Assembly: GCF_008087625.1 (NCBI RefSeq)
Contig: NZ_CP042998.1
Coordinates: forward strand, 62,001 to 126,000
DNA: 64,000 bases
Direction of reading: 5' to 3'
Source of the DNA: Aquisphaera giovannonii
GTDB taxonomy: Bacteria > Planctomycetota > Planctomycetia > Isosphaerales > Isosphaeraceae
Part shown: positions 1 to 64,000 of the stretch, in pieces
How positions within the stretch are numbered: the first letter of the stretch is position 1
How the letters are laid out: every line of letters begins with the position of its first letter
Program-made: the position numbers and the translations under genes
Notes under the pieces: model-generated
Database searches by the model: none
Seen by the model: only the letters and a program-made list of their open reading frames with translations
Told to the model about the DNA's origin: nothing

Positions 1-3000
1 CTCGGTGCTCCTGACCTCGCCGATCTGGTTGACGGAGACCCGGTAGCGGGGGTTCTCGAGGGTCCAGGTCGGCAGCGCGGGCCGCCCCAGCCGGCGCCGC
101 AGCGTGCGACCGGCCGCGAAGGCGAGCCCGCAGATCGCCGCGGCGCCCAGCGCCAGGGCGACCTGCTGCGCGGGCGGCATCGCGACGATCGTGCCGAGGA
201 GCCCGGCCGTGTTCTCGGCCTGGATCTTCTGCGACGTGTCCCACGCCTGGTCCCAGTCCTTGCCGCGGGGGATGTAGAAGGGGAGCAGCAGCGGCCCCCA
301 GGTCGCGAACCGCTTCACCGCGTTCGGGATGCAGCGCGCCGTGGCCGCCGGCGACAGGAATCGCGCGAGCGACGTCTCCATCTGGTCCACGCCGAGGAAG
401 CTCAGGTTCACGAGCGTGGCCACGCGCAGGCCCATGTGATCCAGCCAGATCAGCACGCGGATCGAGTCGTACGCCAGGAGCGCCGTGAAGACCTGGAGGC
501 TCCACGCCCGGAATGCCTCGGGGGTCAGCGTGAGGTCCTGGTAGGTGGCCACCAGCGTGCGGATCGCGCCGTCCTGGTTGTACCAGCTCGGCTCGCCGGT
601 CTGGCGGAGGAACGACTCGATGATGGGGGACATCCAGAGGCCCCAGCGGAGGACGAGGATCGTGTTCTCGCCGAGGTCCACCAGGCCCTGGGTGCTGAAC
701 AGCGTGCGGATCGGGCTGGCGTCCTTCCAGAAGTAGGCCCGCAGGAACGTCCGGTTGATGGCGAACAGCCAGCAGGCCGTCGCGAAGCTCAGCACGCCGG
801 CCAGCGACTGCATCAGCATCAGCCCGGAGCCGCCCGAGACATGGCCCAGGTTGACGTGGCCCCACTTGCTGATGAACAGGTTGCGGTCGAAGAGCCGCGG
901 CTCCTGCCCCACCGCCAGATAGGCGCGGAAGTTCTCGGCGACCTGCCTGACCTGCGGCGCGTCGAGGTAGAAGCCGATCGCCGCGCCGATGCCCCCGCCG
1001 ATCAGGGCACGCGCGAGGTAATAGCGGACGGCCTGGATCCGGCCCCGCCGCCGGGACGACAGCGCCGCGTCGCGGACCAGGTCCACGCCGGCGTAGGCGA
1101 TCACGCCGACCGCGAAGCCCAGCGCCGCGCGGGGGCCCAGGTCGCTGCCGGAGTAGCCGGCGGAGAGGCCGTATCCCAGCCCCGCGCCGACCACGGCGCC
1201 CCGGAGGTAGAGCAGGGGCCCGCGGTAGTTCCTCGCGAGCCTCCCGAAGAAAGGGGGGCTGCCGTCGAACGACTCGATCACCGACTTCAGGAGCGGGAAC
1301 GCCAGGGCGCCGAGGATCGCGGTCGATGCGGTCGGCCAGTCTCCGAAGGCCTGGCGGACGTGCCGGAATTCCAGCCCCAGCCCGACGACCTGGATCCCGG
1401 CCATGTACACGCCGCCGTAGACCATCGCCCTGCTCGCGCCGGTGAGCACGTGCGCCCCGACGGACGAGGCCGATGGGGATAGACGCCGGATGGCGTCCAG
1501 GACCATGCCCGTGATGAGGTACGCCTCGGCCCAGAGCCCGGCCTGGGAGAAGACCGTGCCGGCGACCGCGAGGAGGAGCTTCGCCAGCCAGCCGGATTCC
1601 GCCGCCCACCGGCCCGACCCGAGGCCCGCGATGTCCGGGCTCGCGACCGCGGCGACGGCCGCCGAGAGCATCGCCAGGTGTGCCCGGGGCGAGCGGAGCG
1701 GGCCGCCGCCGACCGCGGCGCCGAGGCCCAGCGCCGCCGCCTCGTTGAAGGCGAAGAGCACCGCGACGCGGGCGAGGAACGCGCGGCCGTCGGGATGGGC
1801 GTCCAGCAGCCCGGCCGAGAGCCACCCGCCGAGCGTCGCCATCAGCCCGCCGGACTCCAGCAGCGTCAGGCCGCCCAGCGCGTACGGCGTGCCGGCGATC
1901 AACGCCGCGGCGGCCGGGCCGGCATGCTTCCCCGATGAGGCCAGCCGGCTCGCGACCACGCCCAGGTAGATCAGCACGCCGAGCGCCGCGGCCGTCTGGC
2001 TCAACTGCAGGACCTGCGGCCAGGCGACGGGTACCTGGAGGAGCGCCATCGAGCTCGACGACATGGCCAGCAACCCCGGGACGAGGGCGTCCCGGAAGGC
2101 CTCCCCGGCCGTGAGGGCCTCGCCGGCCAGCACGAGCTTCCACCATCCCGCGGCCGCCACGCCGGCGAGGGCAATCGCCAGCGGCCACCAGCCGGCCTCC
2201 ATCGCGTCGAGCGAGCCGAGGTGATACGTCGCCAGGGACGCGGACGCGATCATCGCGACGCCCAGGCCGCGGCCGAGGTCCGCCAGCAGGGGCCTCCAGG
2301 ACGGCTCGTCGCGGTGCCCCGTAATCTCGCCCGGGTCGTCGCCCCGCCGGACGGTCATCGACCGGACCAGGCCCGCGAGGGTCGCGAGGACGAGGCTCGC
2401 GGCGAGGACGCCGCCGAGCCGTGCTGGGGCGGAAAGGCTCAGCTTGCGGAGCGTCGGCAGCGGCTCGAAGCGGGCGTCGAGCCGGAGCGTCCCCTTCGCG
2501 GGGGGCCCGTCGCCGGCCGGGTTCACGAGGAGGACCATCTCGTTGAGGCTGCCGATCGCCGGCCAGTCGATCAGGGGCTCGACCGACGTCCATCGGTCGC
2601 CGAGCGTCAGCGGGATCCGCTGCACGCCCGCCGTGCCTTTCATCTCGACGGCGACCGTCACCCGCCGGGCCTGATCGGCGTCGCCGGCCTTCACGCCGAG
2701 GTGGATCAGGTCCACCTCGTCGGATCCCACGCCCGCGCCGAAGCCCTTGGCGTAGAGCCCCGCCGCGGCGCCGGCCGGGATCTCGTAGTCGAGCTCCAGC
2801 ACCTCGCCGCCGGCCTCGTCGTCGCGGGCCCGGTTGACGCTGGCCCTCGCGGCCCCGACGTTGAACGCGCCTCGCTCGGGTGCGTCGACGACGCGGACCG
2901 CGCCGCCCTCGGCCGCCCTGGCCGATCCGCCCGGCGCCGCCATGGCGAGCCCCAGGAGGGCCGCCGCCAGGCATCGCCGGGCGCGGGGGGCGAGTCGCGT

Positions 3001-3024
3001 CGGCCCCCTCCGTGCGTCATCCAT
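1..3024 (-). CDS. Large polytopic membrane protein with exported N-terminal domain (partial, C-terminus outside window)
   Basis: An uninterrupted reading frame runs from ATG at 3024 to the window edge (1008 codons) with no stop. The N-terminus is an Arg-rich signal peptide (about residues 1-38, ending near GGSARAAEGG). It is followed by a soluble beta-rich domain of about 150 residues and then many hydrophobic segments (for example LGGVLAASLVLATLAGLV and similar stretches to about residue 960). The last visible residues, LENPRYRVSVNQIGEV, resemble the start of a GH36/GH94-type glycosidase or phosphorylase domain as in cyclic-beta-glucan-synthase-like proteins. That assignment is inference from a short match. 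No catalytic residues are visible because the protein is cut. It is divergent from the nucleoside hydrolase gene. Confidence 0.7.
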   Translation of the reverse strand, partial: MDDARRGPTRLAPRARRCLAAALLGLAMAAPGGSARAAEGGAVRVVDAPERGAFNVGAARASVNRARDDEAGGEVLELDYEIPAGAAAGLYAKGFGAGVGSDEVDLIHLGVKAGDADQARRVTVAVEMKGTAGVQRIPLTLGDRWTSVEPLIDWPAIGSLNEMVLLVNPAGDGPPAKGTLRLDARFEPLPTLRKLSLSAPARLGGVLAASLVLATLAGLVRSMTVRRGDDPGEITGHRDEPSWRPLLADLGRGLGVAMIASASLATYHLGSLDAMEAGWWPLAIALAGVAAAGWWKLVLAGEALTAGEAFRDALVPGLLAMSSSSMALLQVPVAWPQVLQLSQTAAALGVLIYLGVVASRLASSGKHAGPAAAALIAGTPYALGGLTLLESGGLMATLGGWLSAGLLDAHPDGRAFLARVAVLFAFNEAAALGLGAAVGGGPLRSPRAHLAMLSAAVAAVASPDIAGLGSGRWAAESGWLAKLLLAVAGTVFSQAGLWAEAYLITGMVLDAIRRLSPSASSVGAHVLTGASRAMVYGGVYMAGIQVVGLGLEFRHVRQAFGDWPTASTAILGALAFPLLKSVIESFDGSPPFFGRLARNYRGPLLYLRGAVVGAGLGYGLSAGYSGSDLGPRAALGFAVGVIAYAGVDLVRDAALSSRRRGRIQAVRYYLARALIGGGIGAAIGFYLDAPQVRQVAENFRAYLAVGQEPRLFDRNLFISKWGHVNLGHVSGGSGLMLMQSLAGVLSFATACWLFAINRTFLRAYFWKDASPIRTLFSTQGLVDLGENTILVLRWGLWMSPIIESFLRQTGEPSWYNQDGAIRTLVATYQDLTLTPEAFRAWSLQVFTALLAYDSIRVLIWLDHMGLRVATLVNLSFLGVDQMETSLARFLSPAATARCIPNAVKRFATWGPLLLPFYIPRGKDWDQAWDTSQKIQAENTAGLLGTIVAMPPAQQVALALGAAAICGLAFAAGRTLRRRLGRPALPTWTLENPRYRVSVNQIGEVRSTE

Positions 3025-3700
3025 TCCAAGCTCCTGCCATGAGACCGGCCGGCCCGCTTCCTGGGGCCGGCGATTCACCCGCCGCGAGCCTCCCAGCGTA
3101 CTGCCGCCCGCGAGGGCGAGACAAGCGGCTGGGCAGGGGCGGTCCCGCCATCCGACGGGCGCGGTCCGTCGGCTCCCTCGACCATGGCTCGTGCCGCGGC
3201 TTCGCCGGCCGGGATCGCCGATGTCAATCCGACGCGGGGCGGTTGGTGGGGCGCCGAAGACTCGTCGCCATGCCGAGCGACCAATTTTTTCGGCGCTGTC
3301 GAAACAATCTCCTTGCAGTTGATGGCCCGGGCAGCTTGCTCAACCCCTGGTAATTCGCGGGGACCGATTCTGCCGACAGTGTCGGCAAATTCTATTCCCC
3401 ATGGCCCCCGCCCGGGCCCGCGGCGCTTCGTCCCAACTCCAAGGATGAACACGCTCCGGGATGGGCTGATTGATGGCGGCGAGGAGGTGCATTCGTCCCG
3501 CCGAGCACGGCCGGATGCGGGCGTGTCGGATGGGACATGCTTGAGCCAGATAACCCGGACGTTACAGTGGGTGCAAGAGGCGGAATTCTCGCCCAATTCC
3601 CATCGCTCGATACCGTCGGCCCGGTGAAGGTCAGGATCGACGAGCCGGGACGGACGCGAATCCCCGGGTCGAACCCTAAGAGAACGTCGGGGTTACCAAT
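3025..3700. promoter_or_regulatory. Divergent intergenic region with perfect inverted repeat
   Basis: This 676-bp stretch lies between the divergent membrane-protein and nucleoside-hydrolase genes and holds no convincing gene. ORFs on both strands are short, Arg/Pro-rich and mutually overlapping. It contains a perfect 8-bp inverted repeat with a 1-nt centre, TGCCGACAGTGTCGGCA at 3371-3387, which has the shape of a dimeric repressor operator. No clear -35/-10 pair was identified. Confidence 0.45.
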
Positions 3701-4693
3701 GTGAGAGCGTCCACGCCGTTCGCCTGCATCGTCATCCTGCTGATGCCGCTGGCCGCCGTCGCCGCGGGGCCGAGGCAGAAGGTCATCTTCGATTGCGACC
3801 TCGGCGGCGACATCGACGACGCCTTCGCGCTCTCCCTGCTCCTGAGCAGCCCGGAGTTCGAGGTCCTCGGCCTCGTCATGGACCACGGCAACACGACGAG
3901 GCGAGGGCAGGTCGCCGCTCGCCTGCTGTACGAGATGGGCCTGGAGAAGCAGATCCCCGTGGTGATCGGCCGGGCCACGCCGGCGGTCGTGGGCGAGGAC
4001 ACGGAGATCGCCGGCGACTCCAAGCAGTTCCTCTGGGGCAGGGGATTCGAGTCGTGGAAGCCCGCCTCGGCCGACGCCGCGGGCTTCCTCATCGAGAACA
4101 TACGCAAGTATCCCGGCGAGGTGATCCTGTTCACGGTGGGCCCCGTCTGCAACATCCAGGACGTGCTCCGTCGCGACCCCGGGGCGCTCAAGCAGGCGAA
4201 GCGTGTGATCGCGATGTTCGGCAGCTTCACCATGGGTTACGGCGGCCCCGGCACGAGGCCCGACGCCGAGTGGAACGTGCGGGCCGACGCGAGGGCCGGC
4301 CAGGCCCTGCTGGCGAGCGGGGCCAGGCTCACCCTCGCGGGCCTCGACACGACCACCATGGTGAAGCTACGCGAGGCCGACCGCACCCGCCTGCTCTACC
4401 GCAACTCCCCGCTCACCGACGCGCTCTGCGGCCTCTACATCCTCTGGCGGCAGGAAGGGGCGGGGCCCGATCCGACGCTCTTCGACGTCGTCCCCGTCGG
4501 CATGGTGCTCTGGCCCGACCTCTTCACCACCCGCCCCGCCCACGTCCGCGTCACCGAAAAGGGCTTCACCGAGCTCGTCGAGGGCGCCCCGCCGAACTGC
4601 GAGATCGGGGTGACGGTCCAGGCCGATGAGCTGGTGAAGCGGACGATGAACCGGTATCTCGAGCAGAACCTCATGCGGCCCCACGTGCCCTGA
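3701..4693 (+). CDS. Exported nucleoside hydrolase-like protein
   Basis: Predicted to be an inosine-uridine preferring nucleoside hydrolase family member, cleaving N-glycosidic bonds of nucleosides. The N-terminal Ca-binding Asp cluster is present as FDCDLGGDIDDAFAL, the GGDIDD variant of the family's DTDPGIDDA motif. A conserved MDHGNTTRRG segment and a second-half DAEWNVRADARAG region follow. Residues 1-22 form a signal peptide (hydrophobic CIVILLMPLAAVAAG), so it probably acts outside the cytoplasm. The start is GTG at 3701, because the ATG two bases upstream reads straight into TGA. Length 330 aa is normal for the family. It stands alone, convergent with pntB. Substrate cannot be read from the sequence. 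Confidence 0.85.
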   Translation: MRASTPFACIVILLMPLAAVAAGPRQKVIFDCDLGGDIDDAFALSLLLSSPEFEVLGLVMDHGNTTRRGQVAARLLYEMGLEKQIPVVIGRATPAVVGEDTEIAGDSKQFLWGRGFESWKPASADAAGFLIENIRKYPGEVILFTVGPVCNIQDVLRRDPGALKQAKRVIAMFGSFTMGYGGPGTRPDAEWNVRADARAGQALLASGARLTLAGLDTTTMVKLREADRTRLLYRNSPLTDALCGLYILWRQEGAGPDPTLFDVVPVGMVLWPDLFTTRPAHVRVTEKGFTELVEGAPPNCEIGVTVQADELVKRTMNRYLEQNLMRPHVP

Positions 4694-4813
4694 TGCGAAC
4701 TCGGGAAGATCATGATCGGCCGGCGCGGTCGCCGAACGGAGCCGGGCTCCTGCGGAGTCGTTCCCGGTCCGTCCCGGATGCACGGGTTGGCGGTCACTCG
4801 GGACGCGATCCGC

Positions 4814-6195
<1,382 letters not shown>

Positions 6196-6199
<4 letters not shown>

Positions 6200-6501
6200 G
6201 GGTGCCCCTGCTTCTGCGGCCCGCTCGACTTGAACATCTTCAGCATGCGGTCGGTGATCACGAACCCGCCCACCACGTTGGTCATGGCGGCCACGATCGC
6301 GATCGTCCCCAGGGCCGTCGCCAGCGCGCTGCGGCCCTCGCCGGCGAGGAGGATCGCGCCGACGATCGCGATGGCGTCCAGCGCGTTGGTCAGCGACATG
6401 AGCGGCGTGTGCAGCAGCGGGGAGACCCGCCGGATCACCTCGAAGCCGATGAACGCCGCGAGCATGAAGACGTAGAGGTTCGTCAGGATTTCTTGGTCCA
6501 C
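6196..6501 (-). CDS. pntAB: NAD(P) transhydrogenase alpha subunit, membrane part
   Basis: 101-aa protein with three hydrophobic segments, matching the separate C-terminal membrane piece of the alpha subunit found in organisms that split PntA into PntAA and PntAB. Recognisable stretches are LYVFMLAAFIGFEVIRRV, SPLLHTPLMSLTNALDAIAI and TNVVGGFVITDRML. The start is GTG at 6501, preceded by GAGGGTGAG. It lies 4 bases downstream of pntAA and overlaps pntB by 4 bases. Confidence 0.95.
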
Positions 6502-6505
6502 GATC

Positions 6506-7684
6506 TCACCCTCGGGGCTCGGCCGCGTCGGCCGGTAGTGAGAAGAACTCGCGCACCCGGGGCTGGACGATCTCGCCGCCGCGGGTCAGCAGCGTGTCGC
6601 GCGTGATCTCGTCGCCCGGGTCGATCCGGAGCGACCCTTCCTTGACCAGGTGGAGGAGGAAGGTGCTCAGGTTCCTCGCGTACATCTGGCTGGCGTGGTA
6701 GGGCACGGTGCCGGCGAGGTTGAACAGGCCGATGATCGTGACGCCGTGCGCCTGCGCGACCTCGCCCGGGCGGGTCAGCTCGCAGTTGCCGCCCCGCTCG
6801 GCGGCGAGGTCCACGATCACCGAGCCGGGGGCCATCGCGGCGACCATCTCGCCGGTGACCAGCACCGGGGCCTTCTTGCCCGGCACGACGGCGGTCGTCA
6901 CGACGACGTCGCTCTCGGCCACGACGCGGCCGAGGAGCTCGCGCTGGCGGCGGTAGAACTCCTCGTCCTGGGCCTTGGCGTAGCCCCGGGCGTCCTCCGC
7001 GTCCTTCACCTCGACGGGCAGCTCGACGAACCGGGCGCCCAGGCTCTGGACCTGCTCCTTCGCGGCCGGGCGCAGGTCGTAGGCGGAGGTCACCGCGCCG
7101 AGCCTCCGCGACGTGGCGATCGCCTGGAGCCCGGCCACGCCCGCGCCGATGACGAGCAGGCGCGCCGGGGTGATCGTCCCGGCCGCCGTGGTCAGCATCG
7201 GGAAGAAGCGGGGCAGCGAGTCGGCCGCCAGGAGGACCGCCTTGTAGCCGGCGATCGAGGCCATGGACGACAGCGCGTCCATGCTCTGGGCCCGCGTGAT
7301 CCGCGGCATCAGCTCCACGGAGAACGACGCGACGCCGCGGGCCGCGATCGCCTCGACCGCCCCCAGCGAGCCGAAGGGCCGGAGGAAGCCGATCAGCGCC
7401 TGCCCCTCGCGGAGCAGGGGGAGGTCCGCGTCGCCGTTGCGGTCGTTCGCCCCGTGGCAGAGGACCTGGACGACGACGTCGGCCGCGCCGAAGACCTCGC
7501 CACGCCCGGCCAGGACCCTCGCCCCCTTCGCGCGGAAGGCGTCGTCCGGGTATCCCGCCGCCTCGCCGGCGCCGGCCTCGACGACCACCTCGATGCCCGC
7601 CTTCGCCAGCCCCGGCACCGCCGCCGGCACGAGCGCCACCCGGCGCTCGCCTGGGTAGATCTCCCGAGGCACTCCGACGATCAT
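6506..7684 (-). CDS. pntAA: NAD(P) transhydrogenase alpha subunit, NAD-binding part
   Basis: 392-aa soluble domain I, binding NAD(H). It opens with the alanine-dehydrogenase/PNT N-terminal signature MIVGVPREIYPGERRVALVP and carries the Rossmann glycine motif LLVIGAGVAGLQAI near the middle, followed by GAVTSAYDLRPAAKEQV. It ends with the expected segment on NLSTFLLHLVKEG. First gene of the pntAA-pntAB-pntB operon. The upstream region toward the histidine kinase gene is AT-rich and probably carries divergent promoters. Confidence 0.96.
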   Translation of the reverse strand: MIVGVPREIYPGERRVALVPAAVPGLAKAGIEVVVEAGAGEAAGYPDDAFRAKGARVLAGRGEVFGAADVVVQVLCHGANDRNGDADLPLLREGQALIGFLRPFGSLGAVEAIAARGVASFSVELMPRITRAQSMDALSSMASIAGYKAVLLAADSLPRFFPMLTTAAGTITPARLLVIGAGVAGLQAIATSRRLGAVTSAYDLRPAAKEQVQSLGARFVELPVEVKDAEDARGYAKAQDEEFYRRQRELLGRVVAESDVVVTTAVVPGKKAPVLVTGEMVAAMAPGSVIVDLAAERGGNCELTRPGEVAQAHGVTIIGLFNLAGTVPYHASQMYARNLSTFLLHLVKEGSLRIDPGDEITRDTLLTRGGEIVQPRVREFFSLPADAAEPRG

Positions 7685-8368
7685 CCCCGCCCCCCGAATG
7701 GACCGCCCGCCGGACCAGGCATCGCGGCACCGTCCCGCATCACCAACCCCGCGCGTCGCATGACTCGCCCGCCGAGTTTATACGGCGCGGGGCATCGAGG
7801 GAATGGGCGGGTGCCGCCGTCGAGCCCATCGCCCCTCGGATCCGGCCGGCGACGCCCCCCGGCGGAACACCCCGGTCGATCGTCGCCGGGCCGGGGGCGT
7901 GGGGCGGCATCGCGGCCGATCACTCCCGCGGAGCGAGGGGCGTGCGACGCGGGTCGCGGACCGCCCCCGCGGCGGTCCGTCGCGCCGGCCGGCGGCGGCG
8001 GTGGCGCCACCCTCCCCACCACATCGCCCGACGCGAGGCGCGTCCCGGGGGCAACCTCCGCGCGGCGCCGCCCGGCACGCTTTTCTTGACAGACCCAACT
8101 CAAATTTGAATTTCTACTGGATTCTATTGTGCATTTTTTGATATAATTGAATTGTCGACGGGAAAGAGCCGAGTTGCCGAGCCCCCCCGGCGGGGGGCGC
8201 CGACGGGCGGTGTCGAGCCGCGGACGCGACCCCGGCGGCGGGGCGGGGGCCCGGCGGGGACCGGCGGCAGTGCGTGCCCCGGGCGTGGGGCGACGGGGGG
8301 AGATTTCTGGCGCATCGGACCTCCGGAGCGGCCGGGGGCGGCGGTCGCCTGACCTCGAGGGCTGGGCG
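7685..8368. promoter_or_regulatory. Divergent control region between pnt operon and HK-kaiB-kaiC operon
   Basis: A gene-free 684-bp stretch. Most is very GC-rich, but 8085-8155 is a sharply AT-rich island. It holds TTGACA at 8086-8091, the perfect palindrome TCAAATTTGA at 8100-8109 and an extended -10 TTTGATATAAT at 8137-8147 (TGN plus TATAAT) on the plus strand. No good -35 lies 16-18 bp before that -10, as is allowed for extended -10 promoters. Transcription from it would give a GC-rich leader of about 210 nt before the kinase ATG. The leader contains hairpin-prone runs such as CCCCCCGGCGGGGGG. Promoter identity is inference. Confidence 0.5.
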
Positions 8369-9906
<1,538 letters not shown>

Positions 9907-9910
<4 letters not shown>

Positions 9911-10260
9911 AAGACCAGGAACCGGATGCGACGCCCATGGGCGAGTACACCTTCACGCTCTACGTCGCGGGCGACGGCGAGCTCGCCACCCGCGCCCTGG
10001 CGAACTTCGACCGCCTCGTCCGGAGCCGGCTCCCGGGGCGATGCACCCTGACGATCGTCGACGTGCTCCGCGATCCGGCCGCGGCCCGGAGGGACCGGGT
10101 CGTGGCCACCCCGATGCTGGTGCGAGAGCGGCCCGGCCCGGTCATCAAGATCCTCGGCGACCTGTCGCAGGACGCCAAGGCTTTGAACCAACTCGGACTC
10201 GACGGGCCGGCCGCCACGCCGGCCGGGCGCGCCGGTTCCCAAGGAGAGGACGAGGTATGA
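9907..10260 (+). CDS. kaiB: KaiB-family thioredoxin-like clock protein
   Basis: 117 aa. The core begins YTFTLYVAGDGELATRAL and continues with FDRLVRSRLPGRCTLTIVDVL, ATPMLVRERPGPVIKILGDL, the KaiB pattern (known ~100-aa family). KaiB binds the KaiC ring and, in cyanobacteria, switches it toward dephosphorylation. The annotated start is GTG at 9907, overlapping the kinase stop (GTGA). An in-frame ATG at 9937 (MGEYTFTL) would match canonical KaiB starts and cannot be excluded. The stop overlaps the kaiC ATG. A ~25-residue Gly/Ala/Pro tail after the KaiB core is unusual. No KaiA gene is visible nearby. Confidence 0.9.
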
Positions 10261-11753
10261 GCCACGCCACGCCGGACATCGCGCCCACCGAGCCTCTGAG
10301 ACGCATCCCCACCGGGGTCCGCGGCTTCGAGCACATCAGCCTGGGCGGCCTGGACCAGGGGCGGACGACCCTCGTCGTCGGCACCTCGGGATCGGGCAAG
10401 ACGCTCTTCGCCACCGAGGTCCTCTACCGCACGATCGTCGAGCAGGGCCGCAACGCGGTCTTCGTCACGTTCGAGGAGAGGCCGGGCGACGTCGTCCGCA
10501 ACGTCCACCGGCTCGGCTGGGACCTCCCCGCCCTCCTGCGGGATGGGCGCCTCGTCATCCTCGACGCCTCGATGGACCGCGCGTTCGTCGAGGAGGCCGG
10601 CGACTATGACCTCTCGGGCATCGTCAGCCAGGTCGGCCACGCCGTCGCGGAGCTCGGGGCGGAGCTCGTCGTCATAGACTCGCTCGGCGCCCTGTTCTAC
10701 CAGTTCCAGAACCCCGCCATCCTCCGCCGCGAGATCGCCAGGCTCTGCGACAACCTCCGCGAGATGCGCGTGACCTCGCTGCTGACCGCGGAGCGGCTCG
10801 AGGAGTACGGCCCGATCTCGCGGTTCGGCTTCGAGGAGTTCGTCTCCGACTGCTGCATCGTCCTGAGGCACCAGCTCGTGGAGGAGAAGGTGCGGCGGAC
10901 GATCCAGATCTACAAGCTCCGCGGCGACCGCCACTACAAGGACGAGTTCCCGTTCACGATCGAGCGCGAGGGTATCTGCATCCTGCCGCTCGCGGCCGCA
11001 GAGCTGACCCAGGCCTCCTCGACCGACCGCATCAGCTTCGGCAGCCCGGCGCTCGACGAGATGGCCGGCGGCGGCCTGTTCCAGGACTCCGTGATCCTGG
11101 TCAGCGGGCCGACCGGCAGCGGCAAGACCCTGCTCGGGACCACCTTCGCGTCGGAGGCCTGCCGCCGCGGCGAGCGGGTCCTGCTGCTGGGCTACGAGGA
11201 GTCGCGGCCCCAGCTCGCGCGGAACGCCCTGTCCTGGGGGGTCGACTTCGAGGAGTGGGAGCGGCAGGGCCTGCTCCGGATGGTCTGCCAGTACCCCGAG
11301 GCCCAGGGGCTGGAGGGCCACCTCTACGCGATCCAGCGCGAGGTCGACCGCTTCCTCCCCAGGCGGCTGGTGGTGGACAGCGTCTCGGCCCTGGAGCGGG
11401 CCGGCAACGTCCGAAACTTCCGCGAGTTCGTCATCGGGCTGACGAGCCTGGTGAAGCGCCGCGAGATGTGCAGCCTGCTGACCAGCTCGTCGCCGCGGCT
11501 CTCGGGGGGCGACTCGATCACCGACGCGCACATCTCGACGATCACCGACGCGATCCTGCTGCTCCGCTACGTCGAGCGGAATGGGGCGTTGGACCGGGGG
11601 GTGATGATGATCAAGATGCGCGGCTCGCAGCACGACAAGCGGTTCCACGAGTTCACGATCGACGGTTCCGGCCTGCACATCGGCGAGCCGTTCCCGTACG
11701 TCCCGAACGGGCTCCTGGGGGTGCCGAGTGCCGGGGGCGACGGCCGGGAGTAG
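10257..11753 (+). CDS. kaiC: KaiC-family circadian-clock-type ATPase/autokinase
   Basis: 498 aa with two RecA/KaiC domains, the same architecture as cyanobacterial KaiC (519 aa). Walker A motifs are GTSGSGKT at residues 42-49 and GPTGSGKT at 284-291. Catalytic Glu pairs appear as TFEERPGD and GYEESRPQ. The C-terminal domain keeps the autophosphorylation neighbourhood ITDAHISTITDAILLLRYVE. Ser427-Thr428 align with the known phosphorylated Ser431-Thr432 pair of Synechococcus KaiC. KMRGSQHDKRFHEFTI follows, also a KaiC signature. ATG 10257 overlaps the kaiB stop. Whether it oscillates or acts as a stress or timing switch without KaiA cannot be told from sequence. Confidence 0.94.
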   Translation: MSHATPDIAPTEPLRRIPTGVRGFEHISLGGLDQGRTTLVVGTSGSGKTLFATEVLYRTIVEQGRNAVFVTFEERPGDVVRNVHRLGWDLPALLRDGRLVILDASMDRAFVEEAGDYDLSGIVSQVGHAVAELGAELVVIDSLGALFYQFQNPAILRREIARLCDNLREMRVTSLLTAERLEEYGPISRFGFEEFVSDCCIVLRHQLVEEKVRRTIQIYKLRGDRHYKDEFPFTIEREGICILPLAAAELTQASSTDRISFGSPALDEMAGGGLFQDSVILVSGPTGSGKTLLGTTFASEACRRGERVLLLGYEESRPQLARNALSWGVDFEEWERQGLLRMVCQYPEAQGLEGHLYAIQREVDRFLPRRLVVDSVSALERAGNVRNFREFVIGLTSLVKRREMCSLLTSSSPRLSGGDSITDAHISTITDAILLLRYVERNGALDRGVMMIKMRGSQHDKRFHEFTIDGSGLHIGEPFPYVPNGLLGVPSAGGDGRE

Positions 11754-11783
11754 CGCCGCCCGGACGCCTGAAGGGGGCGAGGA

Positions 11784-11802
11784 ACGGCCCGCGCGGGGCC
11801 GT
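11784..11802. terminator. Hairpin between convergent kaiC and esterase genes
   Basis: A 7-bp perfect stem, ACGGCCC (11784-11790) and GGGCCGT (11796-11802), with a 5-nt loop. It is flanked by G5 (11773-11777) and C6 (11803-11808) runs that could lengthen it. No T-run follows. Its place between convergent genes suggests a bidirectional terminator. Confidence 0.35.
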
Positions 11803-11932
11803 CCCCCCGATCCGTCGCGCCCGCCGGCGGGCTCGCGCCGCCGCCGCGGTCACTCGACCCCGGCGGGGCGCGCGGGCGGCGACGTCGACGGCGCCGGAGG
11901 CCACGCCGGCCCCGCCCACGGCTCGGTGAGGC

Positions 11933-12964
11933 TCACCGCTTCCGGTCCTCCGGGAACATGATCTGGGCCGTCTGGTGGAGATACCGCCGCCAGTTGGCCC
12001 ACTCGTGGCCGCCGGTGCTCAGGACCCAGAAGTTGCGGACGCCGTACTTGTTGATGACGGCCATCGTCGCCTGGCCGTTCCTCAGCGCGATGTCCGTCTC
12101 GCCCTCGGCCATGTAGAGCGGCACCCTCAGCAGCTCCTCGTTCGTCTTCGGGTCGCCCAGGACCGCCTTGAAGTTCTCCTCGAAGGCCGCCATGCGGTCG
12201 GGGAAGTAGCCGGAGCTGTAGACGTAGAGCTCGCCGAACGTGTCGAGGTGCGCGAGGCCGACGTTCATCACGACGAACCCGCCCATCGACAGGCCCGCCA
12301 GCGCCCGGTTCTCGCGGCCCGGCCGGGCGCGGTAGTGCTGCTCGACGTAGGGGATGATGTCCTTCAGGAACTCCTTCGAGCAGGCGTCCTCCTCGCCGGG
12401 CTTCGGAGGATCCGCCGAGGCGATGCCGCGGGTGTTCGGCATCACCACGATCATCGGCTTCGCCCTGCCGGCCGCGATGAGGTTGTCGAGGATGAACTGC
12501 GCGTGGCCGCCCTGCCGGGGGTCGGTCCCGGTCCACTTGGAGTCGTCGTCGCCGCCGCCGTGGTTGAGGTAGAGCACCGGATACCTGGCGTCGCCGTTCG
12601 CCTCGTAGCCCGGCGGTAGGTAGACGTGCATCCGCTTCTCCTTCCCGGCGTGGTTCGTGTAGGTCGCCTGCTCGACCTTGCCGTGGGGCACGTCGGCCCT
12701 GGCAAAGAACGAGGCGTCGTCGAGCGCGGGCAGGGCCGGCAGGATGGGAAGCCTGGTCGGGCCCGGCTTCGGCATCGGCGGCATGCCGCGAGGGCCTCGG
12801 CTGACCGGCCGGCCGGTGGGGCCCCCTCGCCCCTCGTCCCCGCCAGCTCGGCCCGCGCCCGGGGGCCTCGGGTCCGACTTCGGCTCCTGGGCTGATACCG
12901 GGAGCAACCCGGCCGCTGCCGGACCAAGGACGATCATCGAGAAGAGGAGACGCGATGCGAGCAT
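11933..12964 (-). CDS. Exported alpha/beta-hydrolase esterase (Fes/feruloyl esterase-like)
   Basis: 343 aa. The signal peptide is MLASRLLFSMIVLGPAAAGL ending near VSAQ. A Pro/Gly/Arg-rich linker follows. The catalytic domain begins at about residue 95 with the beta-sheet lead-in KEKRMHVYLPPGYEANGDARY, then YPVLYLNHGGG, the nucleophile elbow GLSMGG, and a late His in STGGHEWANWRRYL. This is the COG2382 putative esterase pattern shared by enterochelin and feruloyl/acetyl-xylan esterases, so an ester-linked substrate outside the cytoplasm is likely; the exact ester is unknown. ATG 12964 is chosen because GGAG precedes it and the signal peptide starts there; the upstream frame is Pro/Arg-rich. 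Confidence 0.85.
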   Translation of the reverse strand: MLASRLLFSMIVLGPAAAGLLPVSAQEPKSDPRPPGAGRAGGDEGRGGPTGRPVSRGPRGMPPMPKPGPTRLPILPALPALDDASFFARADVPHGKVEQATYTNHAGKEKRMHVYLPPGYEANGDARYPVLYLNHGGGDDDSKWTGTDPRQGGHAQFILDNLIAAGRAKPMIVVMPNTRGIASADPPKPGEEDACSKEFLKDIIPYVEQHYRARPGRENRALAGLSMGGFVVMNVGLAHLDTFGELYVYSSGYFPDRMAAFEENFKAVLGDPKTNEELLRVPLYMAEGETDIALRNGQATMAVINKYGVRNFWVLSTGGHEWANWRRYLHQTAQIMFPEDRKR

Positions 12965-13086
12965 GTGCCCGACTCCGTGAGGAGGATTGGTGAGGCCCTG
13001 TCCTATCGAGAGAGTAGCGACGGATTGGCCCGCCCGGACCGGTGTCCTTCGGGGAGCGGGCGCGGCCGTCGCGGGCCGACCGACCC

Positions 13087-13329
13087 TCAGCGGCCGAGGA
13101 TGTAGAGGGCGATGCACGGGACGATGAAGAACATCCAGGTCCCCATCTTGTAAAGGAGGATGCCGCCGAACTGGCAGGCGTCGAATAGCTCCGGAGACAG
13201 CCTCCAACACCGGGCCAGGCGATGCATCAGATCGCGTGCAAAGAGGTACAGCAGGCCCCACAGGGCGAGGAAGGCGGAGTTGATGATGGCTCCCCAGAGG
13301 AGCATGCCGCGCACCTGCTCGATATTCAT
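13087..13329 (-). CDS. Small two-helix membrane protein (DUF6868-like)
   Basis: 80 aa, starting MNIEQVRGMLLWGAIINSAF. Two hydrophobic segments (LLWGAIINSAFLALWGLLYL and FFIVPCIALYIL) flank a conserved RDLMHRLARCWRLSPELFDA loop. I recognise it as a small conserved inner-membrane family that databases list as DUF6868, from memory. Function is unknown. It is separated from the esterase by about 120 bp and may have its own promoter. Confidence 0.7.
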   Translation of the reverse strand: MNIEQVRGMLLWGAIINSAFLALWGLLYLFARDLMHRLARCWRLSPELFDACQFGGILLYKMGTWMFFIVPCIALYILGR

Positions 13330-13644
13330 GTCCGGTCCCCCGTGACGTCGAAGGATGAACCTCCCCGCCAGCCGACCCGGTGCGGATGGGTTGCGGGGCT
13401 CCAGCTTAATGTTCTTTTTTGTCCGTTTGCTACGGGAAGGCCGTCCCCTCTCGTCGCGGCCGTCGCCCCGAGACAGGATGCGGCCCGGTCGGGGAATCCC
13501 GGCGGGGGCCTTCTTGCCCAGGTCCCTGGTGGAAAGGATGCCCGGCGAGCCGCGAGAGACGACCTGCCCGGCGAACCTCAACACGCCCGGCCGGGTCTGC
13601 CTCGACGATCGCCCCCGCTCACGGCTCGAACCCTGGAATCCGAC
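13330..13644. other. Divergent intergenic region
   Basis: 315 bp between the small membrane protein gene and the GNAT gene. It contains a short AT-richer patch around 13405-13430 (cttaatgttcttttttgtcc) that could hold a promoter for either direction. No gene or clear motif seen. Confidence 0.3.
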
Positions 13645-14160
13645 ATGATTCGACACGCCCTAGCGGGAGACACCGCCGCCCTGGTCGCAATCGGCGAGGC
13701 CACGGGCATCTTCCGCCCCCACGAGGCCGAGGGGCTGCTCGGCGCCACGCTGGACGCGATCCACGCCGGTCAGCTCGGGGAAGGCCATCAGGCCCACGTC
13801 TGGGTCGAGGGCCCCGAGGTACCGCCCGCCGGGTGGGTCTATTTCGCCCCGACTCCGAACGCCAATGGAGTGTGGGATCTCTGGTGGATCGGGACCGACC
13901 CGGCCCGACAGGGACGCGGCATCGGCAGCCAACTGCTCGGGTTCGTCGAGGACCGGGCACGCGCGGCCGGCGGGCGTCTCCTCCTCGTCGAGACGAGCTC
14001 CCAGCCGGCCCTCGACCCGACGCGACGCTTCTACGCCAACCGAGGATACGTCGAGTGCGGTCGCGTGCCCGACTTCTACGGCGAAGGCGACGCCAAGGTG
14101 ATCTTCGCGAAACGGCTGAGGCCCGTCGCGCGTCCGGGTGCCGATGACGACCCCACATGA
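13645..14160 (+). CDS. GNAT family N-acetyltransferase
   Basis: 171 aa. The acetyl-CoA binding motif A is WIGTDPARQGRGIGSQLL (pattern Q-x-x-G-x-G), preceded by the beta-4 strand GVWDLWW and followed by the beta-5/beta-6 part RLLLVETSS and RFYANRGYVECGRVPDFYGEGD. Transfers an acetyl group from acetyl-CoA to an unknown amine. ATG 13645 begins just before the N-terminal MIRHALAGDTAALVAI helix; the upstream frame is low-complexity and lies opposite the divergent gene. Stand-alone gene. Confidence 0.88.
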   Translation: MIRHALAGDTAALVAIGEATGIFRPHEAEGLLGATLDAIHAGQLGEGHQAHVWVEGPEVPPAGWVYFAPTPNANGVWDLWWIGTDPARQGRGIGSQLLGFVEDRARAAGGRLLLVETSSQPALDPTRRFYANRGYVECGRVPDFYGEGDAKVIFAKRLRPVARPGADDDPT

Positions 14161-14622
14161 AGGCGGCTCGCCCGGCCGCCACCGTGCATGGCTCGCGGGA
14201 CGCTGGACGGACGTAATCGCGGACCGCCTTCATTCACGCCCGAGATCACGAACCCCAAGATGGGACGGCGGCCCGGTTCTCGTCGTCCCCTCCGAGAGCC
14301 GGCCGCGACATGCCGGGGATGTGCGTCCGATAATGGGGTTTATGTTCGTAGACGTGAAATTATGTGCGTTGTAATGATTATGCTGTGCCCCTCCAGTGCA
14401 AGACGCCCGGCTCGACGCGGACCGACGCCTCCCGCTACGCATGGGCCGTCGCCTCCAGGCATCCAGTCGGGCGGGGTCGATCCGAAGTGGAACACGTCCC
14501 ACTCACGCCGCGGCGGTACTCGCTGGAATCCGGGTCTCCACGACCCTACGATGTCCGAGCAGGATCGAGACGGACGACCCGACCGATCGGAGGCCTAGTC
14601 CTTCAGACACGGGGTAACCCGC
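14161..14622. other. Intergenic region upstream of the 3-keto-glycoside-type cluster
   Basis: 462 bp without a credible gene. An AT-rich patch at about 14335-14395 (for example gaaattatgtgcgttgtaat) stands out from the GC-rich surroundings and is the likeliest promoter zone for the downstream operon. No palindrome or -35/-10 pair was clear. Confidence 0.3.
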
Positions 14623-15438
14623 GTGAACGCACGAATGATCGTGTCGGCCCTCCTCGCGGCTGCCTTGTCGGCGAGGGCCGCTGGGGATGAACGGCCGGCG
14701 GAGCCGGAACGGCCCCGGGGCGCGATCCGCCTCTTCAACGGCAAGGATCTCTCCGGCCTGACGACCTGGCTCAAGGACACCGGCCATGCCGACCCCCGGG
14801 GCGTTTTTCGCGTCACCGCGGACGGTCTCCTCCACATCTCGGGCGACGGCTTCGGGTACGTGGCCACGGATCGGGCGTATCGGGATTACCGGGTCGTGCT
14901 CGAGTATCGCTGGGGCGACCGCACCGACGGCGGGACCTCGGTACGGAACTCGGGCCTGCTGCTCAACGCCGTCGGGCCCGACGGCGGCGCCGGTGGCATG
15001 TGGATGTCGTCCGTCGAATGCCAGCTCGCCCAGGGTTGCGTGGGGGACCTGATCCCCATCCGCGGCAAGCGGGCCGACGGCTCCGCGGTCCCCGTGGGCC
15101 TCACGGCCGACGTCGTCCTCGGCCCGGACGGGCACCCCCGCTGGAAGGATGGCGGGGTGCCCCGCACCTTCACCGACGGCCAGCTCTGGTGGTCCCGGCA
15201 CGACCCCGATTACAAGGAACTCCTGGACACCCGCGGCAGGGACGACGTGGAGAGCCCCAGGGGGGAATGGACGCGCGTCGAATGCACGTCCTCCGGGGGA
15301 CGCATCACGGTCCGCGTCAACGGCCACCTCGTCAACGAGTGCCGGGACGTCGCCCCGGCGGCCGGCAAGATCCTCGTGCAAACCGAGGGGTTCGAGCTGT
15401 TCGTCCGCACGTTCGAGGTGCACCCCATCCCCCGATGA
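14623..15438 (+). CDS. Exported DUF1080 protein (3-keto-disaccharide hydrolase-like)
   Basis: 271 aa. The signal peptide MNARMIVSALLAAALSARAA is followed by a beta-sandwich of the DUF1080 family. Typical markers are IRLFNGKDLSGLTTW, DGLLHISGDGFGYVATDRAY, YRVVLEYRWGD, and a C-terminal GFELFVRTFEVHPIPR. Family members cleave 3-keto-glycosides (established for some members). GTG 14623 is the first start; ATG 14635 (residue 5) is equally possible. It precedes the Gfo/Idh/MocA gene by 16 bases, consistent with an operon in which the oxidoreductase makes the 3-keto sugar and this enzyme cleaves it (inference). Confidence 0.85.
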   Translation: MNARMIVSALLAAALSARAAGDERPAEPERPRGAIRLFNGKDLSGLTTWLKDTGHADPRGVFRVTADGLLHISGDGFGYVATDRAYRDYRVVLEYRWGDRTDGGTSVRNSGLLLNAVGPDGGAGGMWMSSVECQLAQGCVGDLIPIRGKRADGSAVPVGLTADVVLGPDGHPRWKDGGVPRTFTDGQLWWSRHDPDYKELLDTRGRDDVESPRGEWTRVECTSSGGRITVRVNGHLVNECRDVAPAAGKILVQTEGFELFVRTFEVHPIPR

Positions 15439-15454
15439 GGAGGAAGGACGACCG

Positions 15455-16735
15455 ATGCGAATGCCGACGACGCGGCGAGAGATCCTCAAGGGGGCGGCGG
15501 GCCTCGGCGCCGTCGCCGCGGTCCCGCTGGTGCACGCGGCCGGGACGGGCTCGGTCCGCGTCGGCCTCGTCGGCTGCGGAGGGCGGGGCACCGGCGCGGC
15601 CACGCAGGCCCTTTCGGCCGGCCCCGACGTGAAGCTGGTCGCCATGGCAGACGCCTTCGCGGACCGGCTCGAAGGGAGCCTGTCGTTCCTCAAGGACGAG
15701 CCGGCCGTCGGGTCCCGGGTCGACGTGCCGCCGAGCCGTCGTTTCGCGGGCTTCGACGCCTGCAAGGCGCTCATCGAGTCGGGGGTGGACGTGGTCCTGC
15801 TCTGCACGCCGCCCCACTTCCGGCCTCTCCACCTTCAGATGGCGGTCGACGCCGGCAAGCACGTCTTCGCCGAGAAGCCCGTGGCCGTCGATGCCCCCGG
15901 CGTGCGCTCGGTCCTCGAGACGTGCCGGCGGGCCGCGGAGAAAGGCATCTCGATCGTGTCGGGGCTCTGCCTGCGCTACGACGCCGGCTACCGCGAGACC
16001 GTCCGCCGGCTCCACGAGGGCGGGGCGGGCGACGTGTCGACGCTCCTGGCCAACGACTACCGCAGCGGCCGGTGGACGAAGCCGAAGGAGCCCGGGATGT
16101 CCGAGATGACCTACCAGATGCGCAACTGGTACAACTTCACCTGGCTCTCCGGCGACTTCAACGTCGAGCAGCATGTTCACCACCTGGATGTCTGCGCCTG
16201 GGTCATGAAGGATCGATACCCGATCAAGGCCGTCGGCATGGGGGGGCGGCAGGCGCTCACGGGCCCTGAATATGGACAAATCTACGATCATTTTTCGGTC
16301 GTGTACGAGTATCCCGACGGCGCCCGGCTGATCAGCAATTGCCGGCAGCAGCCCGGCTGCAAGGACGACATGAGCGTCCACGTCCTGGGGACGCGAGGCC
16401 GGGCCGCCCTGACGGAACGCCGCAGGGGGCTGTGGATCAAGGGCTCGGCGGGCGAGGCCTGGCATTACGACGGGCCCAAGAACGAGATGTACCAGCAGGA
16501 GCACGACGAGCTTTTCGCCGGCATCCGCGCGAGCAAGCCGGTCAACAACGGCGAGTACATGGCCCGCAGCACGCTGCTGGCGATCATGGGCCGGATGGCC
16601 GCCTACACCGGCCAGGAAGTCACCTGGGAGATGGCCCTGAATTCCCGGGAGGACCTCAGCCCGTCGAGCTATTCCTGGGACGCGTCGCCGCCGGCCTCGG
16701 CGATCGCGGTGCCCGGGCAGACGCCCTTCCGCTGA
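15455..16735 (+). CDS. Tat-exported Gfo/Idh/MocA family oxidoreductase
   Basis: 426 aa. The N-terminal twin-Arg signal is TTRREILKGAAGLGAVAAVP. The NAD(P)-binding Rossmann fold has VRVGLVGCGGRGTGAATQAL, the family EKP motif is HVFAEKPVAVD, and the C-terminal domain carries GDFNVEQHVHHLDVCAW. Predicted to oxidise a sugar or glycoside hydroxyl with a tightly bound nicotinamide cofactor outside the cytoplasm. ATG 15455 has the strong RBS GAGGAGGA just upstream. It sits between DUF1080 and the TIM-barrel gene. Confidence 0.92.
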   Translation: MRMPTTRREILKGAAGLGAVAAVPLVHAAGTGSVRVGLVGCGGRGTGAATQALSAGPDVKLVAMADAFADRLEGSLSFLKDEPAVGSRVDVPPSRRFAGFDACKALIESGVDVVLLCTPPHFRPLHLQMAVDAGKHVFAEKPVAVDAPGVRSVLETCRRAAEKGISIVSGLCLRYDAGYRETVRRLHEGGAGDVSTLLANDYRSGRWTKPKEPGMSEMTYQMRNWYNFTWLSGDFNVEQHVHHLDVCAWVMKDRYPIKAVGMGGRQALTGPEYGQIYDHFSVVYEYPDGARLISNCRQQPGCKDDMSVHVLGTRGRAALTERRRGLWIKGSAGEAWHYDGPKNEMYQQEHDELFAGIRASKPVNNGEYMARSTLLAIMGRMAAYTGQEVTWEMALNSREDLSPSSYSWDASPPASAIAVPGQTPFR

Positions 16736-16759
16736 GAGCCGCCGCCTCGGAGACCCCGG

Positions 16760-17755
16760 ATGCAAACGCGATTACGAATCCGAGACGATGGCGATGGCCC
16801 GCCCGGTCTCCGGGCGGAGCCGACTTCCACCTTGGGCCGTCGCGAATGGCTCCTCGCCGCGGGCGCGGGCGTCGCGGGCCTGGTCGGCCCTCGCGGGGCG
16901 GCCCGCGGCGCCGATGAGAGGCCGAGGCCCGCGGCCACACGCTTCCGGATCGCCTGCATGACGCTGCCCTACTCGCGGTTCCCCCTGGAGCGGGCCCTGT
17001 CCGGGATCCGGGCGGCCGGCTATCGGTACGTGGCGTGGGGCACGACACACGAGGAGGAGGGCGGCTCGGCGCCCGTGCTTCCCCCGGACGCGCCGCCGCA
17101 TCGGGCGAAGACGCTCGGCCGAAAATGCCGCGACCTCGGGCTCGAGCCCCTGATGATGTTCTCGATGATCTATCCCGAGGACCCGCAGGCGCCCGCCGTC
17201 TTCCGCTCCCGGATCGAGCAGGCCTCCGCGGCGGGCGTGCCGCAGGTCTTGACCTTCGGCCACACGAAGGGGGGCAACCGCAAGCTCTGGGTCGAGCGTT
17301 TCAAGCAGCTGGGCCCGATTGCCCGCGACCACGGCGTGACGATCGTCGTCAAGCAGCACGGCGGCGAGACCGGGACGGGCGCCGCGTGCGCCGAGATCGT
17401 CCGCGAGGTCGCCGACCCGGGGATCATGGTGAATTACGACGCAGGCAACGTGATGGACTACCTGGACCTCGACCCGATCCCCGACATCAAGTCCTGCGCC
17501 GAGGTCGTCCGCAGCTTCTGCATCAAGGACCACCGCAATTTCCCCAAGGATGAGGACTGCGGGCCCGGACTCGGCGAGATCGACCACTACCGCCTGCTGC
17601 AGCCGGTGGCCTTCACCGGCCGGGACATGCCGCTCTGCTGCGAGAACATCTCCGCCCCGATCCTCCCCCCGCCCCGCAACCCCGACGAGGTCGACGCCCT
17701 GGCCCGCCGGGCACGCGAGTTCCTCGAGATCGTGACCCGGGGGCTCCAGGCCTAA
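16760..17755 (+). CDS. Exported TIM-barrel sugar isomerase/epimerase-like protein
   Basis: 331 aa, xylose-isomerase-like (AP endonuclease 2) TIM barrel. Visible landmarks are FPLERALSGIRAAGYRYVAW, VTIVVKQHGGETG, IMVNYDAGNVMDYLDLDPI, FCIKDHRNFPKDEDCGPGLG and DMPLCCENISAP, with metal-ligand candidates in the Asp/His/Glu of these strands. A Tat-like GRREWLLAAGAGVAG lies at residues 26-40. An in-frame TTG at 16832 would start immediately before it, so ATG 16760 may be slightly long. Operon position implies a role downstream of the DUF1080/oxidoreductase pair. Substrate is unknown. Confidence 0.85.
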   Translation: MQTRLRIRDDGDGPPGLRAEPTSTLGRREWLLAAGAGVAGLVGPRGAARGADERPRPAATRFRIACMTLPYSRFPLERALSGIRAAGYRYVAWGTTHEEEGGSAPVLPPDAPPHRAKTLGRKCRDLGLEPLMMFSMIYPEDPQAPAVFRSRIEQASAAGVPQVLTFGHTKGGNRKLWVERFKQLGPIARDHGVTIVVKQHGGETGTGAACAEIVREVADPGIMVNYDAGNVMDYLDLDPIPDIKSCAEVVRSFCIKDHRNFPKDEDCGPGLGEIDHYRLLQPVAFTGRDMPLCCENISAPILPPPRNPDEVDALARRAREFLEIVTRGLQA

Positions 17756-17781
17756 CGCGGCCCTGTCGCCCGCCTCCGGCC

Positions 17782-19785
17782 TCAGCCCGCCGCGACGACC
17801 CAGTCGAGCAAGACGGCGGGCTTCGTCGTGAAGGCGTCGCCCACGGCCTGAACCCCTCGCAGCGTGCGGCCCAGCGAACCGCGGCATGACGCGGCAAGGA
17901 CGGGGCGCGGCGCGAGGGCGGCCAGGATTTCGGGGATGTCGCCGAAGTCGCGGAGCAGGCCCGGGAGCAGGCTCGCCGCGTTGATGGCGAGCCCTTCGGC
18001 TTCGAAGAGGGGCAGGAAGCTGAGCGGCACGTCCTCGACCGCGACGGCGGCGATCCGGGGCTCGACGGCGGCGGCGAGCATGGCCACCAGCGCGGAGTCG
18101 CGGCGACCGCACAGGACCACCGGCCGCGCGGGAGCGTGGCCCGCGGTCGCCGGTCCCGCGACGGCGGCGAGGACGTCCGCCACGCGCATCGCGACGAGGC
18201 TTTCCCCCGCGAGGAAGGCGTTGTAGGCCAGGTTCTCCTCGACGCCCGAAAGCGGGTCGTCGTAGCGCTCGCCGCGGGATCGCAAGGGGACGCGGAGGGA
18301 TCCCACGCCCCGCGGGTCGATCGACCTCACGGCGTATCCCGCCGCGGACAGCGCGTCGATGAAGCCTCGCTCGCGCCGCCATTCCGGCGCCTCGTTGCCG
18401 TTCACGAGGAGGATCAGCGGCCGCCCCTCACGCCCCCCCGCCGCCTCGTCGCGAAGGCGGAAATCGATCCCACCCGCGCCGGTGCGGAGGAGCGTCTTCA
18501 GGCCGACTTTCGGCCGCCTCGGTCGGCGTTGGAATTCCTCCCAGGCCATCGGCAGGAAGGGGCGCGACCCGAGGGCACCGTTCACCTGGCCGTCGGAGCA
18601 CACGTGCAACTCCGCCGGCTCGCGGGGTGAGGCCGCGAATTCGGGCGTCCTCGCGTCCTTCGGTTCGCCCTTCAGCCAATGATCGAACCAGGCGTACGCG
18701 GCCTCGCGGAGCGGCCGGGACAGGCCGTGCGGCCCGGGCGCGATCGTCATCCCGATCCGATCCTCGGCGCCGGCGACCCCGTAGAGATGCCTCGCCTCCT
18801 CGAACGTGGCGCGCGTGCCCGCGATGGGGAAGAAATCCCGCTCCGCCGAGCAGAGGAGCGTCGGCCTCGGCGCGATCATGGCGAGCAGGCCGGCGTGGTC
18901 GATGCCCCGTCCGACGAAGCCGAACGGATCCTGCTCGGGGTCCGACGACGGATCCTCCTGGATGCGGTTCGCCATCCGCCGGGGCAGGCTCGTGATGTAG
19001 CAGCCGACGACGGGGACGCGGACCCGGTCGTCGACCGCGGCCAGGTATGCCGTCAGGTTGCCGCCCCCGGAATTGCCCACGCACCCGATCCGGGAGGCGT
19101 CGACATCCGGCAGCGACGCGAGGTGGTCGAGGGCCCGGATCGCGTCCCAGATCCGGTAGCGGGCGAAGCTCATCCCGAGCAGGTAGAGCGGATTGCCGAG
19201 CACGCAATGCTCGCCGCAGGAGAGGTCGTACCGCGAGCGCCCGCGCGACGCGTCCCAGAACTGGCTCCGCTCTCCCTGCCCCACGGGGTCGTAGGTCAGG
19301 ACGACGTATCCCCGTTTGGCGAGGTTGATATGCAAGGTTTGATAAGTCCCGTGCGCCTTGCCGACCTCGGAATGACCACACGGGCTGAGTATGCCGGGAT
19401 GAGCCGGCCCTCCCTGCGCGGGCCGGTACATGAGCGCGGAGACGTGGTAGCCCGGGAAGCTCTCGAAGAGGACCTTCTCGATGGCGTAACCGTCTCCCGC
19501 GATCCTCCCGGCGATCCTTGCGGTGGGAGGCCCCTGGGCGCTCGGGAGCCCGCCGATCATCTCCAGGAAGGACCCGCGGAGGGATGCTCTCAGCTCGTCG
19601 AGCTGCGACGCCGTCGAGACGGCCTCGAACCGCGCCCGGCGCCGCGCCTCCTGGGCCTCGGCGAGGGCGAGCAGCTGTCGATGGAGGTCGGGCGCCGGCG
19701 CGTCCCCCGGCCCCCCGAACGCGGGGCCGAGGGCGGCCGAGAGTCCGAGGCCCAGCACGGTCCGCCGCGAGATCGGGTGGTTCAT
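17782..19785 (-). CDS. Tat-exported two-module alpha/beta hydrolase (acetyl-xylan-esterase-like)
   Basis: 667 aa. The signal SRRTVLGLGLSAALGPAFG contains a twin-Arg pair. Module 1 (about residues 55-390) is a complete alpha/beta hydrolase: YVVLTYDPVGQGERSQFWD, nucleophile elbow GCVGNSGGGN, acid-region MIAPRPTLLCSAERDFFP and His in APGPHGLSRP. Module 2 (about 430-667) repeats hydrolase-like segments (LILLVNGNEAP, VRSIDPRGVGSL, LCGRRDSALVAMLAA), but its elbow GRRDSA is not a standard GxSxG, so it may be non-catalytic. ATG 19785 follows GAGGAGC. It lies 29 bases after the dihydrodipicolinate-synthase-like gene and is convergent with the TIM-barrel gene. Confidence 0.85.
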   Translation of the reverse strand: MNHPISRRTVLGLGLSAALGPAFGGPGDAPAPDLHRQLLALAEAQEARRRARFEAVSTASQLDELRASLRGSFLEMIGGLPSAQGPPTARIAGRIAGDGYAIEKVLFESFPGYHVSALMYRPAQGGPAHPGILSPCGHSEVGKAHGTYQTLHINLAKRGYVVLTYDPVGQGERSQFWDASRGRSRYDLSCGEHCVLGNPLYLLGMSFARYRIWDAIRALDHLASLPDVDASRIGCVGNSGGGNLTAYLAAVDDRVRVPVVGCYITSLPRRMANRIQEDPSSDPEQDPFGFVGRGIDHAGLLAMIAPRPTLLCSAERDFFPIAGTRATFEEARHLYGVAGAEDRIGMTIAPGPHGLSRPLREAAYAWFDHWLKGEPKDARTPEFAASPREPAELHVCSDGQVNGALGSRPFLPMAWEEFQRRPRRPKVGLKTLLRTGAGGIDFRLRDEAAGGREGRPLILLVNGNEAPEWRRERGFIDALSAAGYAVRSIDPRGVGSLRVPLRSRGERYDDPLSGVEENLAYNAFLAGESLVAMRVADVLAAVAGPATAGHAPARPVVLCGRRDSALVAMLAAAVEPRIAAVAVEDVPLSFLPLFEAEGLAINAASLLPGLLRDFGDIPEILAALAPRPVLAASCRGSLGRTLRGVQAVGDAFTTKPAVLLDWVVAAG

Positions 19786-19814
19786 CGCCAGCTCCTCGGT
19801 CGCCTCGCCACGGT

Positions 19815-20882
19815 TCAAGAGGCCAGCCATTCGTCGCGGTGGCTGGCGACGAACTCGTCGTCGGTCAGATTGGGGTAGTCCCGGCAGACTCGTTCGATCT
19901 CCTCCGCCTGGCCTGGGCTCAGGGTCTCGTCGGGGTCCAGGAGCCAGGGTCCTTCGAGGAGGCCCTGGCGGATGAGGACCTCGTGGATCCCGGCGATGCA
20001 GCCCGCGAATCCGTTGGCCGCGTCGAAGAGGGCGGCGTTGGCGTCGGTCGTCGCGACCGCCAGGCGAAGCAGGTTGGCGGGGACGCCGTCGCCGCGGGAG
20101 GCCGCGTCGTGGCAGGCTTCCAGCAGGTCGACGGCCCGCCGCGTCCAGGCGGCCCAGTGGCCGAGCAGCCCGCCCACGATCCGCCGCTCGACCGTCCGTC
20201 CGCCGACCCGGAAGCGGTACGGCGTGACGAGATCGAGGACGATGTTGTCGTCGTTGCCCGTGTACAGGGCGATGTCGTCGCGCCCGGATTCGCAGACGGC
20301 TCGCACCACGTCCACGGTCCGGTAGCGGTCGAACGGGGCGATCTTGATCGCGGCCACGGCCTCGATCTCGGCGAAGCCGCGCCAGAACCGATGCGACAGG
20401 TGCGGCCCGCCGACGGCCCGCTGGAGGTAGAAGCCGACCAGCGGGATGACCTCGGCCACGGCCCGGCAGTGGGCCAGCCTCGCCTCCTCGTCCGGGCCGA
20501 CTCCGGCCAGGCTCAGCAGGCCGGCGTGATAGCCCAGGTCGCGGAGCATCTCCGCCTCCTGGACGGCCTGCCTCGTCGGCCCGCAGACCCCGCCGATCCG
20601 GACCATCGGCTCTCCACGCGCCGCGTCCGCCCGGCCGAGCTCCTCGGCGACGAGCGAGAGCACGGGCCGGAACAGCCCGTGCGTCGGGTCGCGGATCGCG
20701 AACTGCGTCGTGTGCACCCCCGCGGCGATCCCCCCCGCCCCGGCCGCCGCGTAGTACCGGCAGAGGGCCCGCTGGCGACGCTCGTCGAGCCGACGCGACG
20801 AGGTCAGCGCGAGCGGCATCGCCGGGATCACGACGCCCCGGCGTAGGCTCTCCGGGATCCTCGGAGGGTCGGCACCGGACAT
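19815..20882 (-). CDS. Dihydrodipicolinate synthase family aldolase/lyase
   Basis: 355 aa. A class I aldolase TIM barrel: GVVIPAMPLALTSSRRLDER at the start, AAGAGGIAAGVHTTQFA and the predicted Schiff-base Lys in AVAAIKIAPFDRYRT. It is a divergent family member, probably acting on a keto-acid sugar derivative rather than in lysine synthesis (inference from neighbours). ATG 20882 is preferred because GGAGGA lies at the right distance; longer starts would run into the inverted-repeat element. Second-last gene of the minus-strand sugar operon. Confidence 0.85.
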   Translation of the reverse strand: MSGADPPRIPESLRRGVVIPAMPLALTSSRRLDERRQRALCRYYAAAGAGGIAAGVHTTQFAIRDPTHGLFRPVLSLVAEELGRADAARGEPMVRIGGVCGPTRQAVQEAEMLRDLGYHAGLLSLAGVGPDEEARLAHCRAVAEVIPLVGFYLQRAVGGPHLSHRFWRGFAEIEAVAAIKIAPFDRYRTVDVVRAVCESGRDDIALYTGNDDNIVLDLVTPYRFRVGGRTVERRIVGGLLGHWAAWTRRAVDLLEACHDAASRGDGVPANLLRLAVATTDANAALFDAANGFAGCIAGIHEVLIRQGLLEGPWLLDPDETLSPGQAEEIERVCRDYPNLTDDEFVASHRDEWLAS

Positions 20883-20934
20883 CGGATCAGTCCTCCAGGG
20901 GCAGGGGGATGGACGAGGCTCGTCCATCCGGAGA

Positions 20935-21098
20935 TTCAACCACGGAAAGCACGGAAAACACGGAATAATACGAACGCATAGTAGTTTTCAAATTTGACAG
21001 TATATGCAACTGTTAAAATTTTTGTTATTCATAATTATTTGGATGGCATCTTGTATTGTATGTCCCTTTCCGTGCCTTCCGTGTTTTCCGTGGTTGAA
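20935..21098. repeat. 164-bp inverted-repeat element with AT-rich core
   Basis: Two 31-nt arms, 20935-20965 and 21068-21098, are reverse complements at 28 of 31 positions by hand alignment. Each arm is built from three copies of a CACGGAAA-like unit ending in TTCAAC/GTTGAA. The 102-bp core is strongly AT-rich, unlike everything around it, and contains the palindrome TCAAATTTGA (20988-20997) and TTGACA (20994-20999). It has no gene. It sits between the epimerase stop and the aldolase start, where it could be a MITE/REP-like insertion, an attenuator or an internal promoter. Confidence 0.85.
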
Positions 21099-21124
21099 AC
21101 TCTTATGTCTTCCATCCTCCGTGC

Positions 21125-22180
21125 TCAGAACCGGCCGTCGCGGGCCTCGAAGTGCGTCGGCCTGTCCAGGGTCGGGCCTCCCTTCATGAGCCAGTCGGCG
21201 GTCAGGTCGATCAGGCGGTCGGCGTCGATACGGGGCGGGCCGAACAGGTGGATGGCCTTGCGGGCGTCGCTGAGCAGGGCGTCGGGTGCTTCGGCGCCGT
21301 GGAACCGGACGGGGCGGCCGAGGAGCTGGGCGAACCGTTCGGCGACTCGTCGGACGGAGAGGACCTCCGGCCCGGTGACGTTGAAGACCGTCGGCGGGCT
21401 GGCCAGGTGGCCGAACGCCCGGAGCGTCATCGCGTTCGCGTCCCCCTGCCAGATGGCGTTGAAGTGCCCCATCGCGAGGTCCACCGTCTCGCCCGCGAGG
21501 ACCTTCCGGCCCAGGTCCACGAGGACGCCGTAACGCATCTCGACGGCGTAGTTCAGGCGGATGAGGGCCATGGGGATGCCCAGGGCGCGAGACTGGTGCT
21601 CCAGGATCCGCTCGCGGCCCAGGCAGCTCATGCCGTACTCGCCGACCGGCCGGGGCGGGTCGGACTCCTTCGACCCACGGCCGGTCACCGGCTCCAATCC
21701 GTAGACGTTGCCGGTGGAGAACGCGACGATGCGACTCCCCCGATACCGGGCCGCGACCAGGCCGGGCAGGTACGCGTTCATGGCCCACGTCCGGGCCTCC
21801 TGCCCCGTCGCCCCGAACTTCATCGCGAACATCGAGACGATATTGGGAGCGTCCGGCAGCCGCTCGAGCGTACCGGGGTCGAGCAGGTCGGACCTGATCG
21901 TTTCGATGCCGCGCTCGCGGAGCCACTCCTCGGACCCAGCCGAGGAGAACCGCGCAACCCCGATGACCCGCCGATCGGACCGCCCGGCCGCGTCGAACGC
22001 ACGCCTCGCCATCCACGCCAACGTCGGCCCCATCTTGCCGGCCACGCCGAGGAAGATCAGGTCCCCGTCCAGCTTCGCGAACGCGTCGACGACGCCCGGC
22101 GTCGGCGTGCTGAGCAGGTCATCGAGCTGATCGACGTCGCGGATCGATTGCAGATCGCCGATCGAGGCTTCCACCGTCAT
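21125..22180 (-). CDS. NAD-dependent epimerase/dehydratase family protein
   Basis: 351 aa, extended SDR Rossmann fold with the glycine motif FLGVAGKMGPTLAWMARRA, then IVAFSTGNVYGLEPVTG and FNVTGPEVLSVRRVAERF. The active-site Tyr is present in GEYGMSCLGRE, but the usual YxxxK Lys position is Cys (Y-G-M-S-C), so classical SDR catalysis may be altered. ATG 22180 is preceded by GGGGAG. The GNAT gene ends 20 bases upstream, which puts both in one minus-strand operon. It likely modifies a nucleotide sugar or sugar acid; substrate unknown. Confidence 0.85.
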   Translation of the reverse strand: MTVEASIGDLQSIRDVDQLDDLLSTPTPGVVDAFAKLDGDLIFLGVAGKMGPTLAWMARRAFDAAGRSDRRVIGVARFSSAGSEEWLRERGIETIRSDLLDPGTLERLPDAPNIVSMFAMKFGATGQEARTWAMNAYLPGLVAARYRGSRIVAFSTGNVYGLEPVTGRGSKESDPPRPVGEYGMSCLGRERILEHQSRALGIPMALIRLNYAVEMRYGVLVDLGRKVLAGETVDLAMGHFNAIWQGDANAMTLRAFGHLASPPTVFNVTGPEVLSVRRVAERFAQLLGRPVRFHGAEAPDALLSDARKAIHLFGPPRIDADRLIDLTADWLMKGGPTLDRPTHFEARDGRF

Positions 22181-22200
22181 GGATCTCACTCCCCTGCCCT

Positions 22201-23046
22201 TCAGCCCTTTTCCGGCCCGGAACCGGCCCAGATCCGGCGCGGGTCCTCCGCCACGCGCGGCCCGCGTCCCATCCGCAGCAGCTCCCGCTCCGCGCGAAGC
22301 CCCCATGACCGGACCTGGGCCGCGGCGGGCGCATTCGCCGCCGGGACGTCGAGGATGACGGCCTCTCCCGCGTACCTCGATCGGGCATCGGCCAGGAGCG
22401 CCGGCCCGGCCCGCTCATCTCCGAGGCACGGCCCGATCTGCCGGGCCGACCTGCCCGGTCGCGAGAGCAGGAAGCCGGCGACCCGGCCCGGCTCGCCGGC
22501 CACCCGCAGGGAGTCCGGATGCTCATCGGCCAGGCTGCGGATCAGGCGGCCGCGGTCGGTCCCCGTGACCTCGCGGTCCAGGGCGATCGCCGCATCGAGA
22601 TCGAGCGGATCGGCCTTCCGCGCCATCGGCTCGCCGGACTGCTCGGCGGCCGGAGGCAGGACGCCTCGGTATCGGTCGAAGGTCGCCTCCGCGACGAAGC
22701 CGAGCGACTCATACAGCGGCCGTCCCAGCGGGGTCGCGTCCAGGCGGACTGAGCGCACACCGTTGGCGTTGAGCGACTCCAGCGCCCGGACCATCAGGGC
22801 CCGGCCAATCCCCCGGCCGCGGTATGCTTCATCGACGAGCATCATGGCGATCCAGGCCACCGGCCCGAACCGGCAGGTCGTCACCGTGCCGACCCCGACG
22901 CCATCCAGCTCGGCGACGAAGCCGCCGTCCGGCTGGAGCTCCATCTGTCGCCTCCAGTCGGCCTCGAGCTGGTTCCAACCGGCCTGCGCCACCAGGCGCC
23001 GGCCGAGGGCAAGATCCCCGATCGTCATGGGGCGGATATCGAGCAA
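22201..23046 (-). CDS. Tandem-GNAT acetyltransferase
   Basis: 281 aa. An N-terminal GNAT domain (about 1-135) has the acetyl-CoA loop MLVDEAYRGRGIGRALMVRA and GRPLYESLGFVAEATFDRY. A second GNAT-like half (about 145-270) contains LDLDAAIALDREVTGTDRGR and AVILDVPAANAPAAAQV, matching the two-domain layout of the GNAT plus Acetyltransf_18 type. The start is TTG at 23046 (LDIRPMT supplies the first beta strand); an in-frame ATG at 23028 would clip that strand. First gene of the minus-strand operon. Confidence 0.82.
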   Translation of the reverse strand: MLDIRPMTIGDLALGRRLVAQAGWNQLEADWRRQMELQPDGGFVAELDGVGVGTVTTCRFGPVAWIAMMLVDEAYRGRGIGRALMVRALESLNANGVRSVRLDATPLGRPLYESLGFVAEATFDRYRGVLPPAAEQSGEPMARKADPLDLDAAIALDREVTGTDRGRLIRSLADEHPDSLRVAGEPGRVAGFLLSRPGRSARQIGPCLGDERAGPALLADARSRYAGEAVILDVPAANAPAAAQVRSWGLRAERELLRMGRGPRVAEDPRRIWAGSGPEKG

Positions 23047-23800
23047 GGAGCCCCCCGCGGTTCAGGTCGCGTCATCCCGCCCGCCATTCTCACAGGCCGG
23101 CGGCCGCCTGGCCAGGTATTTCGTTTCACCCGCCCGGTGGCTTTGGTTGTCGCATCAATTTTTTCCGATAACTAATCATAAAACTCAAATGGAGAATAGC
23201 TTGCGAGGAAATCCGCCGGGGTTCGCCGGGCAATTTTTGTCCGCTCCCGCGGTCATCCTGGCCTCGACCGAGCGTCTCGGGCGGGGGTCCTTCCCCGCCT
23301 CCTCCCTTCCCTGTTCCATCGCCGAATTGCCAAGGAGCCTCCTCGGGGCATAGCACCGGGCGCACGCCCCTCATGACGTAGGATCCGCGCATCGTCAGCC
23401 CCGGTTTCACGACGATGAACGAAACTGGCGTGACTTGATCCGCGCTCTCCCGAAGACCCGACGCTTACCGGACGATGCGGACGCCGGTCAAGGTCACCGA
23501 GATCAAGGCTCCGAGCGCCGCCGGTTGCCCCGGCGTGGGGCGACGGACGGGGTAGCCGAGCGCTCGATCGACCAGGACGAGAGGGCCCATCAAGCAGGCC
23601 GGCCCGAGCCGCGTCCCCCGGGACGTGAGGGCGAAGGACCGCAGCGCAGGGGCGTTCTGAGCCTCCGGGCCGGCCGGGCCGTTGGCTGTCCTGCCGGGCC
23701 CGCCGGCTCGGGACGATCGCGTGGGGACAAGGGCTGGGAGGGTTCGATATCGGTCACGTTGAGAGACCAACGCGGGATGGCTCAGGAACGGGACGGGCCC
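23047..23800. promoter_or_regulatory. Intergenic region upstream of the GNAT-epimerase operon
   Basis: 754 bp. The part near 23150-23200 is AT-rich (for example caattttttccgataactaa) and is the likely promoter zone for the minus-strand operon. 23400-23800 holds only Arg/Gly/Pro-rich overlapping ORFs with no RBS or recognisable motif. I see no gene in it. Confidence 0.35.
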
Positions 23801-24706
23801 TCACCCGGCGACGAGCCGGGCCCGCGTCTGCCCGGCGTCCTCGACGGGTGTGACGCCGAATAGGCGCTTGAACTCGCGGCTGAACTGCGAGGCGCTCTCG
23901 TAGCCGACGGCCCGCGCGGCGGTGCTCGCGTTGTGGCCGTCGTGGGCCATCAGGAGCCTCGCCTGATCGAGGCGGACGCGCTTGATGTACTGGAGCGGGG
24001 AGCTCGCCGTCACGAGCTTGAAGTAGTGGTGGAAGGCCGCGACGCTCATCCTGGCCTTGCGGGCCAGGCCCTCGACGCTGTGCGGGCTCGCGTACTCGGC
24101 GTGGATGTGCTTCAGCACGCGGGCGATCCGCGCGAAGTGCTCGTCGCGGCTGGCGAGCGACCGCAGGGCGCCCCCCTGCTCGCCCAGGAGCACCCTGTAG
24201 ACGATCTCGCGGACCGTCTGGGCGCCGAGCATCCGGCTGTCGAGCGGCGACCTCAAGCACTCCAGGAGCCGGATCACGGCGCCCGCCAGGTCCTCCGTCA
24301 TCGGCGAGGAGGAGATGCCGCGAGGAGTCGGGCCGGCCGCCGGGATCAGGGGCTCGTCCATCTCCAGGATCATCTCGCCGAGCATCGTCGGCTCGACGCT
24401 GATGGCCAGGATGAGGAGCGGTTCCTCCGGGCTCGCCTCCGTCTCGCATTCCGCGGGGATGGGGACCGAGAGCACCAGGTAGTTGTACGGGTCGTATTGG
24501 TAGACCTCGCCGCCGAGGTAGGCGCGCTTCCGCCCCTGGCCGACTATCAGGATCTTCGGCTGATAGACGACCGGGCCGCGGGGCGCCGACTTCGACACCC
24601 GGCCCACCGTCACGCCCTCGACGGCCGTCCGATTCATGCCCTCGTCAACCGCCACCTCGTCGAGCAGGCTCGAGAGCCGCCGGCGCTGATCACCCTGGCT
24701 TCCCAT
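23801..24706 (-). CDS. AraC-family transcriptional regulator (AraC_N type)
   Basis: 301 aa. The N-terminal AraC_N cupin-like sensor (about 25-175) includes VVYQPKILIVGQGRKRAYLGG, YDPYNYLVLSVPIPAECE and LILAISVEP. The C-terminal double HTH (about 195-290) has SVEGLARKARMSVAAFHHYF and NASTAARAVGYESASQFSRE. ATG 24706 follows GGAGGGTGAG; the upstream extension covers the divergent promoter. This regulator type commonly neighbours aldo/keto reductases and cupins that it controls (family knowledge). Here it is divergent from such genes, and its presumed operator occurs twice (24794 and 26816). Confidence 0.92.
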   Translation of the reverse strand: MGSQGDQRRRLSSLLDEVAVDEGMNRTAVEGVTVGRVSKSAPRGPVVYQPKILIVGQGRKRAYLGGEVYQYDPYNYLVLSVPIPAECETEASPEEPLLILAISVEPTMLGEMILEMDEPLIPAAGPTPRGISSSPMTEDLAGAVIRLLECLRSPLDSRMLGAQTVREIVYRVLLGEQGGALRSLASRDEHFARIARVLKHIHAEYASPHSVEGLARKARMSVAAFHHYFKLVTASSPLQYIKRVRLDQARLLMAHDGHNASTAARAVGYESASQFSREFKRLFGVTPVEDAGQTRARLVAG

Positions 24707-24793
24707 CTCACCCTCCGATGTCCGATTCTGGGTCCCATCGATGATCAGTATATGGAACAGGGGGAAGGGAGGGGCTTTTCCCCCAGTCCCCGA

Positions 24794-24855
24794 GAGGATC
24801 AGGCAAACCTTCTGGAGGAACGTTCCTTTCCCCAAGCTCCTTGCCGGCCTTTAAT
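24794..24855 (+). promoter_or_regulatory. Putative AraC-regulated promoter 1 (operator plus -10)
   Basis: Operator core GGATCAGGCAAACCTTC starts at 24796, followed by a second AraC-like half-site GGAGGAACGTTCCTT. A -10-like TTTAAT lies at 24850-24855, exactly 56 bases after the first G of the operator. The same operator, differing at about 2 of 35 positions, with the same 56-base spacing occurs at 26816. It lies between the divergent regulator and the small ORF at 24960. Confidence 0.75.
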
Positions 24856-24959
24856 ACCCTCAGCCGGCGAGAGGAAGGGCTCGCGGCCCTCGCCAAACGT
24901 CCTCGCAACTTCGAGGAAGCCGCCTCGAGGATCCTCACGAGCCAGAACAGGAGGAGATC

Positions 24960-25226
24960 ATGAGCACCATCACGCTTTCCGATCCGGCCCGGTTCGCGCA
25001 GGCCATCCGCGACGTAGCCCGGGATGCCCACCAGCTGAGGAACGCGACGTCGCCGGCGTCCGCCCGGGGGCTATCCCGGCGGATCGAGTCGCTGGCCTCG
25101 GCGCTCGGCGATCGCCGCGACGGGCCGCTCGGCACGTGGCTGGACAACCTCGGGCGAGAAGTCCGGGCCGACGCGATCCGGCGGGCCTCGGCAGGCTCGC
25201 GCGCGGCGGCCTGCCTGTGTGCCTAA
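24960..25226 (+). CDS. Small protein of unknown function in AraC regulon
   Basis: 88 aa, starting [23 protein letters not shown] 24960 has a strong RBS (AGGAGGAGAT). Predicted mostly helical with Arg/Ala-rich amphipathic segments; no Cys pair, signal or known motif until the C-terminal AAACLCA. Its stop overlaps the candidate cupin start. Downstream of operator 1, so probably the first gene controlled by the AraC regulator. I do not recognise it. Confidence 0.6.
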
Positions 25227-25614
25227 CGCGCGGCGTGCTCGCTGCTCCGAGAAAGCCCCCACGGACGATGAGGAAGGGCCGGCCGACCGGTTCACCGGCA
25301 CGGTCCGCATCGTCCCGCTGCTCCGGCTGCACACCCCGGCCCGGCCGGCAGCGGCCGGCGTCACGTTCGAGCCGGGGGCCCTCACCGCCTGGCACACGCA
25401 ATCGCTGGGGCAGACTCTCCTCATCACGGCGGGGTGCGGTCGGGTCCAGCGCGAGGGTGGGCCGGTCGAGGAGGTCCTCCCCGGCGACGTCGTCTGGCCC
25501 CCGCCGGGGGCCTCCCCCACCACGGCCATGACGCACATCGCCATCCAGGAAGCCCTCGACGGCAAGGTGGTGGGCTGGATGGAGCACGCGAGCGACGAGG
25601 AGTACCGCGGCTGA
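25219..25614 (+). CDS. Cupin-domain protein with degenerate metal site
   Basis: 131 aa. Strongly resembles the small cupins with the pattern FTGTVRIxPLF, [32 protein letters not shown]. Here the first motif reads AWHTQSLGQ (second His replaced by Gln). The second reads [17 protein letters not shown], so the loop with the KHWHGA histidines is missing. Two metal-ligand clusters are therefore damaged, although the frame stays open to the family-typical end DEEYRG. The GTG start at 25219 lacks a good RBS and overlaps the preceding ORF. It may be a non-metal cupin or an eroding gene. Confidence 0.7.
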
Positions 25615-25636
25615 GCCGCGCCGGGCGGCCGGGGCG

Positions 25637-26572
25637 TCAGTTGTCGCGGTGGAGGACGTGGCAGCCGGTGCAATCCCTGGATACGGCGGAGAAGGCCGAG
25701 TCGGCCGCCCGTCGCGACGCATCTCCGGGCCTGTCCGCAAGCCCTTGAAGGGCCCGACTCAGGGAGTCGGCGTGGGCCCCGGCCGCTTCCAGCTCGCGGA
25801 CGAACCCCTCGCCCCGGTGTCGGGCCTCGTCGAGCCGCGCGGCCTCGCGGAAGAGCTCGGCGAGCTGGAGGGCCTCGTGCGATGGATCGACGTCGGGGTG
25901 GCCGGCCGGTGCCCGGAATCCGGCCTTCTGCACGGCCTTGAGGCGGTCCCAGCGGCCGTCGACGCGGACCATCATGTCGACCAGCAGCGGGACCTTGGCC
26001 CGCTCCGGGAAGTCCGTCCCGGCCCGCTCCAGCTCCTCGGCGGTCGGTGCGGCGAAGCCTCGCGCCGCCTCGTAGAGCCCGCGGTATTCCGGCGCCGTGC
26101 CCGCCTTCTCGAGCCAGGAGAGGGCCTGCTCGCGGGTCCAGGCCTCGTTCGCCAGGCCGCAGACCGCGACGGCGGCGGGCCCGCGATGCTTGCCGTGGTG
26201 GCAATGCACGAACGCGGGGCCAGGCAGCGTGCGTGCGGCCTTGATGATGCGGACCGCCTGGTCGCGGGGCACCCCGTCGTAGCCGATGGGCAGGTGGACA
26301 TATCGGATGCCGAACCTGCGGGCCGTCTCGACGTCTGGGATTGCCCCGTCGACGCTGATGACCGTCCTGACGCCCAGCGCCTTGAGTGCCGAGAACGCCT
26401 CCTCGCCACGCGGTTCGCCTCCGCTGTACAGGCCCGGGCCCAGGCGGAAGGCGTTCTCGATCCCCGGCAGCTCGAGCCGCTCGGGCGGTGCCCCCCCGGC
26501 GGAGGCGGCGAGCATCACGCCGACCAGCAATGAGCCGACGCAACGCCCCGCGCACGTGCTCCTCGTCGTCAC
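25637..26572 (-). CDS. Exported DSP-type phosphatase fused to C-terminal cytochrome c'-like domain
   Basis: 311 aa. GTG 26572 follows AGGAGG and begins a signal peptide (GSLLVGVMLAASAGGAPP). The middle (about 35-190) is a dual-specificity/tyrosine-phosphatase-like fold with catalytic loop FVHCHHGKHRG, Cys124-x5-Arg130. The last ~100 residues are helical and end in C301-T-G-C304-H305, a heme c attachment site nine bases of residues from the C-terminus region, as in cytochrome c' four-helix bundles. Export and heme attachment fit a periplasmic location. No partner is obvious; it is flanked by the AraC regulon but on the other strand. The domain pairing is unusual. Confidence 0.82.
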   Translation of the reverse strand: MTTRSTCAGRCVGSLLVGVMLAASAGGAPPERLELPGIENAFRLGPGLYSGGEPRGEEAFSALKALGVRTVISVDGAIPDVETARRFGIRYVHLPIGYDGVPRDQAVRIIKAARTLPGPAFVHCHHGKHRGPAAVAVCGLANEAWTREQALSWLEKAGTAPEYRGLYEAARGFAAPTAEELERAGTDFPERAKVPLLVDMMVRVDGRWDRLKAVQKAGFRAPAGHPDVDPSHEALQLAELFREAARLDEARHRGEGFVRELEAAGAHADSLSRALQGLADRPGDASRRAADSAFSAVSRDCTGCHVLHRDN

Positions 26573-26815
26573 TCTCCCCGCCTCCTGAAAAGACGGCCGA
26601 TGACCTGCCAAGATGGGCCCCTGCGGCACGGGCGTGATCATCCCCCGGCCGCGGGCGGATCCTCGCCGCCGCGAACGATGATAGCGGATGACGAGATCGG
26701 GCGGAGCATGGCGGCGCGACTCTGTCGGGGCCGATCCTCAAGATCGGGGCGCAACATCTTCGTCCTCGCCTCCTCTCAGGACGGCGAGCTCCTGACCGGC
26801 ACGTCATTCCGCCTG
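26573..26815. other. Divergent intergenic region before promoter 2
   Basis: 243 bp between the phosphatase-cytochrome gene and the second AraC-type promoter. No gene. It must contain the minus-strand promoter for the phosphatase gene, but I cannot place it. Confidence 0.3.
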
Positions 26816-26877
26816 GAGGATCAGGCAAACCTTCCGGAGGATCGTTCCTTCACGGCTGCGGGCGGGCGGCCTCTAAT
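26816..26877 (+). promoter_or_regulatory. Putative AraC-regulated promoter 2 (operator plus -10)
   Basis: Second copy of the operator: GGATCAGGCAAACCTTC starts at 26818, followed by GGAGGATCGTTCCTT. The -10-like TCTAAT lies at 26872-26877, 56 bases after the operator start as in promoter 1. It lies about 80 bases before the aldo/keto reductase start, with no other gene between. Confidence 0.75.
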
Positions 26878-26879
26878 GA

Positions 26880-27959
<1,080 letters not shown>

Positions 27960-27980
27960 CCTGCGACAACCCCGGTGGCG

Positions 27981-28002
27981 ATGCCCGAGGGCCGCCGGGC
28001 AT
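27981..28002 (+). terminator. Hairpin downstream of aldo/keto reductase gene
   Basis: ATGCCCG (27981-27987) pairs with CGGGCAT (27996-28002) across an 8-nt loop. It lies 21 bases after the stop codon. The following bases are only weakly T-rich. Confidence 0.35.
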
Positions 28003-28028
28003 TGGCTCTTCGCGACTCCGGTCCTTAG

Positions 28029-28054
28029 TGCATGATAAAGGGGGTTATCATGCA
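28029..28054. repeat. Perfect 10-bp inverted repeat with 6-nt centre at island edge
   Basis: TGCATGATAA (28029-28038) and TTATCATGCA (28045-28054) are perfect reverse complements around AGGGGG. The right arm plus flank, TATCATGCATTAGA (28046-28059), recurs exactly at 28930-28943, where it is again followed by a CGGGAC-like segment. The repeats bracket the first orphan gene. They could be mobile-element ends or a recombination site. Confidence 0.75.
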
Positions 28055-28266
28055 TTAGAACCGGGACTGCCTAGAACAGATTGCGAGCAAGCAAGCTTGC
28101 TACAAAAAGAGCCGAAATAATTTGTAAGCACCTACTTGATAGGGGCAGGCACGGATATCAGTATGCAAGCAGGTTCCTAACCGATGTGAGGCAAGCCTGG
28201 CCTAGCAAGGTTTAAGGCCTGCCTCGTTTCCATCATGGTGCCTAGACATCTAAATGGAGAATCCCA

Positions 28267-28650
28267 ATGGAGGACGAGCGTCCCGGAACCACGCACAAGA
28301 CCATTCTGAACGTTGACAACCACACGCTCCGTGACCTCTGGATTAAAATCTCGGCGGACGAGGAACACACTGAAGGGCCACGGCAAGTCAACAACGGCCA
28401 GTCGATTTCGTGTGATTCAGACAAGGTCAGGTTCGGAAACGCTGCCAGCTACCACATCGATGTTTGGAGGAACGATAACGGGCATCAAGGTGGACACATA
28501 GGAGGATACGACACGGGAGTACGCTTCAACGGGGCAGGGTTCGACGACACTGATGAACTCGTTGTCGTCACAGTCGGTGGCAAGACGCATCTCCAGGCGT
28601 TGTCGCAAAGGAAGGCGGGAGAGGTGGTCGGCGAGATCATCCTGGCGTAG
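28267..28650 (+). CDS. Orphan protein, paralogue A of the DNH-RNDNG family
   Basis: 127 aa, ATG 28267 with GGAGA upstream. No signal peptide or membrane segment. The core shares a clear pattern with the protein at 29255: V/I-DNH-T/S-L-x-DL, then DS, GN-x-A-x-Y, V-x-RNDNG-x-x-G and IG. The alternation of polar and apolar residues suggests a beta-sandwich. I do not recognise the family. Base composition is visibly lower in GC than flanking operons. No operon partner within 600 bases. Confidence 0.7.
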   Translation: MEDERPGTTHKTILNVDNHTLRDLWIKISADEEHTEGPRQVNNGQSISCDSDKVRFGNAASYHIDVWRNDNGHQGGHIGGYDTGVRFNGAGFDDTDELVVVTVGGKTHLQALSQRKAGEVVGEIILA

Positions 28651-29254
28651 GTGCTCTCTGCATCCCGCCATCCAGGCAGCCTGAGTACATCGGACAGCAA
28701 GGAGTGAGCGAAGAAGCTCGGTACCTCCCGGAGCTGCCTCGACCGGTCGTCTCTTCCGCCTCGTCGGTCCCCTCAGTCATGGGCCTTCTTGGTTGGGTCG
28801 GTACCCAAGAACGCTCTACTGGTTTCGGGCGGTCCTGGCCATTCTCGTGAAGGAAGAGCGGGCGTGAGAGAGGCTCTTCGGGCGATGGCCGAAGCGTCGA
28901 TGCGTCGGCCATGGTCCCGGCAACACGGATATCATGCATTAGACGGGACGGCCGAAAACCCGCCCAGCCCGGGGACAGATGGGTTCAAAGTCGGGGGGTT
29001 CTCGGGATGTTTCGGGCAGATTTCGCCCGCTATCTAAAGATGACTGCCAGATACCGTGCGTGCGTGAGTTGCTGGCATCCTTTTTCGGGATATTTCTGCG
29101 AATTCAATTGATTCTGAATGTCGTGACGGTTGAAATGGCCAATGTGAGCCTCCACGCAAACGAGCTGATTGGGCTAGCCGGTCGAATCGGCCACGGCACA
29201 TCTAGGTTAGGTCCGGGATGTACCGGGGCTTTGTGTTAGTCCTGGAGAGTTATC
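28651..29254. other. Island intergenic region
   Basis: 604 bp between the two paralogues. Contains the second TATCATGCATTAGA copy (28930-28943). The part from about 29080 to 29130 is AT-rich (gcgaattcaattgattctga) and is a promoter candidate for the next gene. Short ORFs here have no RBS or coding character. Confidence 0.4.
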
Positions 29255-29680
29255 ATGGTAGCTCAGACTGTAGACGCCGTGCGAGAAGAGCCTGTGCGGA
29301 GCGACATTGACCGAGGCCGGCTGGAGGACTTCAATCGGGGCGTTCGTGCGAAGCTGACCATCGACAACCACTCGTTAACTGACCTCCACGTCCATTGGAC
29401 TGGCGATGTTGACGAAGACGACAAGTGGGACTTCCTCCCTCATGGTCACAGTGCAACCCATGACTCACGAAGGGTCGACCCCGGCAACAAGGCGACGTAT
29501 GAGCTCAGGGTGTATCGAAACGACAATGGCAAGCCGGGAGCCCAAATCGGCGATGCCTTCTACATCAAGGTCGGGGGAGGTCTTGCTGACCTTGCTACAC
29601 TCGCTCGGTCCGGCGACTACCTTGGATATGTGCTGGCATCAGCATCCGCTAACATTCTCATCATTGGGCTTCTCGGCTAG
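29255..29680 (+). CDS. Orphan protein, paralogue B of the DNH-RNDNG family
   Basis: 141 aa, ATG 29255 with GGAGAG upstream. Core residues about 34-105 align with the 28267 protein: LTIDNHSLTDLHVHW, SRRVDPGNKATYELRVYRN and DNGKPGAQIGD. It differs by a longer acidic N-terminus and a hydrophobic C-terminal end (YVLASASANILIIGLLG) that could insert in a membrane. No known family recognised. The I-x-N, W-x-F-L-P and GN-x-A-x-Y pattern is loosely like small pore-forming or carbohydrate-binding beta-sandwiches; that likeness is unproven. Confidence 0.7.
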   Translation: MVAQTVDAVREEPVRSDIDRGRLEDFNRGVRAKLTIDNHSLTDLHVHWTGDVDEDDKWDFLPHGHSATHDSRRVDPGNKATYELRVYRNDNGKPGAQIGDAFYIKVGGGLADLATLARSGDYLGYVLASASANILIIGLLG

Positions 29681-29814
29681 CTGCAATTAAAGCTGCCCAC
29701 CGAGGTCGTGGTTGTTGGATATGGGACTCCAGAAATGTTCAGAACCTCGACCTATTGCGGAATCCGCCGAGTTCCCACACCGACTCACGAACCGCGAAAA
29801 GAAGGAATGGCACG

Positions 29815-30042
29815 ATGGAAGAGCTGGTCGGGGAAGCCTCTGGACCCGCCGAGCAAAAGAAGGTGATGCTAATCGAGGCGATGCAAGCCGCTTTGGAGAA
29901 GCTACCACCACCACCGCCCGGCACTGATGTCATGAGCCTCCGTCTCATCAAGGTCGAGATGGACCATGGCGGCTTCACGAACATGACGAGAACTCGCGTC
30001 ACGTTAGAGGCTCAGCCGGGGTCACTGAGCGATGTCCACTGA
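29815..30042 (+). CDS. Small orphan protein
   Basis: 75 aa, ATG 29815 with GAAGGA upstream. Begins MEELVGEASGPAEQKKVMLI. Residues 1-35 are probably helical, then a PPPPPG turn and a beta-like tail (MSLRLIKVEMDHGG). No signal, no membrane segment and no known motif. Lies 134 bases after paralogue B on the same strand, so co-transcription is possible. Confidence 0.55.
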   Translation: MEELVGEASGPAEQKKVMLIEAMQAALEKLPPPPPGTDVMSLRLIKVEMDHGGFTNMTRTRVTLEAQPGSLSDVH

Positions 30043-30249
30043 GCCGAAGCCATCGGGGCTCGCGGCAACGTATGATGATGCAAACGGAGTCCCAGGATGA
30101 CCTAGGACGCGTCCGCCGCGGGTGACTTAGTTAAATTGATTGCTCAAGTATTTCGTGAGCAGTGGACCTCCTAGGTTATCACCTTCAAATCTGAGCGGCA
30201 GCGGAACGGACCGACACTCCTCACACTGAGTAGGCACGGGGTCGACACC
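30043..30249. other. Island intergenic region with spaced inverted repeat
   Basis: GATGACCTAGGA (30096-30107) and TCCTAGGTTATC (30169-30180) are reverse complements with one mismatch, 61 bases apart. Between them TGCTCA (30141-30146) and TGAGCA (30156-30161) could form a small hairpin. A cruciform, attenuator or recombination site is possible. Confidence 0.4.
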
Positions 30250-31224
30250 ATGACTACCGATTCTCGCTCGCTCGTGGCAACTACCGAGCGTTTCGCCCAG
30301 TACCTCGACCCCGAGTCGGGAGTCGTGACGAAGCCGGAGGGAGAAGGGTGGGACGACTTCTATGGCGATGCAGTATGGCGTTCCTCGTGGCTCTTCGCCT
30401 CTCTCCTCGCCATCCGGAGCGGGGAGCCTGCGACATACGAACGGCTGCAACGGGAGCAAGGCCTCGACGTGGTACAGGGCGAGCATTTTCTTCGATTCTT
30501 CCGCGACCACTGCACGGGCGGTGATGAGTGGAAGATTCCCAAGAATGACTCTCAAAGATTTTCAGGTGACCAGCTTGCTCCGCTGTTGTACTTGGTTTCG
30601 TCTGTTTATGCGTACGGTTCGGACGCCGCCAAGGCGGTCGCCAGGGATTTGCTGCAAAGACTTATCGGTCTCGACGAACGAATAGGAGCTCTTTCTAGTT
30701 CATCCTCCGGAACGATTCGAGATAATCAGAGGTACGTAATCGACATCAATTGTCGCATGTACGATATTGATTACCTCAGCGGACCGAGGAGGGACGTCTG
30801 CAAAGGGTCGTTCTCCGCCGCGTTGAAGGCGAACAACTTTATGGCCCAGCTTCCCTGGGAAGAGCTGGCGACGATGGACGACTACTCCGTCTTCAACGCA
30901 CTCGCCGTCGTTTCTGTTGCATGCGTCAAGTGGGGCAAGGATGACGACGATGTCGACGCGTGGCGGTCAAATTACCGACTTCACGCCGACCGGGGCTGGG
31001 GTCCATCCTTCCGCATCGTCGCGGGTCGGTCGCTGGAAGATTCATCGATAGAGGACTATTATACGGCCCATATCACCCGGGAAATGGACAACGACATTAT
31101 CATGGCTCAAAGACCACACAGGTACCTGAAGGGTGATTTCGGCCCACAACTGAAAGGAGGGCCTGGACAGTGGCTCGTGCTTGACTACGTCATCCTCAAA
31201 GGTTTACGGCTTATCTGGGGATAG
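30250..31224 (+). CDS. Orphan 324-aa soluble protein
   Basis: Starts MTTDSRSLVATTERFAQYLD at ATG 30250. Largely helical by pattern, with repeated Trp/Tyr/Asp-rich segments (WDDFYGDAVWRSSWLFASLL, SGDQLAPLLYLVSSVYAYG, YVIDINCRMYDIDYLSGP), which would suit an all-alpha toroid. No signal peptide, clear catalytic motif or metal site. It is the largest gene of the low-GC island and is not recognised. Neighbours give no function. Confidence 0.65.
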   Translation: MTTDSRSLVATTERFAQYLDPESGVVTKPEGEGWDDFYGDAVWRSSWLFASLLAIRSGEPATYERLQREQGLDVVQGEHFLRFFRDHCTGGDEWKIPKNDSQRFSGDQLAPLLYLVSSVYAYGSDAAKAVARDLLQRLIGLDERIGALSSSSSGTIRDNQRYVIDINCRMYDIDYLSGPRRDVCKGSFSAALKANNFMAQLPWEELATMDDYSVFNALAVVSVACVKWGKDDDDVDAWRSNYRLHADRGWGPSFRIVAGRSLEDSSIEDYYTAHITREMDNDIIMAQRPHRYLKGDFGPQLKGGPGQWLVLDYVILKGLRLIWG

Positions 31225-31333
31225 CCCCATACGCTCCAAACGAGGTCCCCGGCCCCCCCCCCGAGAACCAGCAGGGTTGGGTCGGTTGTTCTGGCTGGCT
31301 CACCTAGTGGGTCCAATCCAAGGGAGAACCGCC

Positions 31334-31723
31334 ATGTCATCGACAGTGACCGAAGCCGAGGTTCAGGACGGCACGCGGGTTATGGTGGGACGGAAACTTA
31401 GTGAGGTCTATATCTGGATTGACAAAGTTACCCACCAGCCGGTCGAACTCAGCGAGAACTACAGTTTGGAGGGTTACCATCATCCACCCGATGACCCCGT
31501 ACTCGATTCCGCCGCGGTGGGGGCTCTGACGAGAAAGGCTCAGGCCATCATACAAGCGTGGAATCAGTCCCCTTCAGACCCGAACCATTACAACTTCTAC
31601 GGAGTTCGGCTTCTCAGGCGTGAAAACGAGTGGAGCCACACCCATCACAACCCGGTTACGGGTGAAAATAATTGGGAAGGTGGCGGCACTGGTGTGGGGA
31701 ATTTGCTCTACACCATTGGCTAA
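31334..31723 (+). CDS. Orphan 129-aa His/Trp/Asn-rich protein
   Basis: ATG 31334 is preceded by AGGGAG. The protein begins MSSTVTEAEVQDGTRVMVGR and ends with a His/Asn/Gly-rich segment, ENEWSHTHHNPVTGENNWEG. The SHTHH cluster could bind a metal (inference). No signal peptide. The final GGGTGVGNLLYTIG is glycine-rich. No known family recognised. Confidence 0.6.
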   Translation: MSSTVTEAEVQDGTRVMVGRKLSEVYIWIDKVTHQPVELSENYSLEGYHHPPDDPVLDSAAVGALTRKAQAIIQAWNQSPSDPNHYNFYGVRLLRRENEWSHTHHNPVTGENNWEGGGTGVGNLLYTIG

Positions 31724-32163
31724 ACTGTGTAAGCGTGAGGGGATATTAGCCGGTAAATGTTGCCAGGAATTGCAAGATTTATTGGTTGGCATTCTCTCAC
31801 GCTTCTTATCACAGTGTGTGGGGCGAGACGCTGCGAATCTCCCCAGCTCGACGTGGGGAATCCAGCGGGCGAAACATAAAGGCGGCTTATCCGACGGGCA
31901 TCTAGGCCTCCAACTTGGGGAGCGATGGATGCGGAACAGCCGTCATATTGGACACAGTTTCACGCCTTCGAACATAAGCGCGATTAGCGGACGCAGCCAG
32001 GCGGCAGGTGTGACCGCGATCGCGGTACGAACGAAAGCATCGATGTCGAGACGCCGAGCCAACCGCAAGGAAACAGCGTAGCGGGCATGCCGCAACAGAG
32101 GAGGCAGCCGCGGGTACTACAATGGAGGTGAGGCCCGCGGGGCGGGCCGTGAGGAGCGAGCCC
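31724..32163. other. Intergenic region at island right side
   Basis: 440 bp with no RBS-supported gene. Composition is intermediate between the island and the GC-rich flank. It may contain decayed mobile DNA, since the next ORF starts with a transposase-like HTH, but I cannot identify a remnant. Confidence 0.3.
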
Positions 32164-32655
32164 ATGCCGCCGGTACGTCTGCAGCCCGGAGACCGAGAGA
32201 CGAACCGGAAGCTCGTGGACCAGCCGCCCCGGCTGGAAGCCCGGGTAAAGGCGGCTATCTTGCTGGACGCAGAGAGGGGTCACACGGACGAGCAGATCGC
32301 CCAACGCCTGGCTATCTCCGTGTTCCAGGTGGGCCAGGTCGTGACCGCATACCTTGCCGGAGGATTGGTGGCCGTCGGCCTCACTCGGACGCGTCTGTCG
32401 GGGCAGAAGGCACGGCGACGGTCGCGTCTCCCCGGGCTCGTCAAGACGCCGGGCGTGTGCGGCTCGGCGCGCATCAAGGACACCCGTATACCGGTCTGGC
32501 AGCTTGTCGAGGAGCGCAAGCTGGGTGCCTCGGCGGCCCAGCTCCTGAACGACTATCGCACCCTGAAGGCACGGGACCTGGCTGCGGCTTGGGAGTACGC
32601 CGAGGAGCACCCTGAAGAGATCGACGAGGACATTCGCCGCAACGCGATGGGGTGA
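32164..32655 (+). CDS. HTH-DUF433 antitoxin-like chimera
   Basis: 163 aa. ATG 32164 has GAGGAG upstream; an ATG 42 bases earlier lacks one. Residues about 1-72 look like the N-terminal HTH of IS630-type transposases (MPPVRLQPGDRETNRKL, ARVKAAILLDAERGHTDEQI, AYLAGGLVAV). The C-terminal ~70 residues are a DUF433 domain: TPGVCGSARIKDTRIPVWQ, LNDYRTLKARDLAAAWEYAE, EEIDEDIRRNAMG. DUF433 proteins act as antitoxins paired with DUF5615 PIN-like toxins (family knowledge). A truncated DUF5615 start follows 3 bases later. Confidence 0.75.
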   Translation: MPPVRLQPGDRETNRKLVDQPPRLEARVKAAILLDAERGHTDEQIAQRLAISVFQVGQVVTAYLAGGLVAVGLTRTRLSGQKARRRSRLPGLVKTPGVCGSARIKDTRIPVWQLVEERKLGASAAQLLNDYRTLKARDLAAAWEYAEEHPEEIDEDIRRNAMG

Positions 32656-32658
32656 TCC

Positions 32659-32799
32659 GTGGCCCGCTTCTATGCCGATGAGGACTTCCCCTATCCGGTG
32701 GTGGAGGCCCTTCGACGACGCGGTCATGACCTGCTGACTTGCGAGGCGGCCGGGCGGGTGAATCGAAAGATCCAAGACGCGGTCGTGCCGGCCGGCGTG
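32659..32799 (+). pseudogene. Truncated DUF5615 PIN-like toxin
   Basis: GTG 32659 opens the DUF5615 signature: ARFYADEDFPYPVVEALRRR, GHDLLTCEAAGRVNRKIQDA, including the acidic PIN-like residues near the start. Similarity stops at about codon 44. The expected remaining ~60-70 residues (with the later catalytic Asp and the THNRRHF-like motif) are absent. The frame instead runs into the antisense of the glycosyltransferase gene, whose stop is at 32800. The toxin is therefore broken, probably by a deletion or rearrangement at about 32790. Confidence 0.75.
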
Positions 32800-34164
32800 T
32801 CAGCTCGTCAAATGGACGAGGTCCCAGTCCCTCAGGGTCCCCGCGGCGCCGTGGACGACGTGGAGGGGCTGGCCGTCGAGGCGGTCGGTCCAGCCGTCGG
32901 GGCGCACGCGGTAGCTGCCGCCGGGGAGGTGGACGAGGACGTAGTTCCACGAGGACGGGATGACGAGGTAGTCGTCCGGGTTCGAGCGGAGGTGGACGTT
33001 CATGGCGGTCTGGTCGCCGAAGTCGGTCGAGCCGACCAGGGGTCCGGACTCGAGGGCGTCGGCCGCCGCGAGGTAGCGCCTCATGGTGCGGGCCGTGCCG
33101 GCGGCGAATCCGCCGTTCAGGACGCGGCGGTCGATGAGCAGGTCGAGGGCTCGGCGGCGGACGGACTCGTCGCGGATCGTCTCCAGCCAGGCGAGGGCCG
33201 CGCCGGCGTGCCGGAACGTGGAGACCTCCTCGACGACGAGGAGCCGGTCGGGGTGGGCGCGGACGAGGTCCCACAGGGGGGCCACGCGGGCCTGGAAGAC
33301 AACGTCTCCCGCGTCCCAGTAGGCGACGGGCGTCTGGTCGGGCCAGCACTCCAGGACGCGGCGGAAGTTCCGGAGGCGGCTCTTCGACGGATGGGCGTCG
33401 TCGGGGATGGGGAAGACCTCGACGCCTTCGGTCGCGGCGAGGGCGCGGTGCTCGCTCGGGTAGAGGCCCGCCGCGACCGCCGTGACCGCCTCGGCGTTGC
33501 CGGCCCTCCGGAATGAGCCCAGGAAGCGGCGGCGGAAGAGGCGTTGGTGCCGCCGGTTGAAGGTCGAGAGGACGCGACCGGGGAGGGCGGGGACGTCGGC
33601 GGGCGGGCGCGCGACGCTCGGCGGGCCGGCGGGCGCGGCGGCCCGGAGGGAGGACGGCCGATGCCACGCCTCGGCCTCGCGGAGGTAGCCGATGCCGAAG
33701 CCCTCGCGGCGGAGGTCCTCGCAGCAGCAGCGGCACTCGCACTTGCCGTCTTCCCAGCGGAAGGTGACCTGCCGGAGCCGCTCGCGGCGGAACATCGCCG
33801 CGGCCATGCTGACGTGGTGCGGATAGTCCCAGTGTTCCAGGCCGGTCCTCATCTCGTTCGCCGAGTCGGCGGCGAGGGCGGCGAAGACCGGCCGGCGCCC
33901 CAGGCCCTCGGCCAGCGTCGCCGCGCATCGCAGGCCGAGGACCACGTCGTCGTCCAGCAGAAGGACGTACGGCGACGAGCCGACCGCGCGGCCGGTGTTG
34001 CGGGCCCTGGCGATCGTCGCGAAGCGATGGGGGTCGTCCGGCCGGCGGTCGCCGATCAGTCGATGGAGATGGACCCGGACGCCCCGCTGGGCCTCGATGC
34101 CGGCCAGGACGTCGGGGCGGAGCGGGCCGTCGTCGCGGCTGAGCAGGAGGATGTCGACGTCCAC
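32800..34164 (-). CDS. Two-module glycosyltransferase-like protein
   Basis: 454 aa. Module 1 (about 1-190) is GT-A/GT2-like: VDVDILLLSRDDGPLRPDVL, RARNTGRAVGSSPYVLLLDD with DDD as the DxD, and a Cys-rich CECRCCCEDLRREGFG loop. Module 2 (about 215-450) has YWDAGDVVFQARV (a second D-x-D), VLNGGFAAGTARTMRRYL, FGDQTAMNVHL and the late LHVVHGAAG. These resemble glycan-transfer folds of the GT8/GT-A type. GTG 34164 follows AGGGA. Acceptor is unknown. Its 3' end abuts the broken toxin gene on the opposite strand. Confidence 0.72.
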   Translation of the reverse strand: MDVDILLLSRDDGPLRPDVLAGIEAQRGVRVHLHRLIGDRRPDDPHRFATIARARNTGRAVGSSPYVLLLDDDVVLGLRCAATLAEGLGRRPVFAALAADSANEMRTGLEHWDYPHHVSMAAAMFRRERLRQVTFRWEDGKCECRCCCEDLRREGFGIGYLREAEAWHRPSSLRAAAPAGPPSVARPPADVPALPGRVLSTFNRRHQRLFRRRFLGSFRRAGNAEAVTAVAAGLYPSEHRALAATEGVEVFPIPDDAHPSKSRLRNFRRVLECWPDQTPVAYWDAGDVVFQARVAPLWDLVRAHPDRLLVVEEVSTFRHAGAALAWLETIRDESVRRRALDLLIDRRVLNGGFAAGTARTMRRYLAAADALESGPLVGSTDFGDQTAMNVHLRSNPDDYLVIPSSWNYVLVHLPGGSYRVRPDGWTDRLDGQPLHVVHGAAGTLRDWDLVHLTS

Positions 34165-34220
34165 GGGTCCCTCGCCTCGTCCCCGGACCGTCCGACCCGG
34201 GCCGGACCGCACGATCTCGT

Positions 34221-34727
34221 TCAGTGGCAGCAGGTCTTCCCGGGCGGGATGAGGTGCTGCGCGGCCTCCGCGGCCGTGACGCCGAAGTAGGAGTCGACCC
34301 GCACCAGGACCTGGGCGCCCTCGGGCACGTGGATCACCGCCTTCTCGAACAGCAGGTGCTCGACCTCGTCGCCGAGATCCCTGGCGAGCTTCTCGATGTG
34401 GCCGACGATCCTGGCGAGGGGCAGGGTCACCCGCCGCGGTTGCTCGCGCCCTGCCTCCTCGGGGTCGGGGATCGTCACCGCCCTCAGGTCCTTCAGCGCC
34501 AGGGTCCGGGTCACGACGCAGAGGGGGCTCACCACCTGCACGATCTTGATGAAGTAGGGTGTGGGGAGCACGCCGAAGGCGGTCAGGTCGGGGATCGGCT
34601 CGGGGTCGCGCGTCAGGAACAGGTCGCCGGTGGCCGGCGGCGTGGAAGGCAGGGACACCGTCCCGGCGAGGACGAGTGCGAGGATCCGGTCCTGCTGGAA
34701 GTCGGGCGGCGGCGCGGCGGCTGTCAC
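34221..34727 (-). CDS. Conserved-looking protein of unknown function
   Basis: 168 aa. GTG 34727 follows GGGGGATCC; the longer upstream frame is Arg/Pro-rich and less likely. Contains LALVLAGTVSLPSTPPATGD, LTAFGVLPTPYFIKIVQVVS and VTLPLARIVGHIEKLARDLG, then ends EAAQHLIPPGKTCCH with a terminal CCH that could bind metal. Two amphipathic helices precede the end. No recognisable domain. It lies between the kinase-ATPase giant and the glycosyltransferase on the same strand, 56 bases before the latter. Confidence 0.6.
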   Translation of the reverse strand: MTAAAPPPDFQQDRILALVLAGTVSLPSTPPATGDLFLTRDPEPIPDLTAFGVLPTPYFIKIVQVVSPLCVVTRTLALKDLRAVTIPDPEEAGREQPRRVTLPLARIVGHIEKLARDLGDEVEHLLFEKAVIHVPEGAQVLVRVDSYFGVTAAEAAQHLIPPGKTCCH

Positions 34728-34835
34728 GGTCGGATCCCCCGGGGTGCCCTGCGTGTGGACGCCCCCGGGATTTGGACGTGTCTCCCCCGGAGGCCGCCAG
34801 GAGGATAACCGGCGCATCGACGCCGGAGCAAGCAT

Positions 34836-37800
34836 TTATGGCGTCGCTCCGCCGCGGCCCAGCGTCCGCACGACGCGGAAGCCGCTGTTATTCCAGGTCG
34901 AGCCGGCGGGCAGGACGTCCCGGAAGCCCGACCGGACCTGCGCGAGGGAGCCGAGATACGTGCCCCCGCGGACAATCCGCCAGTCGTCCCGAGCGGTCGG
35001 CATCGGGGCCTCGTGGTCCGGGGCGGGGCGGCCGTCCGCGGTCCGCGGATATCCCGGGTGGTAGCCGTCCCCGACCGCCCCGTAGGGCCCGGGCGGCCCG
35101 TCCTGGCACCATTCCCAGAGCCCGCCGAGCATGTCGAAGAGGCCGAACTCGTTGGGCAGGAGGCGGGCGGCCGGGCCGTTCAACTCCTTCGAGGTCCTCC
35201 AGGTGCGTGCGTATCGGTCCATGAGGTCCAGGGAGTCGCCGAACGGTCGGGACGTCACCGTCCCGGCCCGGCAGAGGAACTCCCATTCCGCCTCGGTGGG
35301 CAGCCGGAAGCCGCTCCGATCGAACGCGCCCGGGGCGAGCGTGGACCCGGGCGTGACCGGGTCGGGATAGCACCACTGCTCCTTCGGGAGGCCCGCCCGG
35401 CGGCTGAGCCAGTTGCAGTAGCGGGCGGCGTCGAACCACGAGATCCCGGCCGCGGGGCAGCCGGGCTCGCGGGTATATCGGCGGTCCGGCTGGTAGCCGG
35501 GCTCCATCGCCCGGTATTGCTCGACGGTCACCTCGGTCGTCGCCGCGGCCAGCGTGCGGTCGATCCGGCGGAGGTGGCGCTCCTCGCGATCGAAGCGGTC
35601 GGGGTCGGACGCGGGGGAGCCCATCGGGAAGACGGCCGGGCCCGGGATCACCGCGAAGGTATGCCCGTTGGGGCCGTCGAGCCATCCCCTCCCGGACGGG
35701 GGCCTCGCCGGCGGCGAGGCGGCCGGCCGAGGCCGCTCCCAGCGCCGCAGGAGCAGGTCGGCGGCGGAATGGACCCCCGGGTCCGGATGGCCGGCGAAGA
35801 GCCCGGCGGCCGTCGCGGCGAGCCGCGCCGCCGCGGGGGGCGAGACCCCGGCCCGGGGCGTCTCCGCCCACGCCATCAACGCCGCCTGGACGGCCGAGGC
35901 GTCGAGCCCCGGGCGGAAGAACTCCTCGCCCAGGATCCGAGGGGCGAGGGCCAGCTCGGCGACTAGCTGGATCGCCCGGGCGCGGAGGCTCGGGTCGTCG
36001 CGATGGCGGAAGGCGTCGGCGAGCGGCCCGGGCCTGCCGAGCGCCGCCAGGCCGATGGCGGCGACCGCCCTCCGCCGGATGCCCTCCTCGCCGGGCATCT
36101 CGGGGTCGGCCCCGTACTCGGACTCGAGGGCCGCGATCGCCGCCGCCCGGTCGCCGCGGCGCTCGAGCTCGCGGAGCAGGACGAGCGACGTCTCGGGCCT
36201 GGCGAGGACGAGCCATCGCGCGATCGGCCCGGCGTCGCCGCGGGCGCCGAGGATGTCGGCCAGCACCTCCGCGGCCGTGGCCCGCCGGCCCGGATCCAGG
36301 CTCGCGTCGCCGCAGGCCGCGCCGAGAGCCGGCGGCAGGAGCCCGGCGACAGGCCCCAGGAGGCCCGCCCAGGCGGACGCGTCGCGGCGGTCCTCCTCCA
36401 GGAGGGCGCGGGCCAGGATCCCGGCGAGGGGCTCCCATTCCGGGGGGTCGAACGGGCCCAGGGCCGCGAGGAGGGACGCGGCCCGGAGCCGCAGGGCGGG
36501 GGGGCTCGACTCGTCGAGCAGGATCCGCCGAAGCCCCTGGGCATCCGCCTCGGCCTCATGGCCGGCGTGGGCGGCGCGGAGCAGGCGGACCCGGTCGGGG
36601 CCCGCCCCCTCCAGGCCGCGGCGGAGGGCGGCGGCACGCTCGGGGGTCGGACGGTCGCGGAACAAGAGGAGGGTCGCCACGTCGCGCTCGTGGGCGTCCA
36701 CGGCCGGCTCGCGTTCGAGGCGACCGAGCGCCTCGCGGAGCCGCTCGCGGTGGCGGTCGACGCGGGGGAGCATGTCGGCGAGGCGGCGGTCGTCGGCGAC
36801 GATCGCGCTGCGGAGCAGGGCCGCGGCCTCCTCGCGATCGCGGATCGCCCGATAACCGAGCAGGGCCGCCGCGGCGAGGGCGAGGCCCGCCCCGGCGTGG
36901 ACCAGGATCGACGCCGAGGCGGCGCGCATCATCCTGCGCTCGTCGGCCGACCAGTCCCGGGGCCTCGTGTGCGCCAGGATCCCGGCCCACTCCAGCGACG
37001 ACGGCAGTCGCTGGCGGACGGGCCGCTCGACCCAGGCGGCGGTGATCGTCGCGAGCCGGTTCCGGGCCCGCCCGGCCCGGCTGGCGCGCCGGCTCCGCTC
37101 GATCCACTGGCGGATCGGCACGACGAGGAAGTCGTGCGCGAGCTGATAGGCGGGGGTGCGGGCGTCGGGGACGCCGCCGGGGCTGCGGTCGACGGGGGTG
37201 ACCAGGCGGAGGTCCGAGTCGAGCATCCGCATCAGGTCGTCGAAGTCCCCGGGCCGATCGGAGTAGCCGGCGGCGACGCGCAGCTCGTCGGCGGCCCTGG
37301 CCTTGCCGCGGAGGACGGACGTCGGGGGCGGCAGCAGGGCCTGGAGGACCCCCTGGGCCGCCTGGCGGTGGAGCCGGTGCGACGGCGGCGCGGCCGGGGA
37401 ATCGAAGGTCTCGCGGAGGAACGTCTCCCCGATCCCGCCGATGCCGCGGAAGCCGCGGAGCGTGGAGGTCGTCCACGGGCTCCGGCGGAGGACGTCGGCG
37501 AACAGGCAGAGGTGGACCGGCGTGATCCCCCCGTCAGATCGCCGCATCTGGTCGATCGCCTGGCGGAGGAACTCCGCCGCGTCCGGCCCGGGCTCCGCCG
37601 GGGCCGCGGGCAGCCGGCCGTAGGCCCGGCCGAACTCGCGCAGGACGGCCATGGCGTGGGCCTCGTCGAAGGGCTCCACCGACGCCGAGTTGTCCCCCTC
37701 GAGGAGCGGGACCTCGATCGCCCTGAAGAACCGGGTGACGGCCATCCAGAAGTCGTCGCGGACCAGCAGCATCGCCTGGAGCCGGCTGCCGTCGCACTGC

Positions 37801-39593
37801 CGCAGGGCGTCGACGAGCGGCCCGGAGGCCTCGTCGGGGTGGGCCTGGAGCCACTGCTCGAACTGGTCGAACACCAGGAGGGCCTTCTCCCCCGGCGCGG
37901 GCCCTTCCTCGCGGAGGCGGGCCAGCGTCCCCGGGAGCCCCCCCTGCCCCACGCCGCCCGGGCCCGCCCCCCGGCCGGGGAAGGCCCGCTCGAGCGCCGC
38001 CAGCGTGCGGGCCTCGGTGCCCTCGGCCGAGGCCTCGATGTAGACGGGGCGGATGGACTCGCCCAGCCTCGGCAGGAGGCCCGCCCGGACGAGCGACGAC
38101 TTGCCGGCCCCCGAGGGCCCGTAGAGCAGGCCGACGCGGAAGGGCTGCGCGCCGCGGCCCTCGATGCGCGACTTCCAGAACCGGACGGACTCGGGCAGGC
38201 CGTCCCGGCCGCGGGGGCCGGGCAGCAGCGAGAGGAAGAAGTCGGCGTCGTCGCCGTCGAACGCGCGCAGGCCCCTGGGGATCACGCCGGCGTGCCCGGT
38301 CCCCGCCCCGCCCGCGGGGCCCGCCCGCCAGTGCCTCAGGTCCTCGGCCAGCTCGAGCGCCGAGGCGTAGCGGTCGGCCATGCGCTTCGAGAGGCATTTC
38401 AGGCAGATCCGCGCCAGCTCCGCGGGCACGCCGTCCCGGGCCTCCGCGGGCGGCTCCGGCTCGCGCGAGCGGATCGCCTCGAAGAGCTCGTCGCGGTCGC
38501 GCCCCGCGAACGGCGGCCGGCCGGTCAGCCCGAGATAGAGCATCACGCCGATCGCCCAGACGTCGGTCCGGCCGTCGAGGCGGTGGACCTCGCCGCGGAC
38601 CTGCTCCGGCGCCATGTAGGAGGGGGAGCCGGCGACCTCCCTCTCCTTGCCCGGCGGCACGGCGCCCGCGAGGGCGAGGCCGAAGTCGGTGACGCGCGCC
38701 GTGCCCCGCTCGTCCACGATGATGTTGGCGGGCTTCAGGTCGCGGTGGACCAGGCCCGCCTCGTGGGCGTGGTGCACGGCGTCGGCCACCTCCGCCAGGA
38801 TGGCCGCCAGGCGGCCCGGGTCGACGGGCCCCTCGCCGAGGATCCCGGCGAGGTCCGTCCCGGGCACGTACTCCAGGACGATGAACACCGAGCCGTCGGC
38901 GGCCCGGCCCACGTCGAAGACGCCGACGATCGCCGGGTGCCTGAGCCCCGCGGCCAGCCGGGCCTCGGCCAGGAGCGCCTCCAGCCGCCCGGGGGACTGC
39001 AGCGCCCGGGCGGTGGGGACCTTGATGGCCACGTCCCGGCCGAGGTCGTCGTCGCGGGCCTGGTAGACCACCCCGAACGTCCCCGTGCCCAGGGGGCGGA
39101 GGACGCGATATCGGCCCAGCATCGCCGGCGGAGGCCCGGGGCGATCGTCCGGCCGCCGCGACGGCCCCGGCGGGCCGGCCGCGGTGGTCCCCCCCGACGC
39201 GACGCGGGTCGACTCCCCGCCCGGGTCCCTCGCCGTCGTTTCCGGGCCGTCGCCCGGGGGCGGCGGTCCCTGGGTCTCCTCGCCGCCCATGGACTCCGTC
39301 TCGTCCGGGGATGGCACCGGGGCCGTCTCCCGGAGGGAGGCCTCCGAGGGGAAGCCGTCCGCGGACTCCCGGGGGCTCGCGTCCGGGCCGGCCTCGGTCC
39401 GCATCGCCAATTCCAGGGCCACCAGCTCGACCAGGGCCGCGGCCCTCTCGTCCGGGGAGAGGCCCTCGACGAAGGACTCGATCGTCGGGCACTCGCCGGA
39501 CCGCCAGGCGTGCTCGAACCGCCGGCGGATCGCCGCGATCAGGAGCCGCATGTCCGCGTCCGTGCCGCCGCCGCCGGCCTCGCGATCGCTCAT
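34836..39593 (-). CDS. Giant Ser/Thr kinase-STAND ATPase-SUMF1 fusion
   Basis: 1585 aa. After an acidic N-terminus comes a complete Hanks-type kinase (about 160-425): GTGTFGVVY, AIKV, HRDLKPANI, DFGLA, MAPEQ. A STAND/NACHT-like NTPase follows (about 455-850) with Walker A GPSGAGKSSLVRAG at ~492 and Walker B KALLVFDQFEQW. One membrane helix lies at ~900 (ILVHAGAGLALAAAALLGY). HEAT-like helical repeats run from about 930 to 1290. A C-terminal SUMF1/formylglycine-generating-enzyme-like domain (about 1314-1578) has AVIPGPAVFPMGSP, EVTVEQYRAM, RLPTEAEWEFLCRAG, GGLWEWCQD and SGFRVVRTLG. The kinase is probably cytosolic and the SUMF1 part may lie across the membrane. ATG 39593 lacks a strong RBS but is the first start. 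Confidence 0.9.
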   Translation of the reverse strand: MSDREAGGGGTDADMRLLIAAIRRRFEHAWRSGECPTIESFVEGLSPDERAAALVELVALELAMRTEAGPDASPRESADGFPSEASLRETAPVPSPDETESMGGEETQGPPPPGDGPETTARDPGGESTRVASGGTTAAGPPGPSRRPDDRPGPPPAMLGRYRVLRPLGTGTFGVVYQARDDDLGRDVAIKVPTARALQSPGRLEALLAEARLAAGLRHPAIVGVFDVGRAADGSVFIVLEYVPGTDLAGILGEGPVDPGRLAAILAEVADAVHHAHEAGLVHRDLKPANIIVDERGTARVTDFGLALAGAVPPGKEREVAGSPSYMAPEQVRGEVHRLDGRTDVWAIGVMLYLGLTGRPPFAGRDRDELFEAIRSREPEPPAEARDGVPAELARICLKCLSKRMADRYASALELAEDLRHWRAGPAGGAGTGHAGVIPRGLRAFDGDDADFFLSLLPGPRGRDGLPESVRFWKSRIEGRGAQPFRVGLLYGPSGAGKSSLVRAGLLPRLGESIRPVYIEASAEGTEARTLAALERAFPGRGAGPGGVGQGGLPGTLARLREEGPAPGEKALLVFDQFEQWLQAHPDEASGPLVDALRQCDGSRLQAMLLVRDDFWMAVTRFFRAIEVPLLEGDNSASVEPFDEAHAMAVLREFGRAYGRLPAAPAEPGPDAAEFLRQAIDQMRRSDGGITPVHLCLFADVLRRSPWTTSTLRGFRGIGGIGETFLRETFDSPAAPPSHRLHRQAAQGVLQALLPPPTSVLRGKARAADELRVAAGYSDRPGDFDDLMRMLDSDLRLVTPVDRSPGGVPDARTPAYQLAHDFLVVPIRQWIERSRRASRAGRARNRLATITAAWVERPVRQRLPSSLEWAGILAHTRPRDWSADERRMMRAASASILVHAGAGLALAAAALLGYRAIRDREEAAALLRSAIVADDRRLADMLPRVDRHRERLREALGRLEREPAVDAHERDVATLLLFRDRPTPERAAALRRGLEGAGPDRVRLLRAAHAGHEAEADAQGLRRILLDESSPPALRLRAASLLAALGPFDPPEWEPLAGILARALLEEDRRDASAWAGLLGPVAGLLPPALGAACGDASLDPGRRATAAEVLADILGARGDAGPIARWLVLARPETSLVLLRELERRGDRAAAIAALESEYGADPEMPGEEGIRRRAVAAIGLAALGRPGPLADAFRHRDDPSLRARAIQLVAELALAPRILGEEFFRPGLDASAVQAALMAWAETPRAGVSPPAAARLAATAAGLFAGHPDPGVHSAADLLLRRWERPRPAASPPARPPSGRGWLDGPNGHTFAVIPGPAVFPMGSPASDPDRFDREERHLRRIDRTLAAATTEVTVEQYRAMEPGYQPDRRYTREPGCPAAGISWFDAARYCNWLSRRAGLPKEQWCYPDPVTPGSTLAPGAFDRSGFRLPTEAEWEFLCRAGTVTSRPFGDSLDLMDRYARTWRTSKELNGPAARLLPNEFGLFDMLGGLWEWCQDGPPGPYGAVGDGYHPGYPRTADGRPAPDHEAPMPTARDDWRIVRGGTYLGSLAQVRSGFRDVLPAGSTWNNSGFRVVRTLGRGGATP

Positions 39594-40060
39594 GGCTCGC
39601 GGGGCCCCGACGACGCCGGGCAGTCTGGCCCGGGCCGGCCGACGGCCGACCCGCCCCGCGTCGCGACGGAATCACCGGCCCCGGCGATCATCGGCGTTGC
39701 ACCCTCTCTCATATCCCGGCCTGGGCGACGAGCCCGATTCGCATGACCGTAGCAGACGCGGACGGCACCGGAAAGACGCGCGCACGCCCGATCCGCGGCC
39801 CCCTCTTTCATGAGCGGCAATCATGTCGATTTCGGGTGTTCATTGGTGTGATTCCTGCTGGCCAGAAACACGACCCGCGGCCCTCGGCGGCGGCAAACCG
39901 GCACTATCAAGAAGAAGTCGGCAACTTCCGCCAGCGGATGTCTTGACTTGAGGGAAGTTTTGTCTGAAAATTCCGACGTGTCCATTCGCTCGTTAATTCC
40001 CAACCCGACCGAAGGACGATTCCGCCCCGCAGGGGAAGGTACCACGTTACGGAGCGCGGG
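39594..40060. promoter_or_regulatory. Promoter region of the ACIII-oxidase operon
   Basis: 467 bp between divergent genes. TTGACT at 39943-39948 and GAAAAT at 39966-39971 are separated by 17 bases, a plausible sigma-70 promoter about 90 bases before actA. Composition is AT-richer than the flanks. No gene seen. Confidence 0.45.
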
Positions 40061-40726
40061 ATGCCGCAAATTTTCCACCCGAGCGCGAACACGCTCGCGA
40101 GGGTGAGCCTGGCCCTCCTCTTCGGCGGGCCCGTCGGCCTGCTGTCGGCGGGTTACCTGCTGATGAAGTCCCCCTACCAGACGCAGCAGCGAGTGATCAA
40201 GGAGCAGCCGGTCCCGTTCTCGCATGAGCACCATGTGAGGGGGCTGGGCATCGACTGCCGGTATTGCCACTCGTCGGTCGAGGTGTCCGCCAACCCGACC
40301 GTCCCGCCGACGTACACGTGCATGAGCTGCCATTCGCAGATCTGGTCGACGAGCCCGATGCTCGAGCCGGTGCGGGCCAGCCTAAGGAACGGGCAGCCGT
40401 TGAAGTGGAGCAAGCTGCACAACCTCCCGGACTTCGTCTACTTCAACCACGCCATCCACGTCAACAAGGGGGTCGGCTGCGAGTCCTGCCACGGGCGGGT
40501 CGACCTGATGCCGCTGATGTGGAAGGAGAAGCCCCACACCATGGAGTGGTGCCTGGAATGCCATCGCCATCCGGAGGAGCAGCTCCGCCCCAAGGACGCG
40601 ATCACCGCCATGGGCTGGGAGCCGAACTCCTCGACCGGCGGCCAGGCGGCGCTGGGGAAGGAGCTGATCCGGCAGAACCACATCCAGGTCGAGCAGCTCA
40701 CCAACTGCTCGATATGCCACCGATGA
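40061..40726 (+). CDS. actA: Alternative Complex III pentaheme cytochrome c
   Basis: 221 aa. Five CXXCH heme sites are present: CRYCH, CMSCH, CESCH, CLECH, CSICH. N-terminal membrane anchor is ARVSLALLFGGPVGLLSAGYLL. Matches ActA, the pentaheme subunit of the quinol-oxidising Alternative Complex III, facing the periplasm. ATG 40061 opens the operon; the stop overlaps actB by 4 bases. Length fits the family. Confidence 0.95.
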   Translation: MPQIFHPSANTLARVSLALLFGGPVGLLSAGYLLMKSPYQTQQRVIKEQPVPFSHEHHVRGLGIDCRYCHSSVEVSANPTVPPTYTCMSCHSQIWSTSPMLEPVRASLRNGQPLKWSKLHNLPDFVYFNHAIHVNKGVGCESCHGRVDLMPLMWKEKPHTMEWCLECHRHPEEQLRPKDAITAMGWEPNSSTGGQAALGKELIRQNHIQVEQLTNCSICHR

Positions 40727-43700
40727 TCAAGCCACCGGAGTTCCAGGACGCGCCCATGCCCAGTCGGCAGTCGGAAGAGATACCCGCCGGGACGTCGCGG
40801 ACGCGGCGCCCCGCGCTCTGGCGGAGCCTGGAGGAGCTGGCCGGCGACGAGTCGTTCGGCGCGCTCCTGGAGCACGAGTTCGCCGGCGTGGAGATGCAGT
40901 GGCTGGACGAGGCCAGCCGCCGCCGGTTCCTCAAGCTGATGGGGGCCTCGCTGGCCCTCTCGGGCATCGCCGGCTGCGCCGTGAAGCCCGAGGAGAAGAT
41001 CGTCCCTTACGTCCAGCAGCCGGAGGAGGTGGTCACGGGCCGGCCGCTCTTCTTCGCCACGGCGCTGGCGGCGCAGGGCTCGACGATCGGCGTGCTCGTG
41101 GAGAGCCACCAGGGCCGGCCGATCAAGATCGAGGGGAACCCGGCCCACCCGGCGAGCCTCGGCTCGACCGACATGCTGACGCAGGCCTCCATCCTCCAGC
41201 TCTACGACCCGGACCGCTCGCAGGTCGTCCTGAATCGCGGCCGCGTGGACACCTGGGACCGGTTCCTCGCCGCGGCCCTCGAGCTGCGGACGAAGCAGCT
41301 CGGGACCAAGGGCCGGGGCCTGCGCATCCTGACCCGCGGCGACGCGAGCCTCTCGCCGACGCTCTCGGCCCAGATCCGCAAGGTGCTCGACGCGTTCCCC
41401 GAGTCCAGGTGGCACTCGTACGACCCGGCCGGCCAGGAGTCGGTCCTCGAGGGGACGCTGAAGGCCTTCGGCGAGGCCCTCCAGCCGGTCTACCACTTCG
41501 ACAAGGCCGACGTCATCCTCGCCCTCGACTCCGACTTCCTCGGGTCCGGACCGGCGAGCCTGAGATACGGCCGGGAGTTCGCCTCGAGGCGCGAGCCCGG
41601 AACGGGCGATGCCAAGACCAAGATGAACCGGCTCTACGCCGTGGAGGCCACGCCGAGCCTCACCGGGTCCGCGGCCGACCACCGGATCGCGGTGGCGTCG
41701 CGGGAGGTCGAGGTCATCGCCCGCGAGCTGGCGCACGCCCTGAAGCTACCCGGGGCCGCCGCCGTCCAGCCGCCGTCGAAGCACGGGGCGTGGGTCGCGG
41801 CCGTCGCCAAGGACCTGGAGGCCCACCGCGGGCGCGGCCTGGTCGTCGCCGGCGAGACCCAGCCGGCCGCCGTCCACGTCCTGGCGCACCTCATCAACGA
41901 CGCGCTGGGCAACCGCGACGCCGTGTCGTTCTACCCGGCCCACCAGCCGGGTCCCGAGGGCCGGGTCGGCTCGCTGCCGGACCTCGTCGGCGACATCAAC
42001 CTCGGCAAGGTGGACACGCTCCTGATCCTCGGGGCCAACCCGGTCTACGACGCGCCGGCCGACCTGGAGTTCGCGGCCGCCATGACCGACGCCAAGGTCC
42101 CCGTGCGGATCCACTTCGGGCTCTACGAGGACGAGACCGCGGAGCTCTGCCACTGGCACGTGCCGGCGAGCCATCCCCTGGAGTCGTGGGGCGACCTCGT
42201 CGCCTTCGACGGCACCGCGACGATCCAGCAGCCGCTGATCGCCCCGCTGTACCAGGGCCACTCGGCGCTCGAGGTGCTCTCGATCTTCCTGGGCGAGCCG
42301 GGCCGGCCGGGCCGCGACATCCTCCTGGCCAACTGGCGGGGGCGCAACCTGCTGGGCGACTTCGACACCGCCTGGAAGGACGCGCTCCGCCGCGGGATCG
42401 TCCCCGGGACGGCCGCGGCGGCGAAGGCCGTCACGCTGAAGTCCAAGGACGTCCCGCCGCCCGCCCCGGCCGGGCCGGAGCCGCAGGGCCTGGAGATCGT
42501 CTTCCGCCCGGATCCCGCGGTCGGGGACGGCACGTTCGCCAACAACGGCTGGCTCCAGGAGCTGCCCCGGCCGCTGACCCGCTTCGCCTGGGACAACGCC
42601 GCGCTGATCAGCCCCGCCCAGGCCGAGAAGCTGGGGATCGCCAACGAGGACGTCCTGGTCCTCAGGTACCGCGGCCGGTCGCTGGCGGTGCCCGCCTGGA
42701 TCATGCCGGGCCAGGCCGAGGGGACCGTCACGGTCACGTTCGGCCAGGGCCGTACCCGGGCCGGGCACGTGGGCAACGGGGTCGGCGTGAACGCCTACGC
42801 GCTGCGGACCTCCGACGCCCCCTGGCACGGCGGCGGGCTCGAGGTCTCCAGGACGGGCGAGAAGCGGCGGATCGCGGTCGTCCAGCACCACTACCAGATG
42901 GAGGGCCGCGAGCTGGTGAAGGTGGGGACCCTCGAGGAGTACCGCGAACACCCGGGCTTCGCCAAGGAGGAGCACGCCGCCGAGGCGCACGGCGAGAGCC
43001 TCTACCCGGACCGCCCCCGTGGCCTGGACGCGGAGAACGCCTGGGGGATGGCGATCGACCTCAACAAGTGCATCGGCTGCAACGCGTGCGTCGTGGCCTG
43101 CCAGGCGGAGAACAACATCCCGGTCGTCGGCCGGGAGGAAGTGCTCCGGTCGCGCGAGATGCACTGGCTGCGGATCGACCGCTACTACGATGGCGACGAG
43201 CAGGACCCGAAGACCTACTTCCAGCCCGTGACCTGCATGCACTGCGAGAAGGCCCCGTGCGAGCCCGTCTGCCCGGTCGGGGCGACGACGCACAGCGACG
43301 AGGGCCTCAACGAGATGACCTACAACCGCTGCGTGGGCACGCGCTATTGCAGCAACAACTGCCCCTACAAGGTGCGCCGGTTCAACTTCTTCCACTACGC
43401 CGACCTCAAGGCGTCCAGCCTGAAGATGCAGCAGAACCCGGACGTCACCGTCCGGTTCCGGGGCGTGATGGAGAAGTGCACGTACTGCGTCCAGCGGATC
43501 AACGAGGCGCGGATCGTCGCCAAGATCGAGGGCCGCCCGGTGGGCGGCGACGAGGTGATGACGGCCTGCCAGTCGTCCTGCCCGTCGCAGGCGATCGTCT
43601 TCGGCAACCTGATGGACCCGCAGAGCGCCGTCTCCAAGCTGAAGTCCTCGCCGCGGAACTACGCCCTCCTGGAGGAGCTGAACACGCTGCCCAGGACGAC

Positions 43701-43771
43701 CTACCTGGCCAAGCTGCGGAACCCGAACCCCGAACTGGAAGCCGGACACAAGGACCACACCGAATCCAGCC

Positions 43772-43785
<14 letters not shown>
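40723..43785 (+). CDS. actB: ACIII molybdopterin-like/iron-sulfur subunit
   Basis: 1020 aa. ATG 40723 overlaps the actA stop (ATGA). A Tat-like RRRFLKLMGASLALSGIAGC is followed by a ~650-residue molybdopterin-oxidoreductase-like domain (in known ACIII it lacks the cofactor). The C-terminal four-cluster ferredoxin domain starts near residue 783: CIGCNACVVACQAENN, CMHCEKAPCEPVCPVGAT, CVGTRYCSNNCPY, CTYCVQRI and ACQSSCPSQAI. Carries electrons within ACIII. The stop overlaps actC by 14 bases. Confidence 0.96.
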
Positions 43786-45201
<1,416 letters not shown>

Positions 45202-45205
<4 letters not shown>

Positions 45206-45750
45206 GCGAGCATCCCGCGGAGCCCGGGATCTACGGCATCATGGCCGAGTTCGTGAGCCCGGACGACCTGATCAAGGCGGGGCACGTGGCCCACGACCGC
45301 GGCTACCGGATGATGGAGGCCTACACGCCCTTCCCGGTGGACGGCGTGGCCGAGTCGATCGGCTACCACCGCAACCGGGTCGCCCCGATGGTCTTCTTCG
45401 GGGGGCTGACCGGCGGCCTCCTCGGGTTCGGCATGCAGTGGTTCTCCGCGGCGGTCCACTACCCGATCAACGTCGGGGGCCGGCCGCTGTTCAGCTGGCC
45501 GGCGTTCATCCCGATCACCTTCGAGATGACGGTGCTCGGCGCCGCGCTGACGGCGGTGTTCGGCATGCTGGCGATGAACGGCCTGCCGAGGCCCCACCAC
45601 CCGGTGTTCAACGTCCCCGGGTTCGTGCTCGCGTCCAACGACCGGTTCTTCCTGTCGATCCAGGCGCGGGACCCGCTCTTCGACCTCGAGGAGACGCGTC
45701 GGCTGCTCGAGGAGCTGAACCCGAAGGCCATCACGGTCGTCCCCCAGTGA
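45202..45750 (+). CDS. actD: ACIII subunit D (DUF3341)
   Basis: 182 aa. Starts with TTG 45202 inside the actC stop (ATTGA), with GGAAGGGGG upstream. DUF3341 features: EPGIYGIMAEFVSPDDLIKA, YRMMEAYTPFPVDGVAE, and two membrane helices (GGLTGGLLGFGMQWF, FEMTVLGAALTAVFGML). Peripheral membrane-anchored subunit of ACIII. Confidence 0.93.
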
Positions 45751-45767
45751 GTGTGAGTCCGCCGTCC

Positions 45768-46442
45768 ATGAGCGCGAACGTCCAGGAACGATGTCCCATC
45801 CGGCGGGCCGGGCCCGGGGCCTTGCCCGCGACGCGGCGCCGCCTGCGGGCGGCGGCCTCCGCCCTGCTGCTGGCCGCCTGCGGCTGCCGCAGCGACATGT
45901 ACGAGCAGCCGCGATACGAGGCCCAGTCGCCCTCCGAGGCGTTCCCCGGCGGCGCGTCCGACAGGCCGCTCGTGGAGGGGGTCGTGCCGGCGGGGGCGTC
46001 GTCCCCGGGCACGCTCTCCAACGAGCCGTCGGCGGTCCTGCCGGCGGCGGGCGAGATCGACCCCAGGGCAACCACGTCGCCCTACCCGGTGGACCGGGCC
46101 TTCCTGGAGCGCGGGCAGGAGCGGTACCGGATCTTCTGCACGCCCTGCCACGGCGAGGCCGGCGACGGCCGCGGGATCATCGTCCAGCGCGGGTTCTCGC
46201 CGCCGCCCCCGTTCACGCGGGAGGACCTGCTCCGGCAGCCGCTCGGCCACTTCGTGAGCGTGATCACGCGGGGCCAGGGGGCGATGTACTCGTACGCCGC
46301 GCGGGTGCCGGTCCGCGACCGATGGGCGATCGCCGCCTACATCCGGGCCCTGCAACTCAGCCAGCACGCCGTCGCGGCCGACCTGCCGGAGGAAGACCGG
46401 ACCAAGCTCCAAGGGGTAAAGAATGAGCCTGCCGGCCGATGA
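45768..46442 (+). CDS. actE: ACIII monoheme cytochrome c lipoprotein
   Basis: 224 aa. The N-terminal segment ends in a lipobox, LLLAACGC. One heme site, CTPCHG, lies in a cytochrome c domain with ERGQERYRIFCTPCHGEAGD and a Met-containing tail. ATG 45768 is used; an in-frame GTG at 45747 overlapping the actD stop is an alternative. Predicted electron exit toward the oxidase. Overlaps actF by 20 bases. Confidence 0.92.
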   Translation: MSANVQERCPIRRAGPGALPATRRRLRAAASALLLAACGCRSDMYEQPRYEAQSPSEAFPGGASDRPLVEGVVPAGASSPGTLSNEPSAVLPAAGEIDPRATTSPYPVDRAFLERGQERYRIFCTPCHGEAGDGRGIIVQRGFSPPPPFTREDLLRQPLGHFVSVITRGQGAMYSYAARVPVRDRWAIAAYIRALQLSQHAVAADLPEEDRTKLQGVKNEPAGR

Positions 46443-47634
46443 CCTACTGACCGACGACGCGTTCGAGGCCGGGGTGGCCCGCTCGCAGTCGACCGCGCTC
46501 CTGGTGGGCGGGGGCGCCCTGGGGCTGCTCCTGGTGGCGGGCCTGATCTGGCCGCAGGCCGCCGCCTCGTCCTACCTGGTCGCGTACCTCTTCTGGACGG
46601 GGATCTCGCTGGGGTGCCTCGGGCTGACGCTGCTGCACCACCTGGTGGGGGGGCAGTGGGGCCTGCCGATCCGCCGGCCTCTCGAGGCCGGCGCCGCGAC
46701 GATCTTCCTCATGGCGGCCCTGTTCCTGCCCGTGGCCTTCGGGATGTCGCGGCTCTACCCGTGGACGAACCCCGAGCTCGCGGCCGAGCTGGGCGCCAAG
46801 GGGGCCTACTACCTGAACGCGACGGCCTTCCTGCAGCGGGCGGCGTTCTACTTCGCCCTCTGGGCGGCCCTGGCGGCGGCGGCCAACCTCTGGTCGCGGT
46901 CGCAGGACACGGCCGAGACCTCCGCCCCGAGTCGGCGGCTCCACGCGATCGCGGGGCCCTCGCTGGTGGCGCTCTTCCTGACCGCCTCGTTCGCGGCGAT
47001 CGACTGGGCGATGTCGCTGGAGCCGCGATGGGCCTCCACGATCTACGGGGCGATGGTGATCGTCGGCGACGTGCTCGCGACCATGGCCCTCATGATCCTG
47101 GTCACCGTGTCGTTCCTGCGGTCGCGGCCCATCCATGAGGTCGCCACGCCGTCGCGGCTCGCCGACCTGGGGAACCTGCTGCTGGCGTTCACGATGCTCT
47201 GGGCCTACATGTCGTTCTCGCAATTCCTGATCATCTGGTCGGGGAACCTGGCCGAGGAGACCCCCTGGTATCTCCGGAGGACCGCGGGGGGCTGGCAGTG
47301 GGTCGCCCTGTTGCTGATCGTCGTCCACTTCTTCCTGCCGTTCTTCGTCCTGCTGTTCCGGGACAACAAGCGCGACCCGAGGACGCTGAGGGTGGTCGCC
47401 GGGCTCGTCCTGGTCATGCACATGATCGACCTGACCTGGCTCGTGATCCCCGCCTTCACGGGCCCGTCCGGCCCGGCAATACCCTGGGGCCAGTTGCCCA
47501 TGATCCTGGTGGCGATGGCCGGGGTGGGGGGCGCCTGGCTGGCCGCCTTCCTGTGGTGGCTACGGCGTGCGCCCCTGGTCCCGCTCCGCGACCCGAACCT
47601 GCTGATCGCGCTCCAGCACCAGGGAGGCCACTGA
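46423..47634 (+). CDS. actF: ACIII membrane subunit F
   Basis: 403 aa, about 10 membrane helices. Typical ActF stretches are AIDWAMSLEPRWASTIYGAM, MLWAYMSFSQFLIIWSGNLA and WLVIPAFTG. Related to ActC by known family structure and possibly a second quinone or proton pathway. It starts inside actE and ends just before the next gene. Confidence 0.94.
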   Translation: MSLPADDLLTDDAFEAGVARSQSTALLVGGGALGLLLVAGLIWPQAAASSYLVAYLFWTGISLGCLGLTLLHHLVGGQWGLPIRRPLEAGAATIFLMAALFLPVAFGMSRLYPWTNPELAAELGAKGAYYLNATAFLQRAAFYFALWAALAAAANLWSRSQDTAETSAPSRRLHAIAGPSLVALFLTASFAAIDWAMSLEPRWASTIYGAMVIVGDVLATMALMILVTVSFLRSRPIHEVATPSRLADLGNLLLAFTMLWAYMSFSQFLIIWSGNLAEETPWYLRRTAGGWQWVALLLIVVHFFLPFFVLLFRDNKRDPRTLRVVAGLVLVMHMIDLTWLVIPAFTGPSGPAIPWGQLPMILVAMAGVGGAWLAAFLWWLRRAPLVPLRDPNLLIALQHQGGH

Positions 47635-47636
47635 CC

Positions 47637-48146
47637 ATGGACCACTTCCGACCGCAGGGGACGCCGAAGCCCTCGCCCGCGACCGGCGGCCGCATCGGCT
47701 ACCAGAGCGAGCGCATCAGCCTGAGGGGCATCCTAGGGTTCGCGGTCATCCTGACCGCGACCATCGCGGCGGCCCAGTACGTGCTCGCGCTGATGATGTC
47801 GCACTACGGCGAGGAGGAGGCCAGGGGGAAGCAGGCCGCCTCCCCGATGCTGGCCACGCCCTGGGAGGTCCCCGGGCCGCGGCTCCAGCCGGACCCGGCC
47901 GCCGAGCGGCTCGACGTCCAGGCCGCCCAGAAGGAGCACCTGGCCAGCTACGGCTGGGTCGACGCCAAGGCGGGGGTCGCCCACATCCCGATCGACCGGG
48001 CCATGGACGTGCTGGCGAAGGCCGGCCTGCCGGACATCAAGCCGGGGCCGGCCACCGACTCCCCGCTCATGCCCCCCGCCGAGGCCGAGAGTCAGGCGCA
48101 ATCCGCCGCGCCCAAGCCCGCGCCCGAGGTGAAGAAGGCTCCATGA
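47637..48146 (+). CDS. Single-pass membrane protein of the ACIII-oxidase operon
   Basis: 169 aa. One helix (GILGFAVILTATIAAAQYVLALMM), then a periplasmic tail with a conserved-looking block: AERLDVQAAQKEHLASYGWV, AHIPIDRAMDVLAKAGLP. I know similar proteins between actF and SCO in ACIII loci, without an agreed function. No heme or metal motif. Its stop overlaps the SCO start by 4 bases. Confidence 0.75.
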   Translation: MDHFRPQGTPKPSPATGGRIGYQSERISLRGILGFAVILTATIAAAQYVLALMMSHYGEEEARGKQAASPMLATPWEVPGPRLQPDPAAERLDVQAAQKEHLASYGWVDAKAGVAHIPIDRAMDVLAKAGLPDIKPGPATDSPLMPPAEAESQAQSAAPKPAPEVKKAP

Positions 48147-49006
48147 AGACGCACCACTGCCTGATCGCGGCGCTCGCGGCACTCGGCCTCCAGACCGGGG
48201 CGGCCCGCGCCCAGCCCGCCATCGGCGGGGCCGACCCCGACATCAAGCCCGCCGCCGCCGGGATCACCACCGACATCGGGTTCGACCAGAACCTCGGCGC
48301 CCAGGTGCCGACGGGCCTGCCGTTCCGCGACGAGGCCGGCCGCGACGTGCGGCTGGCGGACTACCTCGGGCGTCGCCCGGCGGTCCTGGTCCTGGGCTAC
48401 TACCGCTGCCCCCTGCTCTGCAACCAGGTGCTCAACGGCCTGACGCGGACGCTGCGGGCCATCCCGCAGGCCGCGGGGGCCGACTTCGACGTCGTCGCCG
48501 TGAGCATCGACCCGAAGGAGCGGCCCGAGCTGGCCGGCGCCAAGAAGGCGTCCTACCTGGAGGAATATGGCCGCGGCTCCCCCGACGGCTGGCACTTCCT
48601 GGTCGGGGACGAAGGGCCGATCGGCGAGCTGGCGCGGGCGGTTGGGTTCCGCTACAAGTACAACGCCGGCAGCGGGCTCTACGCACACGCCGCGGGGTTC
48701 GTGGTCCTCACGCCGGACGGCCGCGTGGCCCGCTACTTCTACGGCATCGACTACCCGCCCAAGGAGCTCTCCGCGGCGATCTCCGGGGCCTCCCGCGGGG
48801 GGATCGGGTCGCCGATCCGCTCGCTGCTCCTGCTCTGCTACGACTACGACTCGGCCACGGGCAAGTACACGCTGTCGATCGTGCGGATCTCGCGGGTGCT
48901 CGGCACCGCGACGGCCCTCTCGTTGGGCCTCTACGTGTTCCTCATGCTCCGCCGCGAGCGGCGGGGCGGGCCGGCCGCCCGGAAGGTCGCGGCGCCCGCC
49001 CCCTGA
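48143..49006 (+). CDS. SCO family copper chaperone
   Basis: 287 aa SCO1/SenC thioredoxin-like copper carrier for the CuA site of cytochrome oxidase. Signal peptide at the start; copper motif YRCPLLCNQ (CxxxC) and the distal His in GLYAHAAGFVVL. A C-terminal membrane helix (TATALSLGLYVFLML) is unusual relative to N-anchored SCO proteins. Placed immediately before coxB, as expected for CuA assembly. Confidence 0.93.
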   Translation: MKTHHCLIAALAALGLQTGAARAQPAIGGADPDIKPAAAGITTDIGFDQNLGAQVPTGLPFRDEAGRDVRLADYLGRRPAVLVLGYYRCPLLCNQVLNGLTRTLRAIPQAAGADFDVVAVSIDPKERPELAGAKKASYLEEYGRGSPDGWHFLVGDEGPIGELARAVGFRYKYNAGSGLYAHAAGFVVLTPDGRVARYFYGIDYPPKELSAAISGASRGGIGSPIRSLLLLCYDYDSATGKYTLSIVRISRVLGTATALSLGLYVFLMLRRERRGGPAARKVAAPAP

Positions 49007-49048
49007 ATCGTCCCGTCCCAGCCCCAACGGTACCAAGCGTCATTACCT

Positions 49049-50005
49049 ATGTGGAATTTCCCGCTCTTCCCGGACCAGGCCTCGACCAACGCCGCGCGGG
49101 TGGACGCGCTCTTCCTGTTCGAGCTGGGCGTGATCCTCTTCTTCACGCTGGCGGTCTGCCTGGCGATCTTCGTGCTGGTGGTCCGCTTCCGCCGGGGCCG
49201 GATCGTCGACCGCTCCGGGCCGCCCCTGGAGGCCCGCTGGCTCGAGGTCACCTGGATCGTGATCCCGCTGATCCTGTCGATGATCATGTTCGCGTGGTCC
49301 GCGGACGTGTACTTCCGCCTCTACCAGGCCCCGCCGGACGCCGCGGAGATCTCGGTCGTCGGCAAGCAGTGGATGTGGTACCTGCAGCACCCCGAGGGCC
49401 GCTCGGAGATCAACCAGCTGCACGTGCCGGTGGGCCGCCCGATCAAGCTGAAGATGACGTCCCAGGACGTGATCCATAGCTTCTACGTGCCCGCGTTCCG
49501 GATCAAGCAGGACGTGCTCCCGGGCCGCTACACGACGCTCTGGTTCGAGCCGAGCAAGGTCGGGACGTACCACCTGTTCTGCACCGAATACTGCGGCACG
49601 AGCCACTCGGAGATGATCGGCACGGTCACCGTCATGGAGCCGGCGGAATACGACGGCTGGCTGGCGGCCGGCGGGGCCGGGCCGTCGCAGGCCGACGAGG
49701 GCGAGCGGCTATTCGTCCAGCACCACTGCGCCGGCTGCCACCGCGGCAGCCAGGTCGTCAACGCCCCCCGCCTGGAAGGCGTCTACGGCAAGCCGGTGCC
49801 GATCCAGGACGGCAAGGAGGTGCGGTTCGTGACCGCCGACGACCGCTACATCCGCGACAGCATCCTGATGCCCAGGCAGGAGGTCGTCGCCGGATACCAG
49901 CCGGTCATGCCGAGCTTCCAGGGGCAGATCAGCGAGCCCGACCTGCTCAAGATCATCGCCTACATCAAGTCGCTCGCCGCGAAGGAGACGGGGACAGTCC
50001 GATGA
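49049..50005 (+). CDS. coxB: Cytochrome c oxidase subunit II with fused cytochrome c
   Basis: 318 aa. Two N-terminal helices, then a cupredoxin with the CuA motif [13 protein letters not shown]. The C-terminal extension is a heme c domain ([13 protein letters not shown]), which makes this a caa3-type subunit II. The fused cytochrome would accept electrons from the ACIII cytochromes. The stop overlaps coxA by 4 bases. Confidence 0.95.
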
Positions 50006-51633
50006 GCAATGAAGAGGATTACCTCCAGGAATACACGCTGCGGTCCTGGCTGCTGACGACCGACCACAAGCGGGTCGGCCTGCTGTACATGGCGTCGATC
50101 ACGCTCTTCTTCTTCGTGGGGGGCGCGGCGGCGACGGTCATGCGGCTGGAGCTGATGACGCCCAAGGGGGACGTGCTCGGCTCGCCGGACGCCTACAATC
50201 GGCTCTTCACGATGCACGGCGTCATCATGATCTTCTTCTTCCTGGTGCCGTCGATCCCGGCGGTGCTGGGGAACTTCCTGCTGCCCCTGATGATCGGCGC
50301 CCGGGACCTGGCGTTCCCGAAGCTGAACCTGCTGAGCTGGTACGTCTACATGACCGGCGGCCTGATCGGCATCTGGATCCTGCTCTTCGGCGGCGTGGAC
50401 ACCGGCTGGACGTTCTACACGCCGTTCTCCACGATGTTCTCGAACACGATGGTGGTGACCGCGGCGTTGGCCGTGTTCATCACCGGCTTCTCCTCGATCC
50501 TCACCGGCCTGAACTTCATCGTGACGGTCCACACCATGCGGGCGCCCGGGATGACCTGGTTCCGGCTCCCGCTGTTCGTCTGGTCGCACTACGCGACGAG
50601 CCTCGTCATGGTGCTGGGGACGCCGGTGCTGGCCATCACTGTGATGCTGGTCGCGCTGGAGCGGCTCTTCCACATCGGGATCTTCGACCCCAAGCTGGGC
50701 GGCGACCCGATCCTGTTCCAGCACCTCTTCTGGTTCTACTCGCACCCGGCCGTCTACATCATGGTCCTGCCCGGGATGGCCGTGATCAGCGAGATCGTCC
50801 CGTGCTTCTCCCGGCGGCCGATCTTCGGCTACCGGTTCATCGCGGGCTCCAGCATGGCGATCGCGATCTTCGGCTTCCTGGTGTGGGGCCACCACATGTT
50901 CGTCTCCGGGCAGTCGATGTACGCGGGGATGGTCTTCTCGATCATCAGCTTCCTGGTGGCGATCCCGTCGGCGATCAAGGTGTTCAACTGGACGACGACC
51001 ATGTACAAGGGCGCCGTCTGGCTGGACACCCCCATGCTCTACGCCCTGGGGTTCATCGGCCTGTTCACGATCGGCGGCCTGACCGGGCTGATGCTGGCCT
51101 CGCTGGGGGTCGACGTCCACGTGCACGACACGTACTTCGTCGTCGCCCACTTCCACTACATCATGGTCGGCGGGGCGGTGATGGCCTACCTGGGGGGCAT
51201 CCACTTCTGGTGGCCCAAGATGACCGGCCGGATGTACCCGGAGATCTGGGGCAAGCTGTCGGCCCTGATCGTCTTCGTCGGCTTCAACCTGACGTTCTTC
51301 CCGCAGTTCATCCTGGGATACCTGGGGATGCCCCGGCGGTACTACGAGTACAGCCCGGAGTTCCAGGTCCTCAACGTCATGTCCACCGCGGGGGCGTCGA
51401 TCCTGGCGGTCGGGTACGTGATGCCGCTGGTCTACCTGCTCCTGAGCCTGAGGCAGCCCGCCTACGCCGGCCCCAACCCGTGGGGGGCGACCGGCCTGGA
51501 GTGGCAGACCGACTCGCCGCCGCCGGTCCACAACTTCCACGACATGCCCGTGGTGACGGCCGAGCCCTACGACTACTCGCCGGAGGCCTTCCAGGAGGAG
51601 CACGACCATGCCGTCAGCCACGCCAGCCGTTGA
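50002..51633 (+). CDS. coxA: Cytochrome c oxidase subunit I
   Basis: 543 aa, 12-helix heme-copper oxidase core. Heme and CuB ligands are seen in [32 protein letters not shown] and [13 protein letters not shown]. The YSHPAVY motif with Tyr marks an A-family enzyme. Catalyses O2 reduction coupled to proton pumping. Overlaps coxC by 26 bases. Confidence 0.97.
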
Positions 51634-52330
51634 GGCCGAGGATCGTCCGATCCTCATGCCCCAGTTCGACGACGTCCACCAGCAGGCCTACTCGTCGACG
51701 CTGGGCATGTGGCTGTTCCTGGTCACCGAGGTGATGTTCTTCGGCGGCCTCATCGCCGCCTACACCGTCTACCGGGCGCGCTGGCCGGAGGAGTTCGCGG
51801 CCGCCAGCCGGCACCTCCTCTGGCCGGTCGGCTTCGTGAACACCATCGTGCTGCTGGGCAGCAGCCTGGCGATGGCGCTGGCCGTGCGGGCGGCGCACCT
51901 GGGGCGCGACCGCGAGACGGTCCGGTGGCTGGTGGCGACCATGGTCCTGGGGACCGCCTTCCTCGGGATCAAGGCCACGGAATATTACATCGACTACCGG
52001 GAGAACCTGATCCCCGGCGCGAGCTTCCGGGTGCCCGCCGAGGGGCACGGCGAGGCGGGGGCGGGCCACGGCGGTGAGACCGCGGCGAGCCTGGACCCGG
52101 GCCACTTCCAGATGTTCTTCGTCCTCTACTTCTTCATGACCGGGCTGCATGCCTTCCACATGATCGTGGGCATCACGCTCGTCGGCATCTTCGCGTACCT
52201 GGTCCGCACGAAATGGTTCTCGGGCCACGGCGGGACCCAGGTGGAGGTCATCGGCCTCTACTGGCACTTCGTCGACGTGGTCTGGGTGTTCCTCTACCCC
52301 CTCCTCTATCTCATCGATATCCGCCCATGA
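51608..52330 (+). CDS. coxC: Cytochrome c oxidase subunit III
   Basis: 240 aa, about 7 helices. Typical stretches are [36 protein letters not shown] and [20 protein letters not shown]. Supports stability of subunit I. Overlaps coxA and coxD. Confidence 0.95.
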
Positions 52331-52626
52331 GCGAAAACGTCACGCCCGTGAGGACGTACATCCTCGTCTTCATCATCCTGCTCGTGCTGCTGGTGGCGAC
52401 CGTCGGGGCGGCCTGGCTCCCGCTGGGCCGGTTCCACCTGGCGACGGCGCTCCTTATCGCCGTGGTCAAGGCGGTGTTCATCGGCCTCTACTTCATGCAC
52501 ATCTACCACAGCCCGAAGCTCACGTGGATCGTCTCCACCGGCTCGGCCTTCTTCCTGGCCATCCTGCTGGCCTTCATCCTCAACGACTACATGACGCGGG
52601 ACTGGCTGGCCATCCCCGGCAAGTAG
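52327..52626 (+). CDS. coxD: Cytochrome c oxidase subunit IV
   Basis: 99 aa, three helices: YILVFIILLVLLVATVGAAW, LLIAVVKAVFIGLYFMHIYH and FFLAILLAFILNDYM. This is the prokaryotic CtaF/CoxD type. The ATG overlaps the coxC stop. Last gene of the operon, ending 6 bases before a strong GC hairpin. Confidence 0.93.
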   Translation: MSENVTPVRTYILVFIILLVLLVATVGAAWLPLGRFHLATALLIAVVKAVFIGLYFMHIYHSPKLTWIVSTGSAFFLAILLAFILNDYMTRDWLAIPGK

Positions 52627-52632
52627 CCCGGG

Positions 52633-52660
52633 GCGGGGGCGGGCGGGCGTCCGCCCCCGC
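52633..52660. terminator. GC-rich hairpin between convergent coxD and the small minus-strand gene
   Basis: GCGGGGGCGG (52633-52642) pairs perfectly with CCGCCCCCGC (52651-52660) across 8 nt. No T-run, but placement between convergent genes fits a bidirectional terminator. Confidence 0.45.
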
Positions 52661-52669
52661 GCGGCCGGC

Positions 52670-52918
52670 TCAGCCGTGCTTCGTGCCGGTGGACGTCCAG
52701 GCCGGGGGGTCGCTCGCGGGGAACGAGTCCTCCGAGGCCTCGGAGACCACGTCCCGATCCCCCGCGTCCGGCGCGGGCCTCGCCGCCGGGGCGGCGGCCC
52801 CTGCGCGCGCCGGCGCGATCCGGAATGCGTTGATGAGCCCGAAGATCCCGTCCTTCAGCCGGCCGATCGGGCCGCTGGCCCCCGACGATCCCCGGCTCAG
52901 GCTGGCATGATGATTCAT
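52670..52918 (-). CDS. Short protein with SFPASDPPAW motif
   Basis: 82 aa, ATG 52918 begins MNHHASLSRGSSGASGPIGR. The C-terminal VSEASEDSFPASDPPAW matches a short motif I know from small uncharacterised proteins in many bacteria. The middle is an Ala/Pro-rich linker. No signal or membrane segment. Function unknown. Confidence 0.6.
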   Translation of the reverse strand: MNHHASLSRGSSGASGPIGRLKDGIFGLINAFRIAPARAGAAAPAARPAPDAGDRDVVSEASEDSFPASDPPAWTSTGTKHG

Positions 52919-53049
52919 GGCGGCGGACCTCGCTCTGGAGTACGGGCGGCCGGCGAGGCCGCCCCGGATTTCCTCCCCGCGACTTACCCACATCCGCAAA
53001 CCGGGTGCCCGGCCGTTTTTTCCCGTAGCCAGCGTCCTCCCGGCTCTGG

Positions 53050-53094
53050 TTTGATATAATGCGAGGGTCACGGAATTGATGAAAAGCTTTTCAT
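53050..53094 (+). promoter_or_regulatory. Extended -10 promoter and 16-bp palindromic operator
   Basis: TTTGATATAAT at 53050-53060 is a perfect extended -10. The palindrome ATGAAAAGCTTTTCAT at 53079-53094 falls about 12-35 bases downstream of the expected start site, in the leader of the regulator gene. The same 11-base extended -10 is at 8137-8147 before the HK-kaiB-kaiC operon. Confidence 0.6.
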
Positions 53095-53143
53095 TTCCTG
53101 CCTTCGGGGCGTCGCCCTCGCGTCCGGGATGGGGGGTCAGTCG

Positions 53144-54625
53144 ATGAGCGTCGGTGCCGCCGAGAGGGAACCACGGGACCTGGTCGAGGCCGATTCCACC
53201 GCCGACGCGCCCCCCGCGCCGGAGTCGTCGCGGAGGATCCTCGTCGTCGAGGACAACGAGGACACGCGCCAGTCCTTCCAGCAGCTCCTGGAGCTGTCCC
53301 TCGGGATTGACGTGGACATCGCCCGGGACGGCACCCAGGCGCTGACGATGCTGGCGGAACGCCCCTACAGCGTGATGATCACCGACCTGCGGATGCCCAA
53401 GCTCGACGGCATGAAGCTGATCGAGGAGATCCAGGCGCGGCGGCTGCCGGTGACGACCATCGTCACCACCGGCCATGGGAGCATCGACGAGGCCGTCCAG
53501 GCGATGCGGATGGGTGCGTACGACTTCCTGACCAAGCCGCCGGACCCGCAGCACCTCTGCGTGCTCGTGGAGCGTGCCCTGCGGGAGCGGACCCTCCAGG
53601 ACGAGCTGGCGGCGCTGCGGGCCCAGATCGGGGACCGGCACGCCTTCTGGAACGTGCTCAGCAAGTGCCCGCGGATGTTCGAGATCTTCGAGCTCATCGG
53701 CCACATCGCGGAGACGACGACCACCGTCCTCATCGAGGGGGAGACCGGCACCGGGAAGGAGCAGGTCGCCCGGGCGATCCACCAGGCGTCCTCGCAGCAT
53801 CGCCGCGGGCCGTTCGTGGCCGTCCACTGCGCCGCCCTGCCCGAGACGCTGATGGAGAGCGAGCTCTTCGGCCACGAGAAGGGCTCCTTCACCGGCGCCG
53901 CTGCCCAGCGGAAGGGGCGGTTCGAGCTGGCCAACAACGGGACGCTCTTCCTCGACGAGTGCGGCGACATCCCGATGTCGATGCAGGTGAAGCTGCTCCG
54001 CGTCCTCCAGGAGCGCCGCTTCGAGCGCGTCGGCGGCAACCAGGCGATCGAGATCGACGTCCGCGTCATCGCGGCCACCAACCGCAACCTCGAGGTCATG
54101 GTCAAGGAGGGCAAGTTCCGCGAGGACCTGTATTACCGCCTCAACGTCGTGAAGATCGACCTGCCGCCGCTCCGGCTGAGGCCCGAGGACATCCCGCTCC
54201 TGGCCACCTACTTCATCCAGAAGTACGCGAGGTCCGGCAACAACCCTCCCCACCTCTCCCAGGAGGCGATGGAGCGGCTGCTCTCGTTCGCCTGGCCGGG
54301 CAACATCCGCCAGCTCGAGAACGCCATGGAGCGGGCCTGCGTGACCGCCCGCAACGGGATCATCCGCCCCGAGAACCTGCCGCCGGACCTCCAGCCGAAG
54401 GCGGGCCCGGGCAAGGCCTCGCTCCGGGCGGACCTGACCCGGCCCCTGGCCGAGCAGCTCGCCGAGATCACGACCGCCTTCGAGAAGCGCTATCTGCGGA
54501 AGGCCCTGCGGAAGGCCCGGGGTCACGTCGGGCGGTGCGCCAAGATCAGCGGCCTGTCGCGGCGGAGCGTCTCCGCCAAGATCGCGCAGTACAAAATCGA
54601 CACGGCGGCCTACAAGCCGAAGTGA
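53144..54625 (+). CDS. NtrC-type sigma-54-dependent response regulator
   Basis: 493 aa. Receiver (about 31-150) with VVEDNEDTRQ and phospho-acceptor Asp81 in MITDLRMP. AAA+ domain: Walker A GETGTGKE (199-206), sigma-54 loop GSFTGA (247-252, the common Ser variant of GAFTGA), DECGDIPMSMQVKLLRVLQ and FAWPGNIRQLENAMERAC. C-terminal Fis HTH: VGRCAKISGLSRRSVSAKI. ATG 53144 follows GGGGGG; ATG 53129 is possible. Activates sigma-54 promoters upon phosphorylation. No cognate kinase is adjacent. Confidence 0.93.
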   Translation: MSVGAAEREPRDLVEADSTADAPPAPESSRRILVVEDNEDTRQSFQQLLELSLGIDVDIARDGTQALTMLAERPYSVMITDLRMPKLDGMKLIEEIQARRLPVTTIVTTGHGSIDEAVQAMRMGAYDFLTKPPDPQHLCVLVERALRERTLQDELAALRAQIGDRHAFWNVLSKCPRMFEIFELIGHIAETTTTVLIEGETGTGKEQVARAIHQASSQHRRGPFVAVHCAALPETLMESELFGHEKGSFTGAAAQRKGRFELANNGTLFLDECGDIPMSMQVKLLRVLQERRFERVGGNQAIEIDVRVIAATNRNLEVMVKEGKFREDLYYRLNVVKIDLPPLRLRPEDIPLLATYFIQKYARSGNNPPHLSQEAMERLLSFAWPGNIRQLENAMERACVTARNGIIRPENLPPDLQPKAGPGKASLRADLTRPLAEQLAEITTAFEKRYLRKALRKARGHVGRCAKISGLSRRSVSAKIAQYKIDTAAYKPK

Positions 54626-54931
54626 ACCCGGCCCCCCGCGACGACACCCCCTGTCCCGCCCCCGCCCGGCCTCCCGGGTGTGAGCACGATGCTGCGCATG
54701 GCACGGCACCGCGACGCGATGGGCTTTCGGCCCGTCCCTCCGGCGTGCGCACCGCCACCAGGCCGAGGATCCGGCCGGCCGCTTCGCGTGGCGATCTGCG
54801 ACACCTGCCGCGTCCGGCACGGAATCTGCAGGGGGAGGAGGCGCAGCGTCGGGCAGCCCGGCGGTTGTCCGGTCCGGCCGACGACGGCCAGGACAACTCC
54901 GCCGCCGTCGGCATCGTGAGGTGGATCAACC
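54626..54931. other. Intergenic region
   Basis: 306 bp between the NtrC-type gene and the membrane trio. Only short Arg/Pro-rich ORFs; no gene, hairpin or clear promoter seen. Confidence 0.3.
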
Positions 54932-55411
54932 GTGAGCGAGATCGACGAAATTCGCCGGCAGATGGCCCAGATCCGCCATGACTTGCACCAGGACGTCTCC
55001 AGCGTCGTCAGCGGGGTCACGGACGTCGTCAGCGACGTGACGGAGGTCATGGACTGGCAGTCGTCGTTGCGGCGACACCCTTACGCCGTCGTCGCGACCG
55101 CGCTGGTCGCCGGCTACCTGATCGTGCCCCGTCGCAAGCGGCCCGCCGAGGCCGCGCTGGAACGCGTGCAGCCGCTGGCGGCCTCGGTCCTCGGGCCCCC
55201 CGCGCCGGCCCGGCCGGCGAAGAAGTTCCGGCCCTTCTCCTGGGCGTTCGGCATGATCGCGCCGCTGGCGAGCCAGGCCCTCCAGGCCTACGCCATGTCG
55301 TGGATCGAGGCGAAGCTGAAGGAGCAGATCCACCCCATGCCCGAGGACGGGCAGCAACCCGGCCCCCGGCCGGGCCAGTATCCGTATCCGGCGCCCGGCC
55401 GATTCCGCTGA
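54932..55411 (+). CDS. Membrane-anchored small protein (DUF3618/YqjD-like)
   Basis: 159 aa, GTG 54932. The N-terminal helix MSEIDEIRRQMAQIRHDLHQ is amphipathic, VVATALVAGYLIVP is a likely membrane segment, and the C-terminal is Pro/Gly/Tyr-rich (QQPGPRPGQYPYPAPGRFR). First of three membrane-associated genes resembling the YqjD/YqjE/YqjK layout. Function unknown, possibly ribosome or membrane stress related by analogy. Confidence 0.65.
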   Translation: MSEIDEIRRQMAQIRHDLHQDVSSVVSGVTDVVSDVTEVMDWQSSLRRHPYAVVATALVAGYLIVPRRKRPAEAALERVQPLAASVLGPPAPARPAKKFRPFSWAFGMIAPLASQALQAYAMSWIEAKLKEQIHPMPEDGQQPGPRPGQYPYPAPGRFR

Positions 55412-55435
55412 GCCCATGCCACGGGAAGCCCAACC

Positions 55436-55639
55436 ATGAGCAGGAACCTGAACCCGCCGCGACCCCGAGCCGCCGCGATGCCCCCCGGCGACGCGGCTCG
55501 CGGCACCCTCGGTGAGATCGCGGCCGCCGTCGGACCGATCCGTCAAACTTTCGAGCAAGCGATCGGAGACCACCCGCTCAGGGCGGCGGCCGTCTCGCTG
55601 GCCGTGGGAGTCCTCCTCGGATGGCTGATCAAAAGGTGA
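55436..55639 (+). CDS. Short C-tail-anchored protein (DUF883-like)
   Basis: 67 aa. The end HPLRAAAVSLAVGVLLGWLI matches the C-terminal anchor of ElaB/YqjD (DUF883) proteins. Overlaps the next gene by 19 bases. Confidence 0.65.
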   Translation: MSRNLNPPRPRAAAMPPGDAARGTLGEIAAAVGPIRQTFEQAIGDHPLRAAAVSLAVGVLLGWLIKR

Positions 55640-56064
55640 GGAACGGGGTCGCGGCCCCCGGGGCACGCATGAGCAACGGCGTCATCGAGGGCGTCAGCTC
55701 CTTCGGGACCGACCTGGCGACGCTCGCCGGCCTCCAGGTGAAGCTCGTCGCCTGCGACATCCGGGACAGCTCCAAGTCGGCCGCCCCGCTCGTCGGCGGC
55801 CTCGTGGCCCTGGGCACGATCGCCGGCGCGAGCGCCGTGGTCGGGCTGGCCGGCTTCTCCATCTGGCTGGCGAACGTGCTGGACATCCCCATGGGCGTCA
55901 TGATGATGGCCGTCGCCGTGGCGGGCCTGGTGATCGCCAGCATCGGCGCCTTCTTCATCGTGCGGTCGCTGGGGGCGAGCTTCGCCTACTTCCGCCGCTC
56001 CCAGGAGGAGCTGGAGCGGAACATCGCCTGGATCAAGACGACCCTCGTGCACAGCGGGCGCTGA
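55621..56064 (+). CDS. Phage holin superfamily III/YqjE-like membrane protein
   Basis: 147 aa. Two adjacent helices (VGGLVALGTIAGASAVVGLA, VMMMAVAVAGLVIASIGAFF), with FAYFRRSQEELERNIAWIKT at the end. This fits the YqjE/holin-III family, where it accompanies YqjD-type proteins. It is unlikely to be a phage holin here, as no phage genes are present. ATG 55621 overlaps the previous gene; ATG 55669 is an alternative. Confidence 0.7.
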   Translation: MADQKVRNGVAAPGARMSNGVIEGVSSFGTDLATLAGLQVKLVACDIRDSSKSAAPLVGGLVALGTIAGASAVVGLAGFSIWLANVLDIPMGVMMMAVAVAGLVIASIGAFFIVRSLGASFAYFRRSQEELERNIAWIKTTLVHSGR

Positions 56065-56100
56065 GCCGAGGGTGCCGCGGCGGGAGCGCCCCGGGGAGTG

Positions 56101-56433
56101 CTACTCGGACTCGAGGATCTCCCCGGACGTCGAGACGCGCACCTCGCGGATCTTGCCGTTGGACTGCCGGCCGCGGATCTCGTACGAGTGGAGCTTGCCC
56201 TGGGCATCCAGGTTCTCCCAGCCCTCCTGGAAGTCGACGCCGGGGCTGTGCTTCTTCGCGGCCGCGCGCAACGCCTCGGGGACCTTCTTGAAGGCGATGG
56301 CCTTCTTCGTGACGCCCGGGGGCAGGTCCGCGTCGTTGTCGCATCCCGCGGCCATTGTCGCCGCGACGAGGGCCAGCCCCAGAAGCCATCCGGCCGGGCG
56401 GGCCCGGCCCCCCGCGGCATTCTCAATAGTCAT
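56101..56433 (-). CDS. PepSY-like lipoprotein
   Basis: 110 aa. Lipobox MAAGC in [17 protein letters not shown]. The following domain [20 protein letters not shown], and [20 protein letters not shown], is of the PepSY-like/beta-lactamase-inhibitor-like type. Exported lipid-anchored protein, function unknown. ATG 56433 overlaps the DUF1559 gene's end by 11 bases, so the two are probably co-translated. Confidence 0.75.
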
Positions 56434-57409
56434 CGCCGATCAACTCCCCACCGGCCCTCGTGCTCAGGGCCTTGTAGAGCGGATAATTCATCTCGTTCCT
56501 CAGGAAGCGGACGTGGCCGTCGCAGTAGAGGAAGTACGAACCCCGGCCGTGCCGGCTGATGAACTGGTTCACGTCGCCGTAGGGATCCCCCGGGCCGTGC
56601 CCTTCCCCGGTGTGCCCCAGGATCATCCCCGAGCCGTCCTCCCGGACGCAGACGCCGGAGTCGGGATCGAAGGGGCTGGGGGCGCATGACCAGAAGGTCG
56701 CCCTGGGGACGGAGCCGACCCACGTGGCCTGGCCGCGGCCCAGGTTGAGGTTCGTCGACCGCTCGCCGACGCAGAGCGTCTGGCTGAGCCCGTCGGTGAT
56801 CTGGGTGTACCGCGTGAAACTGCCGCGGTAGAAGACCCCCTCGCCGTCCACGCCCGGCTCGCCGATGCCGTACACGCCGATGTAATTGGAGCCGGCCACG
56901 TCGCAGATGGGCTCGAAGGCGGAGTAGACCTTGCCCATGAACAGCCAGGTCTCGCCGTTGGTCGCCGTCCACCGCCTGGCCATGGAGTCGGCCGGGCAGA
57001 GGAAGACGGACATCGCGGTCAGCCTCACCGTGGACTGCTCGGGCCCGGTCAGCGGGGCCTCGAACCGGAGCTGGTTGCTCAGCGCCTGCTGATCGAGCTC
57101 GGGCAGGATCATGCTCGCCCAGCCCCAGCCCGGGCCGGTCTCGACCCGGTGGAGGGGATCCCAGAGCGAGACGTAGCCCGGCGGCAGGCCGTTATGCCGG
57201 GTCGCATACTGCGCCAGGGCCAGGCCCATCTGCTTGAGGTTGTTCTGGCAGGCGGCGCGGAAGGCCTGCGCCCGCGCCGCCTGGACCGCGGGGAGCAGCA
57301 GGGCGATCAGCGTGCCGATGATCGCGATGACCACGAGTAGCTCGATCAGGGTGAAGGCGGCGGGCCGCCTCGCCATGGGCCGGCGTGGTCGCGGATACCT
57401 TCGGTTCAT
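56423..57409 (-). CDS. DUF1559 prepilin-like protein
   Basis: 328 aa. Type IV prepilin-type signal [20 protein letters not shown], followed by the planctomycete DUF1559 domain (VFLCPADSM) and the C-terminal H-X9-DG motif in [16 protein letters not shown]. Surface or pseudopilin-like protein of this phylum. ATG 57409 is used; Met12 is an alternative. Overlaps the downstream lipoprotein gene. Confidence 0.95.
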
Positions 57410-57452
57410 GTCGATCCTGCCTCGGCCGGCGAAGCCTGGGGACTGGATGGAG

Positions 57453-57494
57453 ATGATGCCCGGGCGGGGCGAGACGCCGCCCCCCGGGCATCAT
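57453..57494. terminator. Strong hairpin downstream of the giant surface-protein gene
   Basis: ATGATGCCCGGG (57453-57464) pairs perfectly with CCCGGGCATCAT (57483-57494). The 18-nt loop forms its own GGCG-AGA-CGCC hairpin. It sits between the giant gene's stop and the DUF1559 start. No T-run, so its effect is unproven. Confidence 0.5.
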
Positions 57495-57536
57495 TGTAAC
57501 ACCCTCGACCGCCCCGGCGAGCGGCCGAGTGCGGGC

Positions 57537-60500
57537 TCACTTCCCGTTCTTGCGGAACAGGTTGCGGGCCCGCATCACCGACCCGATCGCCTCGTCGATC
57601 ACCGCGGCGTTCGCCGCGGCGGGGCCCGCCTGCGAGCCGAGGGCCTGGAGGCGGACGACCGGCCTGGCCTGCGCGGCGGCGTGGGCCGTCACGGCAGGCC
57701 TGACCCTCGGCGGGGTGCCCACCTTGAAGCCGACGCCGCCGATCGCCGTGCCCGACGGGCCCTGGCTCTGGACGAGGAACGTGTAGTTCCCCCTCACGAG
57801 CCTGGGCTTCGTCACGTGGAAGGCGAAGGCGCCGGCTGCGTTCGCCGTCGTGGTCGCGACGATCCGCTGGCCCTTGATCCCCTTCCCGCTGAGCAGAAGC
57901 GTGACGACCGACCCGACGGGCGCCGTCCCGGTCAGCCAGGGCTTCACCCCCGGCCTCACGTAGATGACGCCGTTCACCTCCGATGCGGTGCCGTTGGCGA
58001 ACCCGACCGTCGTGGCGATGGTCGGGGCGGTCGTCCCGCCGCCGTTGTTGCCCCCGCCGTTGTTGCCGCCTCCGTTATCGCCCCCGCCGTTGTTGCCGCC
58101 TCCGTTATCGCCCCCGCCGTTGTTGCCGCCTCCGTTATCGCCGCCCCCGTTGTTGCCGCCCCCGTTGTTGCCGCCCCCGTTGTTGCCGCCCCCGTTGTTG
58201 CCGCCCCCGTTGTTGCCGCCGCCGTTGTTGCCCCCGCCGGTGCCCGTGCCCGTCGTGGCCGCATTGAGCAGGTAGAAGAGCGGGCTCGCGGGAGGAACGG
58301 CCGTCTGGGTGCCGAGGCCGTTGAAGGTCGCGATGACGAGGTCCTTGTTCCCGCTCGAATCCGTCGGGTCCTTCTCGAGGAACTGGAAGGTCCCCGGGCG
58401 GTACACGGCGGGCTGATCGGACCCGTTGCCGAGGTAGTCCGCGGAGACCGGCACGTCCCCGGCCTGGAAGGCGACGGTCCGGACGCCGGACGGGCCGAGG
58501 ATGGCGAAGAGTCCGGTGGCCTGGTCGAAGACGGCGGCCTCGGTCCGGTGCGAGGAGACCGTGTTGTCGTACTGGCCCGGGACCGGGATCAGCGAGGAGC
58601 TCGGCGAGATGCCGGGGATGGTGATGGTCTCGACCTGGTTCCCGGCCCCCTGGTAGACGAAGAACTGGCCGGTGCTGGGCCGGAAGACGGCCAGCTGGTC
58701 TCGGCCGGTCCCGTCGTAGTCGCCCACGGCGGGCACGTCGCCCTCGAGCCCGAACTGGACCGTGGACCTCGTGCCGTTCGCGTTCAGGATGGTCCACTGG
58801 CCCACCCGGCCGGACGCCGTGGTGACGACGTCGTAGACGCCGATCTGGGAGGCCCCGGGCCCGTCGAAGTTGCCGACGAAGGGGATGCTCCCCGCCGAGG
58901 CCGAGCCGCCGGCCGTGCCCAGGGTGAAGCTCAGCGTGCTGCCGGTGAACGACTCGTTGATCGTCCACAGGGCGGTCGCCCGGTTGTAGGCGATCAGGTC
59001 CACCTTGCCGTCGCCGTCGTAGTCGGCCTGCAGGGGGATGTCGGTCGAGGTGCCGATGGCCTTGCCGGTGGTGAACCAGATGGGCACGTTGGACGGCGAG
59101 GACGGGAGGGCGAACCAGGTGCCCTTGCCGTCGGTGCCGCGGACGAACAGCGCGGCCTGCGACTGGGCCGGGTTGGCGGTCGTCGCCAGGCCGGCGTCGA
59201 TCGGGTTCCCGCCGTAGTCGGAGCCGACGGTGACGACGGTCACGGTCACCGGCTGGTAGTTCGTGCCCGGGCCCTTGTTGCCCAGCGCGTCGACCGCCGT
59301 GGCCACCACCGTGATCGCCCCGTCGACCAGGGCGGTGGGCAGGTGGATCGAGAAGTTGCCGCTCCCGTCGGCCGTCGCGGTCGCGAGGACCGAGCCGGTG
59401 GGCTTCTTCGCAACCGCGTCCCACTTGTAGAGCTGGATGATGGTGTTGGCGTTGGCGGCGCCCACGGTCCCGGCGAAGACCGGGATGCGGACGTTGGTGA
59501 TGTTGTCGCCCACGATCCCCGAGTCGTCGGCCGCGAGCAGCCCCAGGGTCGGGTCCTGGGTCGGGCCGTTGGTCTTGACCGTGAACGTGATGGGCGTGCT
59601 GTCGGTCGACCCCTTGGCGTTGGTGGCCCGGGCGATGAGCTGGTACGTCCCGTCCGGGAACGTGGCCCCGGTCAGCCCGGCGAAGGAGAAGGCCCCGGTC
59701 GTCGGGTCGACGACCGTCGTGACCAGGGCGGGCGAGAACGGCGTCGGGACGCCGCCGACCAGCTTCAGGAGCTGCACGCTGGTGACGTTGGTGTCGGTAT
59801 TGCCCCCGAAGCTCAGCGGCAGGGTGGCGAAGACCGTCCCGCCCAGGGAGACGGTCTTGGACGTGATCGCCAGGGTCGCCTGGGAGGGCGGCGAGGTCGG
59901 CGGCAGGTTCTTGGCGCTGAGGGTGAACGACAGCGTCAGCTGGTCGCCGACGGCGCCGGCGTCGTCGGTGGCGAAGACCTTGATCGTCTTCAGCCCGTTG
60001 GTCTGGAAGCCGGCCTCGCCGGAGTTGGTGGTGATCTTGAAGTTGCCGCTGGCGTCGGTCCAGCTCGCGGCCTTGTTGGTCGCGGCGGCGTTGTCCTTGT
60101 CGAAGCCGCCGATGATCCGGGGGTTGGCCGGATCGGTCACGTCCACGATGGTGATCCGGGTCGCGTTGCCGAAGCCCGTGATGGCGCTGAGGCCGTCGAT
60201 GGTCGGGGTGGCCGTGGTGACGATCGGGGTGCCGTCGGCGGCCGTGCCGTTGACGTTCGAGGGGTCCACCGCGACCGTGCCGGGGAAGACCAGCGGGGCG
60301 AGCCGGATGCCGAAGGACCCGTTGCCGTAGGAGGTGGCCAGCAGGAGGTCGGGGTCGGCGTTGCCGGTCGGGTTCGTCGGGTCATAGGGCCCGGCGAGGT
60401 TGGGCCGGCCGGTGCTCGGGTCGATGTTCCCGAGCGCCACGTCGAGGTCCGAGAAGTTGGCGTGGGGCAGGTAGCCGCCGTCCGCGGAGGAGCCGTCCAG

Positions 60501-63500
60501 GGACTGGTCCGGGAAGAACGTCCAGGTCACCCCCTTGTCGATCGACCGGTAGACGCCGGAGTTGGCGCTGGCGTACAGCACAGGATGGACCGGGCCGCTC
60601 GGGTTGGTCGGGTCGTCGGGGATCGCGTACCGCCAGTCGGCGACGAGCGCGGTGAGCGACGCGGCCAGGGTGTAGGGGTTGGTGGAGACGGTGCTGGGGT
60701 CGTAGGTCTGGCCGAAGATCGGGAACGCGAGGTTGAAGAGGTTCCCGGTGATGTTGGTCCACGTCGGCGTGTTGCTGGCCGAGGGGATGGAGTCGGCGAG
60801 GTAGTAGACGCCCCTGCTCGTGATCGCGTAGGCCTCGTGGCTGCCGCGGTTGGGGTTGGTGACGATCCGCTGCACGGCGGAGCCGTCGAGGCCGTTGGAG
60901 ATGTCGGTCCAGGCGTTGCCGGAGCCGAGGGTGCCGCCGCCGGTCTGGCTGACGAAGATCTTGCCGCCCGCGGTCCCGACGTACAGGAAGTTGCCGAGGT
61001 TGCCGATGCCGCCGGGGGCGTTCGGATCCGGCGCCCCGTAGGCGAGGGCCATGCTCGGGCTGCTGGCGCCGAAGACCGACGGGGCGCCGATCTCGTTCCA
61101 GGTCACGCCCTGGGTCTCGGTCGAGAAGACCCGGCCGGTCCCGGAGCTGATCAGGATCTGGCTGCTGTTGATCGGGTTGACGGCGAAGTTGATCGTACCC
61201 AGGAACGGCCACTGGGGGTCGGGGGTGTTGCCGCCGTTGGCCTGCTGGATGAGGCCGGTGGTCCGGCCGTCGCCGTTGACCTGGAAGAAATTGGTGATGT
61301 CGCCGCCGCAGCAGGGCCACCAGTACTGGAGCAGGGTGCCGCTGCCCTGCTGGTCGGTGGCCACGCCGCCGGCGTCGCCGCCGGGGCCGGACCAGGTGAG
61401 GTTGCCGTTGTTCAGGAGGTCGCCGTCCGACGCCGGGCCGCCGTCATCCTGGGCGCTGCCGAAGATGAGGGCGTTGGCGTTGGCGGCCGCCACGAAGCTG
61501 GGCTGGATGGCGCCGAAGTAGAACTGCGTGATCTGGATGTTGCCGTTGCGGTTGACCCCCGGCATCGAGACGTTGCCGATCCGGCTGACGTACGTCCCGT
61601 TGTCGTCGAGGCCCGAGAACACGCCCTGGTCGTCGCCGATGACCAGCCGCGTCAGGCCCGTGAGCGGATCCACGAACGTGTAGGCGCGGTGCGCGTCGGT
61701 CCCGCCCAGGTCGAAGGGGATCCACTCGACGCCGAAGCCGTTGTTCGTGAACGCGCTGGCGTTGTTGACGCGGACGGTCGACTGCGTCAGGAAGGGGCTG
61801 CTGGGATTGCTGATGAGGTTGATGAACGACGGCGGCAGCGAGAACTTGGGGTCGGTGATCGTGACGGCGCCCGTGGAGTTCAGGCTCAACGCCCCGTCCT
61901 TGGCCACGGCGGAGGTCGCCGTCAGGTTGTGGGCGTCCCAGATGTTCGTGGCGTCGATGCGGATCAGGCCCGTGTCGCCGTGCTGCGCGCCGCCGAGGTA
62001 GACGATGTTCGGGTTGTTCGGGTCGACCGCCATCGTGATGTTGTAGTTGCCCTGGGCCGGGAGGCCGCCCGGGGCGCCGCCGAGGATCGGGTAGTCGTTC
62101 AGGCTGACGTCGTTGCTGGGGACGGCCTGCACGTGCTGGCCGCCCGCCCCGGGGACCGCGGGCAGGGTCGGGATCCGCACCTGGGTCCAGTTGGCGCCGT
62201 AGTCCTTGGTCTGGTAGAGCCCGTTGAACGTCCCGTCGGGGTTGGATACGGCGGCGTAGAGCCAGCCCTCGTACAGCCGGTCCTGGGCCCTGTTGCCGGT
62301 GAGGGCCGGCTTGGCCAGGACGATGCGCCCCTGCGCCCCGTTCGGCGACGGCTTCGTGGCCGGGTTGACGTTCTGGTTGTTGACCGTGTTGAAGATCAGG
62401 CCGTTGCCCTGCTGGCCGGTCATCTGGTTCCAGACCTGGCCCCGGTTCGGGCTCAGGTACACGCCGTCGCCCCGGAAGGCGCCGTAGAGGATCTGGAGGT
62501 TGCCGTCGGCGACGCCCGTCGCGCTGGCGGGGTCGAGCACCACGTCGGTGGCCTGCCCGGCCCGCATCAGCGTCCAGTGGGCCCCGGTGTCGATGCTCCG
62601 CCAGATGCCGCCGTTGCCGCCGCTGAGCGCGGCGTAGATGATCACGTTGCCCGTGGGCGTGAGCGTGGGGTCGACGACGACCTTGAACGAGGTCGTCCCC
62701 ACGAAGGCCCGGTCGCGAGACGCCGAGTTGTAGGGGAGGAGGTTGCCGGAGGCGTCGACGTTGGTCGTGCTGTCGTAGAGCGCCCAGGTGGCGCCCCCGT
62801 CCTTGGAGATCAGGAAGCCGACGCCCGGGCTCTGGGTGTCGCCCTCGCCCGTGGCCGCGACCACGATCGACTGGTTGGGGTCGTTGTTGCGGCCGAAGAC
62901 CGCGATGCCGCCGATGTTGACCGCGTTGGTCGGGCCGAAGCTCGTCAGCGGGACGTAGGTGGGGCCGGCGGGGTCGGTCGTCAGGAAGTTGGTGGTCTTC
63001 CAGATGCCGCCGCTGGCCCCGCCGACGTAGACGGTGTTGCCGGTCGGGTCCGACGGATCCATAGCCAGGCCGCCGATGCGGCCCGAGCGGTCGCTGATCG
63101 CGGCCGGGCCGACCGCCGTCCACGTCGTGTGCGACAGCGGGTTGGTCGGGTCCATCGTGAAGATCCGGAAGCTGGCGCTGACCCGGTCGGCCACCGGCTC
63201 GCCCAGGCCCGAGGTCGGCAGGGGCTTCTGGAAGCTCAGCGACCAGCTATTGAGCTTGCCGGTGAGCGACGTGCTCGAGCTCGAGACGACGAGCGTCCAC
63301 GCCCCGCCGGAGGTCAGCCCCTGGAACGCGGTCAGCAGCGACTGCTGCGGGTTGAACGTGCCGAAGAACGGCGCGTTGGCCTGCTGGATCGGCGTCCTGG
63401 AGTTGTCGTCGAGGGTGGTGTTCGAGAAGTTGGCCGTGTTGGGACCGCCGCCGACCCCGCTGAACAGCGTGACCGACACCTCGTCGGACTGGCCCTTGTG

Positions 63501-64000
63501 GTAGTAGAGCGTCGCCGTGAGGTCCGGGTCGTTCGCGTACGCGATGTTGAAGGAGACCTGGATCCCGCTCTGGCCGGACGCCGTCTGCCCCTGGATGAGG
63601 AAGTTGTCCGGGATGTTGATCGTGGAGGAGACCGTCCCCGGGGTGGTGGAGCTGCCGCCGGAGGTCGCCGACGGGATGGTCAGCGCGACGTTGCCCGAGC
63701 CGTAGTTGACCCCCGCGGTCGGGACGTTCTGCGCCTCGCCCCGGAGCACGTCGAGGCCGGCGTTCCGGTTCGTGTCCAGGCCCTGGCCCTTCTGGTCGAA
63801 GATGTCCGGGCTGAGCTGGATCGCGTAGGTGCCGCCCAGCTCCTGCACCGGGAACGTGACGGTGAACGCGGTGGCGAAGCCGCCCGACGCGTTGATGGGG
63901 GCCACCTCGACGCCCGGCGTGAGGACCAGCGACCAGTTCAGCAGCTTGCCGGTCACGCCCACGACGTTGTCGCTGACGACCAGCTTCCACGTCCCGTCGG
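57537..64000 (-). CDS. Giant modular surface protein (partial, N-terminus outside window)
   Basis: At least 2154 codons remain open to the window edge. From the visible N-terminal side there are two proprotein-convertase P-domains (DGTWKLVVSDNVVG and SGGAWTLVVSSSS), then a sialidase/BNR-type propeller (VYVGGASGGIWKTTNF, repeated VYLGGAQHGDTGLIRI), Ig-like repeats (TVKTNGPTQDPTLGLLAAD), VCBS/FG-GAP-like segments (PLQADYDGDGKVDLIAYNR, PAVGDYDGTGRDQLAVFRPS) and a GGGNN repeat linker at 58035-58238. A final Ig-like domain and a basic C-terminus (VMRARNLFRKNGK) follow. It is likely secreted or cell-surface bound. The catalytic or anchor region, if any, is outside the window. Stop at 57537. Confidence 0.88.
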   Translation of the reverse strand, partial: DGTWKLVVSDNVVGVTGKLLNWSLVLTPGVEVAPINASGGFATAFTVTFPVQELGGTYAIQLSPDIFDQKGQGLDTNRNAGLDVLRGEAQNVPTAGVNYGSGNVALTIPSATSGGSSTTPGTVSSTINIPDNFLIQGQTASGQSGIQVSFNIAYANDPDLTATLYYHKGQSDEVSVTLFSGVGGGPNTANFSNTTLDDNSRTPIQQANAPFFGTFNPQQSLLTAFQGLTSGGAWTLVVSSSSTSLTGKLNSWSLSFQKPLPTSGLGEPVADRVSASFRIFTMDPTNPLSHTTWTAVGPAAISDRSGRIGGLAMDPSDPTGNTVYVGGASGGIWKTTNFLTTDPAGPTYVPLTSFGPTNAVNIGGIAVFGRNNDPNQSIVVAATGEGDTQSPGVGFLISKDGGATWALYDSTTNVDASGNLLPYNSASRDRAFVGTTSFKVVVDPTLTPTGNVIIYAALSGGNGGIWRSIDTGAHWTLMRAGQATDVVLDPASATGVADGNLQILYGAFRGDGVYLSPNRGQVWNQMTGQQGNGLIFNTVNNQNVNPATKPSPNGAQGRIVLAKPALTGNRAQDRLYEGWLYAAVSNPDGTFNGLYQTKDYGANWTQVRIPTLPAVPGAGGQHVQAVPSNDVSLNDYPILGGAPGGLPAQGNYNITMAVDPNNPNIVYLGGAQHGDTGLIRIDATNIWDAHNLTATSAVAKDGALSLNSTGAVTITDPKFSLPPSFINLISNPSSPFLTQSTVRVNNASAFTNNGFGVEWIPFDLGGTDAHRAYTFVDPLTGLTRLVIGDDQGVFSGLDDNGTYVSRIGNVSMPGVNRNGNIQITQFYFGAIQPSFVAAANANALIFGSAQDDGGPASDGDLLNNGNLTWSGPGGDAGGVATDQQGSGTLLQYWWPCCGGDITNFFQVNGDGRTTGLIQQANGGNTPDPQWPFLGTINFAVNPINSSQILISSGTGRVFSTETQGVTWNEIGAPSVFGASSPSMALAYGAPDPNAPGGIGNLGNFLYVGTAGGKIFVSQTGGGTLGSGNAWTDISNGLDGSAVQRIVTNPNRGSHEAYAITSRGVYYLADSIPSASNTPTWTNITGNLFNLAFPIFGQTYDPSTVSTNPYTLAASLTALVADWRYAIPDDPTNPSGPVHPVLYASANSGVYRSIDKGVTWTFFPDQSLDGSSADGGYLPHANFSDLDVALGNIDPSTGRPNLAGPYDPTNPTGNADPDLLLATSYGNGSFGIRLAPLVFPGTVAVDPSNVNGTAADGTPIVTTATPTIDGLSAITGFGNATRITIVDVTDPANPRIIGGFDKDNAAATNKAASWTDASGNFKITTNSGEAGFQTNGLKTIKVFATDDAGAVGDQLTLSFTLSAKNLPPTSPPSQATLAITSKTVSLGGTVFATLPLSFGGNTDTNVTSVQLLKLVGGVPTPFSPALVTTVVDPTTGAFSFAGLTGATFPDGTYQLIARATNAKGSTDSTPITFTVKTNGPTQDPTLGLLAADDSGIVGDNITNVRIPVFAGTVGAANANTIIQLYKWDAVAKKPTGSVLATATADGSGNFSIHLPTALVDGAITVVATAVDALGNKGPGTNYQPVTVTVVTVGSDYGGNPIDAGLATTANPAQSQAALFVRGTDGKGTWFALPSSPSNVPIWFTTGKAIGTSTDIPLQADYDGDGKVDLIAYNRATALWTINESFTGSTLSFTLGTAGGSASAGSIPFVGNFDGPGASQIGVYDVVTTASGRVGQWTILNANGTRSTVQFGLEGDVPAVGDYDGTGRDQLAVFRPSTGQFFVYQGAGNQVETITIPGISPSSSLIPVPGQYDNTVSSHRTEAAVFDQATGLFAILGPSGVRTVAFQAGDVPVSADYLGNGSDQPAVYRPGTFQFLEKDPTDSSGNKDLVIATFNGLGTQTAVPPASPLFYLLNAATTGTGTGGGNNGGGNNGGGNNGGGNNGGGNNGGGNNGGGDNGGGNNGGGDNGGGNNGGGDNGGGNNGGGNNGGGTTAPTIATTVGFANGTASEVNGVIYVRPGVKPWLTGTAPVGSVVTLLLSGKGIKGQRIVATTTANAAGAFAFHVTKPRLVRGNYTFLVQSQGPSGTAIGGVGFKVGTPPRVRPAVTAHAAAQARPVVRLQALGSQAGPAAANAAVIDEAIGSVMRARNLFRKNGK
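58035..58238 (-). repeat. 15-bp tandem repeat encoding GGGNN/GGGDN
   Basis: Thirteen 15-bp units plus a final GGG inside the giant surface-protein frame. Ten units read GGGNN and three GGGDN, the D units spaced at every second position (units 7, 9 and 11 in protein order). It is a flexible linker between domains and a hotspot for length change by slippage. Confidence 0.9.

Follow-up and report, generated by a model that had tools for sequence, protein, structure and literature searches.

The 164-bp inverted repeat at positions 20935 to 21098 of the window (the whole stretch of 64,000 nucleotides of the Aquisphaera giovannonii genome that was analysed) probably belongs, with a rough probability of 0.58, to the gene-less copies of a family of inverted-arm elements; those of the family that have a gene encode a GxxExxY nuclease, which would serve the arms in trans. 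As best read, the family resembles a REPtron whose palindromic arms are matched with a nuclease of the PD-(D/E)XK type instead of a Y1 transposase. The elements form a family tied to GxxExxY genes, the type of the arms matches that of the gene, the two arms of an element match each other, the site of the window element is empty or occupied by another type in relatives, and the catalytic-type residues of the protein are invariant.

The window element and its copies

The contig that holds the window is 131,698 bp long, and the genome has 10.5 Mb. The element and its neighbours are arranged as follows.

19815 to 20882, reverse strand: downstream gene, without a Pfam match; the ATG at 20882 is the preferred start
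20915 to 20934: left outer AT-rich extension (approximate, from the inverted-repeat signal of 28 elements)
20935 to 20965, forward strand: left arm, TTCAAC and then three CACGGAA units at 20941-20947, 20950-20956 and 20959-20965, with 2-nt spacers
20966 to 21067: core of 102 bp with 27% GC, without an open gene
21068 to 21098, reverse strand: right arm, three inverted CACGGAA units at 21086-21092, 21077-21083 and 21068-21074
21099 to 21118: right outer extension (approximate, from the same 28-element signal)
21125 to 22306, reverse strand: upstream gene, NAD-dependent epimerase/dehydratase family

The inverted repeat described in the earlier note is real, with both arms present, and a repeat-finding tool lengthens each of them to 35 nt (20931-20965 and 21068-21102; 89% complementary, 102 nt between). 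An alternative TTG start of the downstream gene at 20939 would reach into the left arm; the ATG at 20882 was chosen. In 12 of 15 loci the downstream gene is found next to that for the epimerase, a conserved neighbourhood. That the element lies inside an operon, as had been suggested, is based solely on strand and spacing, the neighbours being on the same strand with ~240 bp between them. The core is indeed very AT-rich in this copy, against 73% GC in the surrounding 500 bp, but this is no trait of the family: the GC fraction of the core ranges from 0.28 to 0.74 among 28 CACGGAA elements, with the window copy the lowest. Since the 102-bp core holds no GxxExxY gene of its own, the element is classed as a gene-less derivative.

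A search of the genome for copies, proposed in the earlier note, turned up many. The triple-unit pattern occurs at 46 places, 23 on each strand, while the reversed-pattern control gave 0, and about 30 elements have arms of three CACGGAA units. BLAST with the 164-bp query returned 86 matches, all of which, except the element itself, are confined to its ends. The arms pair as inverted repeats that are mostly 132 to 263 bp long; one pair of 612 bp encloses a gene. Arms are conserved and cores are not: among 34 cores compared, just two pairs match, one of them being a tandem neighbour, and a tblastn search of gene-less copies detected no remnant of GxxExxY in their cores. In 28 elements, the inverted repeat can be detected up to 20 nt outside CCACGG (similarity 21.1 versus 15.3 when shuffled, 0 of 2,000 shuffles as high), and in the next 20 nt further out the within-element similarity is not above chance. 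The 2- to 3-nt spacers of an element's two arms agree 26 out of 48 times in the 24 of these 28 elements with readable spacers, compared with 13.6 after shuffling. Some short elements are tandemly repeated as a whole, two or three in a row (L009 1952-2253, L168 2089-2360, L329 534-1085).

GxxExxY genes and the types of their arms

The gene enclosed by the 612-bp element (L010, C1:5105400-5106012) encodes a GxxExxY protein of 125 residues (TIGR04256, 140.8 bits; PF13366, PD-(D/E)XK, 141 bits). The genome has four GxxExxY genes. Every one of them lies between inverted arms or next to them, and each has its own type of unit.

L010: GxxExxY gene, CACGGAA arms
L009: GxxExxY gene, CACGGAT arms; between two short CACGGAT elements, not in one simple arm pair
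L011: GxxExxY gene, CACAGAG arms
L012: GxxExxY gene, CACAGAT/CACGGAT arms

In L012 (1317-1990) the arms are nested: the GxxExxY gene lies inside a CACAGAT/CACGGAT pair, and this pair in turn lies inside a CACGGAT pair, as though one element had been placed within another.

The window element shares the anatomy of these loci, inverted arms of tandem 7-nt units of the form C-N-C-N-N-A-N, and its arms are of the type of the resident gene L010. The general arm pattern was found at 207 places in the genome, compared with 5 for the control. By sorting rules that we set ourselves, the 100 of these places that were listed comprise 36 CACGGAA, 36 CACRGAG, 8 CACGGAT (9-nt period), 5 CACRGAT (10-nt period), and 15 others, which look like coding repeats or chance matches. 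As 85 of the 100 listed places thus belong to the four types of resident GxxExxY genes, the gene-less arms seen here follow the resident genes.

The association extends beyond this genome. Of 149 genomes sampled from the phylum, 70 have GxxExxY, with up to 15 matches per genome. Among the 70 GxxExxY loci with complete flanks, 57 have flanking inverted arms whose score exceeds the 95% level set by mismatched pairs, and 36 exceed the 99% level. For ParE control genes the corresponding numbers are 2 and 0 of 28, and for genes of the S23 family (PF05635) they are 24 and 20 of 27; loci at contig ends were left out of these counts (5 of 75 for GxxExxY, 3 of 30 for S23, 2 of 30 for ParE, and 7 of 30 for the Y1 transposases discussed below). 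The units vary between GxxExxY loci, yet they agree between both arms of a locus. Genes for S23/23S_rRNA_IVP four-helix-bundle proteins in genomes of the phylum (L111-L140) have arms of 6- to 9-nt tandem units that are unlike those of GxxExxY; the genome studied here gave no match to PF05635. GxxExxY was also present in seven plasmid records, and phage records gave no match; the genes L260, L261 and L262 come from entries that are labelled as plasmids, of Treponema, Bacteroides and Gemmatirosa.

The type of unit clusters on the protein tree. When the final base of the unit (A, G or T) is mapped on a tree built from 74 GxxExxY proteins, 9 changes are required; shuffled labels require 27.1 on average, and none of 200 shuffles came as low. 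The tree has few columns and many open forks, and near-copies add to the clustering. Left out of it were 12 of 57 arm-bearing loci, whose units were mixed or too few, as well as 7 of 29 family loci that were cut and 4 of the other 22 that lacked a clear label; the labels of 11 loci (L243-L257) were assigned by eye. Across genomes, arm similarity is correlated with protein similarity (rho 0.19, 0 of 1,000 permutations as high); within single genomes the two are uncorrelated (rho 0.07, 310 of 1,000). A-type arms are also what L202, L243 and L244, the nearest relatives of L010 on the tree, have, and the proteins of L243 and L244, from metagenome-assembled genomes of Desulfobulbaceae and Deltaproteobacteria, are 60% and 59% identical to that of L010. 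Among 45 genomes of the family, just two have more than five CACGGAA places, namely, the one studied here (G000, 46 places) and G022 (22 places); four others have one to three. G022 possesses a GxxExxY gene beside CACGGAA arms, although the arm on its left is part of an adjacent short element and the alignment scores no more than the threshold.

The protein itself has the fold and the catalytic-type residues of a PD-(D/E)XK nuclease. In 35 GxxExxY sequences, residues G26, G28, E31, Y34, D71, E81, K83, Q95, N112 and F113 are invariant, as is the motif G-x-G-x-x-E-x-x-Y. Of these, D71, E81 and K83 are the residues of catalytic type, and the protein is a putative nuclease. The AlphaFold model (pLDDT 94) matches best to SSO0001, which we take to be a Cas4 protein (Foldseek E value of 3e-5; VIA-align Z score of 10.2, rmsd of 4.3, 100 residues aligned), followed at lower Z scores by lambda exonuclease, restriction enzymes and Holliday junction resolvases. 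Because these matches are PD-(D/E)XK folds of many kinds, the nearest one names the fold and not the function. A search of the GxxExxY profile against the sequences of solved structures gave no relative.

The same sites in related genomes

Several relatives lack any element at the window site, so that the empty sites that the earlier note had asked for do exist: the gap between the same pair of genes is empty in seven loci (L056-L061 and L063). In the sister genome G001 the gap holds a CACGGAT element, in G038 a CACGAAT element, and in G037 a degenerate element; the single GxxExxY gene of G037 (L269) has CACGAAT arms. With loci that have no element, others that carry different units, and a degenerate one, a conserved regulatory site as the sole explanation is out. 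According to the earlier note, a regulatory role would be favoured if the element were a single copy that every relative kept in the same place. This was not the outcome: the copies are many, and several relatives have no element at the site. A further pair of loci, L139 with an S23 element and L193 with a GxxExxY element, each lack the element of the other.

Gaps are also shared between the two sister genomes. Of 19 G001 loci examined, 6 share a gap, on both flanks, with elements of the genome studied here, and a seventh does so on one flank; most of them have another type of unit. With some 50 occupied gaps, we roughly estimate that fewer than one shared gap would be expected by chance. Three of four testable orthologous cores score in the top 3% of 322 null comparisons, and the window core resembles the core in the same gap of G001 with a score of 40, a value reached by 1.9% of those comparisons. 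The shared gaps and resembling cores indicate that many copies are old and that their arms changed type in place.

Such a change can be followed in L209 and L210, which are orthologous over 2.35 kb at 85% identity. Each of the six units went from C-N-C-G-A-A-G to C-N-C-N-G-A-G; the spacers and an odd third unit (CTC) were largely kept. This pattern is more in keeping with a change in a sequence-reading protein than with gene conversion of whole arms. G001 retains CACGGAT elements, and neither of its two GxxExxY genes has CACGGAT arms with the 9-nt period; a gene with such arms was either lost from G001 or never present there. The G001 counterpart of L009 (L141, 2783-2863) has a group II intron match between its CACGGAT arms, where the genome studied here has a GxxExxY gene.

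The suggestion of a non-autonomous mobile or structural element fits the many copies, the empty sites, and the existence of gene-bearing elements with the same arms that could serve in trans. Movement of the usual MITE type fits less well: cores are non-homologous except for the two near pairs, and elements occupy the same gaps in the sister genome. In the aligned orthologous gaps, which are too diverged to fix the insertion edges, no target-site duplication was identified. Given the lack of homology between cores, no recent burst of copying is visible.

A possible mechanism, its alternatives and known repeat systems

Most likely, the three 7-nt units of each arm, in both arms, would be recognition sites of a GxxExxY protein of the same type, and the cognate of the window element would be the CACGGAA-type protein of L010, acting in trans. 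The arms would fold back to give a hairpin or cruciform, which the nuclease may nick or trim, and copies would thereby be made, moved or repaired in trans, in the way that Y1 transposases (RAYT/TnpA-REP) handle REP palindromes. Action of GxxExxY on hairpins is suggested by its fold, by the symmetry of the arms, and by this analogy. We infer binding and cutting of the arms by GxxExxY at the level of DNA, by which the copies would be moved or maintained. Several findings speak against this reading: the cores of different copies are mostly not homologous, many copies are old and did not move, G001 keeps CACGGAT elements while neither of its GxxExxY genes has arms of that 9-nt-period type, arm and protein similarity are uncorrelated within single genomes, and the left arm at the G022 gene is part of another element.

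The main rival, which we consider unlikely, is an element working at the RNA level. Its hairpin would serve in 3' end formation, cutting of the RNase III type, or mRNA stability of transcripts, like the 23S rRNA intervening sequences, and GxxExxY, if it takes part at all, would cut RNA or be a passenger. The predicted coding-strand RNA fold of the window element is very stable (-62 kcal/mol; z score of -7.7; 0 of 200 shuffles equally good). By heuristic gene calls, 15 of 33 elements lie between convergent genes and 5 between divergent genes, the other 13 having neighbours on one strand. The persistence of elements in the same gaps of the sister genome and the compensating change of the L209/L210 arms would also be accommodated, as would the presence, in arms of similar build, of S23 proteins, which are known from rRNA intervening sequences according to an excerpt of PMC4990558. 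Structure alone, however, leaves unexplained why the unit follows the type of GxxExxY, why just the four resident types are found in the 100 listed places of 207, and why six units changed together with their spacers kept.

It is improbable that the element is an ordinary MITE, derived from a standard insertion sequence by internal deletion and mobilised by the transposase of that sequence. Terminal inverted repeats, small size and many intergenic copies are what a MITE would have, and the genome does contain Y1 transposases (six matches). In relatives, however, the inverted repeats that flank 16 of 23 Y1 genes (L296-L325) are self-complementary REP-type hairpins and not triple-unit arms, as judged by eye, and the copies studied here are not homologous along their length. 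In an unsystematic survey of the genes inside triple-unit arms no transposase was seen, and the gene-bearing relatives encode a PD-(D/E)XK protein. We give hardly any credence to a passive palindrome, homogenised in its tandem units by replication slippage and kept alike in its arms by template switching without any protein, which would account for arms that are more alike within an element than the family average, spacers included, and for the joint change of both arms in L209/L210, but which predicts neither the tie to GxxExxY genes, nor one unit in dozens of unlinked places, nor the clustering of types on the protein tree, and which would, with longer conversion tracts, not have skipped the spacers and odd third unit as the changes in L210 did.

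A system of a GxxExxY nuclease matched to its arms would have its closest parallel in REPtrons, REP palindromes with a TnpA-REP/RAYT enzyme of the HuH Y1 type, in which repeats and enzyme are reported to coevolve (parts of PMC6006769 and PMC3733652). As those parts describe them, REPtrons likewise have one type of gene per type of repeat, repeats flanking the gene, many gene-less intergenic copies, and several types per genome. They differ in their HuH enzyme, the one here having a PD-(D/E)XK fold, and in their repeats, which are self-complementary hairpins of 20 to 40 nt with a GTAG or CGTC foot (PMC3733652, in part), unlike runs of 7-nt units in inverted arms that are tens to hundreds of bases apart. 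The gene enclosed by the arms encodes GxxExxY and not a Y1 HuH protein, and the window arms have no GTAG or CGTC foot on a hairpin of 20 to 40 nt, as REPs and BIMEs would. With enzyme and repeat anatomy both different, the system is REPtron-like but not a member of the REPtrons.

The nearest published things are TIRtrons, MITEs, and rRNA intervening sequences. TIRtrons (TIR-associated tyrosine transposases) also have a small gene between terminal inverted repeats, some of which are dispersed in the genome, but their enzyme is a Y1 transposase, and the portion of PMC3733652 that describes them gives a GGGGWSAS motif for some repeats and no triple 7-nt units. MITEs such as Chunjie of Geobacter uraniireducens are similarly short, gene-less and intergenic, with inverted terminal repeats and a reported occurrence in an operon (PMC10969869, in part); compared with Chunjie as described there, the copies studied here have neither a shared core nor a known parent transposase. 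The 23S rRNA intervening sequences with an S23 open reading frame (ORF) have inverted terminal repeats around a small ORF, form a stable hairpin and have been proposed to be mobile, according to the excerpt of PMC4990558. They resemble the present elements in repeats, small ORF and hairpin, and S23-family genes also occur outside rRNA in tandem-unit arms; they differ in that the window element lies between protein genes of a genome without PF05635 and that the protein of its family is GxxExxY. Our searches of openly licensed PMC papers brought up nothing on the present elements or on GxxExxY or S23 genes within arms of tandem units, and the papers that name GxxExxY give no function for it and do not treat elements.

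A palindrome unit that follows the type of an enzyme suggests a little-studied self-spreading repeat system. Tentatively, and with somewhat less than even odds, minimal repeat systems of this kind may be widespread: one small GxxExxY nuclease would read runs of 7-nt units in inverted arms, spread or maintain gene-less copies in trans, and drag the units of all sites along as its specificity changes, and S23 proteins would run a parallel class with other units. If such a parallel class exists, the 23S rRNA intervening sequences would originate in intergenic mobile elements, and the tie to S23 makes that origin testable. Six sites changing at once with the type of protein likewise make sequence specificity testable from sequence alone. 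Should GxxExxY proteins prove to be nucleases matched to repeats, one explanation would cover both a gene family and a repeat that are each common and so far unexplained, and a second, unrelated class of enzymes would do for these repeats what Y1 transposases do for REPs.

Follow-up and report, generated by a model that had tools for sequence, protein, structure and literature searches.

A predicted exported protein of Planctomycetota, Verrucomicrobiota and Lentisphaerota that joins a Cys-x5-Arg phosphatase fold to a class II cytochrome c-type bundle

A gene of Aquisphaera giovannonii, contained in a stretch of 64,000 nucleotides (referred to as the window), encodes a predicted exported protein in which a domain of the DSP/PTP fold with a Cys-x5-Arg loop is followed by a four-helix bundle that carries a CxxCH motif. 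Sequence comparison and structural modelling give good support for the identities of the two domains and for their constant association. As far as the searched libraries show, this architecture is a new, undescribed combination of known parts; no curated family or paper describing it was found in Pfam, NCBIfam or full-text literature searches. An earlier note, made from the DNA sequence alone, had proposed such a fusion of a Cys-x5-Arg domain to a cytochrome c'-like domain, and its proposal was borne out by the motifs, a two-domain AlphaFold2 model and profile matches.

Results

Gene, start codon and predicted export

The reading frame was found exactly where the earlier note had placed it, at positions 25637-26572 of the minus strand, and encodes 311 amino acids plus stop. 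Its GTG start was judged to be well placed because the sequence AGGAGG precedes it by 8 nt; an in-frame upstream ATG at 26641 is less likely to be the start. The features of the gene and its product are compiled in Table 1.

Table 1. Features of the gene and the encoded protein, and a gene neighbourhood shared by two relatives.
Feature	Position	Strand	Remarks
Complete gene	25637..26572	-	311 aa + stop, GTG start; full-length fused relatives at 29 to 71% identity
Shine-Dalgarno-like AGGAGG	26581..26586	-	8 nt upstream of GTG, read directly from sequence
Predicted export signal, residues 1 to about 27, cleavage site approximate	26492..26572	-	Hydrophobic segment
DSP/PTP-fold domain, residues about 30-170	26063..26485	-	AlphaFold2; TpbA 4r0s_A Z 17.8, rmsd 2.7, 150 aligned; profile match to TpbA 3e-11
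D75, acidic residue specific to the fused clade	26348..26350	-	D in 86/87 fused, R in 19/36 stand-alone
General-acid (WPD-equivalent) loop H93-L-P-I-G-Y98-D99-G100	26273..26296	-	H93, P95, Y98 87/87; D99 62/87
Catalytic-type loop H123-C124-H-H-G-K-H129-R130	26183..26206	-	HC-x5-R
Inter-domain linker, residues 158-167 (GT...Y.GLY), conserved	26072..26101	-	G158 81/87, T159 82/87, Y163 86/87, G165 86/87, L166 87/87
Class II cytochrome c (cyt c'/b562-type) four-helix bundle, residues about 194-310	25643..25993	-	AlphaFold2, domain alone: pLDDT 95.4, pTM 0.86
M201, candidate distal axial heme ligand, helix A	25970..25972	-	87/87 rows
CTGCH, C301-H305, putative heme c attachment and proximal ligand	25658..25672	-	CxxCH 87/87; 6 residues from C-terminus
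R309, after CTGCH	25646-25648	-	86/87
Common neighbourhood in two Planctomycetota MAGs	L017:434-2617 and 3783-5915; L018:3454-5628 and 7003-9156

In the window the gene stands by itself, flanked by a small cupin-like ORF and by an aldo/keto reductase gene of the opposite strand; an AraC-type regulator is encoded further out. The small ORF (25219-25614, plus strand) resembles a cupin by eye but gave no match in Pfam, and it may be a degraded gene or have a misassigned start. Two adjacent small proteins of 127 and 141 aa (28267-28650 and 29255-29680, plus strand) are paralogues with 38% identity over 79 aa, again with no Pfam match, and a 324-aa ORF (30250-31224, plus strand) had no Pfam match at E 0.001.

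A crude scan of 47 relatives revealed a hydrophobic N-terminal segment in 35 and a lipobox-like motif in six more (41/47). Among the six proteins with neither, L047 and L049 have short Cys-containing starts that appear lipoprotein-like by eye, and the other four are probably mis-called starts. Together with the hydrophobic N-terminus of the window protein, these predictions agree with the export assumed in the earlier note, and the predicted location is periplasmic, with lipid anchoring in some relatives.

Structural model

AlphaFold2 was run on the mature protein with a 31-row family alignment as input. The resulting model (pLDDT 96.9, pTM 0.90) comprises an alpha/beta domain (mature residues about 1-157) followed by four long helices. 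Structure prediction, one of the checks suggested in the earlier note, thus returned a DSP fold plus a four-helix bundle, and the CTGCH motif, which according to the same note might have turned out to lack a helical bundle, has one in the models and in fold comparison. As a fold search with the whole model returned the DSP half only, the bundle was modelled separately.

Phosphatase-fold domain

The window protein matches the Pfam family PTP-SAK below threshold (residues 52-156, E 6e-4), a match that recurs in 30 of 31 family members (best 3e-7); an NCBIfam scan of the protein gave no match of weight. In fold comparison the N-terminal domain scored best against TpbA (Z 17.8), followed by DUSP23 (Z 17.6), Siw14 (Z 16.8) and AtPFA-DSP1 (Z 16.7), with many DSPs at Z 14-18. 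The DUF442 and BLH-phosphatase families are also among the scoring relatives, with weak profile and fold similarity.

Within the loop, C124, G127 and R130 are conserved in all 87 fused rows of the family alignment, H123 and H129 in 86, H126 in 85 and H125 in 77 (F in nine). The fused clade is marked by the signature D75, H93, Y98 and HC[HF]HGxHR[GS][PA]. Positions that divide it from stand-alone relatives are D75, H93, Y98, H125, H129 (D in 17/36 stand-alone proteins) and G131-P132 (T-G in stand-alone proteins). The residue D99, which is present in the window protein and aligned to the general acid Asp105 of TpbA (PMC4409338), is absent in 25/87 rows (about 29%). Directly after R130 the window protein has Gly and hence lacks the usual, though not universal, Ser/Thr; at this position the 87 rows contain G (74), S (10) or A (3), and Gly/Ala therefore accounts for 77 of them (about 89%), while 29 of 36 stand-alone relatives have T. 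Given the missing D99 in the one set of rows and Gly/Ala in the other, 'phosphatase' may be too narrow a name. Judged by sequence, three departures could leave room for non-hydrolytic redox chemistry: the Gly that follows R130, D75 as a new acidic residue, and Y98, which is invariant.

One fused member, L071, has a degenerate loop (TCETGRDR) in which C and R are retained, and its CxxCH is intact. It is possibly a heme protein on the way to losing the phosphatase-type pocket.

Cytochrome-type bundle and putative heme ligands

The only invariant bundle residue in the 87 rows beyond C301, C304 and H305 is M201. The Pfam family Cytochrom_C_2 matched the window protein below threshold (residues 258-306, E 0.02) and recurs in 29 of 31 family members (best 7e-7). 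In fold comparison the bundle was most similar to NaxLS of Kuenenia (Z 13.0, rmsd 2.5, 104 aligned), followed by cytochromes c' (Z 10.8-12.4) and cb562 (Z about 11). Four-helix bundles reach Z 13 by chance, and the Foldseek E-values for the bundle are weak (0.1-2), so that weight is carried by the independent sequence matches: the family profile matched solved cytochromes c' at E 2e-6, in a region that comprises the last two helices and contains CxxCH.

In cytochrome b562, Met7 and His102 serve as the axial ligands of the heme. If the end helices are ungapped, the structural ranges obtained against cb562 (17->1, 131->106) superimpose M201 (residue 23 of the model) on Met7 and H305 (residue 127) on His102. 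The equivalence of M201 and Met7 comes from these ranges alone, as the profile alignment of cytochrome b562 onto the heme domain reaches the last helices only. Since the invariant M201 falls at the axial Met7 position, the model favours, with moderate confidence, a six-coordinate heme of the electron-transfer type over a gas-binding one. In two members of the family, L128 and L129, the last two bundle helices are separated by about 20 inserted residues.

Distribution and descent of the fused family

A scan of 84,980 species genomes, in which loop and CxxCH peptides served as patterns, yielded 30 relatives, all of them recorded as Planctomycetota, Verrucomicrobiota or Lentisphaerota. Further relatives came from full-length searches, which covered near genomes as well as 294 genomes of Planctomycetota. 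By E-value, the fused form is present in about 119 of these 294 genomes (about 40%), i.e., in 136 with any match minus 17 with an N-domain match only. The final alignment comprised 87 fused rows, 85 of them distinct, and the search for the same fusion elsewhere, also suggested in the earlier note, was thereby answered. All 87 rows share C124, G127, R130, H93, P95, Y98, M201, C301, C304 and H305. As a search by loop and CxxCH patterns could bias the family, conservation was re-tested on the 57 rows from the full-length search, which is independent of these patterns; the outcome was the same, and search bias was rejected as the source of conservation. Likewise, chance co-occurrence of the motifs was rejected, given that the loop Cys, the Arg and CxxCH are retained in all 85 distinct fused relatives.

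CxxCH was found in none of 36 sampled stand-alone relatives, whose loop is mostly HCxxGxxRTG. Some matches ended ahead of CxxCH and were apparent exceptions: G165 and G334 have the motif beyond an insert, in G153 the contig ends before the motif would be reached, and G150 has no CxxCH in its frame, possibly owing to a frameshift. The match in G281 begins inside the gene, yet it has CxxCH. In a tree of the N-domain the fused proteins cluster, and a single fused clade was not rejected (p-AU 0.92). At or inside the edge of this clade lie the heme-less L051 and L052, which retain part of the loop signature and may, from their sequences, represent either a pre-fusion form or secondary loss. L052 has an HCHHGKHRG loop and, apparently, a tandem duplicate of the domain from which the loop is missing.

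Gene neighbourhoods

No neighbour pointing to a substrate or partner recurs widely across the relatives examined. Genes for a sulfatase, SCO1-SenC, a thioredoxin-like protein, PPK2, ApbE, cytochrome c552 and cytochrome c assembly were seen one to three times each, and neither sulfur nor arsenic genes are recurrent neighbours at the relatives' loci examined. The homologue of Planctomyces sp. SH-PL62, the one annotated copy that was looked up ('hypothetical protein'), is located on a 98-kb plasmid, where a DUF3365 gene lies about 1 kb away and genes for cytochrome c oxidase some 2 kb away. The clearest common neighbourhood was seen in two Planctomycetota MAGs, in which the gene lies between genes for a GreA/GreB-domain protein and a thioredoxin-NHL repeat protein (Table 1).

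Discussion

Proposed function and alternatives

The reading that we favour, though at somewhat less than an even chance, is an exported Cys-dependent enzyme of DSP fold that cleaves oxyanions or phosphoanhydrides, and in which the redox state of the protein's own c-type heme is linked to the reaction or to the state of the Cys. In such an enzyme, heme c attached to CTGCH would have H305 and M201 as its ligands and form a low-spin, six-coordinate centre for electron transfer. The substrate, an oxyanion or phosphoanhydride, would be bound by R130 and the amides of the loop and attacked by C124, and H129 would act as general base by analogy to His155 of PFA-DSP1; if H129 has this role, D99 would be helpful but optional. 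The phosphoanhydride or a related oxyanion is proposed as substrate because H129 (86/87) is equivalent to that His155. Finally, the heme would be coupled to the Cys pocket, most simply by a heme redox state that sets conformation or by electron exchange with the catalytic Cys, and turnover would follow the periplasmic redox state. Sequence and model provide in favour of this reading an intact Cys-x5-Arg pocket, a bundle with CxxCH, two halves that co-occur across the clade and a remodelled, clade-specific active site. Against it stand the Gly/Ala after R130, a departure from the usual Ser/Thr, and the lack of a conserved neighbour as a clue to the substrate; also, since ordinary PTPs do without a heme, the one here might serve only for docking or as an electron carrier.

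It is possible, if rather doubtful, that the Cys-x5-Arg pocket is no longer that of a phosphatase and binds another oxyanion or sulfur species (e.g., of the thiosulfate, persulfide, arsenate or selenite type) to or from which the heme transfers electrons, making the protein a redox enzyme on a phosphatase fold. The variable D99, the replacement of S/T after the Arg and the new, (nearly) invariant D75, Y98 and H93 fit this idea, as do the DUF442 and BLH-phosphatase families among the scoring relatives, which include sulfur-transfer enzymes. Nor would plain hydrolysis readily explain a heme of the electron-transfer type. However, the loop is of the CX5R type and ends in GKHR, as in active phosphoanhydride phosphatases, a PTP without general acid can still hydrolyse (PMC9038691), and sulfur or arsenic genes do not recur as neighbours at the loci examined. 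A broader idea, to which we assign a low probability, is that of a phosphatase loop turned redox active site: a conserved class of exported enzymes in the PVC bacteria, with electrons passing between the Cys-x5-Arg oxyanion pocket and a low-spin heme c of the same protein, and with a sulfur, metalloid or phospho-oxyanion as substrate. If the bundle were instead a docking or electron-carrier unit without influence on an ordinary TpbA-like phosphatase of periplasmic phosphoproteins, this would suit the closest solved relative, TpbA, which dephosphorylates the periplasmic domain of TpbB (PMC4409338). We consider this unlikely, as the fusion was accompanied by a change of the active-site signature and as loop and heme occur together in nearly all members, the two heme-less near relatives L051 and L052 lying at or inside the clade edge. 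The gas-sensing phosphatase envisaged in the earlier note, which would be switched by binding of NO or CO to a five-coordinate heme of the cytochrome c' type, appears still more improbable. The bundle does score against cytochromes c' by profile and fold, and these proteins bind NO and CO (PMC5368077); yet an invariant Met at the b562 axial-ligand position predicts a filled sixth site, even though a labile Met could still be displaced. Of the two options in that note, a redox-linked enzyme is thus the better half.

Significance

To our knowledge, no Cys-based phosphatase with its own redox cofactor has been described, and full-text searches for phosphatase-heme fusions gave nothing relevant. 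Cys-based phosphatases are switched off by oxidation of their Cys. The fusion suggests a phosphatase-like active site that works together with electron transfer. Widespread and strictly conserved as it is, it makes directly testable whether heme redox can run or gate a phosphatase fold, and would give a first function to a protein present in roughly 40% of the sampled Planctomycetota genomes.

Comparison with known systems

TpbA of P. aeruginosa (PA3885, PDB 4R0S) shares with the window protein an exported DSP fold and an HC-x5-R loop (HCKHGNNR), and its general acid, Asp105, aligns with D99. In contrast to the fused family, it has no heme domain, a canonical RT after the loop and none of the D75/Y98/H125/H129 signature. 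The inositol pyrophosphatases of the PFA-DSP/Siw14 group (AtPFA-DSP1, 7MOx entries; Siw14, 6BYF) resemble the window protein in the G-K-H-R end of the loop and in fold (Z 16-17), but are eukaryotic and devoid of heme, and have Thr after the Arg, where the window protein has Gly, as well as other second and third loop residues. The loop of AtPFA-DSP1 contains Cys150, Lys151, Arg152, Lys154, His155, Arg156 and Thr157; the enzyme lacks a general acid, His155 substitutes as general acid/base, and its mutation costs 95-98% of the activity (PMC9038691). Substrates of the fission yeast Siw14 are PPi, polyphosphate and inositol pyrophosphates (PMC10653929).

With regard to the second half of the protein, cytochromes c' (Pfam PF01322, Cytochrom_C_2) likewise consist of a four-helix bundle with CxxCH near the C-terminus. 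Known members are small and stand-alone, whereas the bundle of the fused family lies behind a DSP domain and has an invariant Met near the start of helix A. Cytochromes c' proper contain a five-coordinate heme without distal protein ligand, an assignment against which M201 argues. Cytochrome b562 and the low-spin c556-type class II cytochromes agree with the family in having a Met near the start of helix A and a His near the end of helix D, although cytochrome b562 is a stand-alone protein with non-covalently bound heme. NaxLS (Kusta0087/0088), which comes from the planctomycete Kuenenia and is the best structural match of the bundle, differs in being a complex of two small cytochromes with no enzyme domain.
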